Below, piece after piece: positions 1 through 64,000 of a DNA stretch of 64,000 nt; the stretch's first letter is position 1, and the number at the start of each line of letters is the position of its first letter. The notes under the pieces were generated by a model. It searched no databases. It was not told the DNA's origin and was given only the letters and a program-made list of their open reading frames with translations. Location: contig NZ_WUWN01000003.1 in assembly GCF_009846865.1 (NCBI RefSeq), forward strand, positions 62,001 through 126,000. Direction: 5' to 3'. The translations under genes and the position numbers were made by a program. This DNA is from Puerhibacterium puerhi (GTDB taxonomy: Bacteria > Actinomycetota > Actinomycetes > Actinomycetales > Cellulomonadaceae).

Positions 1-288
1 GCTGAGCCCCGTGGCGACGGCCGCGGGACCGTGCAGCAGCACCCCCAGCCGAGCGGTCCGCTCCCGCTGCCGGTCGAGGCGGGCGGTGCGTTCCGCGGGG
101 ACCGGGACGGTCGTGAGGTCGTACACGCCCCGAGCGACACGGACGAGCAGACCGGCGTCGACCAGCCGGTGCACGCGCGACTTCGCGACCCCACAGGCCG
201 CGAGCTGCCAGGCAGCGACCAGGCCCGCCTGGGCGTGCGCCGTCGTCACGACGACGGCGGGAAGCGGGGCGAGCGGACGGGCGGCCAC
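1..288 (-). CDS. AbiEi-antitoxin-like N-terminal domain protein (partial, runs off left edge)
   Basis: Only the N-terminal part is present, read leftward off the window edge. The translation contains VTTAHAQAGLVAAWQLAACG followed by VAKSRVHRLVDAGLLVRVARG and VYDL. This is the winged-helix pattern (helix-turn-helix, then a basic strand ending in RGVY) seen at the N-terminus of actinobacterial proteins annotated as AbiEi-type antitoxin domain or DUF559 proteins. The frame is open from a stop at 364-366; GTG codons at 318, 315, 288 and 249 could start it. I chose 288 because it leaves a short leader before the first helix. None has a convincing ribosome binding site. What lies C-terminal (nuclease-like or other) cannot be seen, so no toxin-antitoxin role is claimed. 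Confidence 0.5.
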   Translation of the reverse strand, partial: MAARPLAPLPAVVVTTAHAQAGLVAAWQLAACGVAKSRVHRLVDAGLLVRVARGVYDLTTVPVPAERTARLDRQRERTARLGVLLHGPAAVATGLS

Positions 289-361
289 GGACCCAGCCGA
301 CCAGAGCCGGGGCACCACGCGGGGCCGTCGTCCACAGGTCCGCCGCGCGGCCTTCGCGAAG

Positions 362-410
362 CGTCAGGATTGGTTCCGGGATCCGGCCGATCCCGGAACC
401 AACCCTGACG
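362..410. terminator. 20-bp hairpin between HAD gene and left-edge gene
   Basis: Arms 362-381 and 391-410 pair over 20 bp with one mismatch around a 9-nt loop; the arms contain TTGGTTCCGGGA and its complement. It lies 22 bp beyond the stop of the leftward HAD gene. There is no T-run on either strand, as is common for actinobacterial terminators. It could instead be a REP-like element. Confidence 0.5.
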
Positions 411-431
411 GGATCCGACGGGCGGAGGACC

Positions 432-1232
432 TCAGAGCAGGCTGCGCAGCACCGTCGCCGCGCCGTCCTCCTCGATCGTGCCGGTCACCTCGTCGGCCAC
501 GGCACGCACCGCCTCGTCGGCGTGCCCCATCGCGACGCCCCGCGCCGCCCACCGCAGCATCTCGACGTCGTTGTGCCCGTCGCCCACGGCGAGCGTGCAC
601 GCCGGCTCGACGCCGAGCCGCTCGCGCACGTGGTCCAGGGCGGTGGCCTTGGTGACGCCCTGCGGCGCGATGTCCATCCAGGCGGTCCAGCCGACGGCGT
701 AGGTGACGTCGTCGAGCCCCAGCCGCTCGACCAGCCGGTGGAAGTCCGTGCTCGTGGCGTCGGGGCTGCGCACCACCACGCGGGTGACCTCGCCGCCGGC
801 GGCCAGCTCCTCGAAGTCGACCACGCTGTGCTCGCCGTCGAGCTCCCCGTCGGGGAAGAGCTCGTTCAGCCGGAAGCCGACGCCCACGTCCTCGACCGCG
901 AACCGGGCCTCGGGCAGCTCCTGGCGCAGCAGGCGCAGGGCCGGCTCCGGGTCGAACGTCTCGATCTGCTCCACGACCCAGCCGCCCGGCCGGTCCGGGT
1001 CCAGGCGCACGGTCACCGAACCGTTGGAGCAGACCATCCACCCGGTCTCGATCCCCAGCAGCCGGGCCACCGGCGTCATCGCGATGAGCGAGCGCCCCGA
1101 GGCGAGGACGACGTGGTGCCCCGCCGCGCGCACGTCGCGCACGGCGTCGCGGACGACGTCGGACAGCGTCTGGTCGTAGTCGAGCAGGGTGCCGTCGATG
1201 TCCAGCGCGACGAGCCAGGGCTGCGACGTCAT
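432..1232 (-). CDS. HAD-superfamily hydrolase, Cof-like (class IIB)
   Basis: A 266-residue cytosolic phosphatase of the haloacid dehalogenase superfamily, probably acting on sugar phosphates or similar small phosphomonoesters. Motif I is [12 protein letters not shown] near residue 10 (nucleophile and acid/base aspartates), motif II is SGRS near 40, a conserved NG follows near 65, the lysine is in TKATAL near 195, and motif IV is [10 protein letters not shown] near 215. The spacing fits the alpha/beta cap of class IIB (Cof/YidA type). The ATG overlaps the serS stop as ATGA, so translation is probably coupled to serS and the two share a promoter. The physiological substrate cannot be told from sequence. 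Confidence 0.88.
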
Positions 1233-2500
1233 GCGACCGGCTCGAGCACCTCGAGGCCGCCCAGGTACGGGCGCAGCCCCTCCGGGACGCGCACCGAGCC
1301 GTCGGCCTGCTGGTGGTTCTCCAGGATCGCCACGATCCAGCGCGTGGTGGCGAGCGTGCCGTTGAGGGTCGCGACCGTGCGCGTGGTGCCCTCGGCGGTG
1401 CGCTCGCGCACGTTCAGGCGCCGGGCCTGGAACGTGGTGCAGTTCGACGTCGAGGTGAGCTCGAGGTAGCGCTGCTGGGTGGGCAGCCACGCCTCGCAGT
1501 CGAACTTGCGCGCGGCGCTGGTGCCCAGGTCGCCCGCGGCCGTGTCGATCACCCGGTAGGGCAGGTCCGCCTTGGCGAGCATGGCCTCCTCCCAGGCGAG
1601 GTAGCGCTGGTGCTCGGCCTCGGCGTCCTCGGGGCGGCAGTAGCCGAACATCTCCACCTTGTGGAACTGGTGGACGCGGATGATGCCGCGGGTGTCGCGG
1701 CCCGCCGCGCCGGCCTCCCGGCGGTAGCAGGCGCTCCAGCCGGCGTAGCGCAGCGGCCCGCCGGACAGGTCGAGGATCTCGTCCGCGTGGTAGCCGGCCA
1801 GGGCCACCTCGGAGGTGCCGACGAGGTACAGGTCGTCGCGCTCCAGGTGGTACACCTCCTCGGCGTGCTTGCCGAGGAAGCCCGTGCCGCGCATGGTCTC
1901 GGGCTTGACGAGCGTGGGCGTGATCATCGGCGTGAAGCCCTCGGCCACCGCCTGGTCGATCGCGGCGTTGAGCAGCGCCAGCTCGAGGCGCGCGCCGATC
2001 CCGGTGAGGAAGTAGAACCGCGCGCCCGACACCTTCGCCCCGCGGGCGGTGTCGATGGCGCCGAGGTTCTCGCCCAGCTCGAGGTGGTCGCGCGGCGCGA
2101 AGCCCTCGGACTCGAAGTCGCGCGGCTCGCCGACGGTCTTGAGCACGACGTAGTCGTCCTCGCCGCCGGGGGGCGCGCCCTCGACGACGTTGGGGATCTG
2201 GTAGAGCAGCTCGTCGAGCTCCTTCTCCGCGGCGTGGGCGTCCGCCTGGCGGGCCTTGACCTCCTCCGCGAGCTGCTTGGTGCGGACCAGCAGCTGCTGC
2301 TTCTCCTCGCCCTGCGCCTTGGCGACCTGCTTGCCGAGCGCCTTCTGCTCCGCCCGCAGCGACTCGAAGTCGGCCAGGGACGATCGCCGGCGCGCGTCGG
2401 CGTCGAGGGCGACGTCGACGAGGGCCGGGTCGTCGCCGCGAGCCGTCTGGCTCGCGCGGACGACGTCGGGGTTGTCGCGCAGGAGTCGGAGATCGATCAC
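1229..2500 (-). CDS. serS: Seryl-tRNA synthetase
   Basis: Charges tRNA-Ser (and tRNA-Sec where present) with serine in the cytosol. The 423-residue length is normal. Residues 1-110 form the N-terminal coiled-coil arm, rich in Glu/Lys/Gln ([20 protein letters not shown]). The class II core follows, with TSEVAL near 235, the motif 2 region [20 protein letters not shown] near 262, and [13 protein letters not shown] with [18 protein letters not shown] near the C-terminus (motif 3). The GTG start at 2500 begins [10 protein letters not shown], the usual SerS N-terminus. A TAGGCT box ends 6 nt upstream, suggesting a leaderless transcript. The gene is followed by the coupled HAD gene. Confidence 0.97.
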
Positions 2501-2506
2501 GGGGGA

Positions 2507-2512
2507 AGCCTA
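2507..2512 (-). promoter_or_regulatory. -10 box (TAGGCT) of serS
   Basis: TAGGCT on the minus strand, 6 nt before the GTG of serS. This places the transcription start at or next to the start codon (leaderless). Confidence 0.5.
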
Positions 2513-2726
2513 GCGGGGCGGGGCCAGGCGATTCCCGCCCCGTCCGCCGCCGCGCCGCGCCGCGCACCGTCCGCGCCGCCACCGCCGCGAGGGTGTCGCG
2601 AGACCGGCCGCGAGACCGGCCGCAAGACCGGCCGCAAGAGCGCCTCGAGGCAGCCTCGAGGTAGCTGCAGGACGGCTGCCCGGGGACTCGGGCCCCGCTC
2701 ACCACGTGGGCGGACGCTCCTCGTCG

Positions 2727-2732
2727 TACCGT
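2727..2732 (+). promoter_or_regulatory. -10 box (TACCGT) of the lipid kinase gene
   Basis: TACCGT 7 nt before the ATG at 2740, the leaderless spacing seen at other genes here. Confidence 0.45.
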
Positions 2733-2739
2733 TGCGGGC

Positions 2740-3999
2740 ATGCGCTGGGAGCTGTGGGTAGCGGTCGCCGCCATGGTGCTGGCCGTGGTGGCCTTCACCG
2801 TCGCCGCGGTCGTCGTGATGCGCTCTCGCGGGCGCACCGGCGCGGCGCCGGCGGGTGACCCGGGCGCCGTCGAGCGGCACCCGTCGGGCGAGCGGCTCGC
2901 GGTGGTCGTCAACCCGTCCAAGGACGGCGTCGAGGAGCTCGTCGAGGTGGTACGGCGCGTGTGCTCCGAGGCGGCCCTGCCGGAGCCGATGTTCTTCGAG
3001 ACGACGATCGAGGACCCCGGCGAGGGCCAGGCCCGCGCCGCGCTCGAGGCGGGCGCCGACGTCGTCGTCGCCGCGGGCGGCGACGGCACCGTGCGGGCGG
3101 TCGCGGCGGCGATGGTGGACACCGACGTGCCGATGGCGCTGCTGCCCGCCGGAACCGGCAACCTGCTCGCCCGCAACCTCGACATCCCGGTGACGAGCGT
3201 CGAGGAGGCGATGGCCGTGGTGCTCGCGGGGCGCGACCGGCGCATCGACGTCGGCTGGGCCCGCATCCTCGAGCACGCGCCGGACGAGGCCGCCGAGGTC
3301 GCCCAGGCCGAGCGCGTCGAGGCGGTCCACGCCCGCCAGGCCGCCGGCGGCACCCGCCCCGAGGGCGACGAGCCGCCCGAGCGCCCGGAGGACGGCCGCC
3401 AGGGCGAGCCGCCGTACGACCCGCGCGCGGAGGGCCGGCCGTTCCCCGGCACGGTCGAGGACACCGCCGGCGAGAAGGAGATCTTCCTGGTCATCGCCGG
3501 CCTGGGGTTCGACGCCGCGATGGTGGCCGACGCCGACGACGCGCTCAAGCGCAAGGTCGGGTGGATGGCCTACTTCCTGGCCGGCGTGCGGCACCTGCAC
3601 GGCCGCCGCATGCGCGCCCAGGTCACGCTTGACGACCGCGACCCCGTCAAGGCGCGCCTGCGCACGATCCTGGTGGGCAACTGCGGCCGCCTCCCCGGCG
3701 GCATCACGCTGCTGCCGGACGCGGTGATCGACGACGGCGAGCTCGACGTCGCGGCGGTCGACGCCCGCGGCGGGCTGGCCGGGTGGGCGCAGCTGTTCGG
3801 CGAGGTGGTGATGCAGGGCTTCGGCATGCGCACCGGCGACGTGCCGAAGATCGGCCGCATCGACCACACGCGCGCCAAGAAGGCCCGCATCCGCGTGGAG
3901 GACGGCGAGCAGGCGCAGGTGGACGGCGACCCGATCGGCCGCGCCCGCGTGCTCGAGACGTGGGTGGACCCCCAGGCGCTGATCGTCCGCGCGCTCTGA
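2740..3999 (+). CDS. Diacylglycerol kinase family lipid kinase
   Basis: A 419-residue membrane-anchored lipid kinase that probably phosphorylates diacylglycerol or a related lipid. Residues 4-29 are one hydrophobic segment ending in RSRGR (signal anchor). The catalytic domain starts near 55 with VVVNPSKDG; the nucleotide-binding GGDGTVRAVAAAM lies near 111 and the second signature PAGTGNLLARNLDIP near 138. GLGFDAAMVADADDALKRKV and DGDPIG belong to the C-terminal beta-sandwich. An acidic, Pro-rich stretch of about 55 residues (roughly 185-245) is inserted before GLGFDA and is absent from compact family members. The ATG follows a TACCGT box by 7 nt. The precise lipid (diacylglycerol, ceramide or sphingoid base) cannot be assigned. 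Confidence 0.88.
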   Translation: MRWELWVAVAAMVLAVVAFTVAAVVVMRSRGRTGAAPAGDPGAVERHPSGERLAVVVNPSKDGVEELVEVVRRVCSEAALPEPMFFETTIEDPGEGQARAALEAGADVVVAAGGDGTVRAVAAAMVDTDVPMALLPAGTGNLLARNLDIPVTSVEEAMAVVLAGRDRRIDVGWARILEHAPDEAAEVAQAERVEAVHARQAAGGTRPEGDEPPERPEDGRQGEPPYDPRAEGRPFPGTVEDTAGEKEIFLVIAGLGFDAAMVADADDALKRKVGWMAYFLAGVRHLHGRRMRAQVTLDDRDPVKARLRTILVGNCGRLPGGITLLPDAVIDDGELDVAAVDARGGLAGWAQLFGEVVMQGFGMRTGDVPKIGRIDHTRAKKARIRVEDGEQAQVDGDPIGRARVLETWVDPQALIVRAL

Positions 4000-4012
4000 G
4001 CGCCGGCGTCGT

Positions 4013-4053
4013 GGACGTCCTGCGACGGTTCGGCGAGCGGCCGTAGGACGTCC
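4013..4053. terminator. Hairpin after the lipid kinase gene
   Basis: GGACGTCCTGCG at 4013-4024 pairs with CGTAGGACGTCC at 4042-4053 (12 positions including one G-T pair) around a loop of about 17 nt, 14 bp after the stop codon. No T-run. Confidence 0.5.
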
Positions 4054-4097
4054 GGTGCGGCCGGGCGGCACGCCCGAGGCCGCGCGGCCCGGCCGCA

Positions 4098-4103
4098 TAC
4101 GCT
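4098..4103 (+). promoter_or_regulatory. -10 box (TACGCT) of the duplicated membrane protein gene
   Basis: TACGCT 6 nt before the GTG at 4110; leaderless spacing. Confidence 0.45.
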
Positions 4104-4109
4104 TGCCGG

Positions 4110-7100
4110 GTGATCGTCCGTGCTCGTGCCGCCGCCGTCCTGTCGTCCCTCCTGGCGGTCCTGCTGGGAGCGGCGGTGCTGGTCGGAGGCGCGCCTGCGG
4201 CGCTCGCGACGCAGGCCGTGAGCGGGACGACCGCGACCACGCCGTCGGGCACGCCCGGGGGCGACGCGACCGCCACGGACGCCGCCGAGGACCCCGGCCC
4301 GGCGGGCCAGGCGCCCGAGCCCACGGCCACGCCGGAGCGCCCGCTCGTCGTCGCGGGCGTCGCGGGCCTCGAGTGGTCCGACCTCGACCGCACCCGAACG
4401 CCGCGCCTGTGGGCGCTCGTGGCGGGCGGCGACGTCGCCTCGATCGCGGTGCGCACCCTGTCCCCCACCTGCCCCGTGGACGCGTGGCTGACCGTGTCGG
4501 CCGGCAACCGCGTCACCAGCGCTGACACCCCCGCGCCGCCCGACGCGACCGCGGAGGCCGCCGCACCCGCGGGCGGCACGCTGCGCTGCCCGCGGGAGCC
4601 CGCGGTGATCGCCGACGGCACCACCGCCGCCGGGACGCCGTCCGCCGCCCAGGTGAGCGGCTGGTCCACGCTCGTGGCCCCCGAGGCCGAGGGGACCGGC
4701 AGCTACGGGCGCCCGGGCACGCTCGGCGACGCGCTCGGCGCGGCCGGGCAGTGCGCGACGGCGTTCGGCCCGGGCGCCGCGGTCGCGCTGGCCGGGTCGG
4801 ACGGCCGGGTGCAGCGCTACCTGCCGGGCCTGCCCGAGCGGGTCGAGCGGCCCGACGGCGGGGAGACGGCCGGGCCCGTCGAGGACCCGCTGGCCGCCGC
4901 CCTGACGACCTGCCCGGTCTCGGTGGTCGACCTCGGCACGCTGCCGGACCCCGCCGCAGAGCGCGCCGACGCCCTGCGCGACCTCGACGCCGCCGTCGGC
5001 CGCCTCGTGGACGCCCTGCCCCAGGGCGGGCGCCTCCTCGTCGCCGGCGTGGCGGACACGCCGCTCGGGCCCCGCTCGGCCGGGCAGGTGGCCGTCGACT
5101 CGGTGCGCGGCGACGGCGCGGCGCCGAGCTGGCTGTCCTCCGGGTCGACGCGCCGCGAGGGCGTCGTCGGCGTCAACGACCTGTCGGCCACGATCGCCAC
5201 CGCCGCCGGCCTGGACACCACCGGGTTCGACGGCAAGAACCTGGAGCGCGGCGAGCCGCGCCGTCTCGACACCGCCGGCACGGTGGAGACCCGCCGCTAC
5301 CTCACCACGCTCACCGAGACCACCCCGCACGTCAGCTACGCGCTGCTGGGCACCCTCGTGGCGGCCGCGGTGATCTGCCTTCCGGTGCTGCTGCGCCCGT
5401 CGTCGCCGCGGGCGCGCCGCCAGGCGGCCGCGCTGCTCACCGTCGCGGCGATGCTGCCCGCCGGCGCCTCGCTGGCCACGCTGTCGCGCTGGTGGTCCTC
5501 CCCCGCGCCCGGCCCGGTGCTGGCCGTCGCGACGGTGCTGCCCGCCGTCGCGCTCGCGCTGGCCGCCTGGGCCGCGGAGCGCGGCCTGCGCCGCCCGCTG
5601 CCCGACGGCACCCCGGGCGCGGCGTGGCGCCTGCCCCTGGCCGTCGCCGGCCTCACCTGGCTGGTGCTCACGGTGGACGGCCTCACCGGCACCACGCTGC
5701 AGCAGGGCTCCCCGCTGGGGCCGTCGCTGGCGCTCGGCGCCCGCTTCTACGGGTTCGGCAACACCGTGTTCGCCGTGTACGCGACGGCGGCCGTGGTGCT
5801 CGCCGCCGGGCTCGCCGCAGCGGCGCTGCAGCGCGGCCGGCGCCGGGCGGCGCTCGCGGCGGTGGCCGGCGTGGGGCTCGTGACCGTGCTCGTCGACGGC
5901 CTGCCCGCCCTCGGCGCGGACGCCGGCGGGATCGTCTCGCTCGTCCCGGCGTTCGTGGTGCTGGGCGTGGCGGTGACCGGGCGGCGCGTGCGGCTGCGCC
6001 ACCTCGCGCTCGCGGCGTTCGCCGCGCTCGTCGTCGTGGCAGCGATCGCGGTGGCCGCGTGGCTCCTGCCCGGCCCGGGCTCGCACCTCGGCCGGTTCGT
6101 GCAGCGCCTCGTGGACGGCGACGCCGCCGCGGTCGTGGCGGCCAAGGCCGCGGGCGCGTGGCACACCGTGGCCAGCGTGCCCGGCGCCGCCGCGACGCTG
6201 CTGGTCGTGGCCGCGGCCTGGGCGGTCCTGGCGCCCGCCCGGCGGCCGTGGTCGCGGGTGCCGGCGCTGCGCCGGCTGGCCGAGGCGTACCGCGAGCGTC
6301 CGGTGCTGCGCGCCGGCGTGGTCGCGCTCGTCGTCGTGGCCGGCGTCGGCTCGCTGCTCAACGACACCGGCGTGGCAGTGGCCTTCCTGGTGCTGGTGCT
6401 CGGCGCCGCGACCCTCGGCACGGGGCTGGCGGCCCAGGCCCCGGCGCCCGCCCGGGCGGCACCGCTGCCCGACCCCGACGCCGCCGGCCTGGTCCGCCGG
6501 GCGCCCACCACCGTCGTGACCGTGGGCGGCGGCGTGCTCGTGGCGTTCCTGCTGGTGGTGGGCATGGCGCCGCCGAGCTCCGGCACCGGCGTCGCCGGCG
6601 GGCAGTCCACCGCCCTCGGCGACCCGGACGCCACCGCCGTCGCCGCGCCCGGGTCGTCGCTCGTCGTGGTGGGCACCGCCGGGATGCGCTGGTCCGACGT
6701 GCGCCCCGACGCCCCGGTGGCGCCGACGCTCGCCGGCCTGCTCGCCGACGGCGCCGACGCCGCGGGCGTCGCGCTGCCGACCGGTGCGGCGGCGCGCTGC
6801 GTGGAGGGCGGCTGGCTCGCGCTGTCCGCGGGGCAGCTGGCCGAGGCCGCCACGACGCGCGGCGCGGACGGCGCGTGGGCGTGCCCGCCGCTGGCCGTGG
6901 AGCCGGGCGCCGGCGAGGGCACCGACCAGGGCGGCGCCGTCGTCGCCGGCTGGGCCGCCCTGCAGGACCAGCAGCGGGGATCGAGCTACGGCGCGCGGCT
7001 CGGCCGGCTCGGCACGGCGCTGGCCGGCGCCCCGGCGTGCGCCACCGCCGTCGGGCCCGGGGCCGCCGTCGCGCTCGCCGACGGCGACGGCACCGTGGCG

Positions 7101-8714
7101 CGCTACCGCGACGTCGACGCCGCGGTGACGCGGGGCTCGGACGCGTTCGACTGCCCCGTCACCGTGGTCGACGCCGGCAGCGCCGTCGTCCCGCGGGAGG
7201 CGACCGCCGAGCAGCGGGCCGAGGCCGTCGCCGCCGTCGACGACGTCGTGGGCGACGTCCTGGACGCCGTGCCGTCGAGCGCCACGGTGGTGGTGGTCGA
7301 CGTCGCGAACGTGCCCGGCACGCAGGCCGCCCTGGGCCTGGGGATGGTGCGGCCGTCGGCGGACCTCGAGGACCGCCCCCGCTACCTGTCGAGCACCGCC
7401 ACCCGCACGGACGGCGTCGTGCGGCTGCTCGACGTGCCGGCCACCGTGCTGCGCACCGCCGAGGCCGCGGTGCCCGCCACGCTGGACGACACCCCGCTGG
7501 CCCGCGCCGCCGTGCGCCCCGCGGACGCCACCGCCACGGCCGACGAGCTCGCCGACCTCACCGACCGCGACCACGTGCGCCGCACCGTGTACACGTGGCT
7601 CGTCGACGTCCCGTTCTACGCCGGCCTCGCGCTGGCCGCCGCCTGCCTCGTGGCGGCCCGCACGGGCCGCGGCCGCGGCGCGCGGGCGTGGCGCTGGGCG
7701 GAGGGCGCGGCGCTCGCGCTGTCGGCCCTGCCGGCGGCGTCGTTCCTCGGCGCGCTGGTCGGGTGGTGGCGGTTCGCCGCGCCGCTGCCGGCGCTCGTGG
7801 TGGGCACGGCGCTGACGACGGCGGTGGTGGCCGGGCTGGGCGCGCTGGCGCCGCGGCGGCCGCTGTGGGCGCCGCTGGGCGTCGTCGCGGGCGTCACCTT
7901 CGCCGTGCTGACCCTCGACGGGCTGGTCGGCACCCCGCTCAACCGCGCCTCGCCGCTGGGCTCCGCCCCCACGTTCGGGGCCCGCTTCTACGGCTTCGGC
8001 AACCCGACGTTCTCCATCTACGCCGTCGCGGGGCTGCTGTTCGCCGCGGCCGTCGCGCAGTGGCTCGTGCGGCGCGGCCGCACGGCGCTGGCGGCCGTGG
8101 CCGTGGGCGTGATCGGCCTCGTCGCGATGGTGGTCGACGTGTGGCCCACCCTCGGCGCCGACCTCGGCGGCGGGCTCGTGCTCGTGCCGGCGTTCGTGAT
8201 CATCGGGCTGGTGGCGTCGGGGGCGCGGGTCACGCTGCGGCGGTTCGTGCTCGTCGCGGCCGCCGGCGTGGCCGCCGTCGCCGCGGTGGGCGTGCTCGAC
8301 TGGCTGCGCCCCGAGGCCGCCCGCTCCCACCTGGGCCGGTTCGTGGCCCAGGTGGTCGACGGCGAGGCGTGGGGCATCCTGGCCCGCAAGGCCTCCTACG
8401 CGCTGCGCTCGGTGCTCGGCGGGGTGCCGGTGTGGCTGACGCTCGTGGTGCTCGTGGCCGCGGCGGTGCCGCTGCTCGCCCCGGCGCGGGTGCGGGCGCG
8501 CTGGACGCCCGGCTGGTTCGCCCGCGCCGAGGAGGGCTGGCCCCTGCTGCGGCCGGCGGTGCTGGCGATCTGGACGATGGCCGTGCTCGGGTCGCTGGTC
8601 AACGACTTCGGGGTGCGCATCGCGCTGATCGCGCTGGTGCCGGCGATCCCGATGGTCACCCTGGTGGCGCTGCAGGCCCGCGGCGGCCGGGAGCTCGAGC
8701 GGGCCTCGCGATAG
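4110..8714 (+). CDS. Large membrane protein with two tandem copies of an alkaline-phosphatase-like ectodomain plus membrane module
   Basis: The 1534-residue protein has a signal peptide (about 1-33), an ectodomain (about 75-400), a multi-helix membrane block (about 408-780), one linking helix near 795-825, then a second ectodomain and membrane block to the end. The halves align: GLEWSDL/GMRWSDV, CPVDAWLTVSAG/CVEGGWLALSAG, CATAFGPGAAVALA/CATAVGPGAAVALA, CPVSVVD/CPVTVVD, GARFYGFGNTVF/GARFYGFGNPTF, LGADAGGIVSLVPAFV/LGADLGGGLVLVPAFV, SHLGRFV in both, GSLLNDTGV/GSLVNDFGV. Four cysteines recur in each ectodomain. The fold suggests the alkaline phosphatase superfamily, but the usual metal-binding Asp of the first strand (VDG) is VAG or TAG, so hydrolase activity is doubtful. 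It converges on a glycosyltransferase gene. The function is unknown; an envelope role is inference. Confidence 0.8.
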   Translation: MIVRARAAAVLSSLLAVLLGAAVLVGGAPAALATQAVSGTTATTPSGTPGGDATATDAAEDPGPAGQAPEPTATPERPLVVAGVAGLEWSDLDRTRTPRLWALVAGGDVASIAVRTLSPTCPVDAWLTVSAGNRVTSADTPAPPDATAEAAAPAGGTLRCPREPAVIADGTTAAGTPSAAQVSGWSTLVAPEAEGTGSYGRPGTLGDALGAAGQCATAFGPGAAVALAGSDGRVQRYLPGLPERVERPDGGETAGPVEDPLAAALTTCPVSVVDLGTLPDPAAERADALRDLDAAVGRLVDALPQGGRLLVAGVADTPLGPRSAGQVAVDSVRGDGAAPSWLSSGSTRREGVVGVNDLSATIATAAGLDTTGFDGKNLERGEPRRLDTAGTVETRRYLTTLTETTPHVSYALLGTLVAAAVICLPVLLRPSSPRARRQAAALLTVAAMLPAGASLATLSRWWSSPAPGPVLAVATVLPAVALALAAWAAERGLRRPLPDGTPGAAWRLPLAVAGLTWLVLTVDGLTGTTLQQGSPLGPSLALGARFYGFGNTVFAVYATAAVVLAAGLAAAALQRGRRRAALAAVAGVGLVTVLVDGLPALGADAGGIVSLVPAFVVLGVAVTGRRVRLRHLALAAFAALVVVAAIAVAAWLLPGPGSHLGRFVQRLVDGDAAAVVAAKAAGAWHTVASVPGAAATLLVVAAAWAVLAPARRPWSRVPALRRLAEAYRERPVLRAGVVALVVVAGVGSLLNDTGVAVAFLVLVLGAATLGTGLAAQAPAPARAAPLPDPDAAGLVRRAPTTVVTVGGGVLVAFLLVVGMAPPSSGTGVAGGQSTALGDPDATAVAAPGSSLVVVGTAGMRWSDVRPDAPVAPTLAGLLADGADAAGVALPTGAAARCVEGGWLALSAGQLAEAATTRGADGAWACPPLAVEPGAGEGTDQGGAVVAGWAALQDQQRGSSYGARLGRLGTALAGAPACATAVGPGAAVALADGDGTVARYRDVDAAVTRGSDAFDCPVTVVDAGSAVVPREATAEQRAEAVAAVDDVVGDVLDAVPSSATVVVVDVANVPGTQAALGLGMVRPSADLEDRPRYLSSTATRTDGVVRLLDVPATVLRTAEAAVPATLDDTPLARAAVRPADATATADELADLTDRDHVRRTVYTWLVDVPFYAGLALAAACLVAARTGRGRGARAWRWAEGAALALSALPAASFLGALVGWWRFAAPLPALVVGTALTTAVVAGLGALAPRRPLWAPLGVVAGVTFAVLTLDGLVGTPLNRASPLGSAPTFGARFYGFGNPTFSIYAVAGLLFAAAVAQWLVRRGRTALAAVAVGVIGLVAMVVDVWPTLGADLGGGLVLVPAFVIIGLVASGARVTLRRFVLVAAAGVAAVAAVGVLDWLRPEAARSHLGRFVAQVVDGEAWGILARKASYALRSVLGGVPVWLTLVVLVAAAVPLLAPARVRARWTPGWFARAEEGWPLLRPAVLAIWTMAVLGSLVNDFGVRIALIALVPAIPMVTLVALQARGGRELERASR

Positions 8715-8726
8715 CGGCCGGGCCGC

Positions 8727-9614
8727 TCAGGACTTCGAGTCGCCGTGCACGCCGCGCAGCGCGTCGAACGCCCCGCGCAGGCGGCGGGCGTTGACCGCCA
8801 GCATCACGTCGCGGTACTGCCCCGCGCGGTGCACCTGACCCTTGAAGTCGTTGGCGGACGGGCGGTGCTTGAGGTCACACGGCACCTCGACGGCCACGTA
8901 CCCCTTGCGCAGCAGGTCGATCGTCATGCCGGTCTCCACGCCCCAGCCGTGCGCCAGCGGCGTCGCGGCCTCGAACGCCTCGCGCGTCAGGCAGCGCATG
9001 CCCGACAGCGGCTGCTGCGGCGTCCAGCCCGTGAGGTTGTGGATGGCGCGCCGGGCCGCGCCGACGACGATGCCGCGCCCGCCGGCGCCCGGCTGCGGCG
9101 GCAGCAGCGCGATCGCGACGTCGGCGACCCCCTCGCGCACCGGCGCCACGAGCGGCGCGGTGTTGACCGCCGTGTCGCCCAGGTCGCCGTCGACGAAGAG
9201 CAGCAGCCGCGGCGGGCGGCCCGGGGCGTCGCGCATGGCCACCACGGCCGCGCCCGTCTCCATGGCCGCGGCCTTGCCGCGGTTGTGCGAGTGGCGCACG
9301 ACGACGGCGCCCGCGTCGCGCGCGACGTGCTGCGTGTCGTCCTCGGACCCGTCGTCGACCACGAGCACGAGGTCGACGTAGGGGATGGCGCGCGCGGACC
9401 GTACGGTCGCCGCGATGCGCTCCTGCTCGTCCTTCGCGGGGATGACGACGGCGACACGCTGGGTGTCGCGGCCCGCCCTGCTCGTGGCCGGCCGTGGCGT
9501 CTTCGCCACGGGCAGCACGGCCTCGGAGGTGTCGGCCGTCCCGGCGTCCTGCCGGTCGGTCCCGTTCGTCACCACGTCGGGGCCCTCCTGGCCCCGCACC
9601 TGGTCGGCGTTCAC
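8727..9614 (-). CDS. Glycosyltransferase family 2
   Basis: A 295-residue GT-A glycosyltransferase. AVVIPAKDEQERIAATVRSA near 55 is the nucleotide-sugar-binding strand and loop, VVDDGSEDDT follows near 85, and LLFVDGDLGD near 145 holds the metal-binding DxD-like motif. The acceptor-side region includes PLSGMRCLTREAFE and HGWGVETGMTIDLL with an acidic E in the catalytic position. No membrane helix is evident, so it is cytosolic or peripheral. I chose the GTG at 9614, preceded by AGGA at about 7 nt; reading further upstream would add 44 residues of unlikely composition. The first 45 residues are probably disordered. The product (glycolipid, glucosylglycerate or wall polymer) cannot be specified; it converges with the duplicated membrane protein gene. 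Confidence 0.85.
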   Translation of the reverse strand: MNADQVRGQEGPDVVTNGTDRQDAGTADTSEAVLPVAKTPRPATSRAGRDTQRVAVVIPAKDEQERIAATVRSARAIPYVDLVLVVDDGSEDDTQHVARDAGAVVVRHSHNRGKAAAMETGAAVVAMRDAPGRPPRLLLFVDGDLGDTAVNTAPLVAPVREGVADVAIALLPPQPGAGGRGIVVGAARRAIHNLTGWTPQQPLSGMRCLTREAFEAATPLAHGWGVETGMTIDLLRKGYVAVEVPCDLKHRPSANDFKGQVHRAGQYRDVMLAVNARRLRGAFDALRGVHGDSKS

Positions 9615-9695
9615 GCGTGTCCTGCCTGCTGCGTCGTGGGTGTCGATCCACGGGGTTCCCCGGGGATCGGGAGTGCAAAGACTTTCCCTGAGAAT

Positions 9696-9712
9696 GCTAC
9701 TCCCTCGGTAGC
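9696..9712. promoter_or_regulatory. Inverted repeat in the A/T-richer leader of the glycosyltransferase gene
   Basis: GCTAC and GTAGC flank a 7-nt centre inside an unusually A/T-rich patch (about 9674-9720) about 80-100 bp upstream of the glycosyltransferase start. It is probably the promoter/operator region, but no -35/-10 pair is clear. Confidence 0.3.
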
Positions 9713-9766
9713 GGAATTCTCGCCGAACGGCGTCGTGGCAGGTCACCCGGGAAGCGCGGAGACGAC

Positions 9767-9797
9767 GACGGGGGTGCCGCCGTGCGGCACCCCCGTC
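9767..9797. terminator. 14-bp GC-rich hairpin after the DUF5926 gene
   Basis: Arms 9767-9780 and 9784-9797 pair perfectly over 14 bp (GGGGGTGCCGC core) around a 3-nt loop, 46 bp beyond the leftward DUF5926 stop and upstream of the glycosyltransferase gene. No T-run, but a strong stem. Confidence 0.65.
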
Positions 9798-9842
9798 CCG
9801 GGCGGCCGGGCGCCGCCGACGACGCCCCAGCCACCGCCGCCG

Positions 9843-10679
9843 TCAGCGCAGCGTGACCTGGCGCGAGACGATGCCGGCGCGGGCACGGCGCTGGTTCGCG
9901 TCCAGCGGCTCGGTGACCGCCAGGGCGGCCGCCAGGCGCTCGCCGAGCTCCGCGACCGGGCCCTCGACGTCGGCGGCCTCGGTGCCCCGGGGCAGCTCCC
10001 AGACCGGCACCACGATGCCCGCGGCGCGGAACATGCCGAGGAACCGGCCCTCGCCGCCCGGCAGCGCGATCGCCGAGCGGCGCTCGGCGTGCAGGCGCGC
10101 GATCGCGTCGACCACCTGGTCCTCCGGCTCGGGGCGGGCCCAGCGGACGAACTCGCGGCTCATCCGGCACCAGTAGGCCGACTCCACGCCGGGGATCTTC
10201 ACGGTGGGGATGGTGGCCTCCGCGGCCTCGGACAGCGACGCCTCGACGTCGGAGGTGCGCTCGGCGCCGGCGTCGACCCAGTAGTCGTAGCCGTCGTGCA
10301 CGGTGACCTCGAACGGGACGGTGAGGTCGAGCACGTCCTGCAGCCGCGGGCCGTCCGACGCGTTCGCGGGCGCGGGGATCGCGGTGCCCGGCTCGGCGTC
10401 GATCGCCTCGAGCAGGGCGGCGGCGAGGTCGCGCGAGAGGTCGCCGGAGCTGAGCACGCCCTGGAGCGCCAGCAGCACGGTCCCGTCGGGGCGGTGCATG
10501 GCGGCGTAGCCGCCCGGCAGGATCGTCACGAGCAGCACGTCGCGGGCGCCGTGCTCCTCCGTGGTGCGCAGCGGGGCGGTCGCGGAGGGGACGATCTCGC
10601 GCATCGCGACCCAGTCGGGCTCGCCGGGGAGGCCCTCGAACGGGCGCAGCACGAAGTCGGTCGCAGAGCTGGAGGCCAT
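9843..10679 (-). CDS. DUF5926 family protein
   Basis: A 278-residue soluble protein. The N-terminal DFVLRPFEGLPGEPDWVAMREIVPSATAPL pattern, the middle DLTVPFEVTVHDGYDYWVD segment, and the C-terminal AYWCRMSREFVRWARPEPED with LPGGEGRFLGMFRAAGIVVPVWELP match what I recall of the actinobacterial DUF5926 family, which has no assigned function. No signal peptide, membrane helix or recognisable catalytic motif is visible. A conserved-looking Cys sits in YWCRMSRE. A TAGGAT box ends 7 nt before the ATG, suggesting a leaderless transcript. The gene is monocistronic between two hairpin or repeat regions. Confidence 0.75.
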   Translation of the reverse strand: MASSSATDFVLRPFEGLPGEPDWVAMREIVPSATAPLRTTEEHGARDVLLVTILPGGYAAMHRPDGTVLLALQGVLSSGDLSRDLAAALLEAIDAEPGTAIPAPANASDGPRLQDVLDLTVPFEVTVHDGYDYWVDAGAERTSDVEASLSEAAEATIPTVKIPGVESAYWCRMSREFVRWARPEPEDQVVDAIARLHAERRSAIALPGGEGRFLGMFRAAGIVVPVWELPRGTEAADVEGPVAELGERLAAALAVTEPLDANQRRARAGIVSRQVTLR

Positions 10680-10686
10680 GGTCGGG

Positions 10687-10692
10687 ATCCTA
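10687..10692 (-). promoter_or_regulatory. -10 box (TAGGAT) of the DUF5926 gene
   Basis: TAGGAT on the minus strand, 7 nt before the ATG at 10679; leaderless spacing. Confidence 0.5.
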
Positions 10693-10752
10693 GCCGCCGT
10701 GCGGCACGCGCGGTCCCCGGGGTCCCGCCTCTCGCCGTTCTCGGCCGCTGCG

Positions 10753-10794
10753 TGTCAGTACCGGCGCACGCCATACCCGGCGTACGTGCTGACA
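10753..10794. repeat. 42-bp palindromic element, intergenic copy
   Basis: It begins TGTCAGTAC and ends GTGCTGACA, with GCGCACGCCATACCCGGC in the middle. It matches the reverse complement of the copy at 23284-23325 at 33 of 42 positions, with the same length and identical 6-bp ends. It lies between the divergent DUF5926 and CoA-transferase genes. Confidence 0.75.
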
Positions 10795-10867
10795 GGCCCG
10801 GGTGTCGGGGGGCTCGGGTGCCCCGGGCGACCGCCCGGCCGCCGGGTGCGGGTGGCCGGGCGTTGCG

Positions 10868-10873
10868 TACCGT
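10868..10873 (+). promoter_or_regulatory. -10 box (TACCGT) of the CoA-transferase gene
   Basis: TACCGT 6 nt before the GTG at 10880, supporting that start over upstream in-frame codons. Confidence 0.45.
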
Positions 10874-10879
10874 CGTGCT

Positions 10880-12403
10880 GTGGACGCATGGCGCGAGCTC
10901 GTGGCGGCCTACGAGACCGGGACCGGCGTCGACGCCGACGCCCTCGCCGCGGCGCGGCTGCCCGCCCCGGCGGACGCTCCCCCGCCCGAGCCCGACGACC
11001 GGCCGTGGCTCGCCGCGACGCTGCCCGCGCTGGACCTGGCGATGGGCTCGGTGGAGGCCGTGCGGCGGGCCGCGGTGCGCGCGGGCGCCACCGGCGCCCT
11101 CGCCACCGCGCCCCTGGAGCCCGACCGGATCGCGGCGGCGTTCTCCTCCGAGCGGCTCTTCCGGCTCGACGGCCTCGAGGTCGAGGCCTTCGCCCCGCTG
11201 TCCGGCTTCTTCCGCGCCGCCGACGGCTGGGTGCGCACGCACGCCAACTACCCGCACCACCGCACGCGGCTGCTCGGGCTGCTCGGCCTGCACGACGGCG
11301 CCAGCCGCGAGGAGGCGGCGGCCACGATCGCCCGGCGCTCGGCGCAGGCGCTGGAGGACGCCGCGACGCAGGCCGGGGCGATCGTCGTGCGCGTGCGCAC
11401 CGAGGACGAGTGGCGCGAGTCCGCGGCGGGGCGCGCGGCGGCCGGCGGGCCGCTGGTGCGCGTCGAGGCGCGCGACGACGGGCCGGTGGAGCCGGGGCGG
11501 CACGAGTCGTCCCGCGCGTGGGACCGGGCCGGCGCGGCCCCAGGGCCCCCGGCGGGGACGAGCGCGGAGGCGGGCGCCCAGGCCGGGGCGCCCGGCGAGG
11601 CCGGCGGCGCCGCCCGCCACGCGGCGCCGTGGGACGCCCGGCGGCCGCTGACCGGCGTCCGCGTGCTCGACCTGACGCGGGTCCTCGCCGGGCCCGTGGC
11701 CACCCGCACCCTGGCGCTGCTGGGGGCGCAGGTGCTGCGGGTCGACCCGCCGGTGCCGGCCGAGATCCGCTGGGTGCACCTCGACACCGGGCACGGCAAG
11801 CGCACCGCCCTGCTGGACCTGCGCGGGGACGGCGACCTCGAGCGCGCGCACCGGCTGCTGGCCGAGGCCGACGTCCTCGTCACGGGCTACCGGCCGGGGT
11901 CGCTGGAGGCCCTCGGGCTGCAGGTGCCGCCGGGCGTCGTGCACGCCCGCGTGGACGCCTGGGGCGCCGAGGGTCCGTGGGCGCCGCGGCGGGGCTTCGA
12001 CTCGATCGTGCAGGCGGCGTCGGGCATCGCGGTCGTGGAGGGCGGCCCCGCTGCCGCCGCCGGCGGGCGGCCCGCCGCGCTGCCGTGCCAGGCGCTCGAC
12101 CACGGGTCGGGGTACCTGCTGGCGGCCGGCGTGATCGACGCGCTGCTGGCCCGCCGCGCCGACGGACGCGGCCGGGACGTGTCGGTGTCCCTGGCCCGCA
12201 CCGCCGCGTGGCTGCTCGACCCCGGCGTGCCCGGCGGCGCCCGCGACCCCGAGCACCCGCCGGCCGCCGTCGTGCCGCCGGGGTTCGCGGCCAGCCACGG
12301 GCGCGCTCCGATCGTGACGACGGCGCGCCCGGCGCTGCCCGGCTTCGACGACTACCTCGACCCGGCGCGGCCGTGGGGCACCGACCACGCGTCGTGGGTC
12401 TGA
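10880..12403 (+). CDS. CoA-transferase family III (CaiB/BaiF-like), apparently permuted
   Basis: A 507-residue cytosolic enzyme of the CaiB/BaiF CoA-transferase family, expected to move CoA between carboxylic acids or isomerise acyl-CoAs. The usual N-terminal signature LTGVRVLDLTRVLAGPVATR lies only near residue 257, followed by HGKRTALLDL, ADVLVTGYRPGSLEALGL and CQALDHGSGYLLAAG near 404, whose Asp fits the catalytic nucleophile. The segment normally at the C-terminus (dGWVRTHANYPHHR near 117, VRTEDEW near 172) precedes it, so the halves look circularly permuted. An Ala/Gly-rich linker (about 205-250) joins them. The GTG at 10880 follows TACCGT by 6 nt. The substrate is unknown. Confidence 0.75.
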   Translation: MDAWRELVAAYETGTGVDADALAAARLPAPADAPPPEPDDRPWLAATLPALDLAMGSVEAVRRAAVRAGATGALATAPLEPDRIAAAFSSERLFRLDGLEVEAFAPLSGFFRAADGWVRTHANYPHHRTRLLGLLGLHDGASREEAAATIARRSAQALEDAATQAGAIVVRVRTEDEWRESAAGRAAAGGPLVRVEARDDGPVEPGRHESSRAWDRAGAAPGPPAGTSAEAGAQAGAPGEAGGAARHAAPWDARRPLTGVRVLDLTRVLAGPVATRTLALLGAQVLRVDPPVPAEIRWVHLDTGHGKRTALLDLRGDGDLERAHRLLAEADVLVTGYRPGSLEALGLQVPPGVVHARVDAWGAEGPWAPRRGFDSIVQAASGIAVVEGGPAAAAGGRPAALPCQALDHGSGYLLAAGVIDALLARRADGRGRDVSVSLARTAAWLLDPGVPGGARDPEHPPAAVVPPGFAASHGRAPIVTTARPALPGFDDYLDPARPWGTDHASWV

Positions 12404-12432
12404 CGGCGCTCACCGCCGCCGGCGCGGGCACG

Positions 12433-13773
12433 TCAGCCCACGGCGTCCTGCTCGAGCCTCAGGTCGCGCCCGCGGGTCTCCGGCGACAGCAGCGCCCCGA
12501 CGAACGACAGCGCGATCATCGCCATCATGTAGACCGCCACTGGCCACCAGCTGCCCGACGCCCAGGTGATCAGCGCGGAGGAGACCAGCGGGGCGATGCC
12601 GCCGCCGAAGACCGAGGAGAACTCCCGGGCCAGGGAGATGCCCGCGTACCGGTACCGGGAGCCGAACATCTCGGCGTAGAAGGCCCCCTGGCTGCCCACG
12701 GTGCCGTAGCCGGCGACCATGAAGCCGACGACCACCACGAGGCCGATGAGCACCTCGTTCCTGGTCTGCAGCAGCAGGAACGCGGGGACGGGGAAGAAGA
12801 ACAGGAAGCCGAGCACGGCGAGGATCACGGGCTTGCGCCCCACCCGGTCCGTGGCCCAGCCGGCGGCCACGGCGGCCAGGCAGGCACCGAGCGCGCCGTA
12901 GAGCAGCACCTCGGGGATGAACGCCGCCTCGACGCCGAGCCAGGTCACCAGGTAGGAGCCCATGAACACCTGGTAGACGTACGACTGCCCGTTCGACCCC
13001 ATGTTGATCAGGAACACCCGCCACAGGGCCGGGCGCCCGTGGCGCAGGACGTCGCCGATCGGTGTGTCCTTGCGGCCGATCTGGCCCTTGGTGGCCTGCT
13101 CGAACACCGGCGACTCGTTCAGCCGCCGCCGGAAGACGTAGGCGGCCACGGTGACGAGCGCCGAGGTGAAGAAGACGGCCCGCCAGCCCCAGGAGGTCAG
13201 CGCGGCCTCGTCGAGCCGCTGCGCCCACAGCCACGCCAGGGCGCCGAGCACGGAGCCGAGCGCCGCCCCCACGAAGACCAGCGAGGCGTAGAAGCCGCGG
13301 CGGGAGGCCCGGGCCGTCTCGGCCAGCAGGGTCACGCCACCCGCCTGCTCGGCCCCGGCGCCGAAGCCCTGCAGGATGCGGCACACCACCAGCAGGACCG
13401 GGGCGAGGAGGCCCACCTGCTCGTAGGTGGGCAGCAGGCCGATCGCGAAGGTGGCGACACCCATGAGGAAGAGCGTGCCCACCAGCACCCACTTGCGCCC
13501 CAGCCGGTCGCCGTAGCGGGAGAAGAACAGCCCGCCCAGCGGTCGCGCGGCGAAGCCGACGGCGTACGTGCCGAGCGAGGAGATGACGCCGACGGCCGGC
13601 GAGACCTCGGGGAAGAACAGCGTGTTGAAGACGATCGCGGCGGCGGTGCCGTAGATGACGAAGTCGTACTGCTCGAGCGCGGTGCCCACCAGGCCCGCGG
13701 CCGCGGCGCGGCGCACGACGGCCGGCTCGACGGCGGTCTCCTCCTCGGCGACCGGGGCGTTGCGGTGCGTCAT
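12433..13773 (-). CDS. MFS transporter, metabolite:H+ symporter (MHS) type
   Basis: A 446-residue inner-membrane transporter with about 12 helices. The start of the membrane region (GTALEQYDFVIYGTAAAIVFN), the loop RPLGGLFFSRYGDRLGRKWVL and the second-half loop WATDRVGRKPVI are typical of the MHS family of the major facilitator superfamily (ShiA, PcaK, KgtP relatives), which import organic acids or betaine-like compounds with protons. The N-terminal 25 residues are acidic and cytosolic. The ATG has GGAGGGGAGGA just upstream. It converges on the CoA-transferase gene, so it might supply that enzyme's substrate; this is inference only. Confidence 0.85.
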   Translation of the reverse strand: MTHRNAPVAEEETAVEPAVVRRAAAAGLVGTALEQYDFVIYGTAAAIVFNTLFFPEVSPAVGVISSLGTYAVGFAARPLGGLFFSRYGDRLGRKWVLVGTLFLMGVATFAIGLLPTYEQVGLLAPVLLVVCRILQGFGAGAEQAGGVTLLAETARASRRGFYASLVFVGAALGSVLGALAWLWAQRLDEAALTSWGWRAVFFTSALVTVAAYVFRRRLNESPVFEQATKGQIGRKDTPIGDVLRHGRPALWRVFLINMGSNGQSYVYQVFMGSYLVTWLGVEAAFIPEVLLYGALGACLAAVAAGWATDRVGRKPVILAVLGFLFFFPVPAFLLLQTRNEVLIGLVVVVGFMVAGYGTVGSQGAFYAEMFGSRYRYAGISLAREFSSVFGGGIAPLVSSALITWASGSWWPVAVYMMAMIALSFVGALLSPETRGRDLRLEQDAVG

Positions 13774-13906
13774 CGGTCCTCCCCTCCCGGACGGTGCGCC
13801 GGGCGGGGTCGTCGCCGTCGACGCACGCCGCGAGGTGGTCGCCCGCGGCGACCATCAGGGTAGACCCGTGCCCGTCACCGCGCGGGGCGAGCGGCGGAGC
13901 CTCGGC

Positions 13907-15370
13907 TCAGCGCGCGGGCTGGTCGGCCGCGGCGCGAGCGGCCTCGGCCTCGGCGGCGCTGACGACGTCGCGCTCGGCGGCGCGCGCCCGGGCCACGGCC
14001 TCGGCGCGCACGGCCACGATCCGGTCGTGCAGGGAGGCGTGCACGCGCTTGCGCACCTCGCGGGCGATCGCCTCGACGTCGGCCTCGTCCGGCTCGGCCG
14101 GACGGCCCACGGCGTCCACCTCGCCGCGCTCGCGCAGCTCGGCGCGCAGGCGGCCCACGGCCTCGTCGATCTCCGCGCGGGCCTGCTCCTCGGCCTCGTC
14201 GAGCAGCGCGACGACGGCGGCGTCGGCCTCCCGGCCCACCTGGTGCTCCTCGAACTCGCGCGCGGCGTCCTGGACGATCTCGCGGGCGTGGTCGACGACG
14301 GCGCGGGCCGTGGCGGGCGCGTGCGCCTTGAGCGCCTGCAGGTCGTACAGCAGCACGCCCTCGACGTCGGCGACGCCCGGGTCGACGTCGCGGTGCAGCG
14401 CGAGGTCGAGGACCACCAGCGGGCGCCCCTCGGCCTCGTCGCCGTGCTGCGCCGCGGCGCGCAGCCGGGCGCGGGCGACGGCGGCGGCGTCGAGCACGTA
14501 CTCGATGCTCGCCTCGGGACCGCGGGCCTGGCCGGCGGGGTCGGCACCGGACCCGGCGTCGGACGCGCCGTCGAGCGCGGCGACCGTGCGGCGGCCGCGC
14601 GCCCCGGACACCGACACCACGAGGTCGGCCTCGGCGAGCGCCTCGACCAGCGCCTCGCGGTCGCCGTCCAGCGCCACGACCTCGTGCGACTCGGCGAACA
14701 CTGCCGCGCGGCCGGACTGGGAGTACACGCGGATGTCGTCGCTGCCGCGCTGGCGCAGGGCGGCCACGGAGGCGCCCGCGTACGAGCCGGTGCCGATGAG
14801 CACGGTGCGCACCACGCGCCAGTCCGGCAGGGACTCCCCGGCCAGGTCCAGGCCGAGCTTGACCAGCGAGCGGCCGGTCGAGCCCAGCGTGGTGTGCGCG
14901 CCGACCCGCTTGGACGTGCGCGAGGCGGTCTGGAAGAGCAGCTCGAGCGTCTTGGACGTGGTGCCCTCGGCCCGCGAGACCTCGAGGGAGCGCTTGACCT
15001 GCCCGGCGATCTCCCGCTCGCCCACCACCATCGAGTCCAGGCCGGAGGCCACGGAGAACAGGTGGGTGGGCACCTCGGAGCCGGTGCGCACGGTGAAGGA
15101 CTCCGCGGCCGTCTCGGGGGTCACGCCGGACGCCTCGGCGACGAGCCGCGCGACGTGCTTGGTGGCGTGGCGGACGCCCTCGCCGTCGAGCGGCGCCTCG
15201 ACGTCCAGGTAGAGCTCGAACCGGTTGCAGGTCGAGATGACCACGGCGCCCTGCACGGGCTCGCAGGACCGCACGACGGTGCGGCCGACGGAGGCGGAAC
15301 CCGTGGACAGACGCTCGAGAGCGTCGAGGTCGAGCTCGCGGTGGCTGGCGGTCAGGGAGAGGAGAACCAC
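13907..15370 (-). CDS. hemA: Glutamyl-tRNA reductase
   Basis: Reduces glutamyl-tRNA to glutamate-1-semialdehyde with NADPH, the committed step of C5-pathway haem synthesis. The catalytic Cys48 lies in VVISTCNRFELY. The specificity region DSMVVGEREIAGQVKRSLE is near 115, the NADPH-binding LIGTGSYAGASVAAL near 190, and the C-terminal helical dimerisation domain after about 340. At 487 residues it is longer than typical (about 420-450) because of an Ala/Glu-rich tail. The GTG at 15370 begins VLLSLTASHRELDL. The gene is divergent from hemE across about 50 bp, so both are probably co-regulated. Product semialdehyde is used by HemL, encoded at 24961-26364. Confidence 0.95.
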   Translation of the reverse strand: MVLLSLTASHRELDLDALERLSTGSASVGRTVVRSCEPVQGAVVISTCNRFELYLDVEAPLDGEGVRHATKHVARLVAEASGVTPETAAESFTVRTGSEVPTHLFSVASGLDSMVVGEREIAGQVKRSLEVSRAEGTTSKTLELLFQTASRTSKRVGAHTTLGSTGRSLVKLGLDLAGESLPDWRVVRTVLIGTGSYAGASVAALRQRGSDDIRVYSQSGRAAVFAESHEVVALDGDREALVEALAEADLVVSVSGARGRRTVAALDGASDAGSGADPAGQARGPEASIEYVLDAAAVARARLRAAAQHGDEAEGRPLVVLDLALHRDVDPGVADVEGVLLYDLQALKAHAPATARAVVDHAREIVQDAAREFEEHQVGREADAAVVALLDEAEEQARAEIDEAVGRLRAELRERGEVDAVGRPAEPDEADVEAIAREVRKRVHASLHDRIVAVRAEAVARARAAERDVVSAAEAEAARAAADQPAR

Positions 15371-15419
15371 AATGATCCGACTTTATTCGCCTCTGCGGCC
15401 CGGGGCAGAATCGATCTCC
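15371..15419. promoter_or_regulatory. Divergent hemA/hemE promoter region
   Basis: About 49 bp, noticeably A/T-richer than its surroundings (ACTTTATTCGC). A TAAAGT box on the minus strand (15385-15380) lies 9 nt before the hemA GTG. CAGAAT at 15406-15411 lies 8 nt before the hemE GTG. Both transcripts would have little or no leader. Confidence 0.45.
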
Positions 15420-16613
15420 GTGACATCTCCCACTCCCGCGGCCCCCGTCCCCGGCTCGGACGCGACGACGCCGCTGCCCGTCGACCACCCGCTCGTCGAC
15501 GGGCGCACGGCGCGCTCGCCGCTGGTGCGCGCGCTGCGCGGGGACCGCCCCGAGACGCTGCCCGTGTGGTTCATGCGCCAGGCCGGCCGCTCGCTGCCGG
15601 AGTACCGCGAGGCGCGCGAGGGCACGGCCATGCTCGAGGCCTGCCTGACGCCGCCGCTCGCCGCGGAGATCACGCTGCAGCCGGTGCGCCGCCACCACGT
15701 CGACGCGGCGATCTTCTTCTCCGACATCGTGGTGCCCCTGAGGCTCGCGGGCGTCGGCGTCGAGATCCAGCCGGGCGTGGGCCCGGTGATGGACCAGCCG
15801 TACCGCACCGCCGACGACGTCGCCCGGCTCACCGAGCGCGAGCTGACGGACGAGGCGCTGGCCCCGATCGCCGAGGCGGTGGCGCTCACGGCCGCGGGGC
15901 TGGACGAGCTCACCGAGTCCGTCGGCGCCCCGCGCGGCGAGACCACCCCGCTCATCGGGTTCGGCGGTGCGCCATTCACGCTGGCCGCCTACCTGGTGGA
16001 GGGCCGCCCCTCGCGCGACCACCTGGCCGCCCGCACCCTCATGCACGCCGACCCCGAGACGTGGGCCCGGCTGACCGCCTGGACCGCCGACCTCACCGGC
16101 CGGTTCCTGCGCGCCCAGGTCCTCGCGGGCGCCTCGGCCGTGCAGCTGTTCGACTCCTGGGCCGGCTCGCTGTCGCTGGCCGACTACGGCGCGTACGTCG
16201 CGCCGGCGTCCACCCGCGCGCTGGCGCACGTGGCCGACCTGCGGGCGGGCTCCGACGCGACGCAGGCCCCCGGCGTCCCGGCCATCCACTTCGGCACCGG
16301 CACCGGCCACCTGCTGGGCGCGATGCGCGACGTCGTGCGCGACGCCGGCCTCACCCACACCGCCGTCGGCGTCGACTACCGCACCCCGCTGGACGAGGCG
16401 CTCGACCTGCTCGGCCCGGGCGTCGCCGTGCAGGGCAACGTCGACCCGGCGCTGCTGGCGGCACCGTGGGAGGTGCTCGCCGAGCACGTGCAGGACGTCG
16501 TCGACCGCGGCGCCGGGGCGCCCGGGCACGTGGTGAACCTGGGCCACGGCGTGCCGCCCGCCACGGACCCCGCCGCCCTGACCCGCCTCGTCGAGCTGGT
16601 CCACTCGCTGTGA
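15420..16613 (+). CDS. hemE: Uroporphyrinogen decarboxylase
   Basis: Removes four carboxyl groups from uroporphyrinogen III to give coproporphyrinogen III. The 397-residue protein has the signature PVWFMRQAGRSLPEYR near 58 with its substrate-binding arginines, FFSDIVVPL near 100 with the catalytic Asp, GFGGAPFTLAAYLVEG near 180, VQGNVDPALL near 340 and NLGHGVPP near 375. I placed the start at GTG 15420, with a -10-like CAGAAT 8 nt upstream; an ATG at 15372 would add 16 residues and overlap the promoter region. The first 25 residues are Pro/Ala-rich. hemY starts 7 bp after its stop, so the two form an operon. Confidence 0.94.
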   Translation: MTSPTPAAPVPGSDATTPLPVDHPLVDGRTARSPLVRALRGDRPETLPVWFMRQAGRSLPEYREAREGTAMLEACLTPPLAAEITLQPVRRHHVDAAIFFSDIVVPLRLAGVGVEIQPGVGPVMDQPYRTADDVARLTERELTDEALAPIAEAVALTAAGLDELTESVGAPRGETTPLIGFGGAPFTLAAYLVEGRPSRDHLAARTLMHADPETWARLTAWTADLTGRFLRAQVLAGASAVQLFDSWAGSLSLADYGAYVAPASTRALAHVADLRAGSDATQAPGVPAIHFGTGTGHLLGAMRDVVRDAGLTHTAVGVDYRTPLDEALDLLGPGVAVQGNVDPALLAAPWEVLAEHVQDVVDRGAGAPGHVVNLGHGVPPATDPAALTRLVELVHSL

Positions 16614-16620
16614 GCCGGCG

Positions 16621-18189
16621 GTGAGCGAGGCGGCCGTGGGCGCGGGCGGCCGCGCGCGGGTCGAGGACGTCGACGCGATCGTCGTCGGCGGGGGCGTCGG
16701 CGGCCTGGTGGCCGCCCGGACCCTCGTGCGCCGGGGCCTGCACACCGTCGTCCTGGAGGCGGCCGCCCTGCCGGGCGGCCCGGTGCGCGGCGGGGCGTTC
16801 GCGTCGCTGCCGTCCGTGCCGCTCGACCTCGGCGTCGAGTCGTACGCGGCCCGTGGCGAGGCGGTCACGGCGCTCGCCAAGGAGCTGGGCCTCGCCGTCG
16901 TCTCCCCCGCCGCCGCGCAGGCCTGGGGGTACGCCGCCGGCCGCACGTTCCCGCTCCCCCGCGCGGGCATCCTCGGCATCCCGTCGGTGCCCTGGGCGCC
17001 GGACGTCCGCCGGGCGATCGGCTGGCCCGGCGCGCTGCGCGGCGCGCTCGACCGCGTGCTGCCCGCCCGGTTCGCCGACACCTCGTCGCTCGCCACGCTC
17101 GTGCGCTCGCGCCTGGGCCGTCGCGTCGCCGACCGGCTCGTGACCCCCGTGGCCGCCGGCGTGCACTCCGCCCCGCTCGACAAGCTCGACGTCGCCGCGG
17201 TGGCGCCCGGGCTGCTCGAGGCGTTCCACCGGGAGGGGTCGCTCTCGCGGGCCGTGGCCGCCCAGCGCCGCGCCGCGCCAGCCGGCTCGGCCGTGCGCGG
17301 CATCGACGGCGGCGTCCACGGCATCGTCGAGGCCGTCGTGGGCGAGCTCAACGCCGACGCCGAGGGCTGGGCGCAGGTGTCCGACGGCGACCTCGCGCAC
17401 GCCGGCGTGCGCACCGGCCAGCGGGTGGTCGGGATCGAGCGGCTGCCGGCGCCCGGCCCCGGCTCCGAGGGCGGCGCCGCGGCCGGGTCCGGCTCCGGCG
17501 ACCCGGGCCTCGGCGGCGAGGACCAGGCCGGCGGGGCGTGGCTCGTGACGACGGCGACCGGCGCCCGGCTGCGCGCCCCGCGCCTGGTGGTCGCGACGCC
17601 CGCCGTCGCCGCCCTGCTCTCCCCCGCCCTCGGCGGCGCCACCGCCCCGACGCCGGAGCCCGGCGCCCCGATCGCGCTGGTCACGCTGCTGCTCGACGTC
17701 CCCGAGCTCGACGCCGCGCCCCGCGGCACGGGCATGCTCGTCGCCCCGGACGCGACGTCCGGTCCGGGTGCGGGCACCGGCCCCGGCGGGCCCGGCGCCG
17801 GCGTGCGGGCCAAGGCGTTCACCCACGCGACGGCCAAGTGGCCCTGGCTCGCGGCGCGCGTGCGCGCGGCGGCCGGCGACGGCGTGCACGTGGTGCGGCT
17901 GAGCTACGGGCGCATCGGCGAGGCCCCGGTCGAGCCCGACGTGGCGCAGGCGACGCACGACGCCTCGGTGCTGCTGGGCGTCGACCTGGCCGGGCGCGTG
18001 CGCGACCACCTGGTGCAGCGCTGGGACGGCTCCCTGCCGCCGCCCACGCCCGCCTACCGTGCGGCGCTCGGCGACTTCCTGGCGGCGGTGCAGGCCGCGC
18101 CGGGCCTCGCCGTCGTCGGCGGCTGGGTGGCCGGCACCGGCCTGGCGTCCATCGTCGGCCACGCGACCGAGACCGTGGCCGAGCTATGA
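16621..18189 (+). CDS. hemY: FAD-dependent coproporphyrinogen/protoporphyrinogen oxidase (HemY type)
   Basis: Oxidises coproporphyrinogen III to coproporphyrin III if the organism uses the coproporphyrin-dependent route typical of actinobacteria; the protoporphyrinogen reaction is the alternative name. The 522-residue protein has the dinucleotide-binding AIVVGGGVGGLVAARTLV near 20 with LEAAALPGG. The substrate domain contains GVESYAARGEAV and TPVAAGVHSAPLDKLD near 180. The C-terminal FAD motif is GLAVVGGWVAGTGLASIVGHA. Two low-complexity Gly/Ser and Gly/Pro inserts (about 280-300 and 380-395) are not usual for the family. It starts 7 bp after hemE, and its stop overlaps the ATG of a 27-codon ORF. 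Confidence 0.9.
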   Translation: MSEAAVGAGGRARVEDVDAIVVGGGVGGLVAARTLVRRGLHTVVLEAAALPGGPVRGGAFASLPSVPLDLGVESYAARGEAVTALAKELGLAVVSPAAAQAWGYAAGRTFPLPRAGILGIPSVPWAPDVRRAIGWPGALRGALDRVLPARFADTSSLATLVRSRLGRRVADRLVTPVAAGVHSAPLDKLDVAAVAPGLLEAFHREGSLSRAVAAQRRAAPAGSAVRGIDGGVHGIVEAVVGELNADAEGWAQVSDGDLAHAGVRTGQRVVGIERLPAPGPGSEGGAAAGSGSGDPGLGGEDQAGGAWLVTTATGARLRAPRLVVATPAVAALLSPALGGATAPTPEPGAPIALVTLLLDVPELDAAPRGTGMLVAPDATSGPGAGTGPGGPGAGVRAKAFTHATAKWPWLAARVRAAAGDGVHVVRLSYGRIGEAPVEPDVAQATHDASVLLGVDLAGRVRDHLVQRWDGSLPPPTPAYRAALGDFLAAVQAAPGLAVVGGWVAGTGLASIVGHATETVAEL

Positions 18190-18269
18190 CGGCGGCGGTG
18201 GTGGTGACGGTGGTGGTGACGGCGGTCGTGACGGTGGTGGTGACGGCAGCGGTGACGGTAGCGCCGTGA
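18186..18269 (+). CDS. Putative 27-residue hydrophobic Val/Ala/Thr microprotein
   Basis: The ATG overlaps the hemY stop (ATGA) and the TGA overlaps the GTG of the next gene (GTGA). This short frame therefore bridges the two genes exactly and could carry ribosomes across. It encodes MTAAVVVTVVVT followed by further Val/Ala/Thr up to VAP: almost wholly Val, Ala and Thr, long enough for one membrane span. The DNA is a degenerate repeat of GTGGTGACG. It may be a real small membrane peptide, a translational bridge, or a chance product of a simple repeat. No ribosome binding site is needed if it is coupled. No homologue is known to me. Confidence 0.4.
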   Translation: MTAAVVVTVVVTAVVTVVVTAAVTVAP

Positions 18270-19300
18270 GCCGGACGCTGCCGGACCCCCTCGGCGCGAG
18301 CGTCCCGGTCCTCGTGGCACCCATGGCCGGCGGTCCCTCGACCCCGGCGCTCGTACGCGCCGCCGCCGGGGCGGGGCACCTTGCCCAGCTCGCGGGCGGG
18401 TACCGGAGCGCCGATCAGCTCGGCGCGCAGGTGCGCGCCGTGCGAGAGGCGGGCGTCGAGGCGTTCGGCGTCAACCTGTTCGTGCCGAACCCCGCGCGCG
18501 TGGACGCGGCGGCGTACCGGCGCTACCGCGAGGCGCTGCGCCCGACGGCGGCGCGGCTCGGCGTGCCCGACCTGCCCGACGTCCTGGAGGACGACGACGC
18601 CTGGGACGCCAAGGTGGAGCTCCTGCTCACCGACCCCGTGCCGGTCGTGAGCTTCACGTTCGGCCTGCCCGCGGCGGACACCGTGCGCCGGCTGCGGGCC
18701 CGCGGCAGCGTGACCCTGCAGACCGTGACCGGCGCCGCCGAGGCCCGGGCCGCCGCGGAGCGCGGCGTGGACGCCCTGGTCGTGCAGGCCGCGGCCGCCG
18801 GCGGGCACTCCGGCGTCCTGGACCCCGCCGCGCTGCCCTCCGCCACGCCGCTGCCGGACCTCGTGCGCGCCGTCGCGGCCGCGACCGACCTGCCGGTCGT
18901 CGCGGCCGGCGGGATCGCCACGCGGGACGACGTCACGGCGGCCCTCGCCGCCGGGGCACAGGCGGTGGCGGTCGGGACCGCCGTCCTGCGCAGCCCGGAG
19001 AGCGGCGCCTCGGCGGTGCACAAGGACGCCCTCGCCGACCCGCGCCACGACCGCACGGCCCTGACCCGGGCCTTCACCGGGCGCGTCGCTCGCGCGCTGG
19101 TCAACCGCTTCGTCGCGGAGCACGACGCCGCCGCGCCCGTGGGCTACCCGGCGCTGCACCACCTGACCCGTCCGCTGCGCGCGGCCGCGACCGCGGCGGG
19201 CGACGCCTCCGCCGTCAACCTCTGGGCCGGGACCGGCTGGCGGCACGCGAGCGCCGACCCGGCCGCCGTCACCCTGGCGCGGCTGGCCTCCGGGCTGTAG
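18266..19300 (+). CDS. Nitronate monooxygenase (2-nitropropane dioxygenase-like), FMN-dependent
   Basis: A 344-residue TIM-barrel flavoenzyme of the family that oxidises alkyl nitronates such as propionate-3-nitronate. The N-terminal VPVLVAPMAGGPSTPALVRAAA, the AAAAGGHSG loop near 180 (with the His of this family) and the phosphate-binding VVAAGGIATRDDVTAALAAGAQAVAVGTAVLR near 210 are all present. The GTG at 18266 overlaps the stop of the 27-codon ORF, putting the gene in the hemE-hemY operon. Upstream in this frame the translation is a Gly/Asp repeat, so an earlier start is unlikely. No haem role is known for this family; the link could be detoxification or incidental. Confidence 0.85.
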   Translation: MSRTLPDPLGASVPVLVAPMAGGPSTPALVRAAAGAGHLAQLAGGYRSADQLGAQVRAVREAGVEAFGVNLFVPNPARVDAAAYRRYREALRPTAARLGVPDLPDVLEDDDAWDAKVELLLTDPVPVVSFTFGLPAADTVRRLRARGSVTLQTVTGAAEARAAAERGVDALVVQAAAAGGHSGVLDPAALPSATPLPDLVRAVAAATDLPVVAAGGIATRDDVTAALAAGAQAVAVGTAVLRSPESGASAVHKDALADPRHDRTALTRAFTGRVARALVNRFVAEHDAAAPVGYPALHHLTRPLRAAATAAGDASAVNLWAGTGWRHASADPAAVTLARLASGL

Positions 19301-19337
19301 CGGGCGCCGCGGACGCGGAGCGCCCGGGTCCCGCGGG

Positions 19338-19907
19338 TCAGGCCTCCGCGACGGCCTCGTCGATCATCGCCAGGAGCCGGGTGCGCAGCAGGTCCAGGCG
19401 CTCCTGGTCGGGCGTCGCGCCCCACAGGGGCGCCCCGCTGATCCCGTCGGCGGCCGCCACGACCACCGCCTGGGCCTCGGGCGGGAGCCCGTCGCCGGCG
19501 AGCTCCCGCTCCCACCACGCGGTGTCCTCCTGCGCGAGCCGGGCCACGGCGGGCACGGTGATGAGCTGCGCGGTCAGCGCGATGCGCTCGCGCGCCTCGG
19601 ACTCCTCGGCCACCTCGGCGAGCGACGCGCGCACGTACGCCCGGGTCAGCCGGCCCGGACCGGCGTCGGCGGGGTCGACGTGCGCCCGCACCGCGCCGCG
19701 GAACGCCTCGTTCATCTCCTGCGCCAGCGCCACCACCAGCGCGTCCTTGCTGGGGAAGTGGTAGAGCAGCCCGCCCTTGGACACGCCCGCGTGCTGCGCG
19801 ACGACGTCGAGCGACGCCGCGACGCCGTGCGTGCGGATCACCTCGGCGGCCGCGTCGAGCACCAGGCGGCGGGTGTCCTGCGGCGTGCGGCCGGCCGTGC
19901 GCCCCAT
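19338..19907 (-). CDS. TetR family transcriptional regulator
   Basis: A 189-residue repressor. The N-terminal helix-turn-helix is seen in TRRLVLDAAAEVIRTHG, followed by SLDVVAQHAGVSKGGLLYHFPSKDALV (residues about 10-58). The remaining all-helical part is the ligand-binding and dimerisation domain. It is divergent from a DHA2 efflux pump with a perfect 28-bp palindrome between them. It most likely represses both genes and releases the operator on binding a drug-like substrate of the pump. The ATG at 19907 has a weak GGAGGC upstream. The inducer is unknown. Confidence 0.93.
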   Translation of the reverse strand: MGRTAGRTPQDTRRLVLDAAAEVIRTHGVAASLDVVAQHAGVSKGGLLYHFPSKDALVVALAQEMNEAFRGAVRAHVDPADAGPGRLTRAYVRASLAEVAEESEARERIALTAQLITVPAVARLAQEDTAWWERELAGDGLPPEAQAVVVAAADGISGAPLWGATPDQERLDLLRTRLLAMIDEAVAEA

Positions 19908-19957
19908 CGTGTGTCGCCTCCCCGGGTGTGTCAGGTCTCTCGCACTGTACGGGCTGG

Positions 19958-19985
19958 ATACTGTACCGACCGGTCGGTACAGTAT
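19958..19985. promoter_or_regulatory. 28-bp perfect palindromic TetR operator
   Basis: The left half ATACTGTACCGACC (19958-19971) is followed directly by its exact complement to 19985, ending 5 bp before the efflux gene ATG. The ACCGACCGGTCGGT core is typical of TetR-type drug-efflux operators. A further CACTGTAC half-site lies at 19943-19950. Confidence 0.85.
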
Positions 19986-19990
19986 TGACC

Positions 19991-21535
19991 ATGACCCTCC
20001 AGACCTCCGAGCCCGGCACGGCGCTGTCGGCGCGGCGCCGCTGGGCCGCGCTGGCGGTGCTCACGCTGGCGATCCTGCTGCTCGCGGTCGACGGCACCGT
20101 GCTGTCGCTGGCCGTGCCCTCGCTGACCCGCGACCTGGCCCCGACCGCCACGCAGATCCTGTGGATCGGCGACATCTACTCGCTGGCCCTCTCCGGCCTG
20201 CTCGTCGTCATGGGCACGCTGGCCGACCGGGTGGGGCGCAAGCGCCTGCTCCTGGTCGGCGCCACCGCGTTCGGGCTCGCCTCGCTGCTCGCGGCGTCCG
20301 CCTCGACGCCCGAGATGCTCATCGCCGCGCGCCTGCTGCTCGGCGTCGCCGGCTCGACCATCATGCCGTCGACCCTGTCGATCATCCGCAACGTGTTCCC
20401 GGACCCGGTCGAGCGCACCCGCGCGATCGCCGTCTGGTCGGCGGCGGCGGGCGGCGGCGCGGCGCTCGGCCCGCTCGTGGGCGGCACGCTGCTCGAGCAC
20501 TTCTGGTGGGGCTCGGTCTTCGTCATCAACGTGCCGGTGATGGTGGTGCTCGTCGTCGCCGGGCTGTGGCTGCTGCCGGAGTCGAAAGATCCCGACCCCG
20601 GCCGGTTCGACCTGCCGTCGGCCGCGCTGTCGCTGGCCACGGTGCTGCCGTTGGTCTACGCCGTGAAGCACACGGTCTCCGCGGGCGTCGACCTGCTCGG
20701 GCTCGCCTGCGCGGCCGTGGCGGCCCTGGCCGGCACGGCGTTCGTGCGCCGCCAGCGGCGCCTGGCCGCGCCGATGATCGACGTGGAGCTGTTCCGCACG
20801 CCGGCGTTCTCCGGCGCGGTGCTGGCCAACTTCATCGGCGTGTTCGCCCTGACGGGGCTGCTCTACTTCTTCTCGCAGTACCTGCAGCTCGCCCGCGGGT
20901 TCAGCCCCCTGCGGGCGGGGCTGGCGGAGCTGCCCGCCACGCTGGCGTCCATCGCCGTCGTGGCCGTCGTCGGCACCGCCGTCGTGCGGCTCGGCCGCGG
21001 CCGCACCATCGCCGTCGGCCTGCTGCTCACCGCCGCCGGCCTGATCACCGTGGCGGCGGCCGAGGGTGCCGCGTCCTACCTGTGGCTCGGCCTGGCCCTG
21101 GTGCCGGTCGGCCTCGGCGTCGGGCTGGCGCAGACCGTCACGACCGACGCCGTCGTCTCGGCCGTGCCGCCCCACAAGGCGGGCGCCGCCTCCGGCATCT
21201 CGGAGACGGCGTACGAGCTGGGCGTCGCGCTCGGGATCGCCGTGCTCGGCTCGCTCCTGACGCTCGTGTACCGCTCGTCGCTGGCGCTGCCCGGCGGGCC
21301 TGACCGGGGCCGAGCGGGCCGCGGCCGAGGACTCGCTGGCGTCGGCGGTGTCCGTGCTGCCGGCCGGGCACCCCGCCGCGCACGCGGCGCAGGAGGCGTT
21401 CGTGGGTGCGATGCAGACGACGTCGCTGGTGGCGGCCGCGGTGACCCTGCTCGGCGCGGTCGTGGCGTGGCGGACGATCCCGTCGGCGCGGGCGGCCGCC
21501 GCGAGCGGTCGGGCGGTGCGCTGACGGCGGCGTGA
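19991..21535 (+). CDS. MFS multidrug efflux transporter, DHA2 (14-helix) family, with a frameshift near the C-terminus
   Basis: An inner-membrane drug:H+ antiporter like QacA/LfrA. LAVDGTVLSLAVPSLTRDL starts helix 1, then GTLADRVGRKRLLLVG (motif A) near 75, LGVAGSTIMPSTLSIIRNVFP near 115, and SAAAGGGAALGPLVGG (motif C) near 150. The ATG at 19991 directly follows the operator. Near 21297-21301 the reading frame is broken: downstream codons here end mostly in A/T/mixed bases and give Gly/Arg-rich nonsense. The frame shifted by one base has G/C third positions and reads LTGAERAAAEDSLASAVSVL and later VGAMQTTSLVAAAVTLLGA, the normal last helix, ending at 21524. Either one extra C in the sequence or a true inactivating mutation explains this. 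Confidence 0.85.
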   Translation: MTLQTSEPGTALSARRRWAALAVLTLAILLLAVDGTVLSLAVPSLTRDLAPTATQILWIGDIYSLALSGLLVVMGTLADRVGRKRLLLVGATAFGLASLLAASASTPEMLIAARLLLGVAGSTIMPSTLSIIRNVFPDPVERTRAIAVWSAAAGGGAALGPLVGGTLLEHFWWGSVFVINVPVMVVLVVAGLWLLPESKDPDPGRFDLPSAALSLATVLPLVYAVKHTVSAGVDLLGLACAAVAALAGTAFVRRQRRLAAPMIDVELFRTPAFSGAVLANFIGVFALTGLLYFFSQYLQLARGFSPLRAGLAELPATLASIAVVAVVGTAVVRLGRGRTIAVGLLLTAAGLITVAAAEGAASYLWLGLALVPVGLGVGLAQTVTTDAVVSAVPPHKAGAASGISETAYELGVALGIAVLGSLLTLVYRSSLALPGGPDRGRAGRGRGLAGVGGVRAAGRAPRRARGAGGVRGCDADDVAGGGRGDPARRGRGVADDPVGAGGRRERSGGALTAA

Positions 21536-21621
21536 GCAGGAACGTGACCCGGAACTGACGCGGCCCGGTGAGTCCGACCACAGGACGCCCCGCGCGTTTT
21601 CGTGCGGGCCCGGCTCGGGGA

Positions 21622-21627
21622 GACACT
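21622..21627 (+). promoter_or_regulatory. -10-like box (GACACT) of the hemCDBL operon
   Basis: GACACT 6 nt before the hemC GTG. It departs from TANNNT at the first base but keeps the leaderless spacing. Confidence 0.3.
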
Positions 21628-21633
21628 GGGCAG

Positions 21634-22809
21634 GTGACGACTCCCGCCTCCTCGACGTCGACCGCTGCGCCGAGCCGCCCGATCCGCCTCGGCACCCGCG
21701 GGAGCGCGCTCGCGACCACGCAGTCGGGCCTCGTGGCCCGCCGCCTCGAGGAGCTGACGGGCCGGCCCGTGGAGCTGGTGCGCATCCGCACCGAGGGCGA
21801 CGTGCGCACCGGCTCGCTCGCGAACCTCGGGGGCACCGGCGTGTTCGTCACCGCCGTGCGCGAGGCGCTGCTCGACGGTCGCTGCGACATCGCCGTGCAC
21901 TCCCTCAAGGACCTGCCCACCCGCCCGGCCGAGGGCCTGACGATCGTCACGCCCGAGCGGGAGGACCCGCGCGACGCCCTGTGCGCCCGTGACGGGCTCA
22001 CGCTCGAGCAGCTGCCGCGCGGCGCCCGCGTGGGCACCGGCTCGCCGCGCCGCGTCGCGCAGCTGCTCGCCGCGCGCCCGGACCTCGACGTCGTCGACAT
22101 CCGCGGCAACGTGGACACCCGGCTGAACCGGGCGCTCGGCCCGGACGCGGACCTCGACGCGGTCGTGCTCGCGTGGTCCGGCCTCGCGCGGCTGGGCCGC
22201 ACCGACGTGGTCACCGAGGCGCTCGAGCCCGCGGTCGTGGCCCCCGCCCCCGGGCAGGGCGCGCTGGCGGTCGAGGCGCGCAGCGAGGACGTGGCGCCCG
22301 GCGGTCCGCTCGCCGAGGCGTTCGCCGCGCTGGACCACCGCCCCACGCGCCTGGCCGTGCTCGCCGAGCGGGCGCTGCTCGCCCGGCTCGAGGCCGGCTG
22401 CGCCGCGCCCGTGGGCACGCACGCGCGCATCGTCGAGGACCAGCTCGTGCTCGGCGCGGTGGTGGCCCGCACCGACGGCACCGAGCAGCTCAAGCACCGC
22501 GCGTCGGTGACCCTGCGGCGCCAGCCGGCCGCCGACGACGACGCCGCCCGCGAGCTCGGCGTCCGCGTGGCCGAGGCGCTGCTCGCGGACGGCGCGGACC
22601 GGCTGGCGCCCCTCGCGGCGAGCGGCACCGCGCGCCCGCAGCAGGGCGCTGTCGACCCGTCGCCGACGGGCGCCCCGGGGGCGGACACCGAGGCGAAGCC
22701 GGCGAGCCCGCGGCGCGCGCCGAGCGGCGACGGGCACGCCCGCGCGCACCGGGACGCGGGCCTCGACGAGGTCGGCACCGCCGCGGACGACCCCGCGGAG
22801 CGCCAGTGA
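21634..22809 (+). CDS. hemC: Hydroxymethylbilane synthase (porphobilinogen deaminase)
   Basis: Joins four porphobilinogen molecules into hydroxymethylbilane. The 391-residue protein has IRLGTRGSALATTQSG near 13, IAVHSLKDLPTRPAEGL near 90 with the catalytic Asp region, GTGSPRRVAQLLAARPDL near 135, DIRGNVDTRL near 155 and the cofactor-attachment Cys in ARLEAGCAAPVGTHA near 253. After residue about 330 there is a 60-residue disordered Ala/Pro/Asp tail not found in compact homologues. The GTG at 21634 begins VTTPASSTS. It is the first gene of a tightly packed hemC-hemD-hemB-hemL operon; hemD starts inside its stop (GTGA). Confidence 0.95.
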   Translation: MTTPASSTSTAAPSRPIRLGTRGSALATTQSGLVARRLEELTGRPVELVRIRTEGDVRTGSLANLGGTGVFVTAVREALLDGRCDIAVHSLKDLPTRPAEGLTIVTPEREDPRDALCARDGLTLEQLPRGARVGTGSPRRVAQLLAARPDLDVVDIRGNVDTRLNRALGPDADLDAVVLAWSGLARLGRTDVVTEALEPAVVAPAPGQGALAVEARSEDVAPGGPLAEAFAALDHRPTRLAVLAERALLARLEAGCAAPVGTHARIVEDQLVLGAVVARTDGTEQLKHRASVTLRRQPAADDDAARELGVRVAEALLADGADRLAPLAASGTARPQQGAVDPSPTGAPGADTEAKPASPRRAPSGDGHARAHRDAGLDEVGTAADDPAERQ

Positions 22810-23897
22810 CCCTGCCGCTCGCCGGCCGGACCGTGCTGCTGCCCCGCGACCCCGAGCGGGCCTCGGGGCTGGCCGCGCGCCTCGAGGCGCTGGGCGCCAC
22901 GGTGCTCGTCGCGCCGGCCACCCGCACCGAGCCCGCGCCCGACCCGGCCGCGCTCGAGGCCGCGGTGCTCCGCCTGGCCGACGGTGCCTACGCCTGGGCG
23001 GTCCTGACCAGCGTCAACGCCGTGCGGGCGCTCGAGGAGGCCGCGGCGCGCGTGGCGCCCGGGGGGGCGGCGGCGCTCAGCGGCCCGACGGCGTCCGGGG
23101 ATGCCGCGGCGCTGCTGGCCGGCGCGCCGGTCGCCTGGGCGGCCGTCGGGCCGACCACCCGGCGTGCGCTGGAGGCGCTCGGCGTGACAGTCGCCCTGGT
23201 GCCCGAGCACGAGCGGTCCGCCGAGGGGCTGGTGGCGGTCTTCCCCGACCCGCCCGCCGCCGTGCCCTCCGCCCCCACCGACGTGTCAGAACCAGCGCAC
23301 GGTATGGCCGGCGCCCGTACTGACAACGCTGCGGGTGACGCCGGGTTGTCAGAACCAGCGCACGGTATGGCCAGCGCCCGTACTGACAACCCGGGATGGG
23401 TGGAGCGGCCCGCGCGGCGGGTGCTGCTGCCCCAGGGCGACCTCGCGCGCGCCATCCTGCGCGACGGGCTCGCCGCCCGCGGGTGGGAGCCCGACGTCGT
23501 CGTCGCCTACCGCACCGTGCCGGTCGCGCTGCCGGCCGACGTCGTGCGGCGCGCCACCGCGCCCGGGCCGGACGCCGCCACACCCGACGGCGCCACGCCG
23601 GACGGCGCCGCAGACGACGGCGCCGCCCCCGCCGCCGGCGTCGACGCCGTCGTGCTGACCTCCGGCAGCGTGGCGCGCCAGGTCGCCGCCCAGCTCGGCA
23701 CCGCCCTGCCCACCGTCTGCATCGGCCGCCCGTCCGCCGAGGTCGCCGCCGAGGTCGGGCTCGACGTCGCGGCCGTCGCCACCGCGCCCACCGATGCCGC
23801 GCTCGCCGACGCCGTCGTGCGCGCGCTCGCCGCCCCAGCCACCCCGTCGGAGCCCGCCACCGCCCGCCCCGACACCATCGAGGAGGATCCCCTGTGA
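22806..23897 (+). CDS. hemD: Uroporphyrinogen-III synthase with an in-frame palindromic-repeat insertion
   Basis: Closes and inverts ring D of hydroxymethylbilane to give uroporphyrinogen III. The 363-residue length exceeds the usual 250-270. [11 protein letters not shown] opens domain 1, [13 protein letters not shown] and [32 protein letters not shown] belong to domain 2, then [36 protein letters not shown] returns to domain 1, and [16 protein letters not shown] with [15 protein letters not shown] ends the fold. Between SAEGL and RRVLL, residues 160-195 are encoded by two 42-bp palindromic elements and read [14 protein letters not shown], then [15 protein letters not shown] second low-complexity Asp/Gly/Ala insert lies near 255-275. 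The GTG overlaps the hemC stop. Confidence 0.9.
23284..23325. repeat. 42-bp palindromic element inside hemD, first copy
   Basis: It begins TGTCAGAACCAGCGC and ends GCCCGTACTGACA. It is an imperfect palindrome with 6-bp identical inverted ends. It is read in frame by hemD without a stop and is repeated 63 bp downstream with one difference. Confidence 0.8.
23347..23388. repeat. 42-bp palindromic element inside hemD, second copy
   Basis: Identical to 23284-23325 except for one base (GGCCAGCG instead of GGCCGGCG). The inverted ends extend to 8 bp here (GTTGTCAG/CTGACAAC). A 21-bp spacer keeps hemD in frame. Confidence 0.8.
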
Positions 23898-24964
23898 GCC
23901 AGAGCTCCGGCATCGTCTACCGGCCCCGCCGCCTGCGCGCGACCCCGCGCATGCGCCGCCTCGTCGCGGAGGCGCGCCTCGCCGCCGCCGACCTGGTGCT
24001 GCCCCTGTTCGTCAAGGAGGGCATCGACGAGCCCGTGGCGATCACGAGCATGCCCGGCCAGCTGCAGCACACCGAGGACTCGCTGCGCCAGGCGGTCGAG
24101 GCGGCCGCCCGCGCCGGCGTCGGCGGCGTGATGCTGTTCGGCATCCCGGCCGTGCGTGACGCCGTCGGCTCGCAGGCCGACGCCCCCGACGGCATCCTGC
24201 AGCGCGGCATCCGCATCGCGCGCGAGGCCGTGCGCACCGTCGAGGCCGAGACGCACCGCCCCGGCCCGGTCGTCATGGCCGACACCTGCCTCGACGAGTT
24301 CACCGACCACGGCCACTGCGGCGTGCTGGCCACCAGCCCCGACGGCGAGATCGTCGTCGACAACGACGCCACGCTGGAGCGCTACGCCGCCATGGCCGTG
24401 GCGCAGGCCCGCGCCGGCGCCGAGGTGATCTCCCCGTCCGGGATGATGGACGGCCAGGTCGCGGTGATCCGCGACGCGCTCGACGACGCCGGCTTCACCG
24501 ACGTGTCGATCCTCGCCTACAGCGCCAAGTACGCCAGCCCCTTCTACGGCCCGTTCCGCGAGGCCGTGGACAGCGAGCTGCAGGGCGACCGGCGCACCTA
24601 CCAGATGGACGCCGCCAACGGCCGCGAGGGCCTGCGCGAGGCCGACCTCGACCTCGCCGAGGGCGCCGACATGGTCATGGTCAAGCCCGCCGGGTCCTAC
24701 CTCGACGTGCTGCGCCAGGTGGCCGACCGGTCCGACGTGCCCGTGGCCGCCTACCAGGTGTCCGGCGAGTACGCGATGATCGAGGCCGCCGCCGCGAACG
24801 GCTGGATCGACCGCAAGGCGTCGATCCTCGAGTCGGTGCTCGGCATCAAGCGCGCCGGCGCCGACGTGATCCTCACCTACTGGGCGATCGAGATCGCCGC
24901 GTGGCTGTGGGCGGACGTCGCCGCGCCGGCCGCGAAGGCCACGGAAGGGAACCAGGAAGCATGA
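23894..24964 (+). CDS. hemB: Delta-aminolevulinic acid dehydratase (porphobilinogen synthase)
   Basis: Condenses two 5-aminolevulinate molecules to porphobilinogen. The 356-residue protein has [20 protein letters not shown] at the start, [19 protein letters not shown] near 40, the two Schiff-base lysines in [17 protein letters not shown] near 210 and [14 protein letters not shown] near 262. The metal loop [14 protein letters not shown] near 130 keeps two cysteines where pure magnesium-type enzymes have Ala and Asp, but has Asp at the first ligand position, so its metal use is unclear. The GTG overlaps the hemD stop (GTGA) and is preceded by AGGAGG at 23881-23886, a strong ribosome binding site. 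Confidence 0.95.
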
Positions 24965-26364
24965 CTGACACCTCGGGCTTCGGCCTGGTGGAGGGCGCCC
25001 AGGTGGCGCTCGAGCAGCCCACGGACAACCACGCCGCCTTCGTGCGCGCCCAGGCCGCGATCCCCGGCGGGGTCAACTCCCCGGTGCGGGCCTACGGCTC
25101 GGTGGGCGGCGACCCGCGGTTCCTCGCCCGCGCCCAGGGCGCGTACGTGTACGACGTCGCGGGCACCGAGTACGTCGACCTCGTCGGCTCGTGGGGGCCG
25201 GCGCTGCTCGGGCACGCCCACCCGGAGGTCGTCGCGGCCGTGCAGGACGCCGCCGCGCGCGGCCTGAGCTTCGGCGCCCCGACGGTGGCCGAGGTGGAGC
25301 TGGCCGAGGAGGTGCGCCGCCGCGTGCCGGCCGCCGAGCGCGTGCGCCTGGTCTCCACCGGCACCGAGGCCACGATGACGGCGATCCGCCTGGCCCGCGG
25401 CGTCACCGGCCGGCCCCTGGTCGTGAAGTTCGCCGGCAACTACCACGGCCACGTCGACGCGCTGCTGGCCGAGGCCGGCTCCGGCGTCGCCACGCTGGCG
25501 ATGCCCGGCACCGCCGGCGTGACCGCGGCGTCGGCCGCCGAGACGCTCGTGCTGCCCTACAACGACGTCGCCGCCGTCGAGGAGGCCTTCGCCGCGCGCG
25601 GCGACCAGGTCGCCGCGGTCATCGTCGAGGCCGCCCCCGCGAACATGGGCATCGTGCCGCCGGAGCCCGGCTTCAACGCCGCCCTGCGCCGCATCACCCG
25701 CGAGCACGGCGCCCTGCTGATCCTCGACGAGGTGCTCACCGGCTTCCGCGTCAGCGCGGCCGGGTTCTGGGGCTACGACAACGCCCGCGAGGGCGCCGAG
25801 CAGTACGTGCCGGACCTGTTCACGTTCGGCAAGGTGATCGGCGGCGGCATGCCCGTGGCCGCGCTCGGCGGCCCGGCCGCGATCATGGACCAGCTCGCCC
25901 CGCTCGGCCCCGTCTACCAGGCCGGCACGCTGTCCGGGAACCCGGTGGCGGTGGCCGCCGGCCTGACGACGCTGCGCCTGGCCGACGAGGCCGTGTACGC
26001 CCGCGTCGACCTGGTGGCCGACACCCTGGCCACCGCCGTCGGGCAGGCCTTCGAGGCCGAGGGCGTGCCGCACCGCGTGCAGCGCGCCGGCAGCCTGTTC
26101 AGCGTGTTCTTCGGCCCGGGCGCGCAGGCCGACGGCGTGCGGGACTACGCCCAGGCGCAGGCGCAGGAGGCGTTCCGGTACCGGGCGTTCTTCCACGCGA
26201 TGCTCGACGCCGGGGTCAACCTGCCGCCGTCGGTGTTCGAGGCGTGGTTCGTCTCGGCGGCGCACGACGACGCCGCGGTGGAGCGCATCCTCGCGGCGCT
26301 GCCCGCCGGCGCCCGGGCGGCGGCCGGCTGCAGCGGCCGTGGGACTCAGGCGGCCTTGATGTAG
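24961..26364 (+). CDS. hemL: Glutamate-1-semialdehyde 2,1-aminomutase
   Basis: A PLP enzyme that converts glutamate-1-semialdehyde (HemA product) to 5-aminolevulinate. The 467-residue protein has [17 protein letters not shown] near 23, [17 protein letters not shown] near 135, [19 protein letters not shown] near 158, [14 protein letters not shown] near 255 and the PLP-binding Lys in [18 protein letters not shown] near 290. The ATG overlaps the hemB stop (ATGA). The last 19 bp (26346-26364) run antisense into the end of the convergent formaldehyde dehydrogenase gene; this tail codes a short GCSGRGTQ-type extension. Confidence 0.95.
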
Positions 26365-27569
26365 CCGTTCGGGTTGAGCACGTACTTGCGCGCCGCCCCC
26401 TGGTCGAAGTCCCGGTAGCCCTGCGGCGCCTGCTCCAGCGGGATCGGCGTCGCGTTGACGGCCTTCGCGATCTGTACCTTGTCGTGCAGGATCGCGTTCA
26501 TCAGGCCGCGGTTGTAGCGCATGACGGGGCACTGGCCGGTGGTGAACGACAGCGACTTGGCCCAGCCGAGGCCGAGGCGCAGCGACAGCGAGCCGACCTT
26601 GGCCTCCTCCGTCGGGGCGCCCGGGTCACCGGTCACGTACAGACCGGGGATGCCGAGGGCGCCGCCGGCCCGGGTCACCGCCATGAGGCTGTTGAGCACC
26701 GTCGCCGGCTTCTCCTGGCCCGCCTCGGACCCGTGCCCGTGCGCCTCGAAGCCGACGGCGTCCACGCCGACGTCGACCTCCGGGACGCCGAGGATCTGGT
26801 CGAGCTGGTCCTCGATGGGCCCGGCCGACACGTCGATCGTCTCGCACCCGAACGACCGCGCCTGCTCCAGCCGCTGCGGGTTGAGGTCGCCGACGATGAC
26901 CACCGCCGCCCCGAGCAGCTGGGCGCTGACCGCCGTCGCGAGGCCCACCGGGCCGGCGCCGGCGACGTACACGGTGGAGCCGACCTGCGTGCCACCGGTC
27001 TTGGCCCCGTGGAAGCCGGTCGGGAAGATGTCGCTCAGCATGGTCAGGTCGAGGATCTTCTCCATCGCCTGGTCCTTGTCGGGGAACACCAGGCAGTTCC
27101 AGTCGGCGTACGGCACCAGCACGTACTCCGCCTGGCCGCCGACCCAGCCGCCCATGTCCACGTACCCGTAGGCCGAGCCCGGCCGGTCGGGGTTGACGTT
27201 CTCGCAGATGCCGGTCTTGCCCTCCTTGCAGTTGCGACAGCGGCCGCAGGAGATGTTGAACGGGACCGACACGATGTCGCCGATGTTGACGAACTCGACG
27301 TCGGGGCCCTTCTCCACGACCTCGCCGGTGATCTCGTGGCCGAGGACCAGGCCCTCGGGCGCGGTGGTGCGGCCGCGGACCATGTGCTGGTCCGACCCGC
27401 AGATGTTGGTCGCCACGGTCCGCAGGATGACGCCGTGCGGCACCTTGCGGCCGACGTTGGCCGGGTTGACGCCCGGGCCGTCCTTCAGCTCGAACGTGGG
27501 GTACTCGGTCTCGATGACCTCGACCTTGCCCGGGCCCTTGAAGGCGACGGCCCTGTTCTTGTCGGGCAT
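26346..27569 (-). CDS. fdhA: Glutathione-independent formaldehyde dehydrogenase (zinc, NAD)
   Basis: Oxidises formaldehyde to formate with NAD, without added glutathione (Pseudomonas putida FDH type). The 407-residue medium-chain dehydrogenase has the catalytic-zinc ligands in [15 protein letters not shown] near 55 and [10 protein letters not shown] near 75, the structural-zinc cysteines in [16 protein letters not shown] near 105, the Rossmann [12 protein letters not shown] near 185, and the family-specific NGYIKAA-type end. The ATG has GAGGAGG 8 nt upstream. It follows the formate dehydrogenase gene in the same direction after a 113-bp gap holding a 16-bp tandem repeat. Together they would oxidise formaldehyde to CO2, yielding two NADH. 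Confidence 0.92.
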
Positions 27570-27585
27570 GGGTGCTTCCTCCTCG

Positions 27586-27632
27586 GTGTTCGCTCTCGGG
27601 GTGTTCCCTCTCGGGGGTGTTCCCTCTCGGGG
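27586..27632. repeat. Tandem repeat of about 16 bp between fdh and fdhA
   Basis: About three copies of GTGTTCCCTCTCGGGG (27586, 27601, 27617), the first with one substitution and one base shorter. It lies in the fdh-fdhA leader, just upstream of the fdhA ribosome binding site. Confidence 0.7.
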
Positions 27633-27682
27633 TGCCCCGGGTGACCTGTGCTCGGCCCCCGGGGGGGGTGGCGGTGCAGGCC

Positions 27683-28843
27683 TCAGCGCCCGCCCGCGGT
27701 GTACGAGTGCGCCCCGGCGCCCGCGAGCGCCCCGCCGTCGACGATCAGGTACTCGTCGCGGATCGGGCGGCCCTCGAGGAAGCACTCGAGGATCTCGCGC
27801 GTGCCCGCGGCGTAGCGGGCCTGGGCCGACAGCGACGTGCCGGACGTGTGCGGCGTCATGCCGTGGTGCGGCATCGTGCGCCACGGGTGGTCGGGCGGCG
27901 CCGGCTGGGGGAACCACACGTCGCCCGCGTAGCCGGCCAGCTGGCCGGACTCCAGGGCGCGCACCACCGCGTCGCGGTCGCAGATCTTGCCGCGCGCGGT
28001 GTCGACCAGGTAGGCGCCGCGCCGCATCGTGCCCAGCAGCGCCTCGTCGAACAGCCCCTCGGTCTCGTGGTGCAGCGGCGCGTGGATGGTGACGACGTCG
28101 CACTGCGGCACCATGTCCTGCACCGTCTCGTGCCACTCGACGCCGAGCTCGGCCTCGACCTCGGGCGGCAGCCGGTGCTTGTCGGTGTAGTGCAGGTGGA
28201 CGTCGAACGGCTTGAGGCGGCGCAGGACGGCGGTGCCGATCCGGCCGGCCCCGAACGCGCCGACGTGCATGCCCTCGAGGTCGTAGCTGCGGGAGACGAC
28301 GTCGGCGATGTCCCAGCCGCCGTCCTTCACCACCTGCCACTGGGGCAGGTAGTCGCGCACGAGGGCCAGGATCATCATCACCGTGTGCTCGGCCACGCTG
28401 ATCGAGTTCGAGAACGTCACCTCGGCCACCGTGATGCCGTGCTCGATGGCCGCGTCGAGGTCCACGTGGTCGGAGCCGATCCCCGCGGTGATCGCCAGCC
28501 GGAGGTTGGGCGCGGCCTCGATGCGCTCGCGCGTGAGGTAGGCGGGCCAGAACGGCTGGGAGATGACGACGTCGGCGGAGGCGAGCTCCCGGTCGAAGTC
28601 GCTGCCCTCGCGGTCCTTGTCGCTCGTCACGACCAGCTTGTGGCCCGCCGCCTCGAGGAAGCCGCGCAGCCCGAGCTCCCCCGAGACGCTGCCGAGCAGC
28701 TCGCCCGGGGTGAAGTCGAGCCCGCTGGGGGTGGGCGTGGTCTGCCCGTTCGGATATCGGTCGATCACCGGGATCGAGTCCCGCGCGTACTGCGGCGGAT
28801 ACCCGCCGGCCGGGTCGGGGTAGAGCACGGCCAGGACCTTCAT
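27683..28843 (-). CDS. fdh: NAD-dependent formate dehydrogenase
   Basis: Oxidises formate to CO2 with NAD; a D-2-hydroxyacid-dehydrogenase-fold enzyme of 386 residues needing no metal. The formate-specific N-terminus is VLAVLYPDPAGGYPPQYARDSIP. ISQPFWPAYLTRERIE near 93 and LAITAGIGSDHVDLDAAIE near 115 line the substrate site. SNSISVAEHTVMMIL near 143, the Rossmann GAFGAGRIGTAVLRRLKPFD near 195, VDTARGKICDRDAVV near 280 with catalytic Arg, and the catalytic His pair region PHHGMTPHTSGTSL near 328 are present. The ATG has GGAGG 8 nt upstream. It lies between the GAF regulator and fdhA, all leftward. Confidence 0.95.
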   Translation of the reverse strand: MKVLAVLYPDPAGGYPPQYARDSIPVIDRYPNGQTTPTPSGLDFTPGELLGSVSGELGLRGFLEAAGHKLVVTSDKDREGSDFDRELASADVVISQPFWPAYLTRERIEAAPNLRLAITAGIGSDHVDLDAAIEHGITVAEVTFSNSISVAEHTVMMILALVRDYLPQWQVVKDGGWDIADVVSRSYDLEGMHVGAFGAGRIGTAVLRRLKPFDVHLHYTDKHRLPPEVEAELGVEWHETVQDMVPQCDVVTIHAPLHHETEGLFDEALLGTMRRGAYLVDTARGKICDRDAVVRALESGQLAGYAGDVWFPQPAPPDHPWRTMPHHGMTPHTSGTSLSAQARYAAGTREILECFLEGRPIRDEYLIVDGGALAGAGAHSYTAGGR

Positions 28844-28929
28844 CGCAGCCTCCGGTTCGTCGTTGAAGCGGTGGTGCCCGCGACGCTAGGAGCCCCCGGG
28901 TAGCGCAGAGGTAGCGACGCGTGCGCGGC

Positions 28930-30165
28930 TCACGCACGCAGGTCGGCGTCGATGCGCTCGAGCTCGGCGAGGGCCTCGGCGCGCCCCGGCGTGCCCGGCT
29001 CGTACGCGCCCGCGACGCGATCCCACAGCTCGGCGTCGTCGTGGTTCTCGGGGCAGCGGGCCAGCTCCAGCAGCAGCCCGGCGTCGTGGCGCTCGAGGAC
29101 CGCGGTGCGCAGCCGCCGGGCCACGTCGTGCCGCACCGACTCGATCCCGGGCGCGGTGGACCCGGGCAGCACGCCGCCGGCGTGCGCCGCCACGGCCTCG
29201 GCCAGGCGGCCGGTGCGCACGAGGTCGACGACTCGCCAGGCGTCGCAGGTCGGCGTGCGCTCGAACCGGTACGGCCGCGGCGTCAGCCGGGCGGCACGCC
29301 CGAGCGGGGCCAGCGCCTCGCGCAACCGGCGCATCTCGGCGCGCACGACGACGGCGTCCCGCCGGCCGCGCTCGAGCAGCCCGGCGAGGTGCTCGGCCGA
29401 CAGCCCGGCGGGGAACCACGCCAGCAGCAGCGCGATCTCCGAGTGCCGGGCGCTGAGCTCGACGCGGCAGCCGCCGGCGGCGAGCACCGCGCGACGGCGG
29501 CCCAGCGCCCGCAGGTGCGCGACGGCGACGGCGTCGGGCCCGGCGCCACCGGAGTCCCCGCCACCCGCGGCGGGCAGGTCCTCGAGCGCGAGCCGTGCCT
29601 CGACCGCCGCGGCGGCTGCCGTCAGGACGGCCAGCTCCTGCCCCCGCTCGGCGAGCGCGGGGCCCGTCAGGCCGAGCACCCCCACGACGTCGCCGCCCGG
29701 GGCCCGCACGGGCGCGGCCCAGGACACGACCTCCGGCCCGAGGTCGGCGTGGTGCTGGGGGCCGGTGACCCGCACCGGCGCCCGGCACGCGGCGGCGGTC
29801 CCCACGCCGTTGGTGCCGACGGCGGCCTCGGACCAGTCGTAGCCGGGACGCAGCCCCAGCGCGTGGGCACGCCGGCAGGCGTCGTCGTCGCCCACCACCG
29901 CCAGCACGCGCGCGCCCGGGTCCGCGACGGCGAGCGCGAGCCGCCCCGGGCGCATCACGGGCTCGAGCAGCTCGCGCAGCAGCCCCACGTGCCGGCCCAG
30001 CGGGCCGCAGCGCAGGCGCCGGTCGGCGTCCTCCGTCGACAGCGCCCGGCGCGGGCGCGCCGCGGTGCGCGGCGGGGCCTGGGCGAGCGACCGCTGCCGG
30101 GACTCCGCGACCAGCCGCGCGATCGCCCCCGGCGACGGCGGTACGAGGGTGGGCGGAAGGAGCAC
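28930..30165 (-). CDS. GAF-domain transcriptional regulator (AcoR-like sensor half, winged-helix output)
   Basis: A 411-residue regulator. Residues about 50-190 form a GAF sensor with the ACOR-type pattern GYDWSEAAVGTNGVGTA near 110 and APVRAPGGDVVGVLGLTGPA near 155. The C-terminal half lacks an AAA+ sigma-54 domain; instead ELSARHSEIALLLAWFPAGL followed by VVVRAEMRRLREALAPLG resembles the winged-helix DNA-binding domain of actinobacterial relatives. It lies upstream of fdh and fdhA in the same direction, so it probably activates them in response to an aldehyde or alcohol. I chose the GTG at 30165 (GAGGGG 6 nt upstream); the GTG at 30204 would add 13 residues. Confidence 0.8.
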   Translation of the reverse strand: MLLPPTLVPPSPGAIARLVAESRQRSLAQAPPRTAARPRRALSTEDADRRLRCGPLGRHVGLLRELLEPVMRPGRLALAVADPGARVLAVVGDDDACRRAHALGLRPGYDWSEAAVGTNGVGTAAACRAPVRVTGPQHHADLGPEVVSWAAPVRAPGGDVVGVLGLTGPALAERGQELAVLTAAAAAVEARLALEDLPAAGGGDSGGAGPDAVAVAHLRALGRRRAVLAAGGCRVELSARHSEIALLLAWFPAGLSAEHLAGLLERGRRDAVVVRAEMRRLREALAPLGRAARLTPRPYRFERTPTCDAWRVVDLVRTGRLAEAVAAHAGGVLPGSTAPGIESVRHDVARRLRTAVLERHDAGLLLELARCPENHDDAELWDRVAGAYEPGTPGRAEALAELERIDADLRA

Positions 30166-30276
30166 GGTGGTCCCCTCGTCGTCGAGGTTGCACTGTCCTC
30201 TCACGGTAGGCCGCTCCCGGGCCGGCGGACCACCCCTGGACGGGCCTCCCGTCCACTCCTCGGCCCCGGGCTCGTG

Positions 30277-31983
30277 CTAGCCGAGGCCCTCGATCCGGTC
30301 CGGGCCGCCGCGCAGGAGGTGCCCGTCGACCGCGAGCGTCCACGCCTGGACGTCGCCGTCGAACGGCTGGGACCACACGACCTCGCCGGTGCCCACGTCG
30401 TAGGCGGTCAGCTTCCCGGCGCTGCCGTCGGAGCCCCAGTCCGGGCTGAGCACCACGACGCGGCGGCCGTCGGTGAACGCCTGCCCCATCCCCTGTGCGG
30501 TCATCGCGAGGTTCTGCGCGTCAGCCGCGCCGACGTCGGTGGCCCACCGGGACCTGCCGGTCGCCGCATCCAGCCCCACGAGCCGCCCCTCCTCGACCGT
30601 CAGCACGGTGCCGTCCACCTGGGCGAGCACGCCGCTGTCCGGCCGGCCCGTCCGCCAGGCCGGGGAGAGGCCGTCGGTGCGCAGGGCGACGAGCGCCCCG
30701 CCCTCACGCACGAAGAGCAGGTCCTCGCCGGTGCCGTCGGTGACCGCCGGGACGATGAGCGGGCCGGGCAGCTCACCCGCCGCAGTGCCGTCACGGCGCA
30801 CGAGCGACCACCGGCCGGTCGCGTCGAACGACTGGGTACCGTCCTCCAGGATCTCGGCGGCCGGCGGCACGGCGTAGCCGTCCGCGACGGCGACGGCGCG
30901 CACGCCCCACGGCTCGCCACCGCCCAGCCGCACGCCCTCGGGGGTCAGCTGGGCGCTCACGCCGCACCCCTCGACGGTGACGACGTCGCCCGAGGCGTCC
31001 ACCCACACCTTCGTGTCCCCGTCCAGCCGCGGCACGTCGCCGTCCAGGATCACCGAGATGCAGGAGTGCACGTCGACGGTGGGCTCGGCCGCCAGCGTGG
31101 TCGACCACCGCTCCTGCCCGGTGACGGCGTCCTCGAGCGTGACGCGCAGGTCCCGCGCCAGGATGGGGCTGCGGGGCCGCCAGTCACCGACGCCCTCGTC
31201 GACCAGCTCCGGCATGGTGGGCGGCTCCCCCAGCCGCACCAGCCGCAGCAGCCCGCCGTCGGCCGTCGGCATCGCCACCGCAGCAGGTGGGGGCTCGCCC
31301 TCGGTGGTGAGCCCGGCCGGACCCTCGACACCCGGCAGCGCGCGCTCGGCGACCACGTCACCGGCCGCGTCGAGGACCAGTGCAGACCACCCGCCGTCCG
31401 TCCGCACCACGCACACGAGCCGCTCCGACCGGGTGATCCCGCCGGGCCCGCACGTGGACGCCGGCACGTCGCGGCTCCATCGATCCTCACCCGTCGCGGG
31501 GTCGAGCGCCCGGAGCGTGACGGACCCGCCCTCGGCCGCGCCGGGGACCCACAGCGACTCCTGCTCCATGACGACCAGCAGCGAGCCCACCTGCGCCACG
31601 GGCCACACGGCCCCGTCGGTGGTGGTCGTCCACGCGGCGTGCGGTGGCGTCGCGAGGTCGACGACGCCGCCGGGCAGGGCGCGCAGTCGCTCGACGCGGC
31701 GCTGGTCGGCGACCGTCGCGGCCACGCCGGCACCCGCGACCAGCGCGAGCGCCGCCACGCCCGCGACCACGAGCCGCGTGCGCGGCTGGCGGGCGAGCCA
31801 GGCCCGGAACCGTGCCCCGCGGCCCGGAGCGTCGGCGGCCGGGTCCGCGGCCGGGTCCTTCGGCGCGGACGTCCCGTCGGGCGAGGACGCGGGGTGCGGC
31901 GTCGCGTGCGCGCCGACGCCGTCCTCGTCGTCCGGCACCAGCTCGACGATCAGCGGGCGGTCGCTACCGCGTCCTCGGGGCAC
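30277..31983 (-). CDS. Membrane-anchored PQQ-like beta-propeller protein
   Basis: The 568-residue protein has an acidic, disordered cytosolic N-terminus (1-60), one membrane helix (about 70-92, RLVVAGVAALALVAGAGVAAT), then an extracytoplasmic beta-propeller. Propeller repeats show the pattern of a Trp/Arg-containing strand after DPATGEDRWSRDV, DAVTGQERWSTTL, DAATGRSRWATDV and DVGTGEVVWSQPF. These look like PQQ-enzyme repeats used as structural blades, not a quinoprotein active site, since no calcium or PQQ ligands are seen. The GTG at 31983 follows a TAGCCT box by 6 nt (leaderless). The role is unknown; such proteins often act in envelope assembly. Confidence 0.75.
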   Translation of the reverse strand: MPRGRGSDRPLIVELVPDDEDGVGAHATPHPASSPDGTSAPKDPAADPAADAPGRGARFRAWLARQPRTRLVVAGVAALALVAGAGVAATVADQRRVERLRALPGGVVDLATPPHAAWTTTTDGAVWPVAQVGSLLVVMEQESLWVPGAAEGGSVTLRALDPATGEDRWSRDVPASTCGPGGITRSERLVCVVRTDGGWSALVLDAAGDVVAERALPGVEGPAGLTTEGEPPPAAVAMPTADGGLLRLVRLGEPPTMPELVDEGVGDWRPRSPILARDLRVTLEDAVTGQERWSTTLAAEPTVDVHSCISVILDGDVPRLDGDTKVWVDASGDVVTVEGCGVSAQLTPEGVRLGGGEPWGVRAVAVADGYAVPPAAEILEDGTQSFDATGRWSLVRRDGTAAGELPGPLIVPAVTDGTGEDLLFVREGGALVALRTDGLSPAWRTGRPDSGVLAQVDGTVLTVEEGRLVGLDAATGRSRWATDVGAADAQNLAMTAQGMGQAFTDGRRVVVLSPDWGSDGSAGKLTAYDVGTGEVVWSQPFDGDVQAWTLAVDGHLLRGGPDRIEGLG

Positions 31984-31989
31984 GCGCCG

Positions 31990-31995
31990 AGGCTA
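31990..31995 (-). promoter_or_regulatory. -10 box (TAGCCT) of the beta-propeller gene
   Basis: TAGCCT on the minus strand, 6 nt before the GTG at 31983. Confidence 0.5.
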
Positions 31996-32187
31996 GCCCG
32001 CCAGGCTCCGGCCGGCGTGGACCTCGCGGTCGCGCCGTTTCCCGTGAAACCGACGGCCGCCCGGGCACGGCCGGGCGCCCCGACGGTGGGCCCGCCTCAC
32101 GGGGAACTCTCCGCCGTCCCGAGCGGTTGTCCAGCCAAGAGCCCCTCCCGGTCGACCGGGTCAACTGTCGTTGTCCCAGGACGGAGC

Positions 32188-32203
32188 GTCAACCATGGTT
32201 GAC
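32188..32203. promoter_or_regulatory. 16-bp perfect palindrome over the ABC transporter start codon
   Basis: GTCAACCATGGTTGAC is a perfect palindrome centred on the ATG at 32195. Another GTCAAC half-site lies at 32160-32165. It is a likely repressor operator that could block both transcription elongation and ribosome access. No regulator gene sits next to it. Confidence 0.5.
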
Positions 32204-34093
32204 ACCATGAGCCCGACCACACCCGACACCCCACCACCCGGCGCCCCGGGCGCCGCCCCGGCGGGCGCCGCGCCCGGCGCGGGACCGACCGCCGCCGCCC
32301 GCCCGGGTCGCGAGCGCCTGCGCATCCTGCTCGCGTTCGTCCGCCCGCACCGCCGCACGCTCGGGCTCGGCCTCGCGCTCGGCCTGGTCGCGACGGCGAT
32401 GAGCCTGGCCACCCCGATGGTCACCAAGTGGGTGCTCGACACGCTCTCGAGCGGCGCCGGCCTCCTCGCGCCGGTGTCGTGGCTGGTGGCGCTCATGCTC
32501 GTCGGGTCGGTCGTGGGCATGTACCAGTGGATGCTGCTCGGGCGGCTGGCGGAGGAGATCGTCTACGAGGCGCGCGAGTCGCTGGTGGTGCGCTACCTGC
32601 GGGCGCGGGTGGGCGCGCTGACGTCCCGGCCGGCGGGCGAGCTGGTCACCCGCGTCACCTCGGACACCCTGCTGCTGCGCGAGGCGGCGTCGAACTCCCT
32701 CGTCAGCCTGGTGAACGGGGTCGTGTCGCTGGTCGGCACGCTCGTGCTCATGGCGGTGCTCGACCTGGTGCTGCTGGCCTCCACCGTCGCCGCGATCGTC
32801 GTCGTCGCCGTCGTGATGGCCCTGCTGCTGCCGGGCATCGGCCGCGCCCAGCACCGCACGCAGGAGGCGGTCGGCCGGCTCGGCGGCGCCGTCGAGGGCG
32901 CCGTGCGGGCGGTGCGCACCGTCAAGGCCAGCCGCGCCGAGGAGCGTCAGGGCCGGGCGATCCTCGCCGACGCCCGCGACGCCCGCCGTCACGCGATCAC
33001 CGCGGTGCGCACCGAGGCCGTCGCGTGGACGGTGTCGTGGGGCGGCATCCAGCTGGCGATCATCGTGATCCTCGGCCTGGGCGCCTGGCGGGTGTCGCAG
33101 GACGCGCTCGCGGTCTCCAGCCTCGTGGCGTTCCTGCTCTACGCGTTCAACATCGTCGGGCCCATCACCGAGCTGACGCAGGCGTTCACCACGCTGCAGT
33201 CCGGCATGGCCGCCGCCGAGCGCATCCGCGAGGTGGAGCAGATGCCGCTCGAGGCGGAGCCCCGCGAGGCGGCCCCGGCGCCCGCCCGCGCCACCGACGC
33301 GCCGGGTGACCGCCCGGTCGTCCGCCTGGACCGGGTCACCGCCGGCTACGCCGACGGGGCGCCGGCGGTCCGGGACGTCTCGTTCGACGTCCCGCGCCGC
33401 GGGCACGTGGCGCTCGTCGGCCCGTCCGGCGCGGGCAAGACCACGATCCTGTCGCTGCTGCTGCGGTTCCTCGACCCGCAGTCCGGCGAGATCCGCCTGG
33501 ACGGGACCCCGTACGACCGGCTCACCCACGCGCAGGTGCGCGAGCAGTTCGCCTACGTGGAGCAGGAGACGCCGGTGGTGCCGGGCACCATCCGCGAGAA
33601 CCTGCTGTTCAGCCGGCCCGACGCCGGGGAGGACGAGGTGCGCCGCGTCCTGGCGGCCGTGCGCCTGGACGGCGACCTCGCCGCGCTGCCCGACGGGCTG
33701 GACACCTCGCTCGTGTCGTCGTCCGTGTCCGGCGGGCAGCGCCAGCGCATCGCGCTGGCCCGGGCGCTGCTGCGCGAGCCCGCCGTGCTGCTGCTCGACG
33801 AGGCGACGTCCCAGGTGGACGGCCTCACCGAGGCGGCGATCCACGACGCGATCCGCGCGCAGGCGCGCCGCGGCGCCGTCGTGACGGTGGCGCACCGGCT
33901 CTCGACTGTGCTGGACGCCGACCGGATCCTCGTGCTGGAGCAGGGCCGGGTCCGGGCCGCCGGCACGCACGAGGAGCTCTACGCCGGCGACGAGCTGTAC
34001 CGCGACCTCGTGGCGGCGCTGCGCATCGCCGTCGACGGCGTGCCGGCCGGCGCGGCGCCGGGCGGCGGGCCGCAGGCGGCACCGGTGCGCTGA
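32195..34093 (+). CDS. ABC half-transporter (exporter type, TMD-NBD fusion)
   Basis: A 632-residue exporter of the multidrug/lipid ABCB type that works as a dimer in the inner membrane. Residues about 45-335 hold six helices, starting FVRPHRRTLGLGLALGLVA. The ATPase domain has Walker A GPSGAGKTTI near 412, the Q-loop YVEQETPVVPG near 455, signature VSGGQRQRIALARALL near 510, Walker B AVLLLDEATSQVD near 530 and H-loop VTVAHRLST near 562. The ATG at 32195 lies in the centre of a palindrome; TTG at 32171 is an alternative. The first 30 residues are Pro/Ala/Gly-rich. The cargo is unknown. A strong hairpin follows the stop. Confidence 0.92.
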   Translation: MVDTMSPTTPDTPPPGAPGAAPAGAAPGAGPTAAARPGRERLRILLAFVRPHRRTLGLGLALGLVATAMSLATPMVTKWVLDTLSSGAGLLAPVSWLVALMLVGSVVGMYQWMLLGRLAEEIVYEARESLVVRYLRARVGALTSRPAGELVTRVTSDTLLLREAASNSLVSLVNGVVSLVGTLVLMAVLDLVLLASTVAAIVVVAVVMALLLPGIGRAQHRTQEAVGRLGGAVEGAVRAVRTVKASRAEERQGRAILADARDARRHAITAVRTEAVAWTVSWGGIQLAIIVILGLGAWRVSQDALAVSSLVAFLLYAFNIVGPITELTQAFTTLQSGMAAAERIREVEQMPLEAEPREAAPAPARATDAPGDRPVVRLDRVTAGYADGAPAVRDVSFDVPRRGHVALVGPSGAGKTTILSLLLRFLDPQSGEIRLDGTPYDRLTHAQVREQFAYVEQETPVVPGTIRENLLFSRPDAGEDEVRRVLAAVRLDGDLAALPDGLDTSLVSSSVSGGQRQRIALARALLREPAVLLLDEATSQVDGLTEAAIHDAIRAQARRGAVVTVAHRLSTVLDADRILVLEQGRVRAAGTHEELYAGDELYRDLVAALRIAVDGVPAGAAPGGGPQAAPVR

Positions 34094-34098
34094 CGGCG

Positions 34099-34136
34099 GC
34101 GCCGAGGCGGCGTCAGGACGGGCGCCGCCTCGGCGC
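34099..34136. terminator. Bidirectional 14-bp hairpin between convergent transporter genes
   Basis: Arms 34099-34112 (GCGCCGAGGCGGCG) and 34123-34136 pair perfectly around a 10-nt loop, between the ABC exporter stop (34093) and the leftward MFS stop (34139). Confidence 0.7.
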
Positions 34137-34138
34137 AG

Positions 34139-35449
34139 TCAGCCCGCGGGCCGCTCCCCGTACAGCGCCAGGACGAGCGCCACCGCGCCCAGCGCGGCGA
34201 CCAGCCCGGCCACGAGCGGCCACCCGCCCCCGTCCCAGGCGATCCCGGCCAGCCACCCGAACACGCTCGAGCCCAGGTAGTACGTGACGGTGTACAGCGC
34301 GGTGGCCTGCGCGCGACCGGTCACCGCCCGCGCGCCCACCCGGCTGGAGGCCACGGCGTGCCCCACGAACAGGCCGGTCACGAGCACCACGACGCCGGCC
34401 ACGACCACCACGAGCGGCCCCGCGAGCGTCACGAGCGCCCCGACGGCGAGCAGCGCACCGCCCAGCGCGATCACCGCGCGGTGGCTCCACCGCCCGGCCA
34501 GCCACGCCGCGGCCCGCGAGCCGGCCGTCCCGGCCAGGTAGGTCAGGAAGATCAGCGACACCGCGGTGGGCGCGAGCCCGTACGGCTGCGCCTCGAGGCG
34601 GAACGGCAGGTAGTTGAAGATCGCGACCATGCCGCCCACGAGCAGCCCGCCGACGGCGAACAGGGCGAGCATGCGCGGGTCGCGCAGGTGGGTGCGCACC
34701 GCGCCGCGAGACGACGGTCGGGTGTCGCCGCCGGTCCGCGCGTCACGGGACTGCACGCCGGCGGGCCGCGCGGCGGCGGCACGCCCACCGGCGGGCGCGC
34801 CGCCGCGCGGCAGCAGCACCACCAGCACGGCCATGAGGACGGTGAGCGCCACGCCGACGACGACGAGGCCGCCGCGCCAGCCGAGCCACTCGCCCGCCGG
34901 CGCGGCCAGCAGCCGCCCCGACAGCCCGCCCACCGACGTCGCCGCGACGTACGACCCGGCGAGCGCCCCGGCGCGCAGCGGCGTGGCGGACTCGTGCACC
35001 AGCGTCATGGCCAGCGCGGGGATGCCGCCGAGCGCCGCGCCCTGCAGCAGGCGCCCGGCGACCAGCAGCTCGAACGTCGGCAGCAGCGGCACGGCCACGG
35101 ACAGCACGGCGGCCGCGACGGCGGCCGCGCGCATCGCGGCGGGGCGGCCCACGCGGTCGGACAGCCATGCCCAGGGCAGCACGGACAGCGCCAGGCCGGC
35201 GGTCGCGGCGGAGATCAGCAGGGAGGTGCGGGAGGGGGCGACGCCGGTGCCCGCCGCGACCTCGGTGAGCAGGCCCTGCGGGGCGTAGAGCAGGGCGAAC
35301 GTCGCGACGCCGGCGCACCACAGCGCCGCGGCGAGGCGGCGCTCGGCGGACGCGGCCGTGCGGGCGCGGACGCCCGGCGCGGAGGCGCCCGGCGCGGGAG
35401 TGCGCGCCGCGGAGGCGCGCGCCGCGGGGCTGTCGACGACGGAGGCCAT
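34139..35449 (-). CDS. MFS transporter, YnfM-like
   Basis: A 436-residue, 12-helix major facilitator. The order FALLYAPQGLLTEVAAGTGV near 42, SVLPWAWLSDRVGRPAAMRAA near 72, GRLLQGAALGGIPALAMTLV near 115 and the late AQATALYTVTYYLGSSVFGW near 385 match the YnfM group of putative arabinose-efflux-type exporters. The N-terminal 35 residues and the central loop (about 215-250) are Ala/Gly/Arg-rich. I chose the ATG at 35449, with GCCGCGGGG-rich DNA upstream. An ATG at 35509 would add 20 residues and overlap the promoter region of the divergent LysR gene. As in the ynfL/ynfM pair, the LysR protein probably controls it. The substrate is unknown. Confidence 0.85.
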   Translation of the reverse strand: MASVVDSPAARASAARTPAPGASAPGVRARTAASAERRLAAALWCAGVATFALLYAPQGLLTEVAAGTGVAPSRTSLLISAATAGLALSVLPWAWLSDRVGRPAAMRAAAVAAAVLSVAVPLLPTFELLVAGRLLQGAALGGIPALAMTLVHESATPLRAGALAGSYVAATSVGGLSGRLLAAPAGEWLGWRGGLVVVGVALTVLMAVLVVLLPRGGAPAGGRAAAARPAGVQSRDARTGGDTRPSSRGAVRTHLRDPRMLALFAVGGLLVGGMVAIFNYLPFRLEAQPYGLAPTAVSLIFLTYLAGTAGSRAAAWLAGRWSHRAVIALGGALLAVGALVTLAGPLVVVVAGVVVLVTGLFVGHAVASSRVGARAVTGRAQATALYTVTYYLGSSVFGWLAGIAWDGGGWPLVAGLVAALGAVALVLALYGERPAG

Positions 35450-35508
35450 GCGCGCGACGGTAGGCACGCCCGACCGATGGCTCCAATGCATCTGGCGCCC
35501 CACCTTCA

Positions 35509-35514
35509 TACGCT
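35509..35514 (+). promoter_or_regulatory. -10 box (TACGCT) of the LysR gene in a divergent promoter region
   Basis: TACGCT 6 nt before the LysR ATG. The 71-bp gap (35450-35520) also holds ATGGCTCCAATGCAT near 35477, with a possible LysR-type half-site pair. Confidence 0.4.
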
Positions 35515-35520
35515 GGCGTC

Positions 35521-36420
35521 ATGGATGACGCGACGGTCCGCGCGCTGCTGCCGCACCTGCCCGTGCTGGTGGCCCTGGGCGAGGTGGAGCACGTGACGCT
35601 GGCGGCGGCGATGCTGGGCATGCCGCAGCCCACGGTCAGCCGCACCGTCCGCCGCCTGGAGCAGCGGCTGGGCACCCCGCTGCTCGAGCCCGCCGGCCGC
35701 GGGGTGCGGCTCACGCCGGCGGCCCGGGCGCTGGTGCCGTTCGCCCAGCGGGCGCTCGACGAGGTGTCCCAGGGGCTCGAGGCGATGGAGTCGGTCGAGC
35801 GGCGCGTGCGCGGCACGGTGCGCATCGCGTTCCAGACGTCCCTCGGCGAGCAGCTGGTGCCCGAGGCGATCCGCGCCGTCCACGGCGCGGAGCCCGCCGT
35901 GCGGTTCGGGCTCAGCCAGGGTGCGCGGCAGGCGTGCCTCGACGCGCTGCGGGCGCGGGAGGCCGACGTCGCGCTCGTCTCGCGGCTGGACCCCGCGCCG
36001 CCGGGGCTCGACGTCGTCCACCTCTTCGACGAGCCGCTGGTGCTGCTGGTGCCCCGCGCCCACCCGCTGGCGGCCGCCGGGTCGGCCCGCGTGGCCGACC
36101 TGGCGCGCGAGCCGCTGGTCACCCTCAAGCCCGGGTACGGCCTGCGCGGCTCCACGGACGAGCTGTTCGCCCGCGCCGGCGTGCTGCCCACCCTGGCGTT
36201 CGAGGGCGAGGACCTGCACACGCTCGAGGGGCTGGTGGCCGCCGGGCTCGGCGTCGCCGTCGCGCCCCGGGCCGCCACCCCGCCGGCCGACTGCGCCCAG
36301 GTGCCGCTCGACGACCCGCGCGCGGTGCGCGACATCGGCGCGGCCCTCCTGCCCGGCCGCCGGACGGCCGCCGTCGACCTCGTGCTCGACGCGCTGGTGC
36401 GGCTGACGGCCGGACGGTGA
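35521..36420 (+). CDS. LysR family transcriptional regulator
   Basis: A 299-residue regulator. The N-terminal winged helix is in VALGEVEHVTLAAAMLGMPQPTVSRTVRRLEQRLGTPLLEP (residues about 18-58), followed by RGVRLTPAARAL. The rest is the periplasmic-binding-like effector domain with VRIAFQTSLGEQLVPEAI near 97 and DVALVSRLDP near 150. It is divergent from the YnfM-like exporter across 71 bp and probably regulates it. The ATG follows TACGCT by 6 nt. The inducer is unknown. It is not obviously linked to the downstream copper genes, which have their own promoter. Confidence 0.93.
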   Translation: MDDATVRALLPHLPVLVALGEVEHVTLAAAMLGMPQPTVSRTVRRLEQRLGTPLLEPAGRGVRLTPAARALVPFAQRALDEVSQGLEAMESVERRVRGTVRIAFQTSLGEQLVPEAIRAVHGAEPAVRFGLSQGARQACLDALRAREADVALVSRLDPAPPGLDVVHLFDEPLVLLVPRAHPLAAAGSARVADLAREPLVTLKPGYGLRGSTDELFARAGVLPTLAFEGEDLHTLEGLVAAGLGVAVAPRAATPPADCAQVPLDDPRAVRDIGAALLPGRRTAAVDLVLDALVRLTAGR

Positions 36421-36442
36421 CCCGCGTCTCGCTGTCCTGCCC

Positions 36443-36470
36443 TTGACTTGGTACCCCCCAGGGGTATCTT
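36443..36470 (+). promoter_or_regulatory. csoR-copZ-copA promoter with CsoR copper operator
   Basis: TTGACT (-35, 36443-36448) and TATCTT (-10, 36465-36470) are 16 bp apart. The GC-rich dyad GTACCCCCCAGGGGTATC (36451-36468) fills the spacer and matches the TACCC/GGGTA style of known CsoR sites. The ATG is 7 nt after the -10. Apo-CsoR would block RNA polymerase and copper would release it. Confidence 0.85.
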
Positions 36471-36477
36471 GGTGGGT

Positions 36478-36822
36478 ATGGACGAGACCACCAGCCACGT
36501 CGCCGCGTCCGCCGACGCGCCCGCCGACGCACCCGAGGGGCCGCACGGCTACGCCTCGGACAAGGCGGCGTACCTCAAGCGCATGCGGCGCATCGAGGGC
36601 CAGGTGCGCGGCATCGCGCGCATGATCGACGAGGACGTCTACTGCATCGACATCCTCACCCAGGTGTCGGCCGTGACGAAGGCCCTGCAGGCAGTGAGCC
36701 TGGCGCTCGTCGAGGACCACCTGGGCCACTGCGTCGTCGACGCCGCCCGGCAGTCGCCGGACGACGGCGCCGCCAAGGTGCGCGAGGCCGCCGAGGCCAT
36801 CGGCCGTCTCGTGCGCAGCTGA
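36478..36822 (+). CDS. csoR: CsoR family copper-sensing repressor
   Basis: A 114-residue four-helix repressor. RMRRIEGQVRGIARMIDEDVYCIDILTQVSAV is the family core; the copper ligands are Cys in DVYCID, and His and Cys in DHLGHCVVDA, the C-H-C set of true CsoR. The first 32 residues are an acidic Ala/Asp/Glu leader and the C-terminus is Ala/Lys-rich. I chose the ATG at 36478, which is 7 nt after the -10 box; an upstream start at 36448 would lie inside the promoter. It is the first gene of csoR-copZ-copA and so represses its own operon. Confidence 0.94.
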   Translation: MDETTSHVAASADAPADAPEGPHGYASDKAAYLKRMRRIEGQVRGIARMIDEDVYCIDILTQVSAVTKALQAVSLALVEDHLGHCVVDAARQSPDDGAAKVREAAEAIGRLVRS

Positions 36823-36849
36823 CCCCGACCGGAAGGAACCCGAGATCCC

Positions 36850-37158
36850 ATGACGACCGTGACCCACCTGTCCGTGACCGGCATGACCTGCGGCCACTGC
36901 GTCTCCTCCGTGACCCGCGAGCTGCTCGCCGTCGCCGGCGTCCAGGACGTCGTCGTCGAGCTGCACCCCGGCCAGGCCTCGTCCGTGCGCGTGGTCTCCG
37001 ACCGCGCCGTCGACGAGGCGGCGCTGCGGGCCGCCGTCGACGAGGCCGGCTACGACGTCGCCGAGCTGACCGTCGTCGACGACGCGCTGGCCGCCGAGAT
37101 GTCCGAGCAGGCGCCCGCGCGCCAGGCGACGCACACGCTCCCGATCGTCCCGAAGTGA
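36850..37158 (+). CDS. copZ: CopZ-like copper chaperone (HMA domain)
   Basis: A 102-residue cytosolic metallochaperone. LSVTGMTCGHCVSSVTRELL (residues about 7-26) holds the CxxC copper site of the heavy-metal-associated domain, ending near 75 with VDEAGYDVAELTVVDD. The extra C-terminal 25 residues (Ala/Gln/His) are probably disordered. It has GGAAGGAACCC upstream and sits 27 bp after csoR, with copA next, so it should carry Cu(I) to the CopA ATPase. Confidence 0.9.
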   Translation: MTTVTHLSVTGMTCGHCVSSVTRELLAVAGVQDVVVELHPGQASSVRVVSDRAVDEAALRAAVDEAGYDVAELTVVDDALAAEMSEQAPARQATHTLPIVPK

Positions 37159-37324
37159 CCCGCGGGCGGTGACGGGAGCGCCCCGCACCGCGCCCGCCTC
37201 CCCCCGCTCCCCACACCCCCCTGCTGCTCAGCGCCCACCGCCCGTGCCGCCCCGGCCCGGGCCGGTCAGTGACGCCTCGACACGGACGCCCCGACGGCGT
37301 CCCGACCCCGGAAGAAGGCACGCC

Positions 37325-39931
<2,607 letters not shown>

Positions 39932-39939
39932 CCCTCCGG

Positions 39940-39983
39940 GGCGGGGCGCCCGGGCGGGGCGTCCGGGCGGGGCGCCCGGGCGG
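39940..39983. repeat. 3.4 copies of a 13-bp GC-rich tandem repeat after copA
   Basis: GGCGGGGCGCCCG repeats at 39940, 39953 (one substitution) and 39966, then a partial copy. Each unit can fold on itself (GGGCGCCC), so it may work as a terminator for the copper operon. Confidence 0.6.
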
Positions 39984-40028
39984 CGAAGATCCGTCTCGCG
40001 ACGGAGGCGCCCGGGGGGCGCCGATCCC

Positions 40029-40034
40029 TAGGCT
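40029..40034 (+). promoter_or_regulatory. -10 box (TAGGCT) of the histidine kinase gene
   Basis: TAGGCT 6 nt before the ATG at 40041; leaderless spacing. Confidence 0.5.
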
Positions 40035-40040
40035 GGGCGG

Positions 40041-41531
40041 ATGCTGCGCCCGAGCACCGCCCCCGCCGCGGTACGCCGCCCCCCGCTCGCCGAGCGGGTC
40101 CGCGACTGGTTCGGCGACTGGTTCGGCATCGACGAGGACTGGGAGCGCGTGCCCGCCGACCCGCGCGCGGCCGCCCGCCACGACCTGGTGGTGGGGCTCG
40201 CCCTGGTCGCCCTCACCGCGCTGACCCTCGAGATGGCGCGGAGCGCCGGGGCGTTCGAGGGCGTCGACCAGCCCGGCTGGCTGCTGCACCTGGCCGCCGC
40301 CTCGGGCGCGGTCCCGCTGCTGTGGCGGCGCCGGTACCCGCTGGCCGTGCTGGTGCTGTGCTACGCGCACTTCCTCGGCGTGGGGCTCGCCCTGCCCGTG
40401 GTCACGACGACGGTGTCGCTGCAGGTCGTCTACTTCGTCGCGCTGTGCACCGCCGTGGCCTGGGCCCGCGACCGGCGCGCGATGGTGCTCACGGTGGGGC
40501 TCACCGTGCTGGCGATGTTCCTGTGGATCGTGTGGGACATCGCCGTCGGGACGGGCGTGCAGGCGATCATCGACCAGCTCGACCTCGACGACGCGCACCC
40601 CGGCCTGATCGACCCCGCCGTCGCGATGGTCGGCTACACGTGGATGCTCAACCTGGCCTTCTTCTTCGGCGCCATCGCCGCCGGCCAGCTCATGTGGCGG
40701 GCGGCGCGGCGGCAGGCCCAGCTCGCCGAGCAGGCCGCCACGATCGAGCGGCAGGCCGCCGGGCTGCAGCAGCAGGCAGTGGTCGAGGAGCGGCTGCGCA
40801 TCGCCCGCGAGCTGCACGACGTCGTCGCCCACCACGTCTCGGTGATCGGCATCCACGCCACGGCGGCCCGCCGGCTCGTCGCCAAGGACCCCGACGCCGC
40901 CGCCGAGCCGCTGGCGACGATCGAGGCGGCGTCGCGCGAGGCGGTGACGCAGATGCGCGGGCTGCTCGGCACGCTGCGGGCCAGCGCGCCGACGGTGCCG
41001 GAGCCCGGGACGCCGCACCCCGGCGGGTCGGCCGCCGGCGGCGGCGAGCACGCCGACCGCTCCCCCGAGCCCGGGCTCGCCGACCTGCCGCGGCTGTGCG
41101 CGGCCGCCGACGGCCTCGAGGTCACGCTGCGCACGGTCGCCGAGCCGCCGGGTGCGGCGGCGTCCGTGCCCGCCTCGATCGGCCTGAGCCTCTACCGCAC
41201 CGTGCAGGAGGCCCTGACCAACGTGCGCAAGCACTCCACCGGCCGCCGGGTCGGCGTCGTCGTGCGCGTGGAGCGCCCGGCCCCGGGCGCGCCCCGCCCG
41301 GCCGGCGCCGGCGACCGGTTCGCGCACGGGTTCGCCGAGGTGGAGGTGCTCGACGACGGTCGGCCGCTGGCCGGCTCGTCCGGCTCGGGCCTGGGCCTGC
41401 TGGGGGTCCGCGAGCGCGTCGCGACGCACGGCGGCACCGCCGAGATCGGGCCTCGGCTCACCGGCGGCTACCGTGTGCGCGTCCGCCTCCCGCTGCCCGC
41501 CGCGGGCCCCGAACCCCTGGAGCGTCAGTGA
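40041..41531 (+). CDS. Sensor histidine kinase (NarL-type, HisKA_3)
   Basis: A 496-residue membrane kinase. Helices lie at about 55-75, 78-100, 108-135, 140-175 and 195-225, with short loops and no large sensor domain, so it may sense a membrane or transporter state. The dimerisation box ERLRIARELHDVVAHHVSVIGIHA near 255 carries the phosphorylated His; SLYRTVQEALTNVRKHS near 385 and GSGLGLLGVRERVATHGG near 450 are the N and G boxes of the ATPase domain. A Pro/Gly insert (about 315-350) is present. The stop overlaps the response regulator GTG (GTGA). Confidence 0.92.
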   Translation: MLRPSTAPAAVRRPPLAERVRDWFGDWFGIDEDWERVPADPRAAARHDLVVGLALVALTALTLEMARSAGAFEGVDQPGWLLHLAAASGAVPLLWRRRYPLAVLVLCYAHFLGVGLALPVVTTTVSLQVVYFVALCTAVAWARDRRAMVLTVGLTVLAMFLWIVWDIAVGTGVQAIIDQLDLDDAHPGLIDPAVAMVGYTWMLNLAFFFGAIAAGQLMWRAARRQAQLAEQAATIERQAAGLQQQAVVEERLRIARELHDVVAHHVSVIGIHATAARRLVAKDPDAAAEPLATIEAASREAVTQMRGLLGTLRASAPTVPEPGTPHPGGSAAGGGEHADRSPEPGLADLPRLCAAADGLEVTLRTVAEPPGAAASVPASIGLSLYRTVQEALTNVRKHSTGRRVGVVVRVERPAPGAPRPAGAGDRFAHGFAEVEVLDDGRPLAGSSGSGLGLLGVRERVATHGGTAEIGPRLTGGYRVRVRLPLPAAGPEPLERQ

Positions 41532-42352
41532 CCGCGAGCCCCGCCGACGTCCCGGCCGACGCCCCCGCGGGCGCACCGGCCTCCACGGGCGGCCCAGCCT
41601 CTGCGGGCGCACCGGCGCCTTCGGCGGCCGTACGCGTGCTGCTCGTGGACGACCAGCAGCTGGTGCGCTCCGGCTTCCGCCTCATCCTGTCGGTGGAGGA
41701 CGACGTCGAGGTGGTGGGCGAGGCGCCCGACGGCGCCGCCGCCGTCGAGGCCGCCCGCGCGCTGCGGCCCGACGTCGTGCTCATGGACGTGCAGATGCCC
41801 GTGATGGACGGCATCGAGGCCACCCGCCGGATCGCCGCCGAGGACCTCGCCAAGGTCCTGGTGCTCACCACGTTCGACCGGGACGACTACGTGTTCGACG
41901 CCCTGTCCGCCGGCGCGTCGGGGTTCCTGCTGAAGAACTCCGACGCCGAGCACCTGGTCGAGGCGGTGCGCACCGTCGCGGCCGGGCACGCGCTGCTGGC
42001 GCCGCAGGTCACGCGCCGCGTCATCGCGCAGATGGTCGCGGCGGGCGCGGCGCCGGCGGGCGGCCCCGCGGCCGAGCCGGTGGCGCAGCGGTCCGCGCCG
42101 TCGTCGCCGGCGTCGTCGCCGACGCCACCGGCCGGCGACCCCCGCCTGGCGCTGCTCACCCCCCGCGAGACGGAGGTGCTCGAGCTCGTGGGCGAGGGCC
42201 TGTCGAACGCCGAGATCGCCCAGCGGCTGTTCCTCGGCGAGGCCACCGTCAAGACGCACGTGTCGAACCTGCTCGCCAAGCTCCAGCTGCGCGACCGCGT
42301 GCAGGCCGTGGTGCTGGCGCACCGCTGCGGGCTGGTCGGCCCGACCGCCTGA
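41528..42352 (+). CDS. Response regulator, NarL/LuxR family
   Basis: A 274-residue DNA-binding regulator. After a 37-residue Pro/Ala leader, VRVLLVDDQQLVRSGFRLIL starts the receiver domain with the acidic pair; the phosphorylated Asp is in VVLMDVQMPVMDG near 85, Thr in VLVLTTFDRDDYV and Lys in GFLLKNSDA near 138. A linker (about 175-210) leads to the LuxR helix-turn-helix LTPRETEVLELVGEGLSNAEIAQRLFLGEATVKTHV. The GTG start overlaps the kinase stop. The NatAB-type exporter genes follow by 100 bp and are the likely target. Confidence 0.93.
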   Translation: MTASPADVPADAPAGAPASTGGPASAGAPAPSAAVRVLLVDDQQLVRSGFRLILSVEDDVEVVGEAPDGAAAVEAARALRPDVVLMDVQMPVMDGIEATRRIAAEDLAKVLVLTTFDRDDYVFDALSAGASGFLLKNSDAEHLVEAVRTVAAGHALLAPQVTRRVIAQMVAAGAAPAGGPAAEPVAQRSAPSSPASSPTPPAGDPRLALLTPRETEVLELVGEGLSNAEIAQRLFLGEATVKTHVSNLLAKLQLRDRVQAVVLAHRCGLVGPTA

Positions 42353-42439
42353 CCGCGCCGTCGCCCCCGGTCCCTCCGCCGCGAGGATGACCCGCGGATC
42401 TCCCCCTCGCGGCCGATCCGCCACCCCCGGGGGCCGCCC

Positions 42440-42445
42440 TAGCGT
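42440..42445 (+). promoter_or_regulatory. -10 box (TAGCGT) of the NatA-like gene
   Basis: TAGCGT 7 nt before the ATG at 42453. This gives the ABC exporter its own promoter downstream of the two-component genes. Confidence 0.45.
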
Positions 42446-42452
42446 TCACGTC

Positions 42453-43358
42453 ATGACGAACGGCAGGCACGGCGCGGACCTCGAGCTCCGCGACCTCACC
42501 CGGGACTTCGGCGCGACGCGCGCCGTCGACGGCATCACGTTCACCGCCCCGTCGGGGCTGCTCACGGGCTTCGTCGGCGGCAACGGCGCCGGCAAGACCA
42601 CCACGATGCGCATGATCATGGGCGTCCTGGCGATCACGAGCGGCGAGGTGCGCTTCGGCGGGGCCCCCGTCACGGCGGCCGACCGGCGCACGTTCGGGTA
42701 CATGCCCGAGGAGCGCGGCCTGTACCCCAAGCAGCCGGTGCTCGACCAGCTCGTCTACCTGGCGCGCATCCGGGGCATCGGCGCGCGCACCGCCCGCCGC
42801 GAGGTGCTCGACCACCTCGAGCGCCTCGGCCTGGCCGACCGCGCCAAGGACCACGTGGAGAAGCTCTCGCTCGGCAACCAGCAGCGCGTGCAGATCATCG
42901 CTGCGCTCATGGGCTCGCCGCGGGCGCTGGTGCTCGACGAGCCGTTCAGCGGCCTCGACCCGGCAGCCGTCGACGGCATGGCGGACCTGCTGCGCGAGCA
43001 CACCGCGCGCGGCGTGCCGGTGCTGTTCAGCTCCCACCAGCTCGACCTCGTCGAGCGGCTGTGCGAGCGACTCGTGGTGCTCAAGGGCGGCCGCGTGGTC
43101 GCCGCCGGCGCCCGCGAGGAGCTCGAGCGCGCCGGGCGCGTGCGCCACCGCCTCGTCGTCGCGCCCGACGCCGGGTGGGTGCGGGGCGTTCCGGGTGTGC
43201 ACGTGGTCGACGTCGACGGCCCCACCGCGCTGGTCGAGCTGGCCGACGAGCCCGCCGGCCAGCGCCTGCTGGCCACCGCGCTGGAGCGCGGCCCCGTCCA
43301 CGAGTTCGCGGCGGTGCGCCCGTCGCTGGCCCAGATCTACCGCGAGGTGACCGCATGA
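42453..43358 (+). CDS. ABC transporter ATP-binding protein (NatA-like)
   Basis: A 301-residue ATPase subunit of an ABC exporter. Walker A is GGNGAGKTTTM near 47, the Q-loop GYMPEERGLYPKQPV near 82 (the EERGLYPK motif is typical of the NatA/DrrA type), signature SLGNQQRVQ near 140 (Asn replacing the second Gly, also usual in this group), Walker B RALVLDEPFSGLDP near 160 and H-loop LFSSHQLD near 192. The C-terminal 80 residues form the DrrA-like regulatory region. The stop overlaps the permease ATG (ATGA). Confidence 0.92.
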   Translation: MTNGRHGADLELRDLTRDFGATRAVDGITFTAPSGLLTGFVGGNGAGKTTTMRMIMGVLAITSGEVRFGGAPVTAADRRTFGYMPEERGLYPKQPVLDQLVYLARIRGIGARTARREVLDHLERLGLADRAKDHVEKLSLGNQQRVQIIAALMGSPRALVLDEPFSGLDPAAVDGMADLLREHTARGVPVLFSSHQLDLVERLCERLVVLKGGRVVAAGAREELERAGRVRHRLVVAPDAGWVRGVPGVHVVDVDGPTALVELADEPAGQRLLATALERGPVHEFAAVRPSLAQIYREVTA

Positions 43359-44611
43359 GCACGCTGACCGCCCCCGAGCGCACCCGGACGCCCGAGCACG
43401 CCCTGCCCGGCGGCGACGACGGCACGCGCCATGCGTGGGTGCTGGTCATGACCCGCGAGATCGTCGCGCGGGCCATGAACAAGTCGTTCCTGGCCAGCCT
43501 GGCGGTCTCCGTGGTGATCGTCGCGGCGATGTGCGGGTTCTTCGCCTGGCAGTCGACCAAGACGGAGTCGTTCACCGTGGCCGTGTCCCCGCAGGACGCC
43601 GTCGCCGTCGCTGCCGTGCAGGCCGTGGACGCCACCGGCGCCGAGCAGGACCCGCAGGTGCGGGCCGAGGTGCTCGACGTCGCCGACGACGAGGCCGCGC
43701 TCGCTGCGCTCGAGGACGGCGAGGCCGACGCCTGGCTGCGCCCGGCCGACGACCCGGCCGACGGCTGGGTGCTCGCCGGCGACGGCGAGCCCTCCACGAC
43801 GCTCACGGCCATGCTCTCGGCAGCCGTGTCCGACGGCGTGCTAGCGCGCAACGCCGAGGCCGCCGGCACGTCGTGGGAGTCGCTCAGCACGGGCAGCACC
43901 CTGACGACCCAGGTGGTCGAGGGCGGCGTGGACTCCGGCCCGGGCTCGGCCGTGTGGGTCATCGGGTTCGTGTTCGCGCTGCTGTTCTTCGCCGGCGCCA
44001 TGGGCTCCGGCGCCATGATCGCCAGCAGCGTGGTGGAGGAGAAGCAGTCGCGGCTCGTCGAGATCCTCGCCGTCGCCGTGCCGCTGCGCCAGCTGCTCGC
44101 GGGCAAGATCCTGGGCAACTCCGTGATCGCGCTGGGGCAGAACGTCATCCTCGCCGCGGTGGGCCTCGTGGGCCTGTCCTTCACCTCGCTGACCATGCAG
44201 CTGCCGGCGTTGTCGGCGTCGGTGCTGTGGTTCGTGGCGTTCTTCGCCGTCGGCTTCGTGGCCGTCGCGGCGGTGTTCGCGGTGGGCGGGGCGCTGGCGT
44301 CGCGCGCCGAGGACGTCGGCTCCACGACCAGCCCGATCATGATGGTGCTCATGGTCGTGTACTTCGCGACCTTCATGGCCGAAGGCCAGCTGCGGACCGT
44401 GCTGTCGTTCGTGCCGCTGACCAACGTGGTCACCATGCCGACCCGGGTGATGACCGGCCAGACCGCCTGGTGGGAGCCGCTGGTGTCGCTCGCGGTCCTC
44501 GCCGCCACGGCGGTGCTCGCCGTCGTCGTCTGCGAGCGCGCCTACCGCGGCGCGCTGATGCAGACCGGCGGCCGGGTCAGCTGGCGCCGGGCGCTCACCG
44601 CAGAGGCCTGA
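43355..44611 (+). CDS. ABC transporter permease (NatB-like, ABC-2 type)
   Basis: A 418-residue membrane subunit. Helix 1 is about residues 46-67 (FLASLAVSVVIVAAMCGFFAW), followed by an extracytoplasmic domain of about 140 residues, then five helices from about 205 to 405 (VIGFVFALLFFAGAMGSGAM onward) with the cytoplasmic EEKQSRLVEILAVAVPLRQLLAGKILG motif of NatB/ABC-2 permeases near 230. With the preceding ATPase it should form an exporter for ions, drugs or peptides; the two-component genes upstream suggest stress-induced expression. It is translationally coupled to the ATPase. Confidence 0.9.
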   Translation: MSTLTAPERTRTPEHALPGGDDGTRHAWVLVMTREIVARAMNKSFLASLAVSVVIVAAMCGFFAWQSTKTESFTVAVSPQDAVAVAAVQAVDATGAEQDPQVRAEVLDVADDEAALAALEDGEADAWLRPADDPADGWVLAGDGEPSTTLTAMLSAAVSDGVLARNAEAAGTSWESLSTGSTLTTQVVEGGVDSGPGSAVWVIGFVFALLFFAGAMGSGAMIASSVVEEKQSRLVEILAVAVPLRQLLAGKILGNSVIALGQNVILAAVGLVGLSFTSLTMQLPALSASVLWFVAFFAVGFVAVAAVFAVGGALASRAEDVGSTTSPIMMVLMVVYFATFMAEGQLRTVLSFVPLTNVVTMPTRVMTGQTAWWEPLVSLAVLAATAVLAVVVCERAYRGALMQTGGRVSWRRALTAEA

Positions 44612-44742
44612 CCGCCGCCTCCCCCGAAGCGTCGTCCCGGCGACGTGCGGCGCGAGCGTAAGGTGGTGCCGCTCGGCGCGCCCCGGCACCCCTCGCGCCG
44701 CCCGTCCCCGACGACGTCGACAGGGGAGCCGGTGAGGACAGC

Positions 44743-45855
44743 GTGACCAAGACCCCCACGGTGTACGACGTCGCACAGCGCGCCGGGGTGTCCATCGCCA
44801 CCGTCTCGCGCGTGCTGCGCCGGCCCGACGACGTGCGCGAGCAGACCCGCGCGGTGGTCCACGCGGCCATCCGCGAGCTCGGCTACGTGCCCTCGGCCTC
44901 CGCGCGCGGGCTGGCCGCCCGCCACACCGGCGTGCTCGGCCTCTGCTTCCCGGACGTCGACGGCATCGACGACGTCGCCGACCTGCCCGCGCCGGTGGCC
45001 GTGGGCGCCCAGGTCGAGGTGGTCCCCGACCACACGCCGTCGCCCGGCTCGCGCTGGACGAACCTGTACATCGCCGAGGTGATGCGCGGGGCGGAGCTCG
45101 AGGCGTGGCGGCACGCGCTCGCGGTGATGATCTCCGTGCCGCGCGGCCCGCAGCGCGAGCAGCTCGTCAGCGACCTCGCCGGCCGCGTGGACGGCCTGGC
45201 CGTGCTGGCCGCCACGATCCCCGACGACGTCCTGGCCCGGATCGCGCGCCGTATCCCCGTCGTGGTCATGGCCGGCCCGCCGCGCGACGACGGCCTCGAC
45301 CACATCGGCGTCGACAACGCCGCCGGCGTGCGCGCCGTCGTCGACCACCTGGTGCGCGACCACGGCTACACCGACCTCGCGTTCGTCGGCGGCCCGGACG
45401 CCTCGCCGGACGCCCGCGACCGGTTCGCCGCGTTCCGCGCGGCGCTCGCGGCGAACGGCCTGCCGGCGCCCGAGGCGCCGCTGCTGGCCGGCGACTTCAC
45501 GCGTACGACGGCGCGCACGCTCGCCGCGGGCCTGGTGCGCGACCACCGCGCCACCGGCCGCCCGCTGCCCCGCGCGCTGGTGTGCGGCAACGACCAGACC
45601 GCCCTCGGGGTGCTGGACGTGCTGCACGACGCCGGGGTCGACGTGCCCGGCACGGTGGCCCTCACCGGGTTCGACGGCATCGACGCCACCCAGGTGTCGG
45701 TGCCGCGGCTGACCACGGTGAGCCAGCCGATGCTCGACCTCGGCCGCGCCGCCGTCGAGCTGCTGCGCCGCCGCATCACCGACCGCACGACGCCGACGTC
45801 GGCGGTGAACCTGCCCGTGCGCGTGCTGCTGCGGGAGAGCTGCGGCTGCCGCTGA
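44743..45855 (+). CDS. LacI family transcriptional regulator
   Basis: A 370-residue repressor. The helix-turn-helix is TVYDVAQRAGVSIATVSRVLRRPDDV (residues about 6-31), with the hinge RELGYVPSASARGLA. The effector domain resembles sugar-binding proteins: MRGAELEAWRHALAVMIS, DGLDHIGVDNAAGVRAVVDHLV, FVGGPDASPDARDRFAAF, CGNDQTALGVLDVLHDAG and the C-terminal LTTVSQPMLDLGRAAVELL. The GTG has GGTGAGGACA upstream. It precedes the importer and GH1 operon, and a LacI-type site lies before the binding-protein gene, so it probably represses that operon until an oligosaccharide arrives. Confidence 0.93.
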   Translation: MTKTPTVYDVAQRAGVSIATVSRVLRRPDDVREQTRAVVHAAIRELGYVPSASARGLAARHTGVLGLCFPDVDGIDDVADLPAPVAVGAQVEVVPDHTPSPGSRWTNLYIAEVMRGAELEAWRHALAVMISVPRGPQREQLVSDLAGRVDGLAVLAATIPDDVLARIARRIPVVVMAGPPRDDGLDHIGVDNAAGVRAVVDHLVRDHGYTDLAFVGGPDASPDARDRFAAFRAALAANGLPAPEAPLLAGDFTRTTARTLAAGLVRDHRATGRPLPRALVCGNDQTALGVLDVLHDAGVDVPGTVALTGFDGIDATQVSVPRLTTVSQPMLDLGRAAVELLRRRITDRTTPTSAVNLPVRVLLRESCGCR

Positions 45856-45911
45856 GCACCCGCGTCCGCGCGATCACCTGCGGCGTCGCCGGCACGGTTG
45901 TCCACCGCCGA

Positions 45912-45925
45912 TGTATGCGCTTACA
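45912..45925. promoter_or_regulatory. LacI-type operator upstream of the importer operon
   Basis: TGTATGCGCTTACA is one base away from the perfect dyad TGTAAGCGCTTACA. It has the central GCGC typical of LacI-family sites and lies 75 bp before the binding-protein ATG. Confidence 0.6.
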
Positions 45926-45999
45926 CTCACACACTGCAGCGCGCGACAGCGGCGCGCGGCCCCTCGCAGGAGAGGCCTCGACGAAGAGGAGTGGATGAC

Positions 46000-47661
46000 A
46001 TGACGCGCACAGCGCGCACGGCACGGCGGCTCGCGGCCGCCGCCGTCACGGTCGGCGTGCTCGCCACGGCAGCGTGCTCGGCACCGGTGCAGACGAACCA
46101 GGGCGCCGCCTCGGACCGTGGCGGGAACAGCTCGATGCTCATCGCCGCCGACAACGGCTCGCCGACGTTCGACCGGAACTTCAACCCGTTCTCGTCGGGC
46201 AAGCGCAACACCGCCACCTACATCTACGAGCCCCTCGTGATCATCAACGAGATGAGCGGCGAGGAGACGCCGTGGCTGGCCACCGGCTACGAGCAGCCGG
46301 ACGCCCGGACCATCGTCTTCCACATCCGCGAGGGCGTCACCTGGTCCGACGGCGAGGCGTTCACGCCCGAGGACGTCGTGTTCACGTTCGACCTGCTCAA
46401 GAAGCACCCGCAGCTCGACCTCAAGGGCGTCTGGAGCCACATGGAGTCGGCCGAGGTCGACGGGCAGGACGTCGTCGTCCACCTGTCCGCCGAGGACGTG
46501 CCGGCCGCGCAGATCATCAGCCAGTCGCTGATCGTGCCCGAGCACCTGTGGAAGGACGTGCCGGACCCGGTCACGTTCACCAACGAGAACCCGGTGGGCA
46601 CCGGCCCGTACACGCTCGGGGAGTTCACCCCGAACCAGTACACGCTCGAGAAGAACCAGGACTACTGGCAGGCCGACAAGGTGGCCGTCGAGGAGCTCGT
46701 GCAGCCCGCGGCCAACTCGGAGCTCGACATCGTCAACAACGGCTACGACTGGGCGTACGCGTTCATGAGCGACGTCGAGGAAACCTGGGTCAAGGCCGAC
46801 CCGGACCACAACACGTACTGGTTCCCGGCCGGCGCCACCATCGCGCTCATCCCCAACATGACGAAGGCGCCGTACGACGACCTCGACTTCCGCCGCGGCC
46901 TCGCGGCGGCCCTCGACAAGCAGGCCATCGCCGACAAGGCCATGCAGGGCTACGTGGGCCGGGCCAGCCAGACCGGCCTGATGCTGCCGAGCCAGGAGGC
47001 CATCCTCGACCCCGACATCCCGAACGAGGGCTACGTCGACCAGGACACCGACGCCGCGCTCGAGCACTTCGCCAAGGCCGGCTACACGCAGCAGGGCGGC
47101 AAGCTCGTCGACGCCAACGGCAAGCAGCTGACGATCCGCATCACCACCCCGAACGGCTGGTCCGACTGGCTGCAGGGCGTCGAGCAGGTGCGAGGCCAGC
47201 TCGGCGAGCTCGGTATCGAGGTCGAGGTGGTGCAGCCGCAGCCGGCCGCCTACCAGCAGGAGCTCCGCTCCGGGCAGTTCGACCTGATCATGGGCACCGT
47301 CGGCGGCACGGGCCAGCCGTTCCAGGACTTCAACGGCATCCTCGGCGCGGAGTTCAACCGCCCGATCGGCGAGACCGCGTCCGGCAACTTCGGCCGCTTC
47401 AGCTCGCCGGACGCCGACGCCCTGCTCGCCGAGCTCAAGACGACCACCGACGAGCAGCGCCAGGTGGAGATCGCCCAGGAGCTGCAGCAGCTGACCTACG
47501 ACCAGCTGCCGATGATCTCGCTGTTCTACGGCGGCTCGTGGGGCCTGTTCTCGACGAAGAGCTTCACGGGGTGGCCCAGCGAGGACGACCCGTACGCCTC
47601 GCCCAAGACGTGGGACTCGACCCCGCTGCTGATCCTCACCAGCCTCGAGCCCGCCGAGTGA
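46000..47661 (+). CDS. ABC transporter solute-binding lipoprotein, family 5 (peptide/oligosaccharide type)
   Basis: A 553-residue extracytoplasmic lipoprotein. The signal peptide ends in VLATAACSAP with the lipidated Cys26. The family 5 signatures are IYEPLVIINEMSGEETPWLAT near 70, VTWSDGEAFTPEDVVFTFDLLKKH near 112 and PVGTGPYTLGEF near 198, with the late DFRRGLAAALDKQAIADKAM region near 295. Family 5 proteins bind peptides, nickel or oligosaccharides. The LacI, hydrolase and GH1 neighbours point to a beta-glucoside or other oligosaccharide. The ATG at 46000 follows GAGGAG. It is the first gene of the operon. Confidence 0.92.
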   Translation: MTRTARTARRLAAAAVTVGVLATAACSAPVQTNQGAASDRGGNSSMLIAADNGSPTFDRNFNPFSSGKRNTATYIYEPLVIINEMSGEETPWLATGYEQPDARTIVFHIREGVTWSDGEAFTPEDVVFTFDLLKKHPQLDLKGVWSHMESAEVDGQDVVVHLSAEDVPAAQIISQSLIVPEHLWKDVPDPVTFTNENPVGTGPYTLGEFTPNQYTLEKNQDYWQADKVAVEELVQPAANSELDIVNNGYDWAYAFMSDVEETWVKADPDHNTYWFPAGATIALIPNMTKAPYDDLDFRRGLAAALDKQAIADKAMQGYVGRASQTGLMLPSQEAILDPDIPNEGYVDQDTDAALEHFAKAGYTQQGGKLVDANGKQLTIRITTPNGWSDWLQGVEQVRGQLGELGIEVEVVQPQPAAYQQELRSGQFDLIMGTVGGTGQPFQDFNGILGAEFNRPIGETASGNFGRFSSPDADALLAELKTTTDEQRQVEIAQELQQLTYDQLPMISLFYGGSWGLFSTKSFTGWPSEDDPYASPKTWDSTPLLILTSLEPAE

Positions 47662-47728
47662 CACCCCGCCGGTGACGGTGCGGCCCGCCCCGCGGGCCGC
47701 ACCGCCCCGCCCGACCCGGAAGGTTCCG

Positions 47729-48709
47729 ATGCGCTACGTCCTGCGCAGGCTCGGACTGCTGGTCCTGACCCTGTGGGCGGCGGTGACGCTGAACTTCGTC
47801 ATCCCGCGACTCATGCCCGGCTCCCCCACCGACGCCGCGATCGCCAAGCTCGCGCAGAACGGCCCCGTCACGCCCGCCGTGCAGGCGGCCATCGAGGCGC
47901 AGCTCGGCGTGCCCGGCGGCTCGTGGTGGAACCAGTACGTCGACTACCTGGGCAACGTGCTGACGCTTGACTTCGGCGTCTCGTACACGTTCTTCCCCCA
48001 GCAGGTGTCCGGCCTCGTCGCCGGCGCCCTGCCCTGGACCCTGATCATGGTCGGCCTGGTGACGGTGCTGGCGTTCGTGCTCGGCACGCTCATCGGCGTC
48101 GGTGCGGCGTGGAGGCGCGGCACCTGGGTCGACTCGCTGCCGACCGTGGGCGGCAGCTTCCTGTCGGCGTTCCCGTACTTCTGGACGGCGCTGCTCATCG
48201 TGTTCTTCCTCGGCTACGTTGCCGGGTGGTTCCCGACGTCGGGCGCCTACTCCGCCACGGCGACGCCGAACCTGTCGTGGCAGTTCCTCGGCGACGCGCT
48301 CTACCACGCGGCGCTGCCGGCGGCCACGATCCTGCTCACCTCGCTCGGCGGGTGGATCCTCGGCATGCGCAACGCCATGATCAACACCCTCGGCGAGGAC
48401 TACGTGACGTTCGCCGAGGCCAACGGCCTGCGCGGCCGCACCGTGGCGGTCCGCTACGCGGCGCGCAACGCGATCCTGCCCAACCTCACCGGCTTCGGCA
48501 TGGCGCTCGGCGGCGTCGTCGGCGGGTCGCTGCTGGTGGAGCAGGTGTTCGCCTACCCCGGCGTCGGCTACCTGCTCTACAACGCCGTGACCAACCAGGA
48601 CTTCCCGCTCATGCAGGCGCTGTTCCTCATGATCACCGTGAGCGTCCTGGTGGCGAACTTCCTCGTCGACATCCTGTACGGCATCCTCGACCCCCGCACG
48701 AGGCGGTGA
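47729..48709 (+). CDS. ABC transporter permease (DppB/OppB type)
   Basis: A 326-residue inner-membrane subunit with six helices. MRYVLRRLGLLVLTLWAAVT at the N-terminus, VSYTFFPQQVSGLVAGALPWTLIMV near 90 and the cytoplasmic coupling loop LRGRTVAVRYAARNAILPNLTGFG (residues about 235-258) are typical of DppB permeases. I chose the ATG at 47729, preceded by GGAAGG; the GTG at 47672 would add 19 Pro/Arg-rich residues. Its stop overlaps the next permease start (GTGA). Confidence 0.92.
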   Translation: MRYVLRRLGLLVLTLWAAVTLNFVIPRLMPGSPTDAAIAKLAQNGPVTPAVQAAIEAQLGVPGGSWWNQYVDYLGNVLTLDFGVSYTFFPQQVSGLVAGALPWTLIMVGLVTVLAFVLGTLIGVGAAWRRGTWVDSLPTVGGSFLSAFPYFWTALLIVFFLGYVAGWFPTSGAYSATATPNLSWQFLGDALYHAALPAATILLTSLGGWILGMRNAMINTLGEDYVTFAEANGLRGRTVAVRYAARNAILPNLTGFGMALGGVVGGSLLVEQVFAYPGVGYLLYNAVTNQDFPLMQALFLMITVSVLVANFLVDILYGILDPRTRR

Positions 48710-49731
48710 CCCCCGTGACCCGACCCTCCGAGAACTCTCCCGGCGCCGCGCCCGACACCGGCACCGCCCTCGCCACGACGTCGCCCGCCGCGACGCCGTC
48801 GACCACCACGCCGCCCGCGCCGCCCGCGCCGGGCCGTCGCACGTGGCTCGACACCACCGCGCCCGGCCGCGCGCTGCAGGTGCTGGGCCGCGCCGTCGCC
48901 ACCGTGTGGTCGAACCCCAAGGCCCGCGCCGGCCTGGTCATCCTCGGCGTGTTCGTGCTCATGGCCCTCCTGGCGCCGTGGCTGGCGCCCTACGACCCGC
49001 ACGACGACTCCTTCGGCCGCAACGAGCCCGGCTCGGCGGCGCACTGGCTCGGCACCACGGGCAACGGCGAGGACGTGCTGTCCCAGGTGATCTACGGCTC
49101 GCGCATCTCGCTGCTCGTGGGCCTCGTCGCGGGCGGGCTGTCCACCGTCGTCGCCGTGGTCATCGGCCTGTCGTGGGGCTACCTGCGCGGCTGGGGCAAC
49201 GACGTCGTCAACTTCCTGGTCAACCTGTTCCTGGTCATGCCGGGCCTGCCGCTGATGATCATCATCGCCGCGTACCTGCAGAACGGCGGGCTGCCGATGA
49301 TCATCCTGGTCGTCGTCATCACCGGCTGGGCGTGGGGTGCGCGCGTGCTGCGCTCGCAGACGCAGTCGCTGCGCTCGCGCGACTTCGTCACCGCGGCGAT
49401 GTTCTCCGGCGAGAGCGCCCCGCGGATCATCTTCCGCGAGATCCTGCCGAACATGACCTCGATGATCGCGGGGTCGTTCTTCGGCGCGGCCACCGCCGCG
49501 ATCCTGTCGGAGTCGGGCCTGTCGTTCCTCGGCCTGGGCGACATGGCGACCGTGAGCTGGGGCTCGATGATCTTCTGGGCCCAGAACTCCATGGCCATCC
49601 TCACCGGCCAGTGGGTGCTGCTGTTCGCCCCCGGCCTGTGCATCGCGCTGCTGGCCACCGCGATGACCCTCGTCAACTTCGGCGTCGACGGGCTCAGCAA
49701 CCCGCGACTGCGGGAAGGGAGCGGTCGATGA
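48706..49731 (+). CDS. ABC transporter permease (DppC/OppC type)
   Basis: A 341-residue partner permease. After a Pro/Thr/Ala-rich cytosolic leader (1-45), NPKARAGLVILGVFVLMALLAPW is helix 1; HWLGTTGNGEDVLSQVIYGSRISLLVG near 110 is the conserved DppC loop; SLRSRDFVTAAMFSGESAPRIIFREILPN near 220 is the coupling loop; ESGLSFLGLGDMATVSWGSM follows near 265. GTG 48706 overlaps the upstream stop; GTG 48715 is an alternative. It forms a heterodimeric channel with the preceding permease. Confidence 0.92.
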   Translation: MTPVTRPSENSPGAAPDTGTALATTSPAATPSTTTPPAPPAPGRRTWLDTTAPGRALQVLGRAVATVWSNPKARAGLVILGVFVLMALLAPWLAPYDPHDDSFGRNEPGSAAHWLGTTGNGEDVLSQVIYGSRISLLVGLVAGGLSTVVAVVIGLSWGYLRGWGNDVVNFLVNLFLVMPGLPLMIIIAAYLQNGGLPMIILVVVITGWAWGARVLRSQTQSLRSRDFVTAAMFSGESAPRIIFREILPNMTSMIAGSFFGAATAAILSESGLSFLGLGDMATVSWGSMIFWAQNSMAILTGQWVLLFAPGLCIALLATAMTLVNFGVDGLSNPRLREGSGR

Positions 49732-51443
49732 GCCTGCTCGAGATCCAGGACCTGTCAGTCGTCTACGAGCCGCGCGGCGCGGCGCCGACCCTCGCGGTCA
49801 AGGACGTGTCGCTCACTCTCGAGCAGGGCGAGTTCGTCGGGCTGGTCGGCGAGTCCGGCTCCGGCAAGTCCACGCTGGGCTTCGCCGTGACGCGCCTGCA
49901 CAAGCCGCCGGCGCGGATCGCCGCGGGCCGCATCGTGTTCGACGGCGTGGACGTCGCGCAGCTGGACGCCGAGGAGCTGCGCGTGCAGCGCCGCGGCGGG
50001 TTCGCCATGGTGCTGCAGTCCGGCATGAACGCCCTCAACCCGGTGCGCACGGTGGGCAACCACTTCACCGACGTCTTCGCCGCGCACGGGCACGTGCCCA
50101 CCGCCGCCCGGCGCCGGCGCGCCACCGAGCTGCTCGACAAGGTGCAGCTGCCGTCCACGGTGCTCGACCGCTACCCCGGCGAGCTGTCCGGCGGCATGCG
50201 CCAGCGCGTCTCGATCGCCCTGGCCCTGAGCCTCGAGCCGCGGCTCATGGTGTTCGACGAGCCCACCACCGCCCTCGACGTGCTCGTGCAGCACGCCGTC
50301 ATGGACACCATCCGCGAGCTGCAGGCCGCCGAGGGGTTCACGGCCGTGCTCATCAGCCACGACCTCGGCGTGGTGCTGGAGTCGGCGCAGCGCGTCGTCG
50401 TCATGCACGACGGCGAGGTGGTCGAGGACGGCGCGGCGCGGCAGGTCTTCGAGGCGCCCGCACACCCGTACACGCAGATGCTGCTGAGCCACTACGCCGA
50501 CCCGCGCGCCGAGGTCGTCGAGCTGCCCGGGCTCGAGCGGCGCGCCCCGGCGGTGACGGAGCCCGGGGCCGCACCGGCGTCGGCTCCGGCCGCCGGGACC
50601 GTCCCGGCGGCGGGGACCCCCGCGACCGGCCGCCGCGCGGCCCGCGACGCGATCGTCGTCGACCACGTGTCCAAGGTCTACCCGCCGCCGCGCCGCGGCG
50701 AGCAGCCGGTCACGGCTGTGGACGACGTCTCGTTCCGGCTCGAGCCCGGCGCCGCGATGGCGCTGGTCGGCCAGTCCGGCTCCGGCAAGTCGACCATCGC
50801 CAAGATGGTCACCGGCGTCGAGCGGCCCACCTCGGGCACCGTCACGTTCGGCGACCTGCAGGTCGACCGGCTCCGCCGCCACCAGCTCAAGCGCCTGCAC
50901 ACCGACGTCCAGATGGTGTTCCAGGACCCGTACTCGGCGCTCAACCCGCTGCACACGGTGGAGTACACGCTCACCCGGCCGGTCGAGAACTACACGGGTC
51001 TGCGCGGCGAGGCCGCCCGCGAGCGCGTGCTGGGCCTGCTGGAGAAGGTGGGGCTGACGCCGGTCGAGCAGTTCGCCGCGAAGCTGCCGCACCAGCTGTC
51101 CGGGGGCCAGCGCCAGCGCGTGGTCATCGCCCGGGCGCTCGCCTCGGACCCGCAGGTGCTGATCGCCGACGAGCCGGTGTCGATGCTCGACGTCTCCCTG
51201 CGTGCCGGCGTGCTGGCCCTGCTCGAGGAGCTGCGCGCCGAGACCGGCGTCTCGCTGCTGTACATCACGCACGACCTGCTGTCCGCCCGCGTCATCACCG
51301 ACCGGATCATGGTGCTGCACCACGGCAGGGTGGTGGAGTCCGGCGGCACCGCGCAGGTGCTGCGATTCCCCGAGGACGAGTACACGACCCGCCTGCTGGA
51401 CGCGATCCCGCAGCCGGCCCGCCGGTTCGGGGGCGTCGCGTGA
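49728..51443 (+). CDS. Fused double ATP-binding protein of the importer (DppD-DppF type)
   Basis: A 571-residue protein holding two complete ATPase domains. Domain 1 (about 1-260): Walker A GESGSGKST, signature ELSGGMRQRVS, Walker B LMVFDEPTTALD, then the oligopeptide-type tail APAHPYTQMLLSHYADPR. A linker rich in Ala/Pro (about 265-305) follows. Domain 2 (about 305-571): Walker A GQSGSGKST, QMVFQDPYSALNPLHTV, signature QLSGGQRQRVV, Walker B VLIADEPVSMLD. It should energise both adjacent permeases. Starts and stops overlap its neighbours (ATGA, GTGA). Confidence 0.93.
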   Translation: MSLLEIQDLSVVYEPRGAAPTLAVKDVSLTLEQGEFVGLVGESGSGKSTLGFAVTRLHKPPARIAAGRIVFDGVDVAQLDAEELRVQRRGGFAMVLQSGMNALNPVRTVGNHFTDVFAAHGHVPTAARRRRATELLDKVQLPSTVLDRYPGELSGGMRQRVSIALALSLEPRLMVFDEPTTALDVLVQHAVMDTIRELQAAEGFTAVLISHDLGVVLESAQRVVVMHDGEVVEDGAARQVFEAPAHPYTQMLLSHYADPRAEVVELPGLERRAPAVTEPGAAPASAPAAGTVPAAGTPATGRRAARDAIVVDHVSKVYPPPRRGEQPVTAVDDVSFRLEPGAAMALVGQSGSGKSTIAKMVTGVERPTSGTVTFGDLQVDRLRRHQLKRLHTDVQMVFQDPYSALNPLHTVEYTLTRPVENYTGLRGEAARERVLGLLEKVGLTPVEQFAAKLPHQLSGGQRQRVVIARALASDPQVLIADEPVSMLDVSLRAGVLALLEELRAETGVSLLYITHDLLSARVITDRIMVLHHGRVVESGGTAQVLRFPEDEYTTRLLDAIPQPARRFGGVA

Positions 51444-52405
51444 GCGCCCGGCCCGGCCGCCCGTTCTCGGTGCTGCCGCTGCCCGCCGGCGTGGAGCCGC
51501 TGGTGCTCGACGTGCCCGTCGGGCCGCTGACCGCCTTGCGGGCGCAGGTGCCGGACGGCGTGGACCGGCGCGCGGTCGCGCTGCTGGTGCCGGGCTTCAC
51601 CGGCTCCAAGGAGGACCACCGGCTGCTGCTGCCGCTGCTGGCGGAGCGCGGCGTCGAGGCGTGGACGTACTCCCAGCGCGGGCAGGCCGACTCGGCGGCT
51701 CCGGCCGGCGTCGAGCAGTACCGGCGCGAGGACTTCACCGGCGACGCGCTCGACGTCGCCGTCGTCGTGGCCGACGCCGCGGGGCTCGGCGCCGGGTCCG
51801 GGGCGGGGGTGGGCGCCGGGTCCGGCGCGGGCGCGCTGCACCTCCTGGGCCACAGCTTCGGCGGCACCGTCGCGGCGCACACCGCCGTCCGCGACCCGCG
51901 GCCGTTCGCCAGCCTGACGATGCTGTGCTCCGGCCCGCACGGCTGGCCCGGCCGCAAGGAGGCCGAGCGCGCCCGGCTGCTCGCCGCGGCCGGCCGCGTG
52001 GACCTGTGGACGCTCGACAACCCGGCGCTCGCCCGGCGCCTCGCCGCCGACCCCGGGCTGCTGGGCTCGCTGGACCCCGACACCCGGTTCCTGCGCGAGC
52101 GGTCGGCCGCCACCAGCGTCGACAACCTGCTCGGCGCGATCGAGGTGCTCGCCGACGTCCAGGACGTCACGCCGGCGCTCGCTGCGACCGGCCTGCCGGT
52201 GCTCGTGGCGCACGGCGTCGACGACGCCGCGTGGCCGCAGCCGTGGCAGCGCCTCATGGCCGAGCGCCTCGGCGCCCGGTACGCCGTCGTCGAGCAGGCC
52301 GGGCACCTGCCCAACGTGGAGAACCCCGCGGCGACCGCCGACCTGCTCGCCGGCTTCTGGACCGGCGCCGAGCCCCGGCACCCCCTGAGAACCCGGCGCC
52401 CCTGA
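51440..52405 (+). CDS. Alpha/beta hydrolase
   Basis: A 321-residue serine hydrolase. LVPGFTGSKEDHRLLLPLLAERG near 50 holds the oxyanion strand, HLLGHSFGGTVAAHTAV near 134 the nucleophile elbow (G-H-S-F-G), VLVAHGVDDAAWP near 255 the acid residue and VVEQAGHLPNVENP near 285 the His. A Gly/Ala-Ser low-complexity insert (about 112-132) precedes the nucleophile. The GTG overlaps the ATPase stop. In this operon it could deacylate imported glycosides, for example acetylated or feruloylated ones, but its substrate is not shown. Its last codons run into a 16-bp tandem repeat. Confidence 0.85.
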   Translation: MSARPGRPFSVLPLPAGVEPLVLDVPVGPLTALRAQVPDGVDRRAVALLVPGFTGSKEDHRLLLPLLAERGVEAWTYSQRGQADSAAPAGVEQYRREDFTGDALDVAVVVADAAGLGAGSGAGVGAGSGAGALHLLGHSFGGTVAAHTAVRDPRPFASLTMLCSGPHGWPGRKEAERARLLAAAGRVDLWTLDNPALARRLAADPGLLGSLDPDTRFLRERSAATSVDNLLGAIEVLADVQDVTPALAATGLPVLVAHGVDDAAWPQPWQRLMAERLGARYAVVEQAGHLPNVENPAATADLLAGFWTGAEPRHPLRTRRP

Positions 52406-52463
52406 CACCCCGGCACCCCTGAGACCCGGCACCCCTGAGACCCGGCACCCCTGAGACCCGAGA
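52374..52463. repeat. 16-bp tandem repeat (about 5.4 copies) across the hydrolase 3' end
   Basis: The unit is CCCGGCACCCCTGAGA. Exact copies start at 52409, 52425 and 52441, with degenerate copies at 52374 and 52392 and a partial one at 52457. It starts inside the hydrolase gene, supplies its C-terminal Pro/Arg-rich residues, and fills the gap before the GH1 gene. There are no unique spacers, so it is not a CRISPR. Confidence 0.8.
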
Positions 52464-52487
52464 CGACGAACGACAGTGAGGAACACC

Positions 52488-53666
52488 GTGCTGCACTTCC
52501 CCGACGGCTTCCGCTGGGGGGCCGCCACCGCGGCCCACCAGATCGAGGGCAACAACTACGCCAACGACTGGTGGCCTCGCGAGTGGGCCGAGGGCACCTC
52601 GATCGTGGAGCCCAGCGGCGACGCCTGCGACTCCTTCCACCGCTACCGCGAGGACATGCAGTGCCTCGTCGACGCCGGGCTGGACACCTACCGGTTCAGC
52701 ATCGAGTGGAGCCGCATCGAGCCCGAGGAGGGTTTCGTCTCCAAGGCCGGCGTGGCGCACTACCGCCGCATGGTGGAGACGGCTCTCGAGCTCGGCATCA
52801 CCCCGATGGTCACGCTCATGCACTTCACCGTGCCGCGCTGGTTCGCCGACGAGGGCATGTGGCGCTCCCCCAAGGCGGCCGACCGGTTCGCCCGGTTCAC
52901 CGAGCTCGCACTGCCGATTCTCGGCGACGACGTCGAGTGGGTGTGCACCATCAACGAGCCGAACATCGCCGCGATGATCGCCGGCGGCGAGGACCCGGCC
53001 AACCTCGTGGCCTACGGCCTGCCCGCGCCCGACCTGCACGTGGCGGACACCCTGCTCGAGAGCCACCACCGCGCCCGCGAGATCCTCGCCGGCGTCGGCG
53101 GCATCCGGTCGGGCTGGACGGTGGCCACCCAGGACTTCCAGCCCGAGCCGGGCTGCGAGGACGTGGCCCACGAGTACGGCCACCAGCGCGACGACTGGTA
53201 CCTCGAGGCCGCCCGCGGCGACGACTGGGTGGGCGTGCAGGCCTACACGCGCACGATCATCGGCCCCGACGGTCCGCGCCCGGTGCCCGAGGGCGTCGAG
53301 ACCACCCTCACCGGCTGGGAGTACTACCCGCTCGCGCTCGAGCACGGCGTGCGCTCGGCCTGGGAGAAGACCCAGGGCGTGCCGGTGTTCGTCACCGAGA
53401 ACGGCATCGCCACCGCCGACGACGCCCGCCGCGTCGACTACACCGAGGCGGCGCTCGCCGGGCTGCACGCGGCGATCGCCGACGGCGTCCGCGTCGAGGG
53501 CTACCTGCACTGGAGCCTGCTGGACAACTACGAGTGGGCGTCGGGCTACCGGCCGACGTTCGGCCTGATCGAGGTCGACAAGGACACGTTCGAGCGCCGG
53601 CCGAAGCCGTCGCTGGGCTGGCTCGGCTCGGTGGCGCGGGCGAACGGGCTGACCCCGCGCGCCTGA
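52488..53666 (+). CDS. Glycoside hydrolase family 1 (beta-glucosidase-like)
   Basis: A 392-residue cytosolic retaining glycosidase. FPDGFRWGAATAAHQIEGNN near 4 is the family 1 entry motif, RFSIEWSRIEPEEG near 68 the substrate-binding strand, TINEPNIAA near 152 the acid/base Glu, and VFVTENGIAT near 300 the nucleophile Glu; YLHWSLLDNYEWASGYRPTFGLIEVD near 337 closes the barrel. It is shorter than typical enzymes (about 440-470 residues) because loops are trimmed. I chose the GTG at 52488, with GAGGA 5 nt upstream; GTG 52476 is an alternative. As the last gene of the LacI operon it would cleave the imported oligosaccharide. Confidence 0.93.
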   Translation: MLHFPDGFRWGAATAAHQIEGNNYANDWWPREWAEGTSIVEPSGDACDSFHRYREDMQCLVDAGLDTYRFSIEWSRIEPEEGFVSKAGVAHYRRMVETALELGITPMVTLMHFTVPRWFADEGMWRSPKAADRFARFTELALPILGDDVEWVCTINEPNIAAMIAGGEDPANLVAYGLPAPDLHVADTLLESHHRAREILAGVGGIRSGWTVATQDFQPEPGCEDVAHEYGHQRDDWYLEAARGDDWVGVQAYTRTIIGPDGPRPVPEGVETTLTGWEYYPLALEHGVRSAWEKTQGVPVFVTENGIATADDARRVDYTEAALAGLHAAIADGVRVEGYLHWSLLDNYEWASGYRPTFGLIEVDKDTFERRPKPSLGWLGSVARANGLTPRA

Positions 53667-53688
53667 CCGGGCCCTCCTGCCCTGCGCT

Positions 53689-53716
53689 GCCGCCCACCGC
53701 CGGGACGGTGGGCGGC
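53689..53716. terminator. 11-bp perfect hairpin after the GH1 gene
   Basis: GCCGCCCACCG (53689-53699) pairs with CGGTGGGCGGC (53706-53716) around a 6-nt loop, 22 bp after the operon's last stop codon. Confidence 0.65.
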
Positions 53717-53793
53717 ACGCCTGGGAACGGTGGGCGGCGCGCCTGCGGCCGGTGGGCGGCACGCCTGCGGCCGGTCCGCAGCCCGGCCGCAGG
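53706..53793. repeat. Three exact-period 22-bp repeats ending in a second hairpin
   Basis: CGGTGGGCGGCACGCCTG or a one-base variant occurs at 53706, 53728 and 53750. The first copy doubles as the right arm of the preceding hairpin. CCTGCGGCCGG (53764-53774) then pairs with CCGGCCGCAGG (53783-53793), giving a second stem. This fills most of the 159-bp gap between the GH1 and CPBP genes. Confidence 0.7.
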
Positions 53794-53813
53794 CCGCGCC
53801 CAGGGTCGCGGCC

Positions 53814-53819
53814 TAGCCT
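53814..53819 (+). promoter_or_regulatory. -10 box (TAGCCT) of the CPBP protease gene
   Basis: TAGCCT 6 nt before the GTG at 53826; leaderless spacing. Confidence 0.5.
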
Positions 53820-53825
53820 GGTCGG

Positions 53826-54674
53826 GTGACCGCCGTCGTCCCCGACCCCGCCCCACCGCTGGTGCGCCCCGGCGCCGCCGAGCGCCGGCGGATCACCTGG
53901 GAGATCTGGATCCTGCTGCTGCTCAGCCTCGCGAAGTCGGGCGTGTACGCGGTGGTGAACATCGCCGCGCGCTTGACGGAGACGACGCCGCTGGCCGAGC
54001 AGAGCACCACGCTCAACGCCTCCCAGTCGCCGCGGCCGTACCTCGACCTCACGTACCAGCTGCTCGGCATCGGGTTCGCGCTGGTGCCGGTGGCCCTGGC
54101 GGTCTACCTGCTCGCGCAGCGCCGCGGCGCCCCGCCGGTCAGCCGCGCGACCGGGCTCGACTGGTCCGCCCGCGGCGCGGACCTGGTGCCGGGCCGACGG
54201 CGGCGCGACGTCGGCTGGGGCGTCGCCCTCGCCGCGGCGATCGGCATCCCGGGCCTGGCCTTCTACGCCCTCGGGCGGGCCCTGGGCATCACGGTGTCGG
54301 TGCAGGCCAGCGGCCTGGACGCGCACTGGTGGACGGTGCCGGTGCTGGTGGCCTCGGCGATCGAGAACGCCGTGCTGGAGGAGGTCATCGTGGTGGCCTA
54401 CCTCTTCGAGCGCACCCGCGACCTGGGCTGGGGGCCGTGGCGGTTCGTCCTCGCCAGCGCGCTGCTGCGCGGCTCGTACCACCTGTACCAGGGCTTCGGG
54501 CCGTTCCTCGGCAACGTGGCGATGGGGCTGGTGTTCGGCTGGTTCTACCGGTCGCGGTGGGGCCGACGGCGCGTGGTGCCGCTGATCGTGGCGCACACGC
54601 TGCTCGACGTCGTGGCGTTCGTCGGCTATGCGCTGGTCCCGGCGGCGTGGCGCGAGGCGCTCGGCATCACCTGA
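53826..54674 (+). CDS. CPBP family intramembrane glutamic protease (Rce1/Abi type)
   Basis: A 282-residue membrane protein with about six helices. The three catalytic motifs of the family are visible: ENAVLEEVIVVAYLFERTR near 180 (paired glutamates and downstream Arg), RGSYHLYQGFGPFLGN near 218 (His), and LIVAHTLLDVVAF near 258 (His with Asp). Family members process prenylated or bacteriocin-related proteins or confer immunity; here no peptide gene lies next to it. The GTG follows a TAGCCT box by 6 nt. It appears monocistronic. Confidence 0.87.
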   Translation: MTAVVPDPAPPLVRPGAAERRRITWEIWILLLLSLAKSGVYAVVNIAARLTETTPLAEQSTTLNASQSPRPYLDLTYQLLGIGFALVPVALAVYLLAQRRGAPPVSRATGLDWSARGADLVPGRRRRDVGWGVALAAAIGIPGLAFYALGRALGITVSVQASGLDAHWWTVPVLVASAIENAVLEEVIVVAYLFERTRDLGWGPWRFVLASALLRGSYHLYQGFGPFLGNVAMGLVFGWFYRSRWGRRRVVPLIVAHTLLDVVAFVGYALVPAAWREALGIT

Positions 54675-54755
54675 GCCGAGCGGCGGGCGGACGAGGGCGG
54701 CCATAGCCTCGTGCGGAGCAAGGAAGCCCGCGAGCCACGACCGTGAGGAAGCCCC

Positions 54756-56471
54756 ATGCCAACAGTCGCCCAGCACCTCGTCGACAGCCTCCACTCCTCC
54801 GGTGTCCGGCGGGTCTACGGGATCGCCGGGGACTCGCTCAACGGGGTCACCGACGCGCTGCGGCGCAACGGTGACGTGGAGTGGGTCCATGTGCGGCACG
54901 AGGAGGCGGCGGCGTTCGCGGCGTCGGCCGAGGCCGCCGTCACGGGCCGGCTCGCCGTGTGCGCCGGCAGCGCTGGGCCCGGGAACCTGCACCTGATCAA
55001 CGGCCTGTACGACGCGCAGCGCTCCCGCGTGCCGGTGCTCGCCATCGCCGCGGACATCCCCAGCTCCGAGATCGGCACGGGCTACTTCCAGGAGACGAAC
55101 CCGCGGGACGTGTTCCGGGAGTGCTCGGTCTACGCGGCGGTCGTCTCCAAGCCCGAGCAGATGCCCCGCCTGCTGCGCATCGCCGTGCACGAGGCGCTGT
55201 CCAAGCGCGGCGTGGCGGTGCTGGTCCTCGCGGGCGACATCGCGCTGTCCCAGATCGACGCCCAGCCGGAGGCGTTCCACATCGACGCGCCGCACGTGGT
55301 GCCCGCGGAGGCGGCGGTGTCGGCGGCCGCGACCGCGCTCAACACGGCCGAGCGCGTGACGATCCTCGCGGGTGCCGGGGTGCAGGGCGCGCACGACGAG
55401 CTGGTGGCCCTGGCGGAGCGGCTCAAGGCGCCGGTCGTGCACGCGATGCGCGGCAAGGAGTTCGTCGAGCCGGACAACCCCTACGACGTCGGCATGACCG
55501 GGCTGCTGGGCTTCAGCAGCGGCTACCGGGCGATGGAGGCGTGCGACACGCTGCTGATGCTCGGCACCGACTTCCCCTATCCCCAGTTCTTCCCGCGGGA
55601 CTCGACGATCGTGCAGGTCGACGTGCGCGGCGAGCAGATCGGCCGGCGCGCCAAGGTGGACGTGCCCGTCGTCGGCGGGGTCAAGGAGACGGCGACGGCG
55701 CTGCTGCCCCGGCTGCGCGACCGGCACGACACCCGGCACCTGGACGCGATGCGCAAGCACTACGCGCGGGCCCGCAAGAGCCTCGACGACCTGGCGACGC
55801 CGTCGCGCCGCACGATCCACCCGCAGTACCTGGCCCGCGTCGTGGACGAGGCGGCCGACGACGACGCCGTCTTCCTGCCCGACGTCGGCTCGCCCGTGGT
55901 GTGGGCGGCGCGCTACCTGCGGATGAACGGGCGCCGGCGGCTCATCGGGTCGTTCACCCACGGGTCGATGGCGAACGCCGTGTCGCAGGCGATCGGCGTG
56001 CAGGCGGCCCAGCCGGGCCGCCAGGTCGTCGCGCTGGCCGGCGACGGTGGCCTGGCGATGCTGCTGGGCGAGCTGCTGACGCTCGTCCAGAACAAGCTGC
56101 CGGTCAAGGTCGTCGTGTTCAACAACTCCTCGCTGAACTTCATCGAGCTGGAGATGAAGGCCGCCGGGTTCGTCACGCACTCCACCGGGCTGCAGAACCC
56201 GGACCTCGCGAAGCTCGCCGAGGCGATGGGGGTCAAGGGGGTGCGGGTGGAGTCGGCCAAGGCGCTGCCGGGCGCCGTCAAGGAGGTGCTCGCGCACGAC
56301 GGGCCCGCGCTGCTCGACGTCGTCACCGAGCGGCAGGAGCTGGCCATCCCGCCGACCATCACGGCCGAGCAGGCGCAGGGCTTCACGCTGTACGCGATCC
56401 GCACCGTGCTGTCCGGCAAGGGCGACGAGCTGCTCGACCTGGCCCAGGCCAACTGGCGCCAGCTCTTCTAG
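54756..56471 (+). CDS. poxB: Thiamine-pyrophosphate-dependent pyruvate oxidase/dehydrogenase (PoxB-like)
   Basis: A 571-residue flavoenzyme of the TPP family. VRRVYGIAGDSLNGVTDALRR near 17 and VRHEEAAAFAASAEA near 47 (catalytic Glu in HEE) form the Pyr domain; LTVLAGAGV-like and GTDFPYPQFFP near 272 the FAD domain; GDGGLAMLLGELLTLVQNKLPVKVVVFNNSSLNFIELE (residues about 430-465) is the Mg-TPP motif. It is closest to pyruvate:quinone oxidoreductase, which makes acetate and CO2 and passes electrons to quinone. The C-terminal membrane-binding helix of E. coli PoxB cannot be confirmed. The ATG has GAGGAAG upstream. The gene ends at a large hairpin. Confidence 0.88.
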   Translation: MPTVAQHLVDSLHSSGVRRVYGIAGDSLNGVTDALRRNGDVEWVHVRHEEAAAFAASAEAAVTGRLAVCAGSAGPGNLHLINGLYDAQRSRVPVLAIAADIPSSEIGTGYFQETNPRDVFRECSVYAAVVSKPEQMPRLLRIAVHEALSKRGVAVLVLAGDIALSQIDAQPEAFHIDAPHVVPAEAAVSAAATALNTAERVTILAGAGVQGAHDELVALAERLKAPVVHAMRGKEFVEPDNPYDVGMTGLLGFSSGYRAMEACDTLLMLGTDFPYPQFFPRDSTIVQVDVRGEQIGRRAKVDVPVVGGVKETATALLPRLRDRHDTRHLDAMRKHYARARKSLDDLATPSRRTIHPQYLARVVDEAADDDAVFLPDVGSPVVWAARYLRMNGRRRLIGSFTHGSMANAVSQAIGVQAAQPGRQVVALAGDGGLAMLLGELLTLVQNKLPVKVVVFNNSSLNFIELEMKAAGFVTHSTGLQNPDLAKLAEAMGVKGVRVESAKALPGAVKEVLAHDGPALLDVVTERQELAIPPTITAEQAQGFTLYAIRTVLSGKGDELLDLAQANWRQLF

Positions 56472-56478
56472 TCCTCCG

Positions 56479-56550
56479 CCGAGATAGAGAGGTCCCCGCC
56501 CGAGATAGAGAGGTAGCTCTCTATCTCGGGCGGGGACCTCTCTATCTCGG
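56479..56550. terminator. 34-bp perfect hairpin of tandem 21-bp units between convergent genes
   Basis: Arm 56479-56512 is the exact complement of 56517-56550 around a 4-nt loop. Each arm contains CGAGATAGAGAGG twice, 21 bp apart and joined by TCCCCGCC. It starts 8 bp after the poxB stop and ends 11 bp before the leftward ATPase stop, so it should terminate both transcripts. The length and internal duplication are unusual. Confidence 0.8.
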
Positions 56551-56560
56551 GCGGGGAGGG

Positions 56561-58261
56561 TCAGCGCGTCAGCGCCGCCAGCTCCTCGCGCCGCGCGCGC
56601 TGCGCGACCGGGTCCGGGACCGGCAGCGAGGCCAGCAGCCGCCGCGTGTAGTCCTCCCGCGGGGCGCCGAGCACCTCGGCGCCGGTGCCCTCCTCGACCA
56701 GCCGGCCGCGGTACAGCACCGCGATCCGGTCGGCCAGCAGGTCCACCACGGCCAGGTCGTGCGAGACGAACAGGCAGGCGAACCCGAGCTCCTTCTGCAG
56801 CTCGGCGAACAGCTCCAGCACCCGCGCCTGCACCGACACGTCCAGCGCCGACGTCGGCTCGTCGGCCACCAGCAGCTCCGGGTCCAGCGCCAGGGCCCGG
56901 GCCAGCGACGCGCGCTGGCGCTGGCCGCCGGACAGCTCGTGCGGGAACCGGTCGCCGTACGAGCGGGGCAGCTGCACCGCCTCGAGCAGCTCGTCGACGC
57001 GCCGGCGGGCCGCCGCCGGCGACGACGCCCGGCCGTGCACGACGAGCGGCTCGGCCACGCACTCGGCGATGGTCAGCAGCGGGTTGAAGCTCGTCGCCGG
57101 GTCCTGGAACACGAACCCGAGCCGCGGCCGCATGGCCTTGAGGGCGGCCGGGCGCGCCCCGCGCATCTCGGTGCCGAGCACGCGCAGCGAGCCGCCGCTG
57201 GCCGGCTGCAGGCCGGCGATCGCGCGGGCGATCGTCGTCTTGCCCGAGCCGGACTCCCCCACCAGGCCGAGCACCTCGCCGGGCCGGATGGCCAGCGACA
57301 CCCCGTCGACGGCGGTGAACCCCGGCCGGCGGAACCGGCCCGGGTAGGTGATGGTCAGGTCGGTCGCCTGCACCACCGGCTCGGCGTCGGCCCACCCCGC
57401 GGGGCGGTCCGCGGCGCGCGCCTCGGCGCGGGCGGTGCCCTCGCCGATACGCGGCACGGCGCCCAGCAGCGCCCGGGTGTACGCCGCCTGCGGCTGCGCG
57501 AAGAGCTCGCCCACGGACGCCTGCTCCACGACCTTGCCCTGGTACATCACCGCGACGCGGTCGGCCAGGTCGGCCACCACGCCCATGTTGTGGGTGATGA
57601 GCACGATGGCGGTGCCGGTCTCGTCCCGCAGCCGCCGCAGCAGCTCCAGGATCTCCGCCTGCACGGTGACGTCGAGCGCCGTCGTCGGCTCGTCCGCGAC
57701 GATCAGCCCCGGGCCGAGGGCCAGCGCCATCGCGATGACGATGCGCTGCTTCTGCCCGCCGGAGAACTGGTGCGGGTAGTGGTTCACCCGCTGCTCCGGG
57801 TCGGGGATGCCGACCTGCCGCAGCGCCTCGACCGCCCGGGCGCGCGCCTCGGAGCGCGACACCCGGCCGTGGGCGCGCAGCCCCTCGGCGATCTGCCAGC
57901 CCACCGGGTACACCGGGTTGAGCGCCGTGGACGGCTCCTGGAACACCATCGCGACGTCGCGGCCGCGCACCTGGCGCAGCCGCGCCGCCGGCACGGACAC
58001 GACGTCGGTGGCGCCGTCCCGCCCGGACAGCAGCACGGCGCCGCGCGTCGTGGCCGTCGGGGGCAGCAGCCCCAGGATGGTCTTCGCCGTGACGGTCTTG
58101 CCCGAGCCGGACTCGCCGACGATCGCGAGCACCTCGCCGGGGTTGACCTCGAGGTCCACGCCGTCGACGGCGCGCACCGGCCCGTGGTCGGTGGCGAACG
58201 AGACGGCCAGGTCCTTGATCACCACCACCGGGTCGCGGCCCGGCGCTGTCGAGGCGCTCAT
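56561..58261 (-). CDS. Fused double ATP-binding protein of a second Opp/Dpp-type importer
   Basis: A 566-residue protein with two ATPase domains. Domain 1 (about 1-265): Walker A GESGSGKTV, VFQEPSTALNPVYPVGWQI, signature QFSGGQKQRIV, Walker B LIVADEPTTALD, H-loop LITHNMGVV. Domain 2 (about 295-560): Walker A GESGSGKTT, FVFQDPATSFNPLLTI, signature ELSGGQRQRAS, Walker B LLVADEPTSALD. The ATG overlaps the permease stop (ATGA). It is the last gene of a leftward four-gene importer operon. Ligand class is discussed under the binding protein. Confidence 0.93.
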   Translation of the reverse strand: MSASTAPGRDPVVVIKDLAVSFATDHGPVRAVDGVDLEVNPGEVLAIVGESGSGKTVTAKTILGLLPPTATTRGAVLLSGRDGATDVVSVPAARLRQVRGRDVAMVFQEPSTALNPVYPVGWQIAEGLRAHGRVSRSEARARAVEALRQVGIPDPEQRVNHYPHQFSGGQKQRIVIAMALALGPGLIVADEPTTALDVTVQAEILELLRRLRDETGTAIVLITHNMGVVADLADRVAVMYQGKVVEQASVGELFAQPQAAYTRALLGAVPRIGEGTARAEARAADRPAGWADAEPVVQATDLTITYPGRFRRPGFTAVDGVSLAIRPGEVLGLVGESGSGKTTIARAIAGLQPASGGSLRVLGTEMRGARPAALKAMRPRLGFVFQDPATSFNPLLTIAECVAEPLVVHGRASSPAAARRRVDELLEAVQLPRSYGDRFPHELSGGQRQRASLARALALDPELLVADEPTSALDVSVQARVLELFAELQKELGFACLFVSHDLAVVDLLADRIAVLYRGRLVEEGTGAEVLGAPREDYTRRLLASLPVPDPVAQRARREELAALTR

Positions 58262-59370
58262 GCGCGGTCCTCCTTCTGCTCGGGCCCGGCCGGGCCCGCG
58301 GTGGGGCCGGCCGCCTTCAGCTCCGCCTCCACCGACGTCTCCACCGACGCCTGCACCGACGTCTGCGCGACGTCGCCGGCGACGTCCGCCGACGCCGTGC
58401 GCGTGCGCAGCCGCGGGTCGGCCAGGTCGTTGAGCGACTCGCCCACCAGCGTCATGCCGAGCGCGACGACGACGATCGCCAGGCCGGGGAACAGCGCGGT
58501 CCACCAGATGCCCGACGTGACGTCGGCGATGGAGCGCTGCAGGTCGTAGCCCCACTCCGCCGCGGCGGTGGGCTCGATGCCGAAGCCGAGGAAGCCCAGC
58601 CCGGCGAGCGTGAGGATCGCCTCGGAGGCGTTGAGGGTGACGATCAGCGGCAGCGTGCGCACGGAGTTGCGCAGCACGTGCCGCGTCATGATCCGCACGT
58701 GCCCGGAGCCGAGCACCCGGGCGGCGTCGACGAACGCCTCGCCCTTGACCCGGACCACCTCGGAGCGCACCACCCGGAAGTACTGCGGCACGAACACCAC
58801 GGTGATGCTCAGCGCGGTGGCCATGATGCCGCCCCACATGGAGGCCTGGCCGCCGGAGATGACGATCGCGGCCAGGATCGCGAGCAGCAGCGACGGGAAA
58901 GCGTAGATCGCGTCCGCCACGACCACCAGCACGCGGTCGAGCCAGCCGCCGAAGTACCCGGACACCAGGCCGAGCACCACGCCGATCACGATGGAGGCGA
59001 GGATCGCCACGACGACGACGTACAGCGCCGTCTGCGCGCCCCAGATCACCCGGGACAGCACGTCGTAGCCGCCCACCGTGGTGCCGAGCCAGTGCTCGGC
59101 CGACGGCGGCTGCTGGGCGCCGAAGGCGCCCTCGGGGGTGCGCAGCTGGCTGTGGTCGTAGGGGGCGAGCACCGGCGCCAGCACGGCGACCAGCACGAAG
59201 AGCCCGGTGAGCACGAGCCCCGCCACGAGCGGGCCGCGCTGCAGGCCGACGCTCTGGCGCAGCTGGTGCACCACCGGCAGCCTGCGCAGCCAGCCGCCGC
59301 GCCCGCGCGCGTGCACGGGCGCCGCGCCCGCGGTGCCGACCGGCCCGAGGCCGGAGTCGAGCTGAGCCAT
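58258..59370 (-). CDS. ABC transporter permease (DppC/OppC type)
   Basis: A 370-residue membrane subunit with six helices. QRGPLVAGLVLTGLFVLVAVLAPVLAPYD is helix 1 near 45-73; HWLGTTVGGYDVLSRVIWGAQTALYVVV near 93, VDAARVLGSGHVRIMTRHVLRNSVRTLP (coupling loop, about 215-242) and LTLAGLGFLGFGIEP near 253 are DppC hallmarks. A Thr/Ser/Val/Glu-rich tail (about 330-370) contains a short imperfect repeat around SVQASVETSVEAE. The ATG lies 1 bp after the DppB-type stop. Confidence 0.92.
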   Translation of the reverse strand: MAQLDSGLGPVGTAGAAPVHARGRGGWLRRLPVVHQLRQSVGLQRGPLVAGLVLTGLFVLVAVLAPVLAPYDHSQLRTPEGAFGAQQPPSAEHWLGTTVGGYDVLSRVIWGAQTALYVVVVAILASIVIGVVLGLVSGYFGGWLDRVLVVVADAIYAFPSLLLAILAAIVISGGQASMWGGIMATALSITVVFVPQYFRVVRSEVVRVKGEAFVDAARVLGSGHVRIMTRHVLRNSVRTLPLIVTLNASEAILTLAGLGFLGFGIEPTAAAEWGYDLQRSIADVTSGIWWTALFPGLAIVVVALGMTLVGESLNDLADPRLRTRTASADVAGDVAQTSVQASVETSVEAELKAAGPTAGPAGPEQKEDRA

Positions 59371-59371
59371 G

Positions 59372-60415
59372 TCAGTACCTCACCCTCGGGTCGACGAGGG
59401 CGGCGATGACGTCCACGAGGAAGTTCGTCACCGCCACGACGACGGCCATCAGCACGACGATGCCCTGCACGGCCACGAAGTCGCGGGCCTGCAGGTACTC
59501 CGACAGCTGGAAGCCGAGGCCGCGCCACTCGAACGTGGTCTCGGTGAGCACCGCGCCCACCAGCAGCATCGCCACCTGCATGCCCACCACCGTGATGATC
59601 GGGATGAGCGCCGGGCGCCAGGCGTGCGCCCGCACGAGCCGCGACTCGCGCACGCCGCGCGAGCGGGCGGCGTCGACGTACTCCGTGCCGAGCGTGCCGA
59701 TCATGTTGGTGCGCACGAGGCGCAGGAAGACGCCGGCGGTGAGCAGGCCGAGCGCGATCGCCGGCAGCGCCGCGTGCCGCAGCACGTCGCCGACCACCTC
59801 GGGGTCGCCCGTCGCGATGGCGTCGACCAGCATGAAGCCGGAGCCGGCGTCCGCCTTGGCCATCTCGATCTCGCCGGACGTCGACACGCGCCCCGCGACG
59901 GGGAACCAGCCGAGGCCGACGGAGAAGACCAGCTTGAGCAGCAGGCCGGCGAAGAACACGGGCGTCGCGTAGGCGAGGATCGCCAGCACCCGCAGGACGG
60001 CGTCGGGCCACCGGTCGCGGAACGACGCGGCGAGCATGCCCAGCGGGATGCCCACCACGAGGGCGACGACGACGGCGTACACCGTCAGCTCGAGGGTGGC
60101 CGCACCGTACTGCGTGAGGATCTCGGTGACCGGCCGGTTGTCGCTGAGCGTGGTCCCGAAGTCGCCGCGGAAGATGCCGGTGAGGTACTCCCAGTACTGC
60201 ACGACCAGGGGCCGGTCGTAGCCGGCCTCGTGGATGCGCTCGGCGAGCTGGTCGGGGGTGAGGCGGCCGCCGAGGGCCGCCGTGATCGGGTCACCGGTGG
60301 CGCGCATGAGCACGAACACCGTGGTGACGAGGATGAACACCGTGGGGATGATCAGCAGGAGGCGCACCAGGACGTACCGTCCCAGTGCGCCTCCCGCCGT
60401 ACCGCGCGAAGCCAC
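59372..60415 (-). CDS. ABC transporter permease (DppB/OppB type)
   Basis: A 347-residue membrane subunit. YVLVRLLLIIPTVFILVTTVFVLMRATGDP (residues about 14-43) is helix 1; GTTLSDNRPVTEILTQYGAATLELTVYA near 90 and the coupling loop VDAARSRGVRESRLVRAHAWRPALIPII near 240 fit DppB. I chose the GTG at 60415, 8 bp after the binding-protein stop. It pairs with the DppC-type permease downstream. Confidence 0.92.
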   Translation of the reverse strand: MASRGTAGGALGRYVLVRLLLIIPTVFILVTTVFVLMRATGDPITAALGGRLTPDQLAERIHEAGYDRPLVVQYWEYLTGIFRGDFGTTLSDNRPVTEILTQYGAATLELTVYAVVVALVVGIPLGMLAASFRDRWPDAVLRVLAILAYATPVFFAGLLLKLVFSVGLGWFPVAGRVSTSGEIEMAKADAGSGFMLVDAIATGDPEVVGDVLRHAALPAIALGLLTAGVFLRLVRTNMIGTLGTEYVDAARSRGVRESRLVRAHAWRPALIPIITVVGMQVAMLLVGAVLTETTFEWRGLGFQLSEYLQARDFVAVQGIVVLMAVVVAVTNFLVDVIAALVDPRVRY

Positions 60416-60423
60416 GACCGGTG

Positions 60424-62070
60424 TCAGCCCCGCGACAGCGCGCCGTAGCGGAACTTGAACGACGCGTCCAGCGTGTCCTCGGCGCCCTCGATGTCGGACG
60501 CCACGACCGCCACCTGCGCACCCTGCAGGTACGGCACCGTGGACAGGTCCGCGGCCACCGCCTCCTGGATCTGGCCGATGAGCGCGGCGCGCTCCGCCGC
60601 GTCGGCCGTCACCGCCTGCTGCAGGATCAGGTCGTTCACCTCGGCGTTGTCGTAGTGGTTGCCGAGGAAGTTCTCCTTGAGGAAGAACGGCGTCAGGTAG
60701 TTGTCGGCGTCGGAGTAGTCCGGGAACCAGCCGAGCTGGTAGGCCGGGTAGACGTCGGACGTGCGGTCCTTCGAGTACTGCACCCACTCGGTGGTCTGCA
60801 GGTTCACCGTGAACAGGCCGTCGGCCTCGAGCTGGTCCTTGATCAGGGCGTACTCGTCGCCCGACGACGGGCCGTAGTGGTCGTTCGAGTACTGCAGGCT
60901 GAGCTCGACAGGCGTCGTGACGCCGGCGGCCTCGAGCACCTCCTTGGCCTTGGCGGCGTCGGGCGCGCCCTGGCCGTCGCCGTACATCTCCTTGAGGGGC
61001 TCGGTGGCGCCGGTCAGGCCCGCCGGGACGAAGGAGTACAGCGGCGTGTAGGTGCCCTTGTAGACCTGCTCCGCGATCGCGTCGCGGTCGAGCAGGTGCG
61101 CCACGGCCTGGCGGACGGCGAGCGCCTTGTCCGCGTCGGCGTCGGGCTGCGCGGCACCGTACGGCTGCGTGTCGAAGTTGAACGTGATGTAGCGGATCTC
61201 CCCGCCCGGGCCCTCGACGACCTTGACGCCGTCGTCGCCGCGCAGGTCCTCGACGTCGGTCGCGGACAGCGAGCGGAACGCCACGTCGACGCCGCCCTCC
61301 TGGACCTCGAGCTTGAGGTTCGACGAGTCGGCGAAGTACCGGACGTTGACCTCCGGCGTCTTCGCGGCGCCGAGCACGCCCTGGTAGCCGTCGTACGCCT
61401 CGTAGGTGATGAGGGAGTTCACCTCGTAGCTGGTGATGACGTACTGGCCGGCGAACGCCTCGCCGTCGACGATCTCCTGGTCGGGCGTGAGCGCGTCCGC
61501 CGCGAAGACCTCCTCGTCGACGATCGGGCCGGCGGGCGAGGACAGGATCTGCGGGAAGACCTGGTCGTTCTCGCTCTTGAGGTGGAAGACGACGGTGGTG
61601 TCGTCGACGGCCTCGGTCGACTCGAGGTTGTACAGCAGCGACGACGGCCCGTTCTCGTCCGCGATGGCGAGCTGCCGGTCGAACGTGAACTTCACGTCCG
61701 AGGAGGTCAGGTCGTGCCCGTTGGCCCACTTCAGGCCCGGCTTGAGCTTGACCGTGTACTCGGTGGGCGAGGTGAACTCGGCCGACTCGGCGATGTCCGG
61801 CTGGACGTCCGGGCTGCCGTACGGCGTGTTCATCAGGAACGGGTACACCTGGTTCATCACGGCGAACGACCCGTTGTCGTACGAGCCGGCCGGGTCGAGC
61901 GAGGTGATCTTGTCGGTCGTGCCGACGGTGATCGCCTCACCGCCGCCCTCGTTCGCGCCGGCCTCGTCGTCGCTGCCTCCGCCACCGCAGGCGGTCAGCG
62001 CCAGGGTGATCGCCGTCATGCCTGCCGCGGCGGCGGTCAGTCGCCGTCCGGACACCCGGATCGAGCTCAT
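60424..62070 (-). CDS. ABC transporter solute-binding lipoprotein, family 5
   Basis: A 548-residue lipoprotein. The signal peptide ends in LALTACGGGGSDD with lipidated Cys28. Family 5 marks are the SLDPAGSYDNGSFAVMNQVYPFL start near 55, LKPGLKWANGHDLTSSDVKFTFDR near 105 and VRQAVAHLLDRDAIAEQVYKG near 318. The neighbours give no catabolic enzyme or regulator, so this system could import peptides; that is a default guess. I chose the ATG at 62070 (AGGGG upstream); an upstream start would put the signal peptide 34 residues inside. It is the first gene of the leftward operon. Confidence 0.92.
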   Translation of the reverse strand: MSSIRVSGRRLTAAAAGMTAITLALTACGGGGSDDEAGANEGGGEAITVGTTDKITSLDPAGSYDNGSFAVMNQVYPFLMNTPYGSPDVQPDIAESAEFTSPTEYTVKLKPGLKWANGHDLTSSDVKFTFDRQLAIADENGPSSLLYNLESTEAVDDTTVVFHLKSENDQVFPQILSSPAGPIVDEEVFAADALTPDQEIVDGEAFAGQYVITSYEVNSLITYEAYDGYQGVLGAAKTPEVNVRYFADSSNLKLEVQEGGVDVAFRSLSATDVEDLRGDDGVKVVEGPGGEIRYITFNFDTQPYGAAQPDADADKALAVRQAVAHLLDRDAIAEQVYKGTYTPLYSFVPAGLTGATEPLKEMYGDGQGAPDAAKAKEVLEAAGVTTPVELSLQYSNDHYGPSSGDEYALIKDQLEADGLFTVNLQTTEWVQYSKDRTSDVYPAYQLGWFPDYSDADNYLTPFFLKENFLGNHYDNAEVNDLILQQAVTADAAERAALIGQIQEAVAADLSTVPYLQGAQVAVVASDIEGAEDTLDASFKFRYGALSRG

Positions 62071-62176
62071 CTCGTGGTTCCCCTCTCTGGGGCGTGTGCG
62101 CGTTCTCCCGCGGCCCGACGTCGGGCCGCCGCGCGCGGCCACGGGGCCGCGGCGCGGGGAGGTTTCTAGCACACCC

Positions 62177-62248
62177 GTGTGTCACCCCCGTCACACATCC
62201 GTGTCACACCGGACAGCTGTGACCGCATCGTGACCACAACGTGACCGT
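62177..62248. promoter_or_regulatory. Cluster of GTGAC/GTCAC half-sites upstream of the second importer operon
   Basis: GTGTGTCAC (62177), GTCACACA (62190), GTGTCACACC (62201), TGTGACC (62219), GTGACC (62230) and GTGACC (62241) crowd about 70 bp, more than 100 bp upstream of the binding-protein ATG. Several pair as inverted repeats (GTGTG/CACAC). It is probably a multi-site operator; the protein is unknown. The rest of 62071-62363 shows no gene. Confidence 0.45.
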
Positions 62249-62350
62249 GAGGCCCTCAGGGCCCGGCAGGACCGTCCGGCAGCTACCGGCGCTGCCGGAT
62301 CGTGACCGGCACGACGCGTGCCGCCCCGGCGCTCGCGGGCGCCGCCGACC

Positions 62351-62356
62351 TAGACT
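62351..62356 (+). promoter_or_regulatory. -10 box (TAGACT) of the right-edge membrane protein gene
   Basis: TAGACT 7 nt before the ATG at 62364; leaderless spacing. Confidence 0.5.
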
Positions 62357-62363
62357 CGACGGC

Positions 62364-64000
62364 ATGTCCGACGACAGCGCGGCGGGTACGTCGCCTGCCC
62401 GGGCGCAGCGGCCTCCGGTCGTCGAGGTCGGGTCGTTCGTCGGCCCCGACGGCGCGCTGCGGCGCGCCCCGGCCACCGCTGCGAGCACGCACGATGCCCG
62501 CTCCGACGCCGCCCCGGCGACGGGGCGGGACGCGGGCGACCCCATCGGCGCCCCGTCCGGCCCCGCCGACTCCCGCCCTGCCGCCCCCGCGTCCGGGCCC
62601 GCCGCGGCACCGCAGCGTGGCGGCGGCGGGTCGCACCCGTCGACGACGGCGCTGCAGGCAGTGCTCTTCGGCGACGGCGCCCTCCCGGGCACCGAGCCCG
62701 ACCTGGTCCGCGTCGTGGACACCCCGGAGCGCCGGGTACGCCACCCCAGCGACGTGCTCGGCGTGATCGTCTCGGCGGTCGGCGTCGCGCTCGTGCTCGT
62801 GCTGTCCGTCGTCGCGCACGGGACCACCGAGGGCGTCACGCAGGACGTGCAGGGCTTCGCCGGCCTGCTCGCGTCGCTGCTGTTCTTCCCCGTCAACGTG
62901 CTCGAGGGCATCGTGACGATCATCGTCCCGGTGGCGGTGCTCCTCGAGCTGCTCGCGCGGCGGCTGATGCGCCAGATGGTCGAGTCGATCGCCGCCGCCG
63001 CGCTGGGCCTGGCCCTGGGCCTGCTGGCGCTGTTCCTCGTCACCCAGGTCGGCAGCCCCGAGCTGGTCCGCAGCATGTCGGTGTGGTCGTCGGGCCTGTG
63101 GCAGGTGACCATCCCCGCCTACATCAGCGCGATCGCCGCGCTGCTGACGGTCGCCGGCCCGCGCACGCGGCGCCGCACCGTGCGCTGGTCGTGGAACATC
63201 GTCACGGTCGCGGTGCTCGTCGTGCTCATCACCGGCCAGGTCTCCCTGCCCGGTGTCCTGGTGACGCTGCTGCTCGGCCGCCTGGCCGGGCAGGCCGTGC
63301 AGTACCTGTCCGGCGTGCGCAGCGAGCGCGCCTACGGCCCCGAGCTGGTGCAGGCGGTGCAGCGCGCCGGCTTCCGCCCGGTGGCGCTCGTGCGGGTGCG
63401 CGACCTGGGCGAGGAGGTGCCCGACGGCGGTCCTCGGGACGGCGAGGCCGTCGCGCGCTCGTCGGACCCGGCCGCCGCCGCCCTGACCCGTACCGGGGAC
63501 AACCGCGTCTACGCGATGCTCGACGAGGAGGGTGTGCGCCGCGACGTCGTCGTGCTCGACGGCGACCGGCAGGTGTTCGGCGCGCTGGCCCGCGTCTGGC
63601 GGGTCGTGCGCATGCGCGGGTTCGAGAGCCGCGCGGCGATGTCGCTCAAGGCGGTCGCGGAGCACACCGCCCTGCTGAGCCACGCCGCCGCCGCGGCGGG
63701 CGTGCGCACCCCGCGGCTGCTCGGCGTCGGCATGGCCGCCGACTCGGTGGCGCTGGTGCAGGAGCACGCGCGCGGCGCGGTGGCGCTGCGCGACCTGCCG
63801 GACGCCGCCTTCGCCGGCGAGCGCGGGGACGCCCTGCTCGCCGCGGCCTGGGACCAGCTGCGCCGGGCCCACGCCGTCGGCATCACCCACCACATGCTCA
63901 CGCCGGACACCGTGCTCGTGCACGACGACGACGCGGGCCGTCCGCACGTGTGGCTGACCGGCTGGGAGCTGGGCGAGATCGCCTCCTCGGCGCTGTCGCG
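62364..64000 (+). CDS. Large membrane protein, probable N-terminal part of a lysylphosphatidylglycerol synthase-like (flippase-like) protein; partial
   Basis: The first 545 residues are present and the gene runs off the right edge. Residues 1-115 are a disordered Ala/Pro/Gly-rich region. Hydrophobic segments lie at about 132-152 (SDVLGVIVSAVGVALVLVLSVV), 168-195, 206-230, 245-262 and 275-297. After them comes a soluble region with VYAMLDEEGVRRDVVVLDGDRQVFG near 382 and VRTPRLLGVGMAADSVALVQEHARGAVALRDL near 447, then RRAHAVGITHHMLTPDTVLVHDDD near 505. This region resembles a kinase-like/aminoglycoside phosphotransferase fold (HxxxTPDTVLV resembling the catalytic loop, with Asp replaced). In some actinobacterial proteins such a module precedes a lysyl-PG-synthase membrane domain; that C-terminal part is not visible here. 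Confidence 0.6.
   Translation, partial: MSDDSAAGTSPARAQRPPVVEVGSFVGPDGALRRAPATAASTHDARSDAAPATGRDAGDPIGAPSGPADSRPAAPASGPAAAPQRGGGGSHPSTTALQAVLFGDGALPGTEPDLVRVVDTPERRVRHPSDVLGVIVSAVGVALVLVLSVVAHGTTEGVTQDVQGFAGLLASLLFFPVNVLEGIVTIIVPVAVLLELLARRLMRQMVESIAAAALGLALGLLALFLVTQVGSPELVRSMSVWSSGLWQVTIPAYISAIAALLTVAGPRTRRRTVRWSWNIVTVAVLVVLITGQVSLPGVLVTLLLGRLAGQAVQYLSGVRSERAYGPELVQAVQRAGFRPVALVRVRDLGEEVPDGGPRDGEAVARSSDPAAAALTRTGDNRVYAMLDEEGVRRDVVVLDGDRQVFGALARVWRVVRMRGFESRAAMSLKAVAEHTALLSHAAAAAGVRTPRLLGVGMAADSVALVQEHARGAVALRDLPDAAFAGERGDALLAAAWDQLRRAHAVGITHHMLTPDTVLVHDDDAGRPHVWLTGWELGEIASSALS

Follow-up and report, generated by a model that had tools for sequence, protein, structure and literature searches.

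The window, a 64,000-nucleotide (64-kb) stretch of the Puerhibacterium puerhi genome, contains a long hairpin between two converging genes. The sequence from 56479 to 56512 is the exact reverse complement of 56517-56550, with 34-bp arms and zero mismatches, and the 12-mer CGAGATAGAGAG occurs twice in each arm. The original prediction of a perfect 34-bp hairpin built from 21-bp units between convergent genes was thus confirmed in its complementarity, its period and the orientation of the flanking genes. The features of the locus are as follows:

54756-56471, + strand: thiamine-pyrophosphate (TPP) enzyme gene (own gene call; Pfam TPP_enzyme N, M and C), with its stop 8 bp before the hairpin
56472-56557, no strand: extended imperfect inverted repeat, arms of 41 nt, complementarity 93%
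56479-56512, + strand: 5' arm of the perfect 34-bp hairpin, two + units with one spacer, exact reverse complement of 56517-56550
56480-56491, + strand: unit CGAGATAGAGAG, first of the + pair, exact match
56501-56512, + strand: unit CGAGATAGAGAG, second of the + pair, 21 bp on from the first, exact match
56513-56516, no strand: loop GTAG, 4 nt
56517-56550, - strand: 3' arm of the hairpin, two - units with one spacer, reverse complement of 56479-56512
56517-56528, - strand: unit CGAGATAGAGAG, first of the - pair, exact match
56538-56549, - strand: unit CGAGATAGAGAG, second of the - pair, 21 bp on from the previous one, exact match
56561-58228, - strand: oligopeptide-type ABC transporter ATPase gene (own gene call; Pfam ABC_tran and oligo_HPY), convergent, with its stop end 11 bp from the hairpin

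The 101-nt hairpin region folded as RNA with an energy of -86.5 kcal/mol (z -11.8), and the reverse strand with -84.9 kcal/mol (z -14.0). None of 200 shuffles folded as well on either strand, and the runner-up perfect stems in the window were 14 bp long in a scan that allowed loops of 3-8 nt. Rfam returned nothing at the gathering score, only sub-threshold animal microRNA models of the kind that long hairpins may give, which rules out a known structured RNA family at the Rfam threshold. No U-tract terminator was found between 50000 and 62000 of the window by a scan that registers no more than 20 pairs and requires 5 T in 8. A specialised bidirectional terminator, as originally proposed, is possible: the position fits, although the U-tract scan was empty. 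Termination would be no more than one among the effects of a broader repeat system, and the suggestion that the hairpins affect it is a tentative one. The TPP-enzyme homologues closest outside the genus (in G239, G235 and G009; 66-67% identity) lack an array of this kind behind the gene, and their neighbours differ, so they do not provide a clean empty site. Behind another TPP-enzyme homologue (L264, in G192), a different palindrome, CGATTTCGGGGACTATTCG.., was observed at the gene end and perhaps represents another repeat family.

The genome from which the window is taken (G000; 3.9 Mb in 94 contigs) contains 77 exact copies of CGAGATAGAGAG (41 + 36; 0 + 0 in the reversed control) and 107 copies with no more than one mismatch (54 + 53), compared with 1 (1 + 0) in the reversed control. 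The unit is therefore not unique in the genome, and the original proposal of a dispersed repeat is borne out. A chance origin was ruled out by these counts against reversed controls, together with the fold against shuffles. We consider it practically certain that the family is real, and the hairpin is one copy of it and not a lone terminator.

At least 25 arrays of two or more units were placed in this genome, 24 clusters at first and then L074; a lone one-mismatch unit inside a gene (L037) was left out of the cluster count. According to our own gene caller, all 24 clusters are intergenic, with 18 in convergent gaps, 6 in tandem gaps and none in divergent gaps, and L074 also lies in a convergent gap. 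The background consisted of 382 adjacent gene pairs from the window and from samples of G187 and G188 (73 convergent, 236 tandem and 73 divergent). Against it, the probability of at least 18 convergent gaps among 24 is 4.7e-9, and that of no divergent gap among 24 is 0.006. The expectation that the unit pairs always lie between convergent genes held for those 18 clusters and failed for the 6 in tandem gaps. For 23 arrays of G001, the placement was 15 convergent, 7 tandem and 1 divergent.

All + units lie to the left of all - units in each of the 24 clusters and in all of 24 further arrays (the 23 of G001 and L074). Starting from the gene end, the sense unit leads and the antisense unit completes the hairpin. 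A single 21-bp unit does not form a stem by itself; pairing takes place between arrays. When one mismatch was allowed, six of the 24 clusters were one-sided (L032, L036 twice, L048 twice and L051), and in three of these (L032, the second of L036 and the second of L048) an opposing unit emerged at two mismatches. Six gene ends of this genome have their TAG stop codon within a unit.

The arrays were compared with those of G001. An array is present at the matching place in G001 for 22 of 25 clusters, with flanks that are approximately 81-96% identical, while L032, L047 and L051 had no match among the G001 array loci fetched. As 22 of 25 sites are common to the two closest species, any movement must be slow. 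In 20 orthologous arrays (L032 was omitted, as its flanks did not align), identity was 93.5% in the cores, 88.9% in the 100-bp flanks and 77.2% in the spacers, compared with approximately 90%, 68% and 66% in cores, flanks and spacers of non-orthologous arrays. Inner spacers agreed between the arms at no fewer than 8 of 9 positions in 8 of 11 arrays of G000 and 6 of 13 arrays of G001, versus about 5% between loci. In the window array, both arms of the inner spacer changed between the species (gtccccgcc/ggcggggac versus gtccccggc/gccggggac). These comparisons indicate that the core is held while the spacers drift, and that arm pairing is above chance though not in every array. At one locus (L048, 2180-3060, in G000:C56), +++ and -- arrays flank an ORF of 223 aa for which Pfam gave no match; the corresponding G001 locus (L052) has one ++-- array with no such ORF between, a difference that points to a gene gained or lost between arrays.

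A search of 84,980 species genomes for the exact tandem pair gave 33 stretches, all from records that carry the name Isoptericola (I. variabilis JZ7, I. luteus NEAU-Y5, sp. QY 916 and sp. 4D.3). In an order-wide search, the exact 9-mer tandem occurred in G000 alone of 396 genomes; the reversed control is void for this search, as GAGATAGAG is identical when reversed. Within the family, 32 of 221 genomes contain a looser core, CGAGNTAGA, repeated with a period of 20-22, and the number of pairs in a genome reaches 231 in genus g7. The reversed controls for this core totalled 0-3 in each genome apart from G185 (7) and G239 (71), and the count of 114 in G239 is therefore doubtful. The usual period is 20, 21 or 22, depending on the species. 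The core of g7, CGAGGTAGA, contains GTAG, which is absent from the Isoptericola core.

At one locus of G000 (L036), +++ and --- arrays bracket a 322-aa ORF (G000:C12:87449-88414) on both sides. Its protein gave below-cut-off Pfam matches to MTES_1575 (E 8e-5) and AbiEi_1 (E 0.003), and had no match in NCBIfam. An alignment of 34 homologues was made from rows of our own selection; L160, L175 and a frameshifted G185 gene are in neither the alignment nor the tree described below. Weak Pfam matches among the 34 were to MTES_1575 (18), DUF559 (7), AbiEi_1 (7) and AbiEi_4 (7), the NCBIfam DUF559 model matched 4, and the PADLOC AbiEi models matched all 34. The motif D..ExDGxxK is invariant across the 34 rows, with D241, E252, D254, G255 and K258 among the invariant residues. 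MTES_1575 is described as a Vsr-type REase domain in the excerpted text of PMC3710099. Based on these weak matches, the bracketed gene appears to encode an AbiEi-like N-terminal part joined to a DUF559/MTES_1575 (Vsr-type, PD-(D/E)xK-like) nuclease-like part. The earlier idea of a binding array for a restriction-like protein is in agreement with arrays that bracket an AbiEi-like/DUF559 (Vsr-like) gene, and the binding itself is putative.

A structure model of the protein, built from two sequences, had a pLDDT of 41, too low to be of use. A PDB profile search gave only ribosomal S20 (E 0.004-0.03), which was taken for chance. Plasmid or phage cargo was ruled out, with 3 weak plasmid matches, no phage match and no viral-contig relative. 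The two neighbours of the gene in L036 appear by eye to be metabolic enzymes.

Homologues of the protein were present in all 27 genomes searched, and a phylum-wide search (E <= 1e-10) found one in 71 of 396 sampled genomes. The best homologues in G000, G001, G190, G191 and G192 are bracketed by CGAGATAGAGA arrays. Other motifs were found in the flanks of the homologues elsewhere: CGAGGTAGA.. in G011, G162, G166, G171 and G174; CGAGATAGAACC in G163; CGAAGTAGAGCC in G193; CGAGATCGAC.. in G168, G182 and G007; CGAGGTAGTGC in G188; CGAGGTAGGCAAC in G182 and G187; CGAGTCAGCGC in G189; and TTCGGCAGAACC in G033.

The flanks were scored by the inverted 10-mers common to the 550 bp on either side of a gene, with the 99th percentile of control genes as the threshold; the 199 control genes came from the window, G187 and G188 and are not composition-matched to the phylum-wide set. 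From longer homologue lists, 49 near, 29 phylum-wide and 8 further homologues were scored, and L210 was left out as the same gene as L178. The signal exceeded the threshold for 28 of 49 near homologues versus 2 of 199 controls (Fisher P 1.9e-21), for 10 of 29 phylum-wide homologues versus the same controls (Fisher P 1.3e-8), and for 2 of the 8 further homologues (L282 and L283). The 21 near, 19 phylum-wide and 6 further homologues with no signal at this threshold count against a partnership between gene and repeat, as do two array-bearing genomes (G168 and G186) with three homologues each, none of which is bracketed by the CGAGGTAGA arrays of its genome. For approximately 10 of the 21 signal-less near homologues, arrays are evident by eye or by motif. 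Below the threshold, the flanks of distant homologues in genus g124 of the same class (L188, L190 and L191) share GAGTGGCCA / TGGCCACTCG across species.

Four homologues are encoded in G000, and three of them are bracketed by three different hairpin families: L151 by CGAGATAGAGAG-type arrays, L283 by a 58-bp palindrome (CGAGACTTGAGTTGTGG..) and L282 by a 66-bp palindrome (CTGTTCGGTGATTCGTTGGC..). The fourth, L220, gave no flank signal. In the 207 kb of this genome examined, the second hairpin also occurs in L043 and in the loop of array L038, and the third occurs solely beside its gene. In L038 (3067-3124, G000:C17), the second-family hairpin lies within the loop of a CGAGATAGAGAG array, and the matching G001 array (L059) is without it. 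This is a gain or loss of one hairpin, and it is the nearest thing to movement in these genomes.

The motif read beside a gene was also used to predict a repeat in the genome of that gene. G189 has one homologue and no CGAGNTAGA arrays. The motif CGCGAGTCAGCGC, read off the flanks of this homologue, occurs 256 times in G189 (132 + 124, the gene's own flanks included) versus 1 + 0 in the reversed control, and 0 or 1 times in each of 26 other genomes. Three further motifs were enriched in samples of the predicted genome that do not contain the genes concerned. CGAGGTAGGCAAC occurred 7 times in 200 kb of G187 and was absent from G188 and G168; CGAGGTAGTRC occurred 5 times in G188, 0 times in G187 and twice in 240 kb of G168; and AACTGCCGAACG occurred 4 times in G188 and was absent from G187 and G168. 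The prediction for CGAGATACCG failed, with 0 in the G187 sample, and CGAGATCGACC did not discriminate, with 2 in the predicted G168 versus 6 in G187 and 3 in G188. Of the six motif predictions, one therefore failed and one lacked discrimination.

A tree of 47 homologues, 38 of them labelled with a motif, required 13 changes of motif class versus a mean of 22.3 for shuffled labels, and 0 of 200 shuffles were as low; the tree was made by a quick method from rows that we selected, and the motif classes were assigned by hand. A CGAGATACC clade unites genera g21 and g9, and the CGAGATCGAC rows unite g7 and g21. One three-row motif class (CGAGATCGG/A) is not clustered. As judged from these protein and flank sequences, motif class follows the protein tree across genera.

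The closest known counterpart is the system of REP, REPIN or BIME repeats with a RAYT transposase, also called a REPtron; BIMEs are bound by gyrase, IHF or HU. In excerpts of PMC3733652, PMC3116915 and PMC6006769, REP-type repeats are high-copy, extragenic and palindromic and occur as inverted pairs close to the 3' ends of genes, for the most part in convergent or tandem gaps; their gene is bracketed by its own repeat type, and a genome has several types, each paired with a gene of its own. The present repeats are alike in all these respects, and part of PMC8266576 also supports the match in layout. For GTAG REPs, the TAG stop codon is often supplied by the repeat, as stated in a portion of PMC3733652. 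Two differences were found. The bracketed gene is here an AbiEi-like/DUF559 nuclease, and the Y1/HUH transposase domain of RAYT (PF01797) was found in 0 of 22 genomes and in 5 of 14 control genomes, which rules out a RAYT partner for those 22. In addition, REP units are stem-loops of 20-40 bp that carry a GTAG or CGTC tag at the foot, whereas the unit here is a 12-mer every 20-22 bp that is paired only between arrays. Given the absence of RAYT and of a tagged stem-loop unit, the family was not filed as REP/RAYT, though it would be REPtron-like in its working. CGTC REPs are also dispersed palindromic repeats at gene ends with no RAYT beside them, and have no known partner enzyme according to the quoted sections of PMC3733652; unlike them, the present family has no CGTC-tagged stem-loop unit, and a partner gene is proposed.

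On the protein side, the AbiE toxin-antitoxin system resembles the present case in that AbiEi models match all 34 homologues and that AbiEi autoregulates by binding inverted repeats in its own promoter, as reported in extracts of PMC7319586. It differs in that a nuclease-like C-terminal part is fused here, and in that no AbiEii toxin gene is found beside the gene in L036 (two neighbours, by eye). The Vsr, DUF559 and MTES_1575 nuclease domains are linked to our protein by the weak Pfam matches and the invariant D..ExDGxxK; unlike here, no tie of these domains to dispersed repeats was found in excerpts of the open-licence literature. Searches of that literature (subscription journals and preprints lay outside its scope) found nothing that combined DUF559, palindromic repeats and Actinobacteria, nothing on extragenic palindromes, RAYT and Actinobacteria, and nothing on AbiEi and interspersed repeats. 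Titles and abstract openings of the open-licence papers naming DUF559 showed no such repeat partnership, and those on extragenic palindromes and actinomycetes, among the matches listed, showed nothing of the kind. The main text of a 2025 REP survey (PMC12306157) contains neither RAYT nor endonuclease and names Actinomycetota once. The partnership of repeat and nuclease suggested here was not found in the open-licence literature searched.

It is very probable that the repeat family has a cognate protein partner. We consider a REP-like repeat family partnered with an AbiEi/DUF559 nuclease gene to be the best explanation, and probably the correct one. The family is made of short tandem arrays, with the core CGAGATAGAGAG every 21 bp, usually as inward-pointing pairs that form long hairpins and mostly located just after stop codons. 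Sequence comparison established the repeats and where they lie, the bracketing, the agreement, in other genera, between motif and protein lineage, and a single prediction borne out across a whole genome; the steps that follow are inferred. The N-terminal AbiEi-like part would recognise the core, which is proposed because AbiEi binds inverted repeats (in the extracts of PMC7319586) and because the core is conserved. The nuclease part would then nick or cut at the core, as suggested by the invariant D..ExDGxxK motif. That the AbiEi/DUF559 protein binds or cuts the repeats is likely. Over long times, repair of such cuts might copy, lose or trim hairpins, with spread being a guess; the chances that the protein spreads or maintains the repeats appear evenly balanced. 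Gene 3' ends presumably tolerate hairpins, which may also stop or insulate transcription, a role proposed from position and pairing only. In its broadest form, we lean slightly towards the proposal that Actinomycetota hold a second, independently evolved REPtron, in which AbiEi-DUF559 (Vsr-type) nucleases would recognise, spread and maintain their own palindromic repeats, with one motif per protein lineage, several pairs per genome and no HUH transposase.

The arrays could instead be binding sites and not mobile DNA, with the AbiEi/DUF559 protein acting as a DNA-binding regulator, roadblock or nucleoid protein. A period of 20-22 bp, approximately two turns of DNA in every lineage seen, would place the sites on one face of the helix, gene-end arrays would block or insulate transcription, and arrays beside the protein's own gene would autoregulate it, in the manner of AbiEi at its promoter inverted repeats (again from extracts of PMC7319586). 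The conserved core among drifting spacers, the sense unit that is always on the gene side of the array and the 22 of 25 sites in common with G001 are all consistent with such a role. However, the nuclease-like motif is intact and invariant in 34 rows, the gene is bracketed on both sides and not at the promoter alone, and one hairpin was gained or lost between two species; we therefore consider this explanation unlikely, though the strongest of the rivals.

Two other explanations appear improbable, and to the same degree. The hairpins could be plain bidirectional terminators that were selected at gene ends and tandem-duplicated without a protein partner, in which case the DUF559 genes would be bracketed simply because terminators flank genes. 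This would account for the arrays at 3' ends and between convergent genes, for arm pairing that is retained despite changes on both arms, and for the GC-rich stems that some arrays frame. It is difficult to reconcile with the empty U-tract scan, with some arrays being one-sided and with the only 2 of 199 ordinary genes bracketed in this way; moreover, a stem has no need of a near-invariant, lineage-specific 12-mer, and the motif tracks protein lineage across genera and predicted a genome-wide repeat. That tracking of the DUF559 protein tree also argues against miniature elements of some other transposase, which DUF559 genes would often accompany as passengers or neighbours. The layout, the 3'-end placement and the repeat-supplied stop codons match published REPs (portions of PMC3733652) and would suit such elements, as would the g7 arrays that bracket 500-600 bp without a called gene, but the Y1 transposase PF01797, the sole transposase class covered, was found in 0 of 22 genomes.

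For published REP-type repeats, excerpts of PMC3733652 name the RAYT transposases as the single class of partner enzyme, with none for the CGTC class. If the partnership with the AbiEi/DUF559 gene is true, a nuclease of an unrelated family would be tied to actinobacterial repeats, and the arrangement of a repeat with a domesticated nuclease would have arisen more than once. It would also provide a first role for a protein annotated only as DUF559 or AbiEi-like. The rule can be tested by sequence, by reading the motif beside the gene and counting it in the genome, and such genes across the phylum would then be keys to the repeat families of their genomes.

Some further observations concern individual arrays. 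A +/- array at L045 (2947-3010) in G000, and likewise at L058 in G001, is placed between two genes that look by eye like grpE and dnaJ, apparently in one operon. The g7 stretches of 500-600 bp without a called gene (L143, 2787-3443; L146, 2300-3053; and L113) have a common interior with its own inverted repeat, and resemble a larger non-coding element. In the G011 arrays (C1, C2, C5, C16, C17 and C20), many loci show a 50-bp step between the final + pair and the - pair that follows it, as though the hairpin tip had a constant size.
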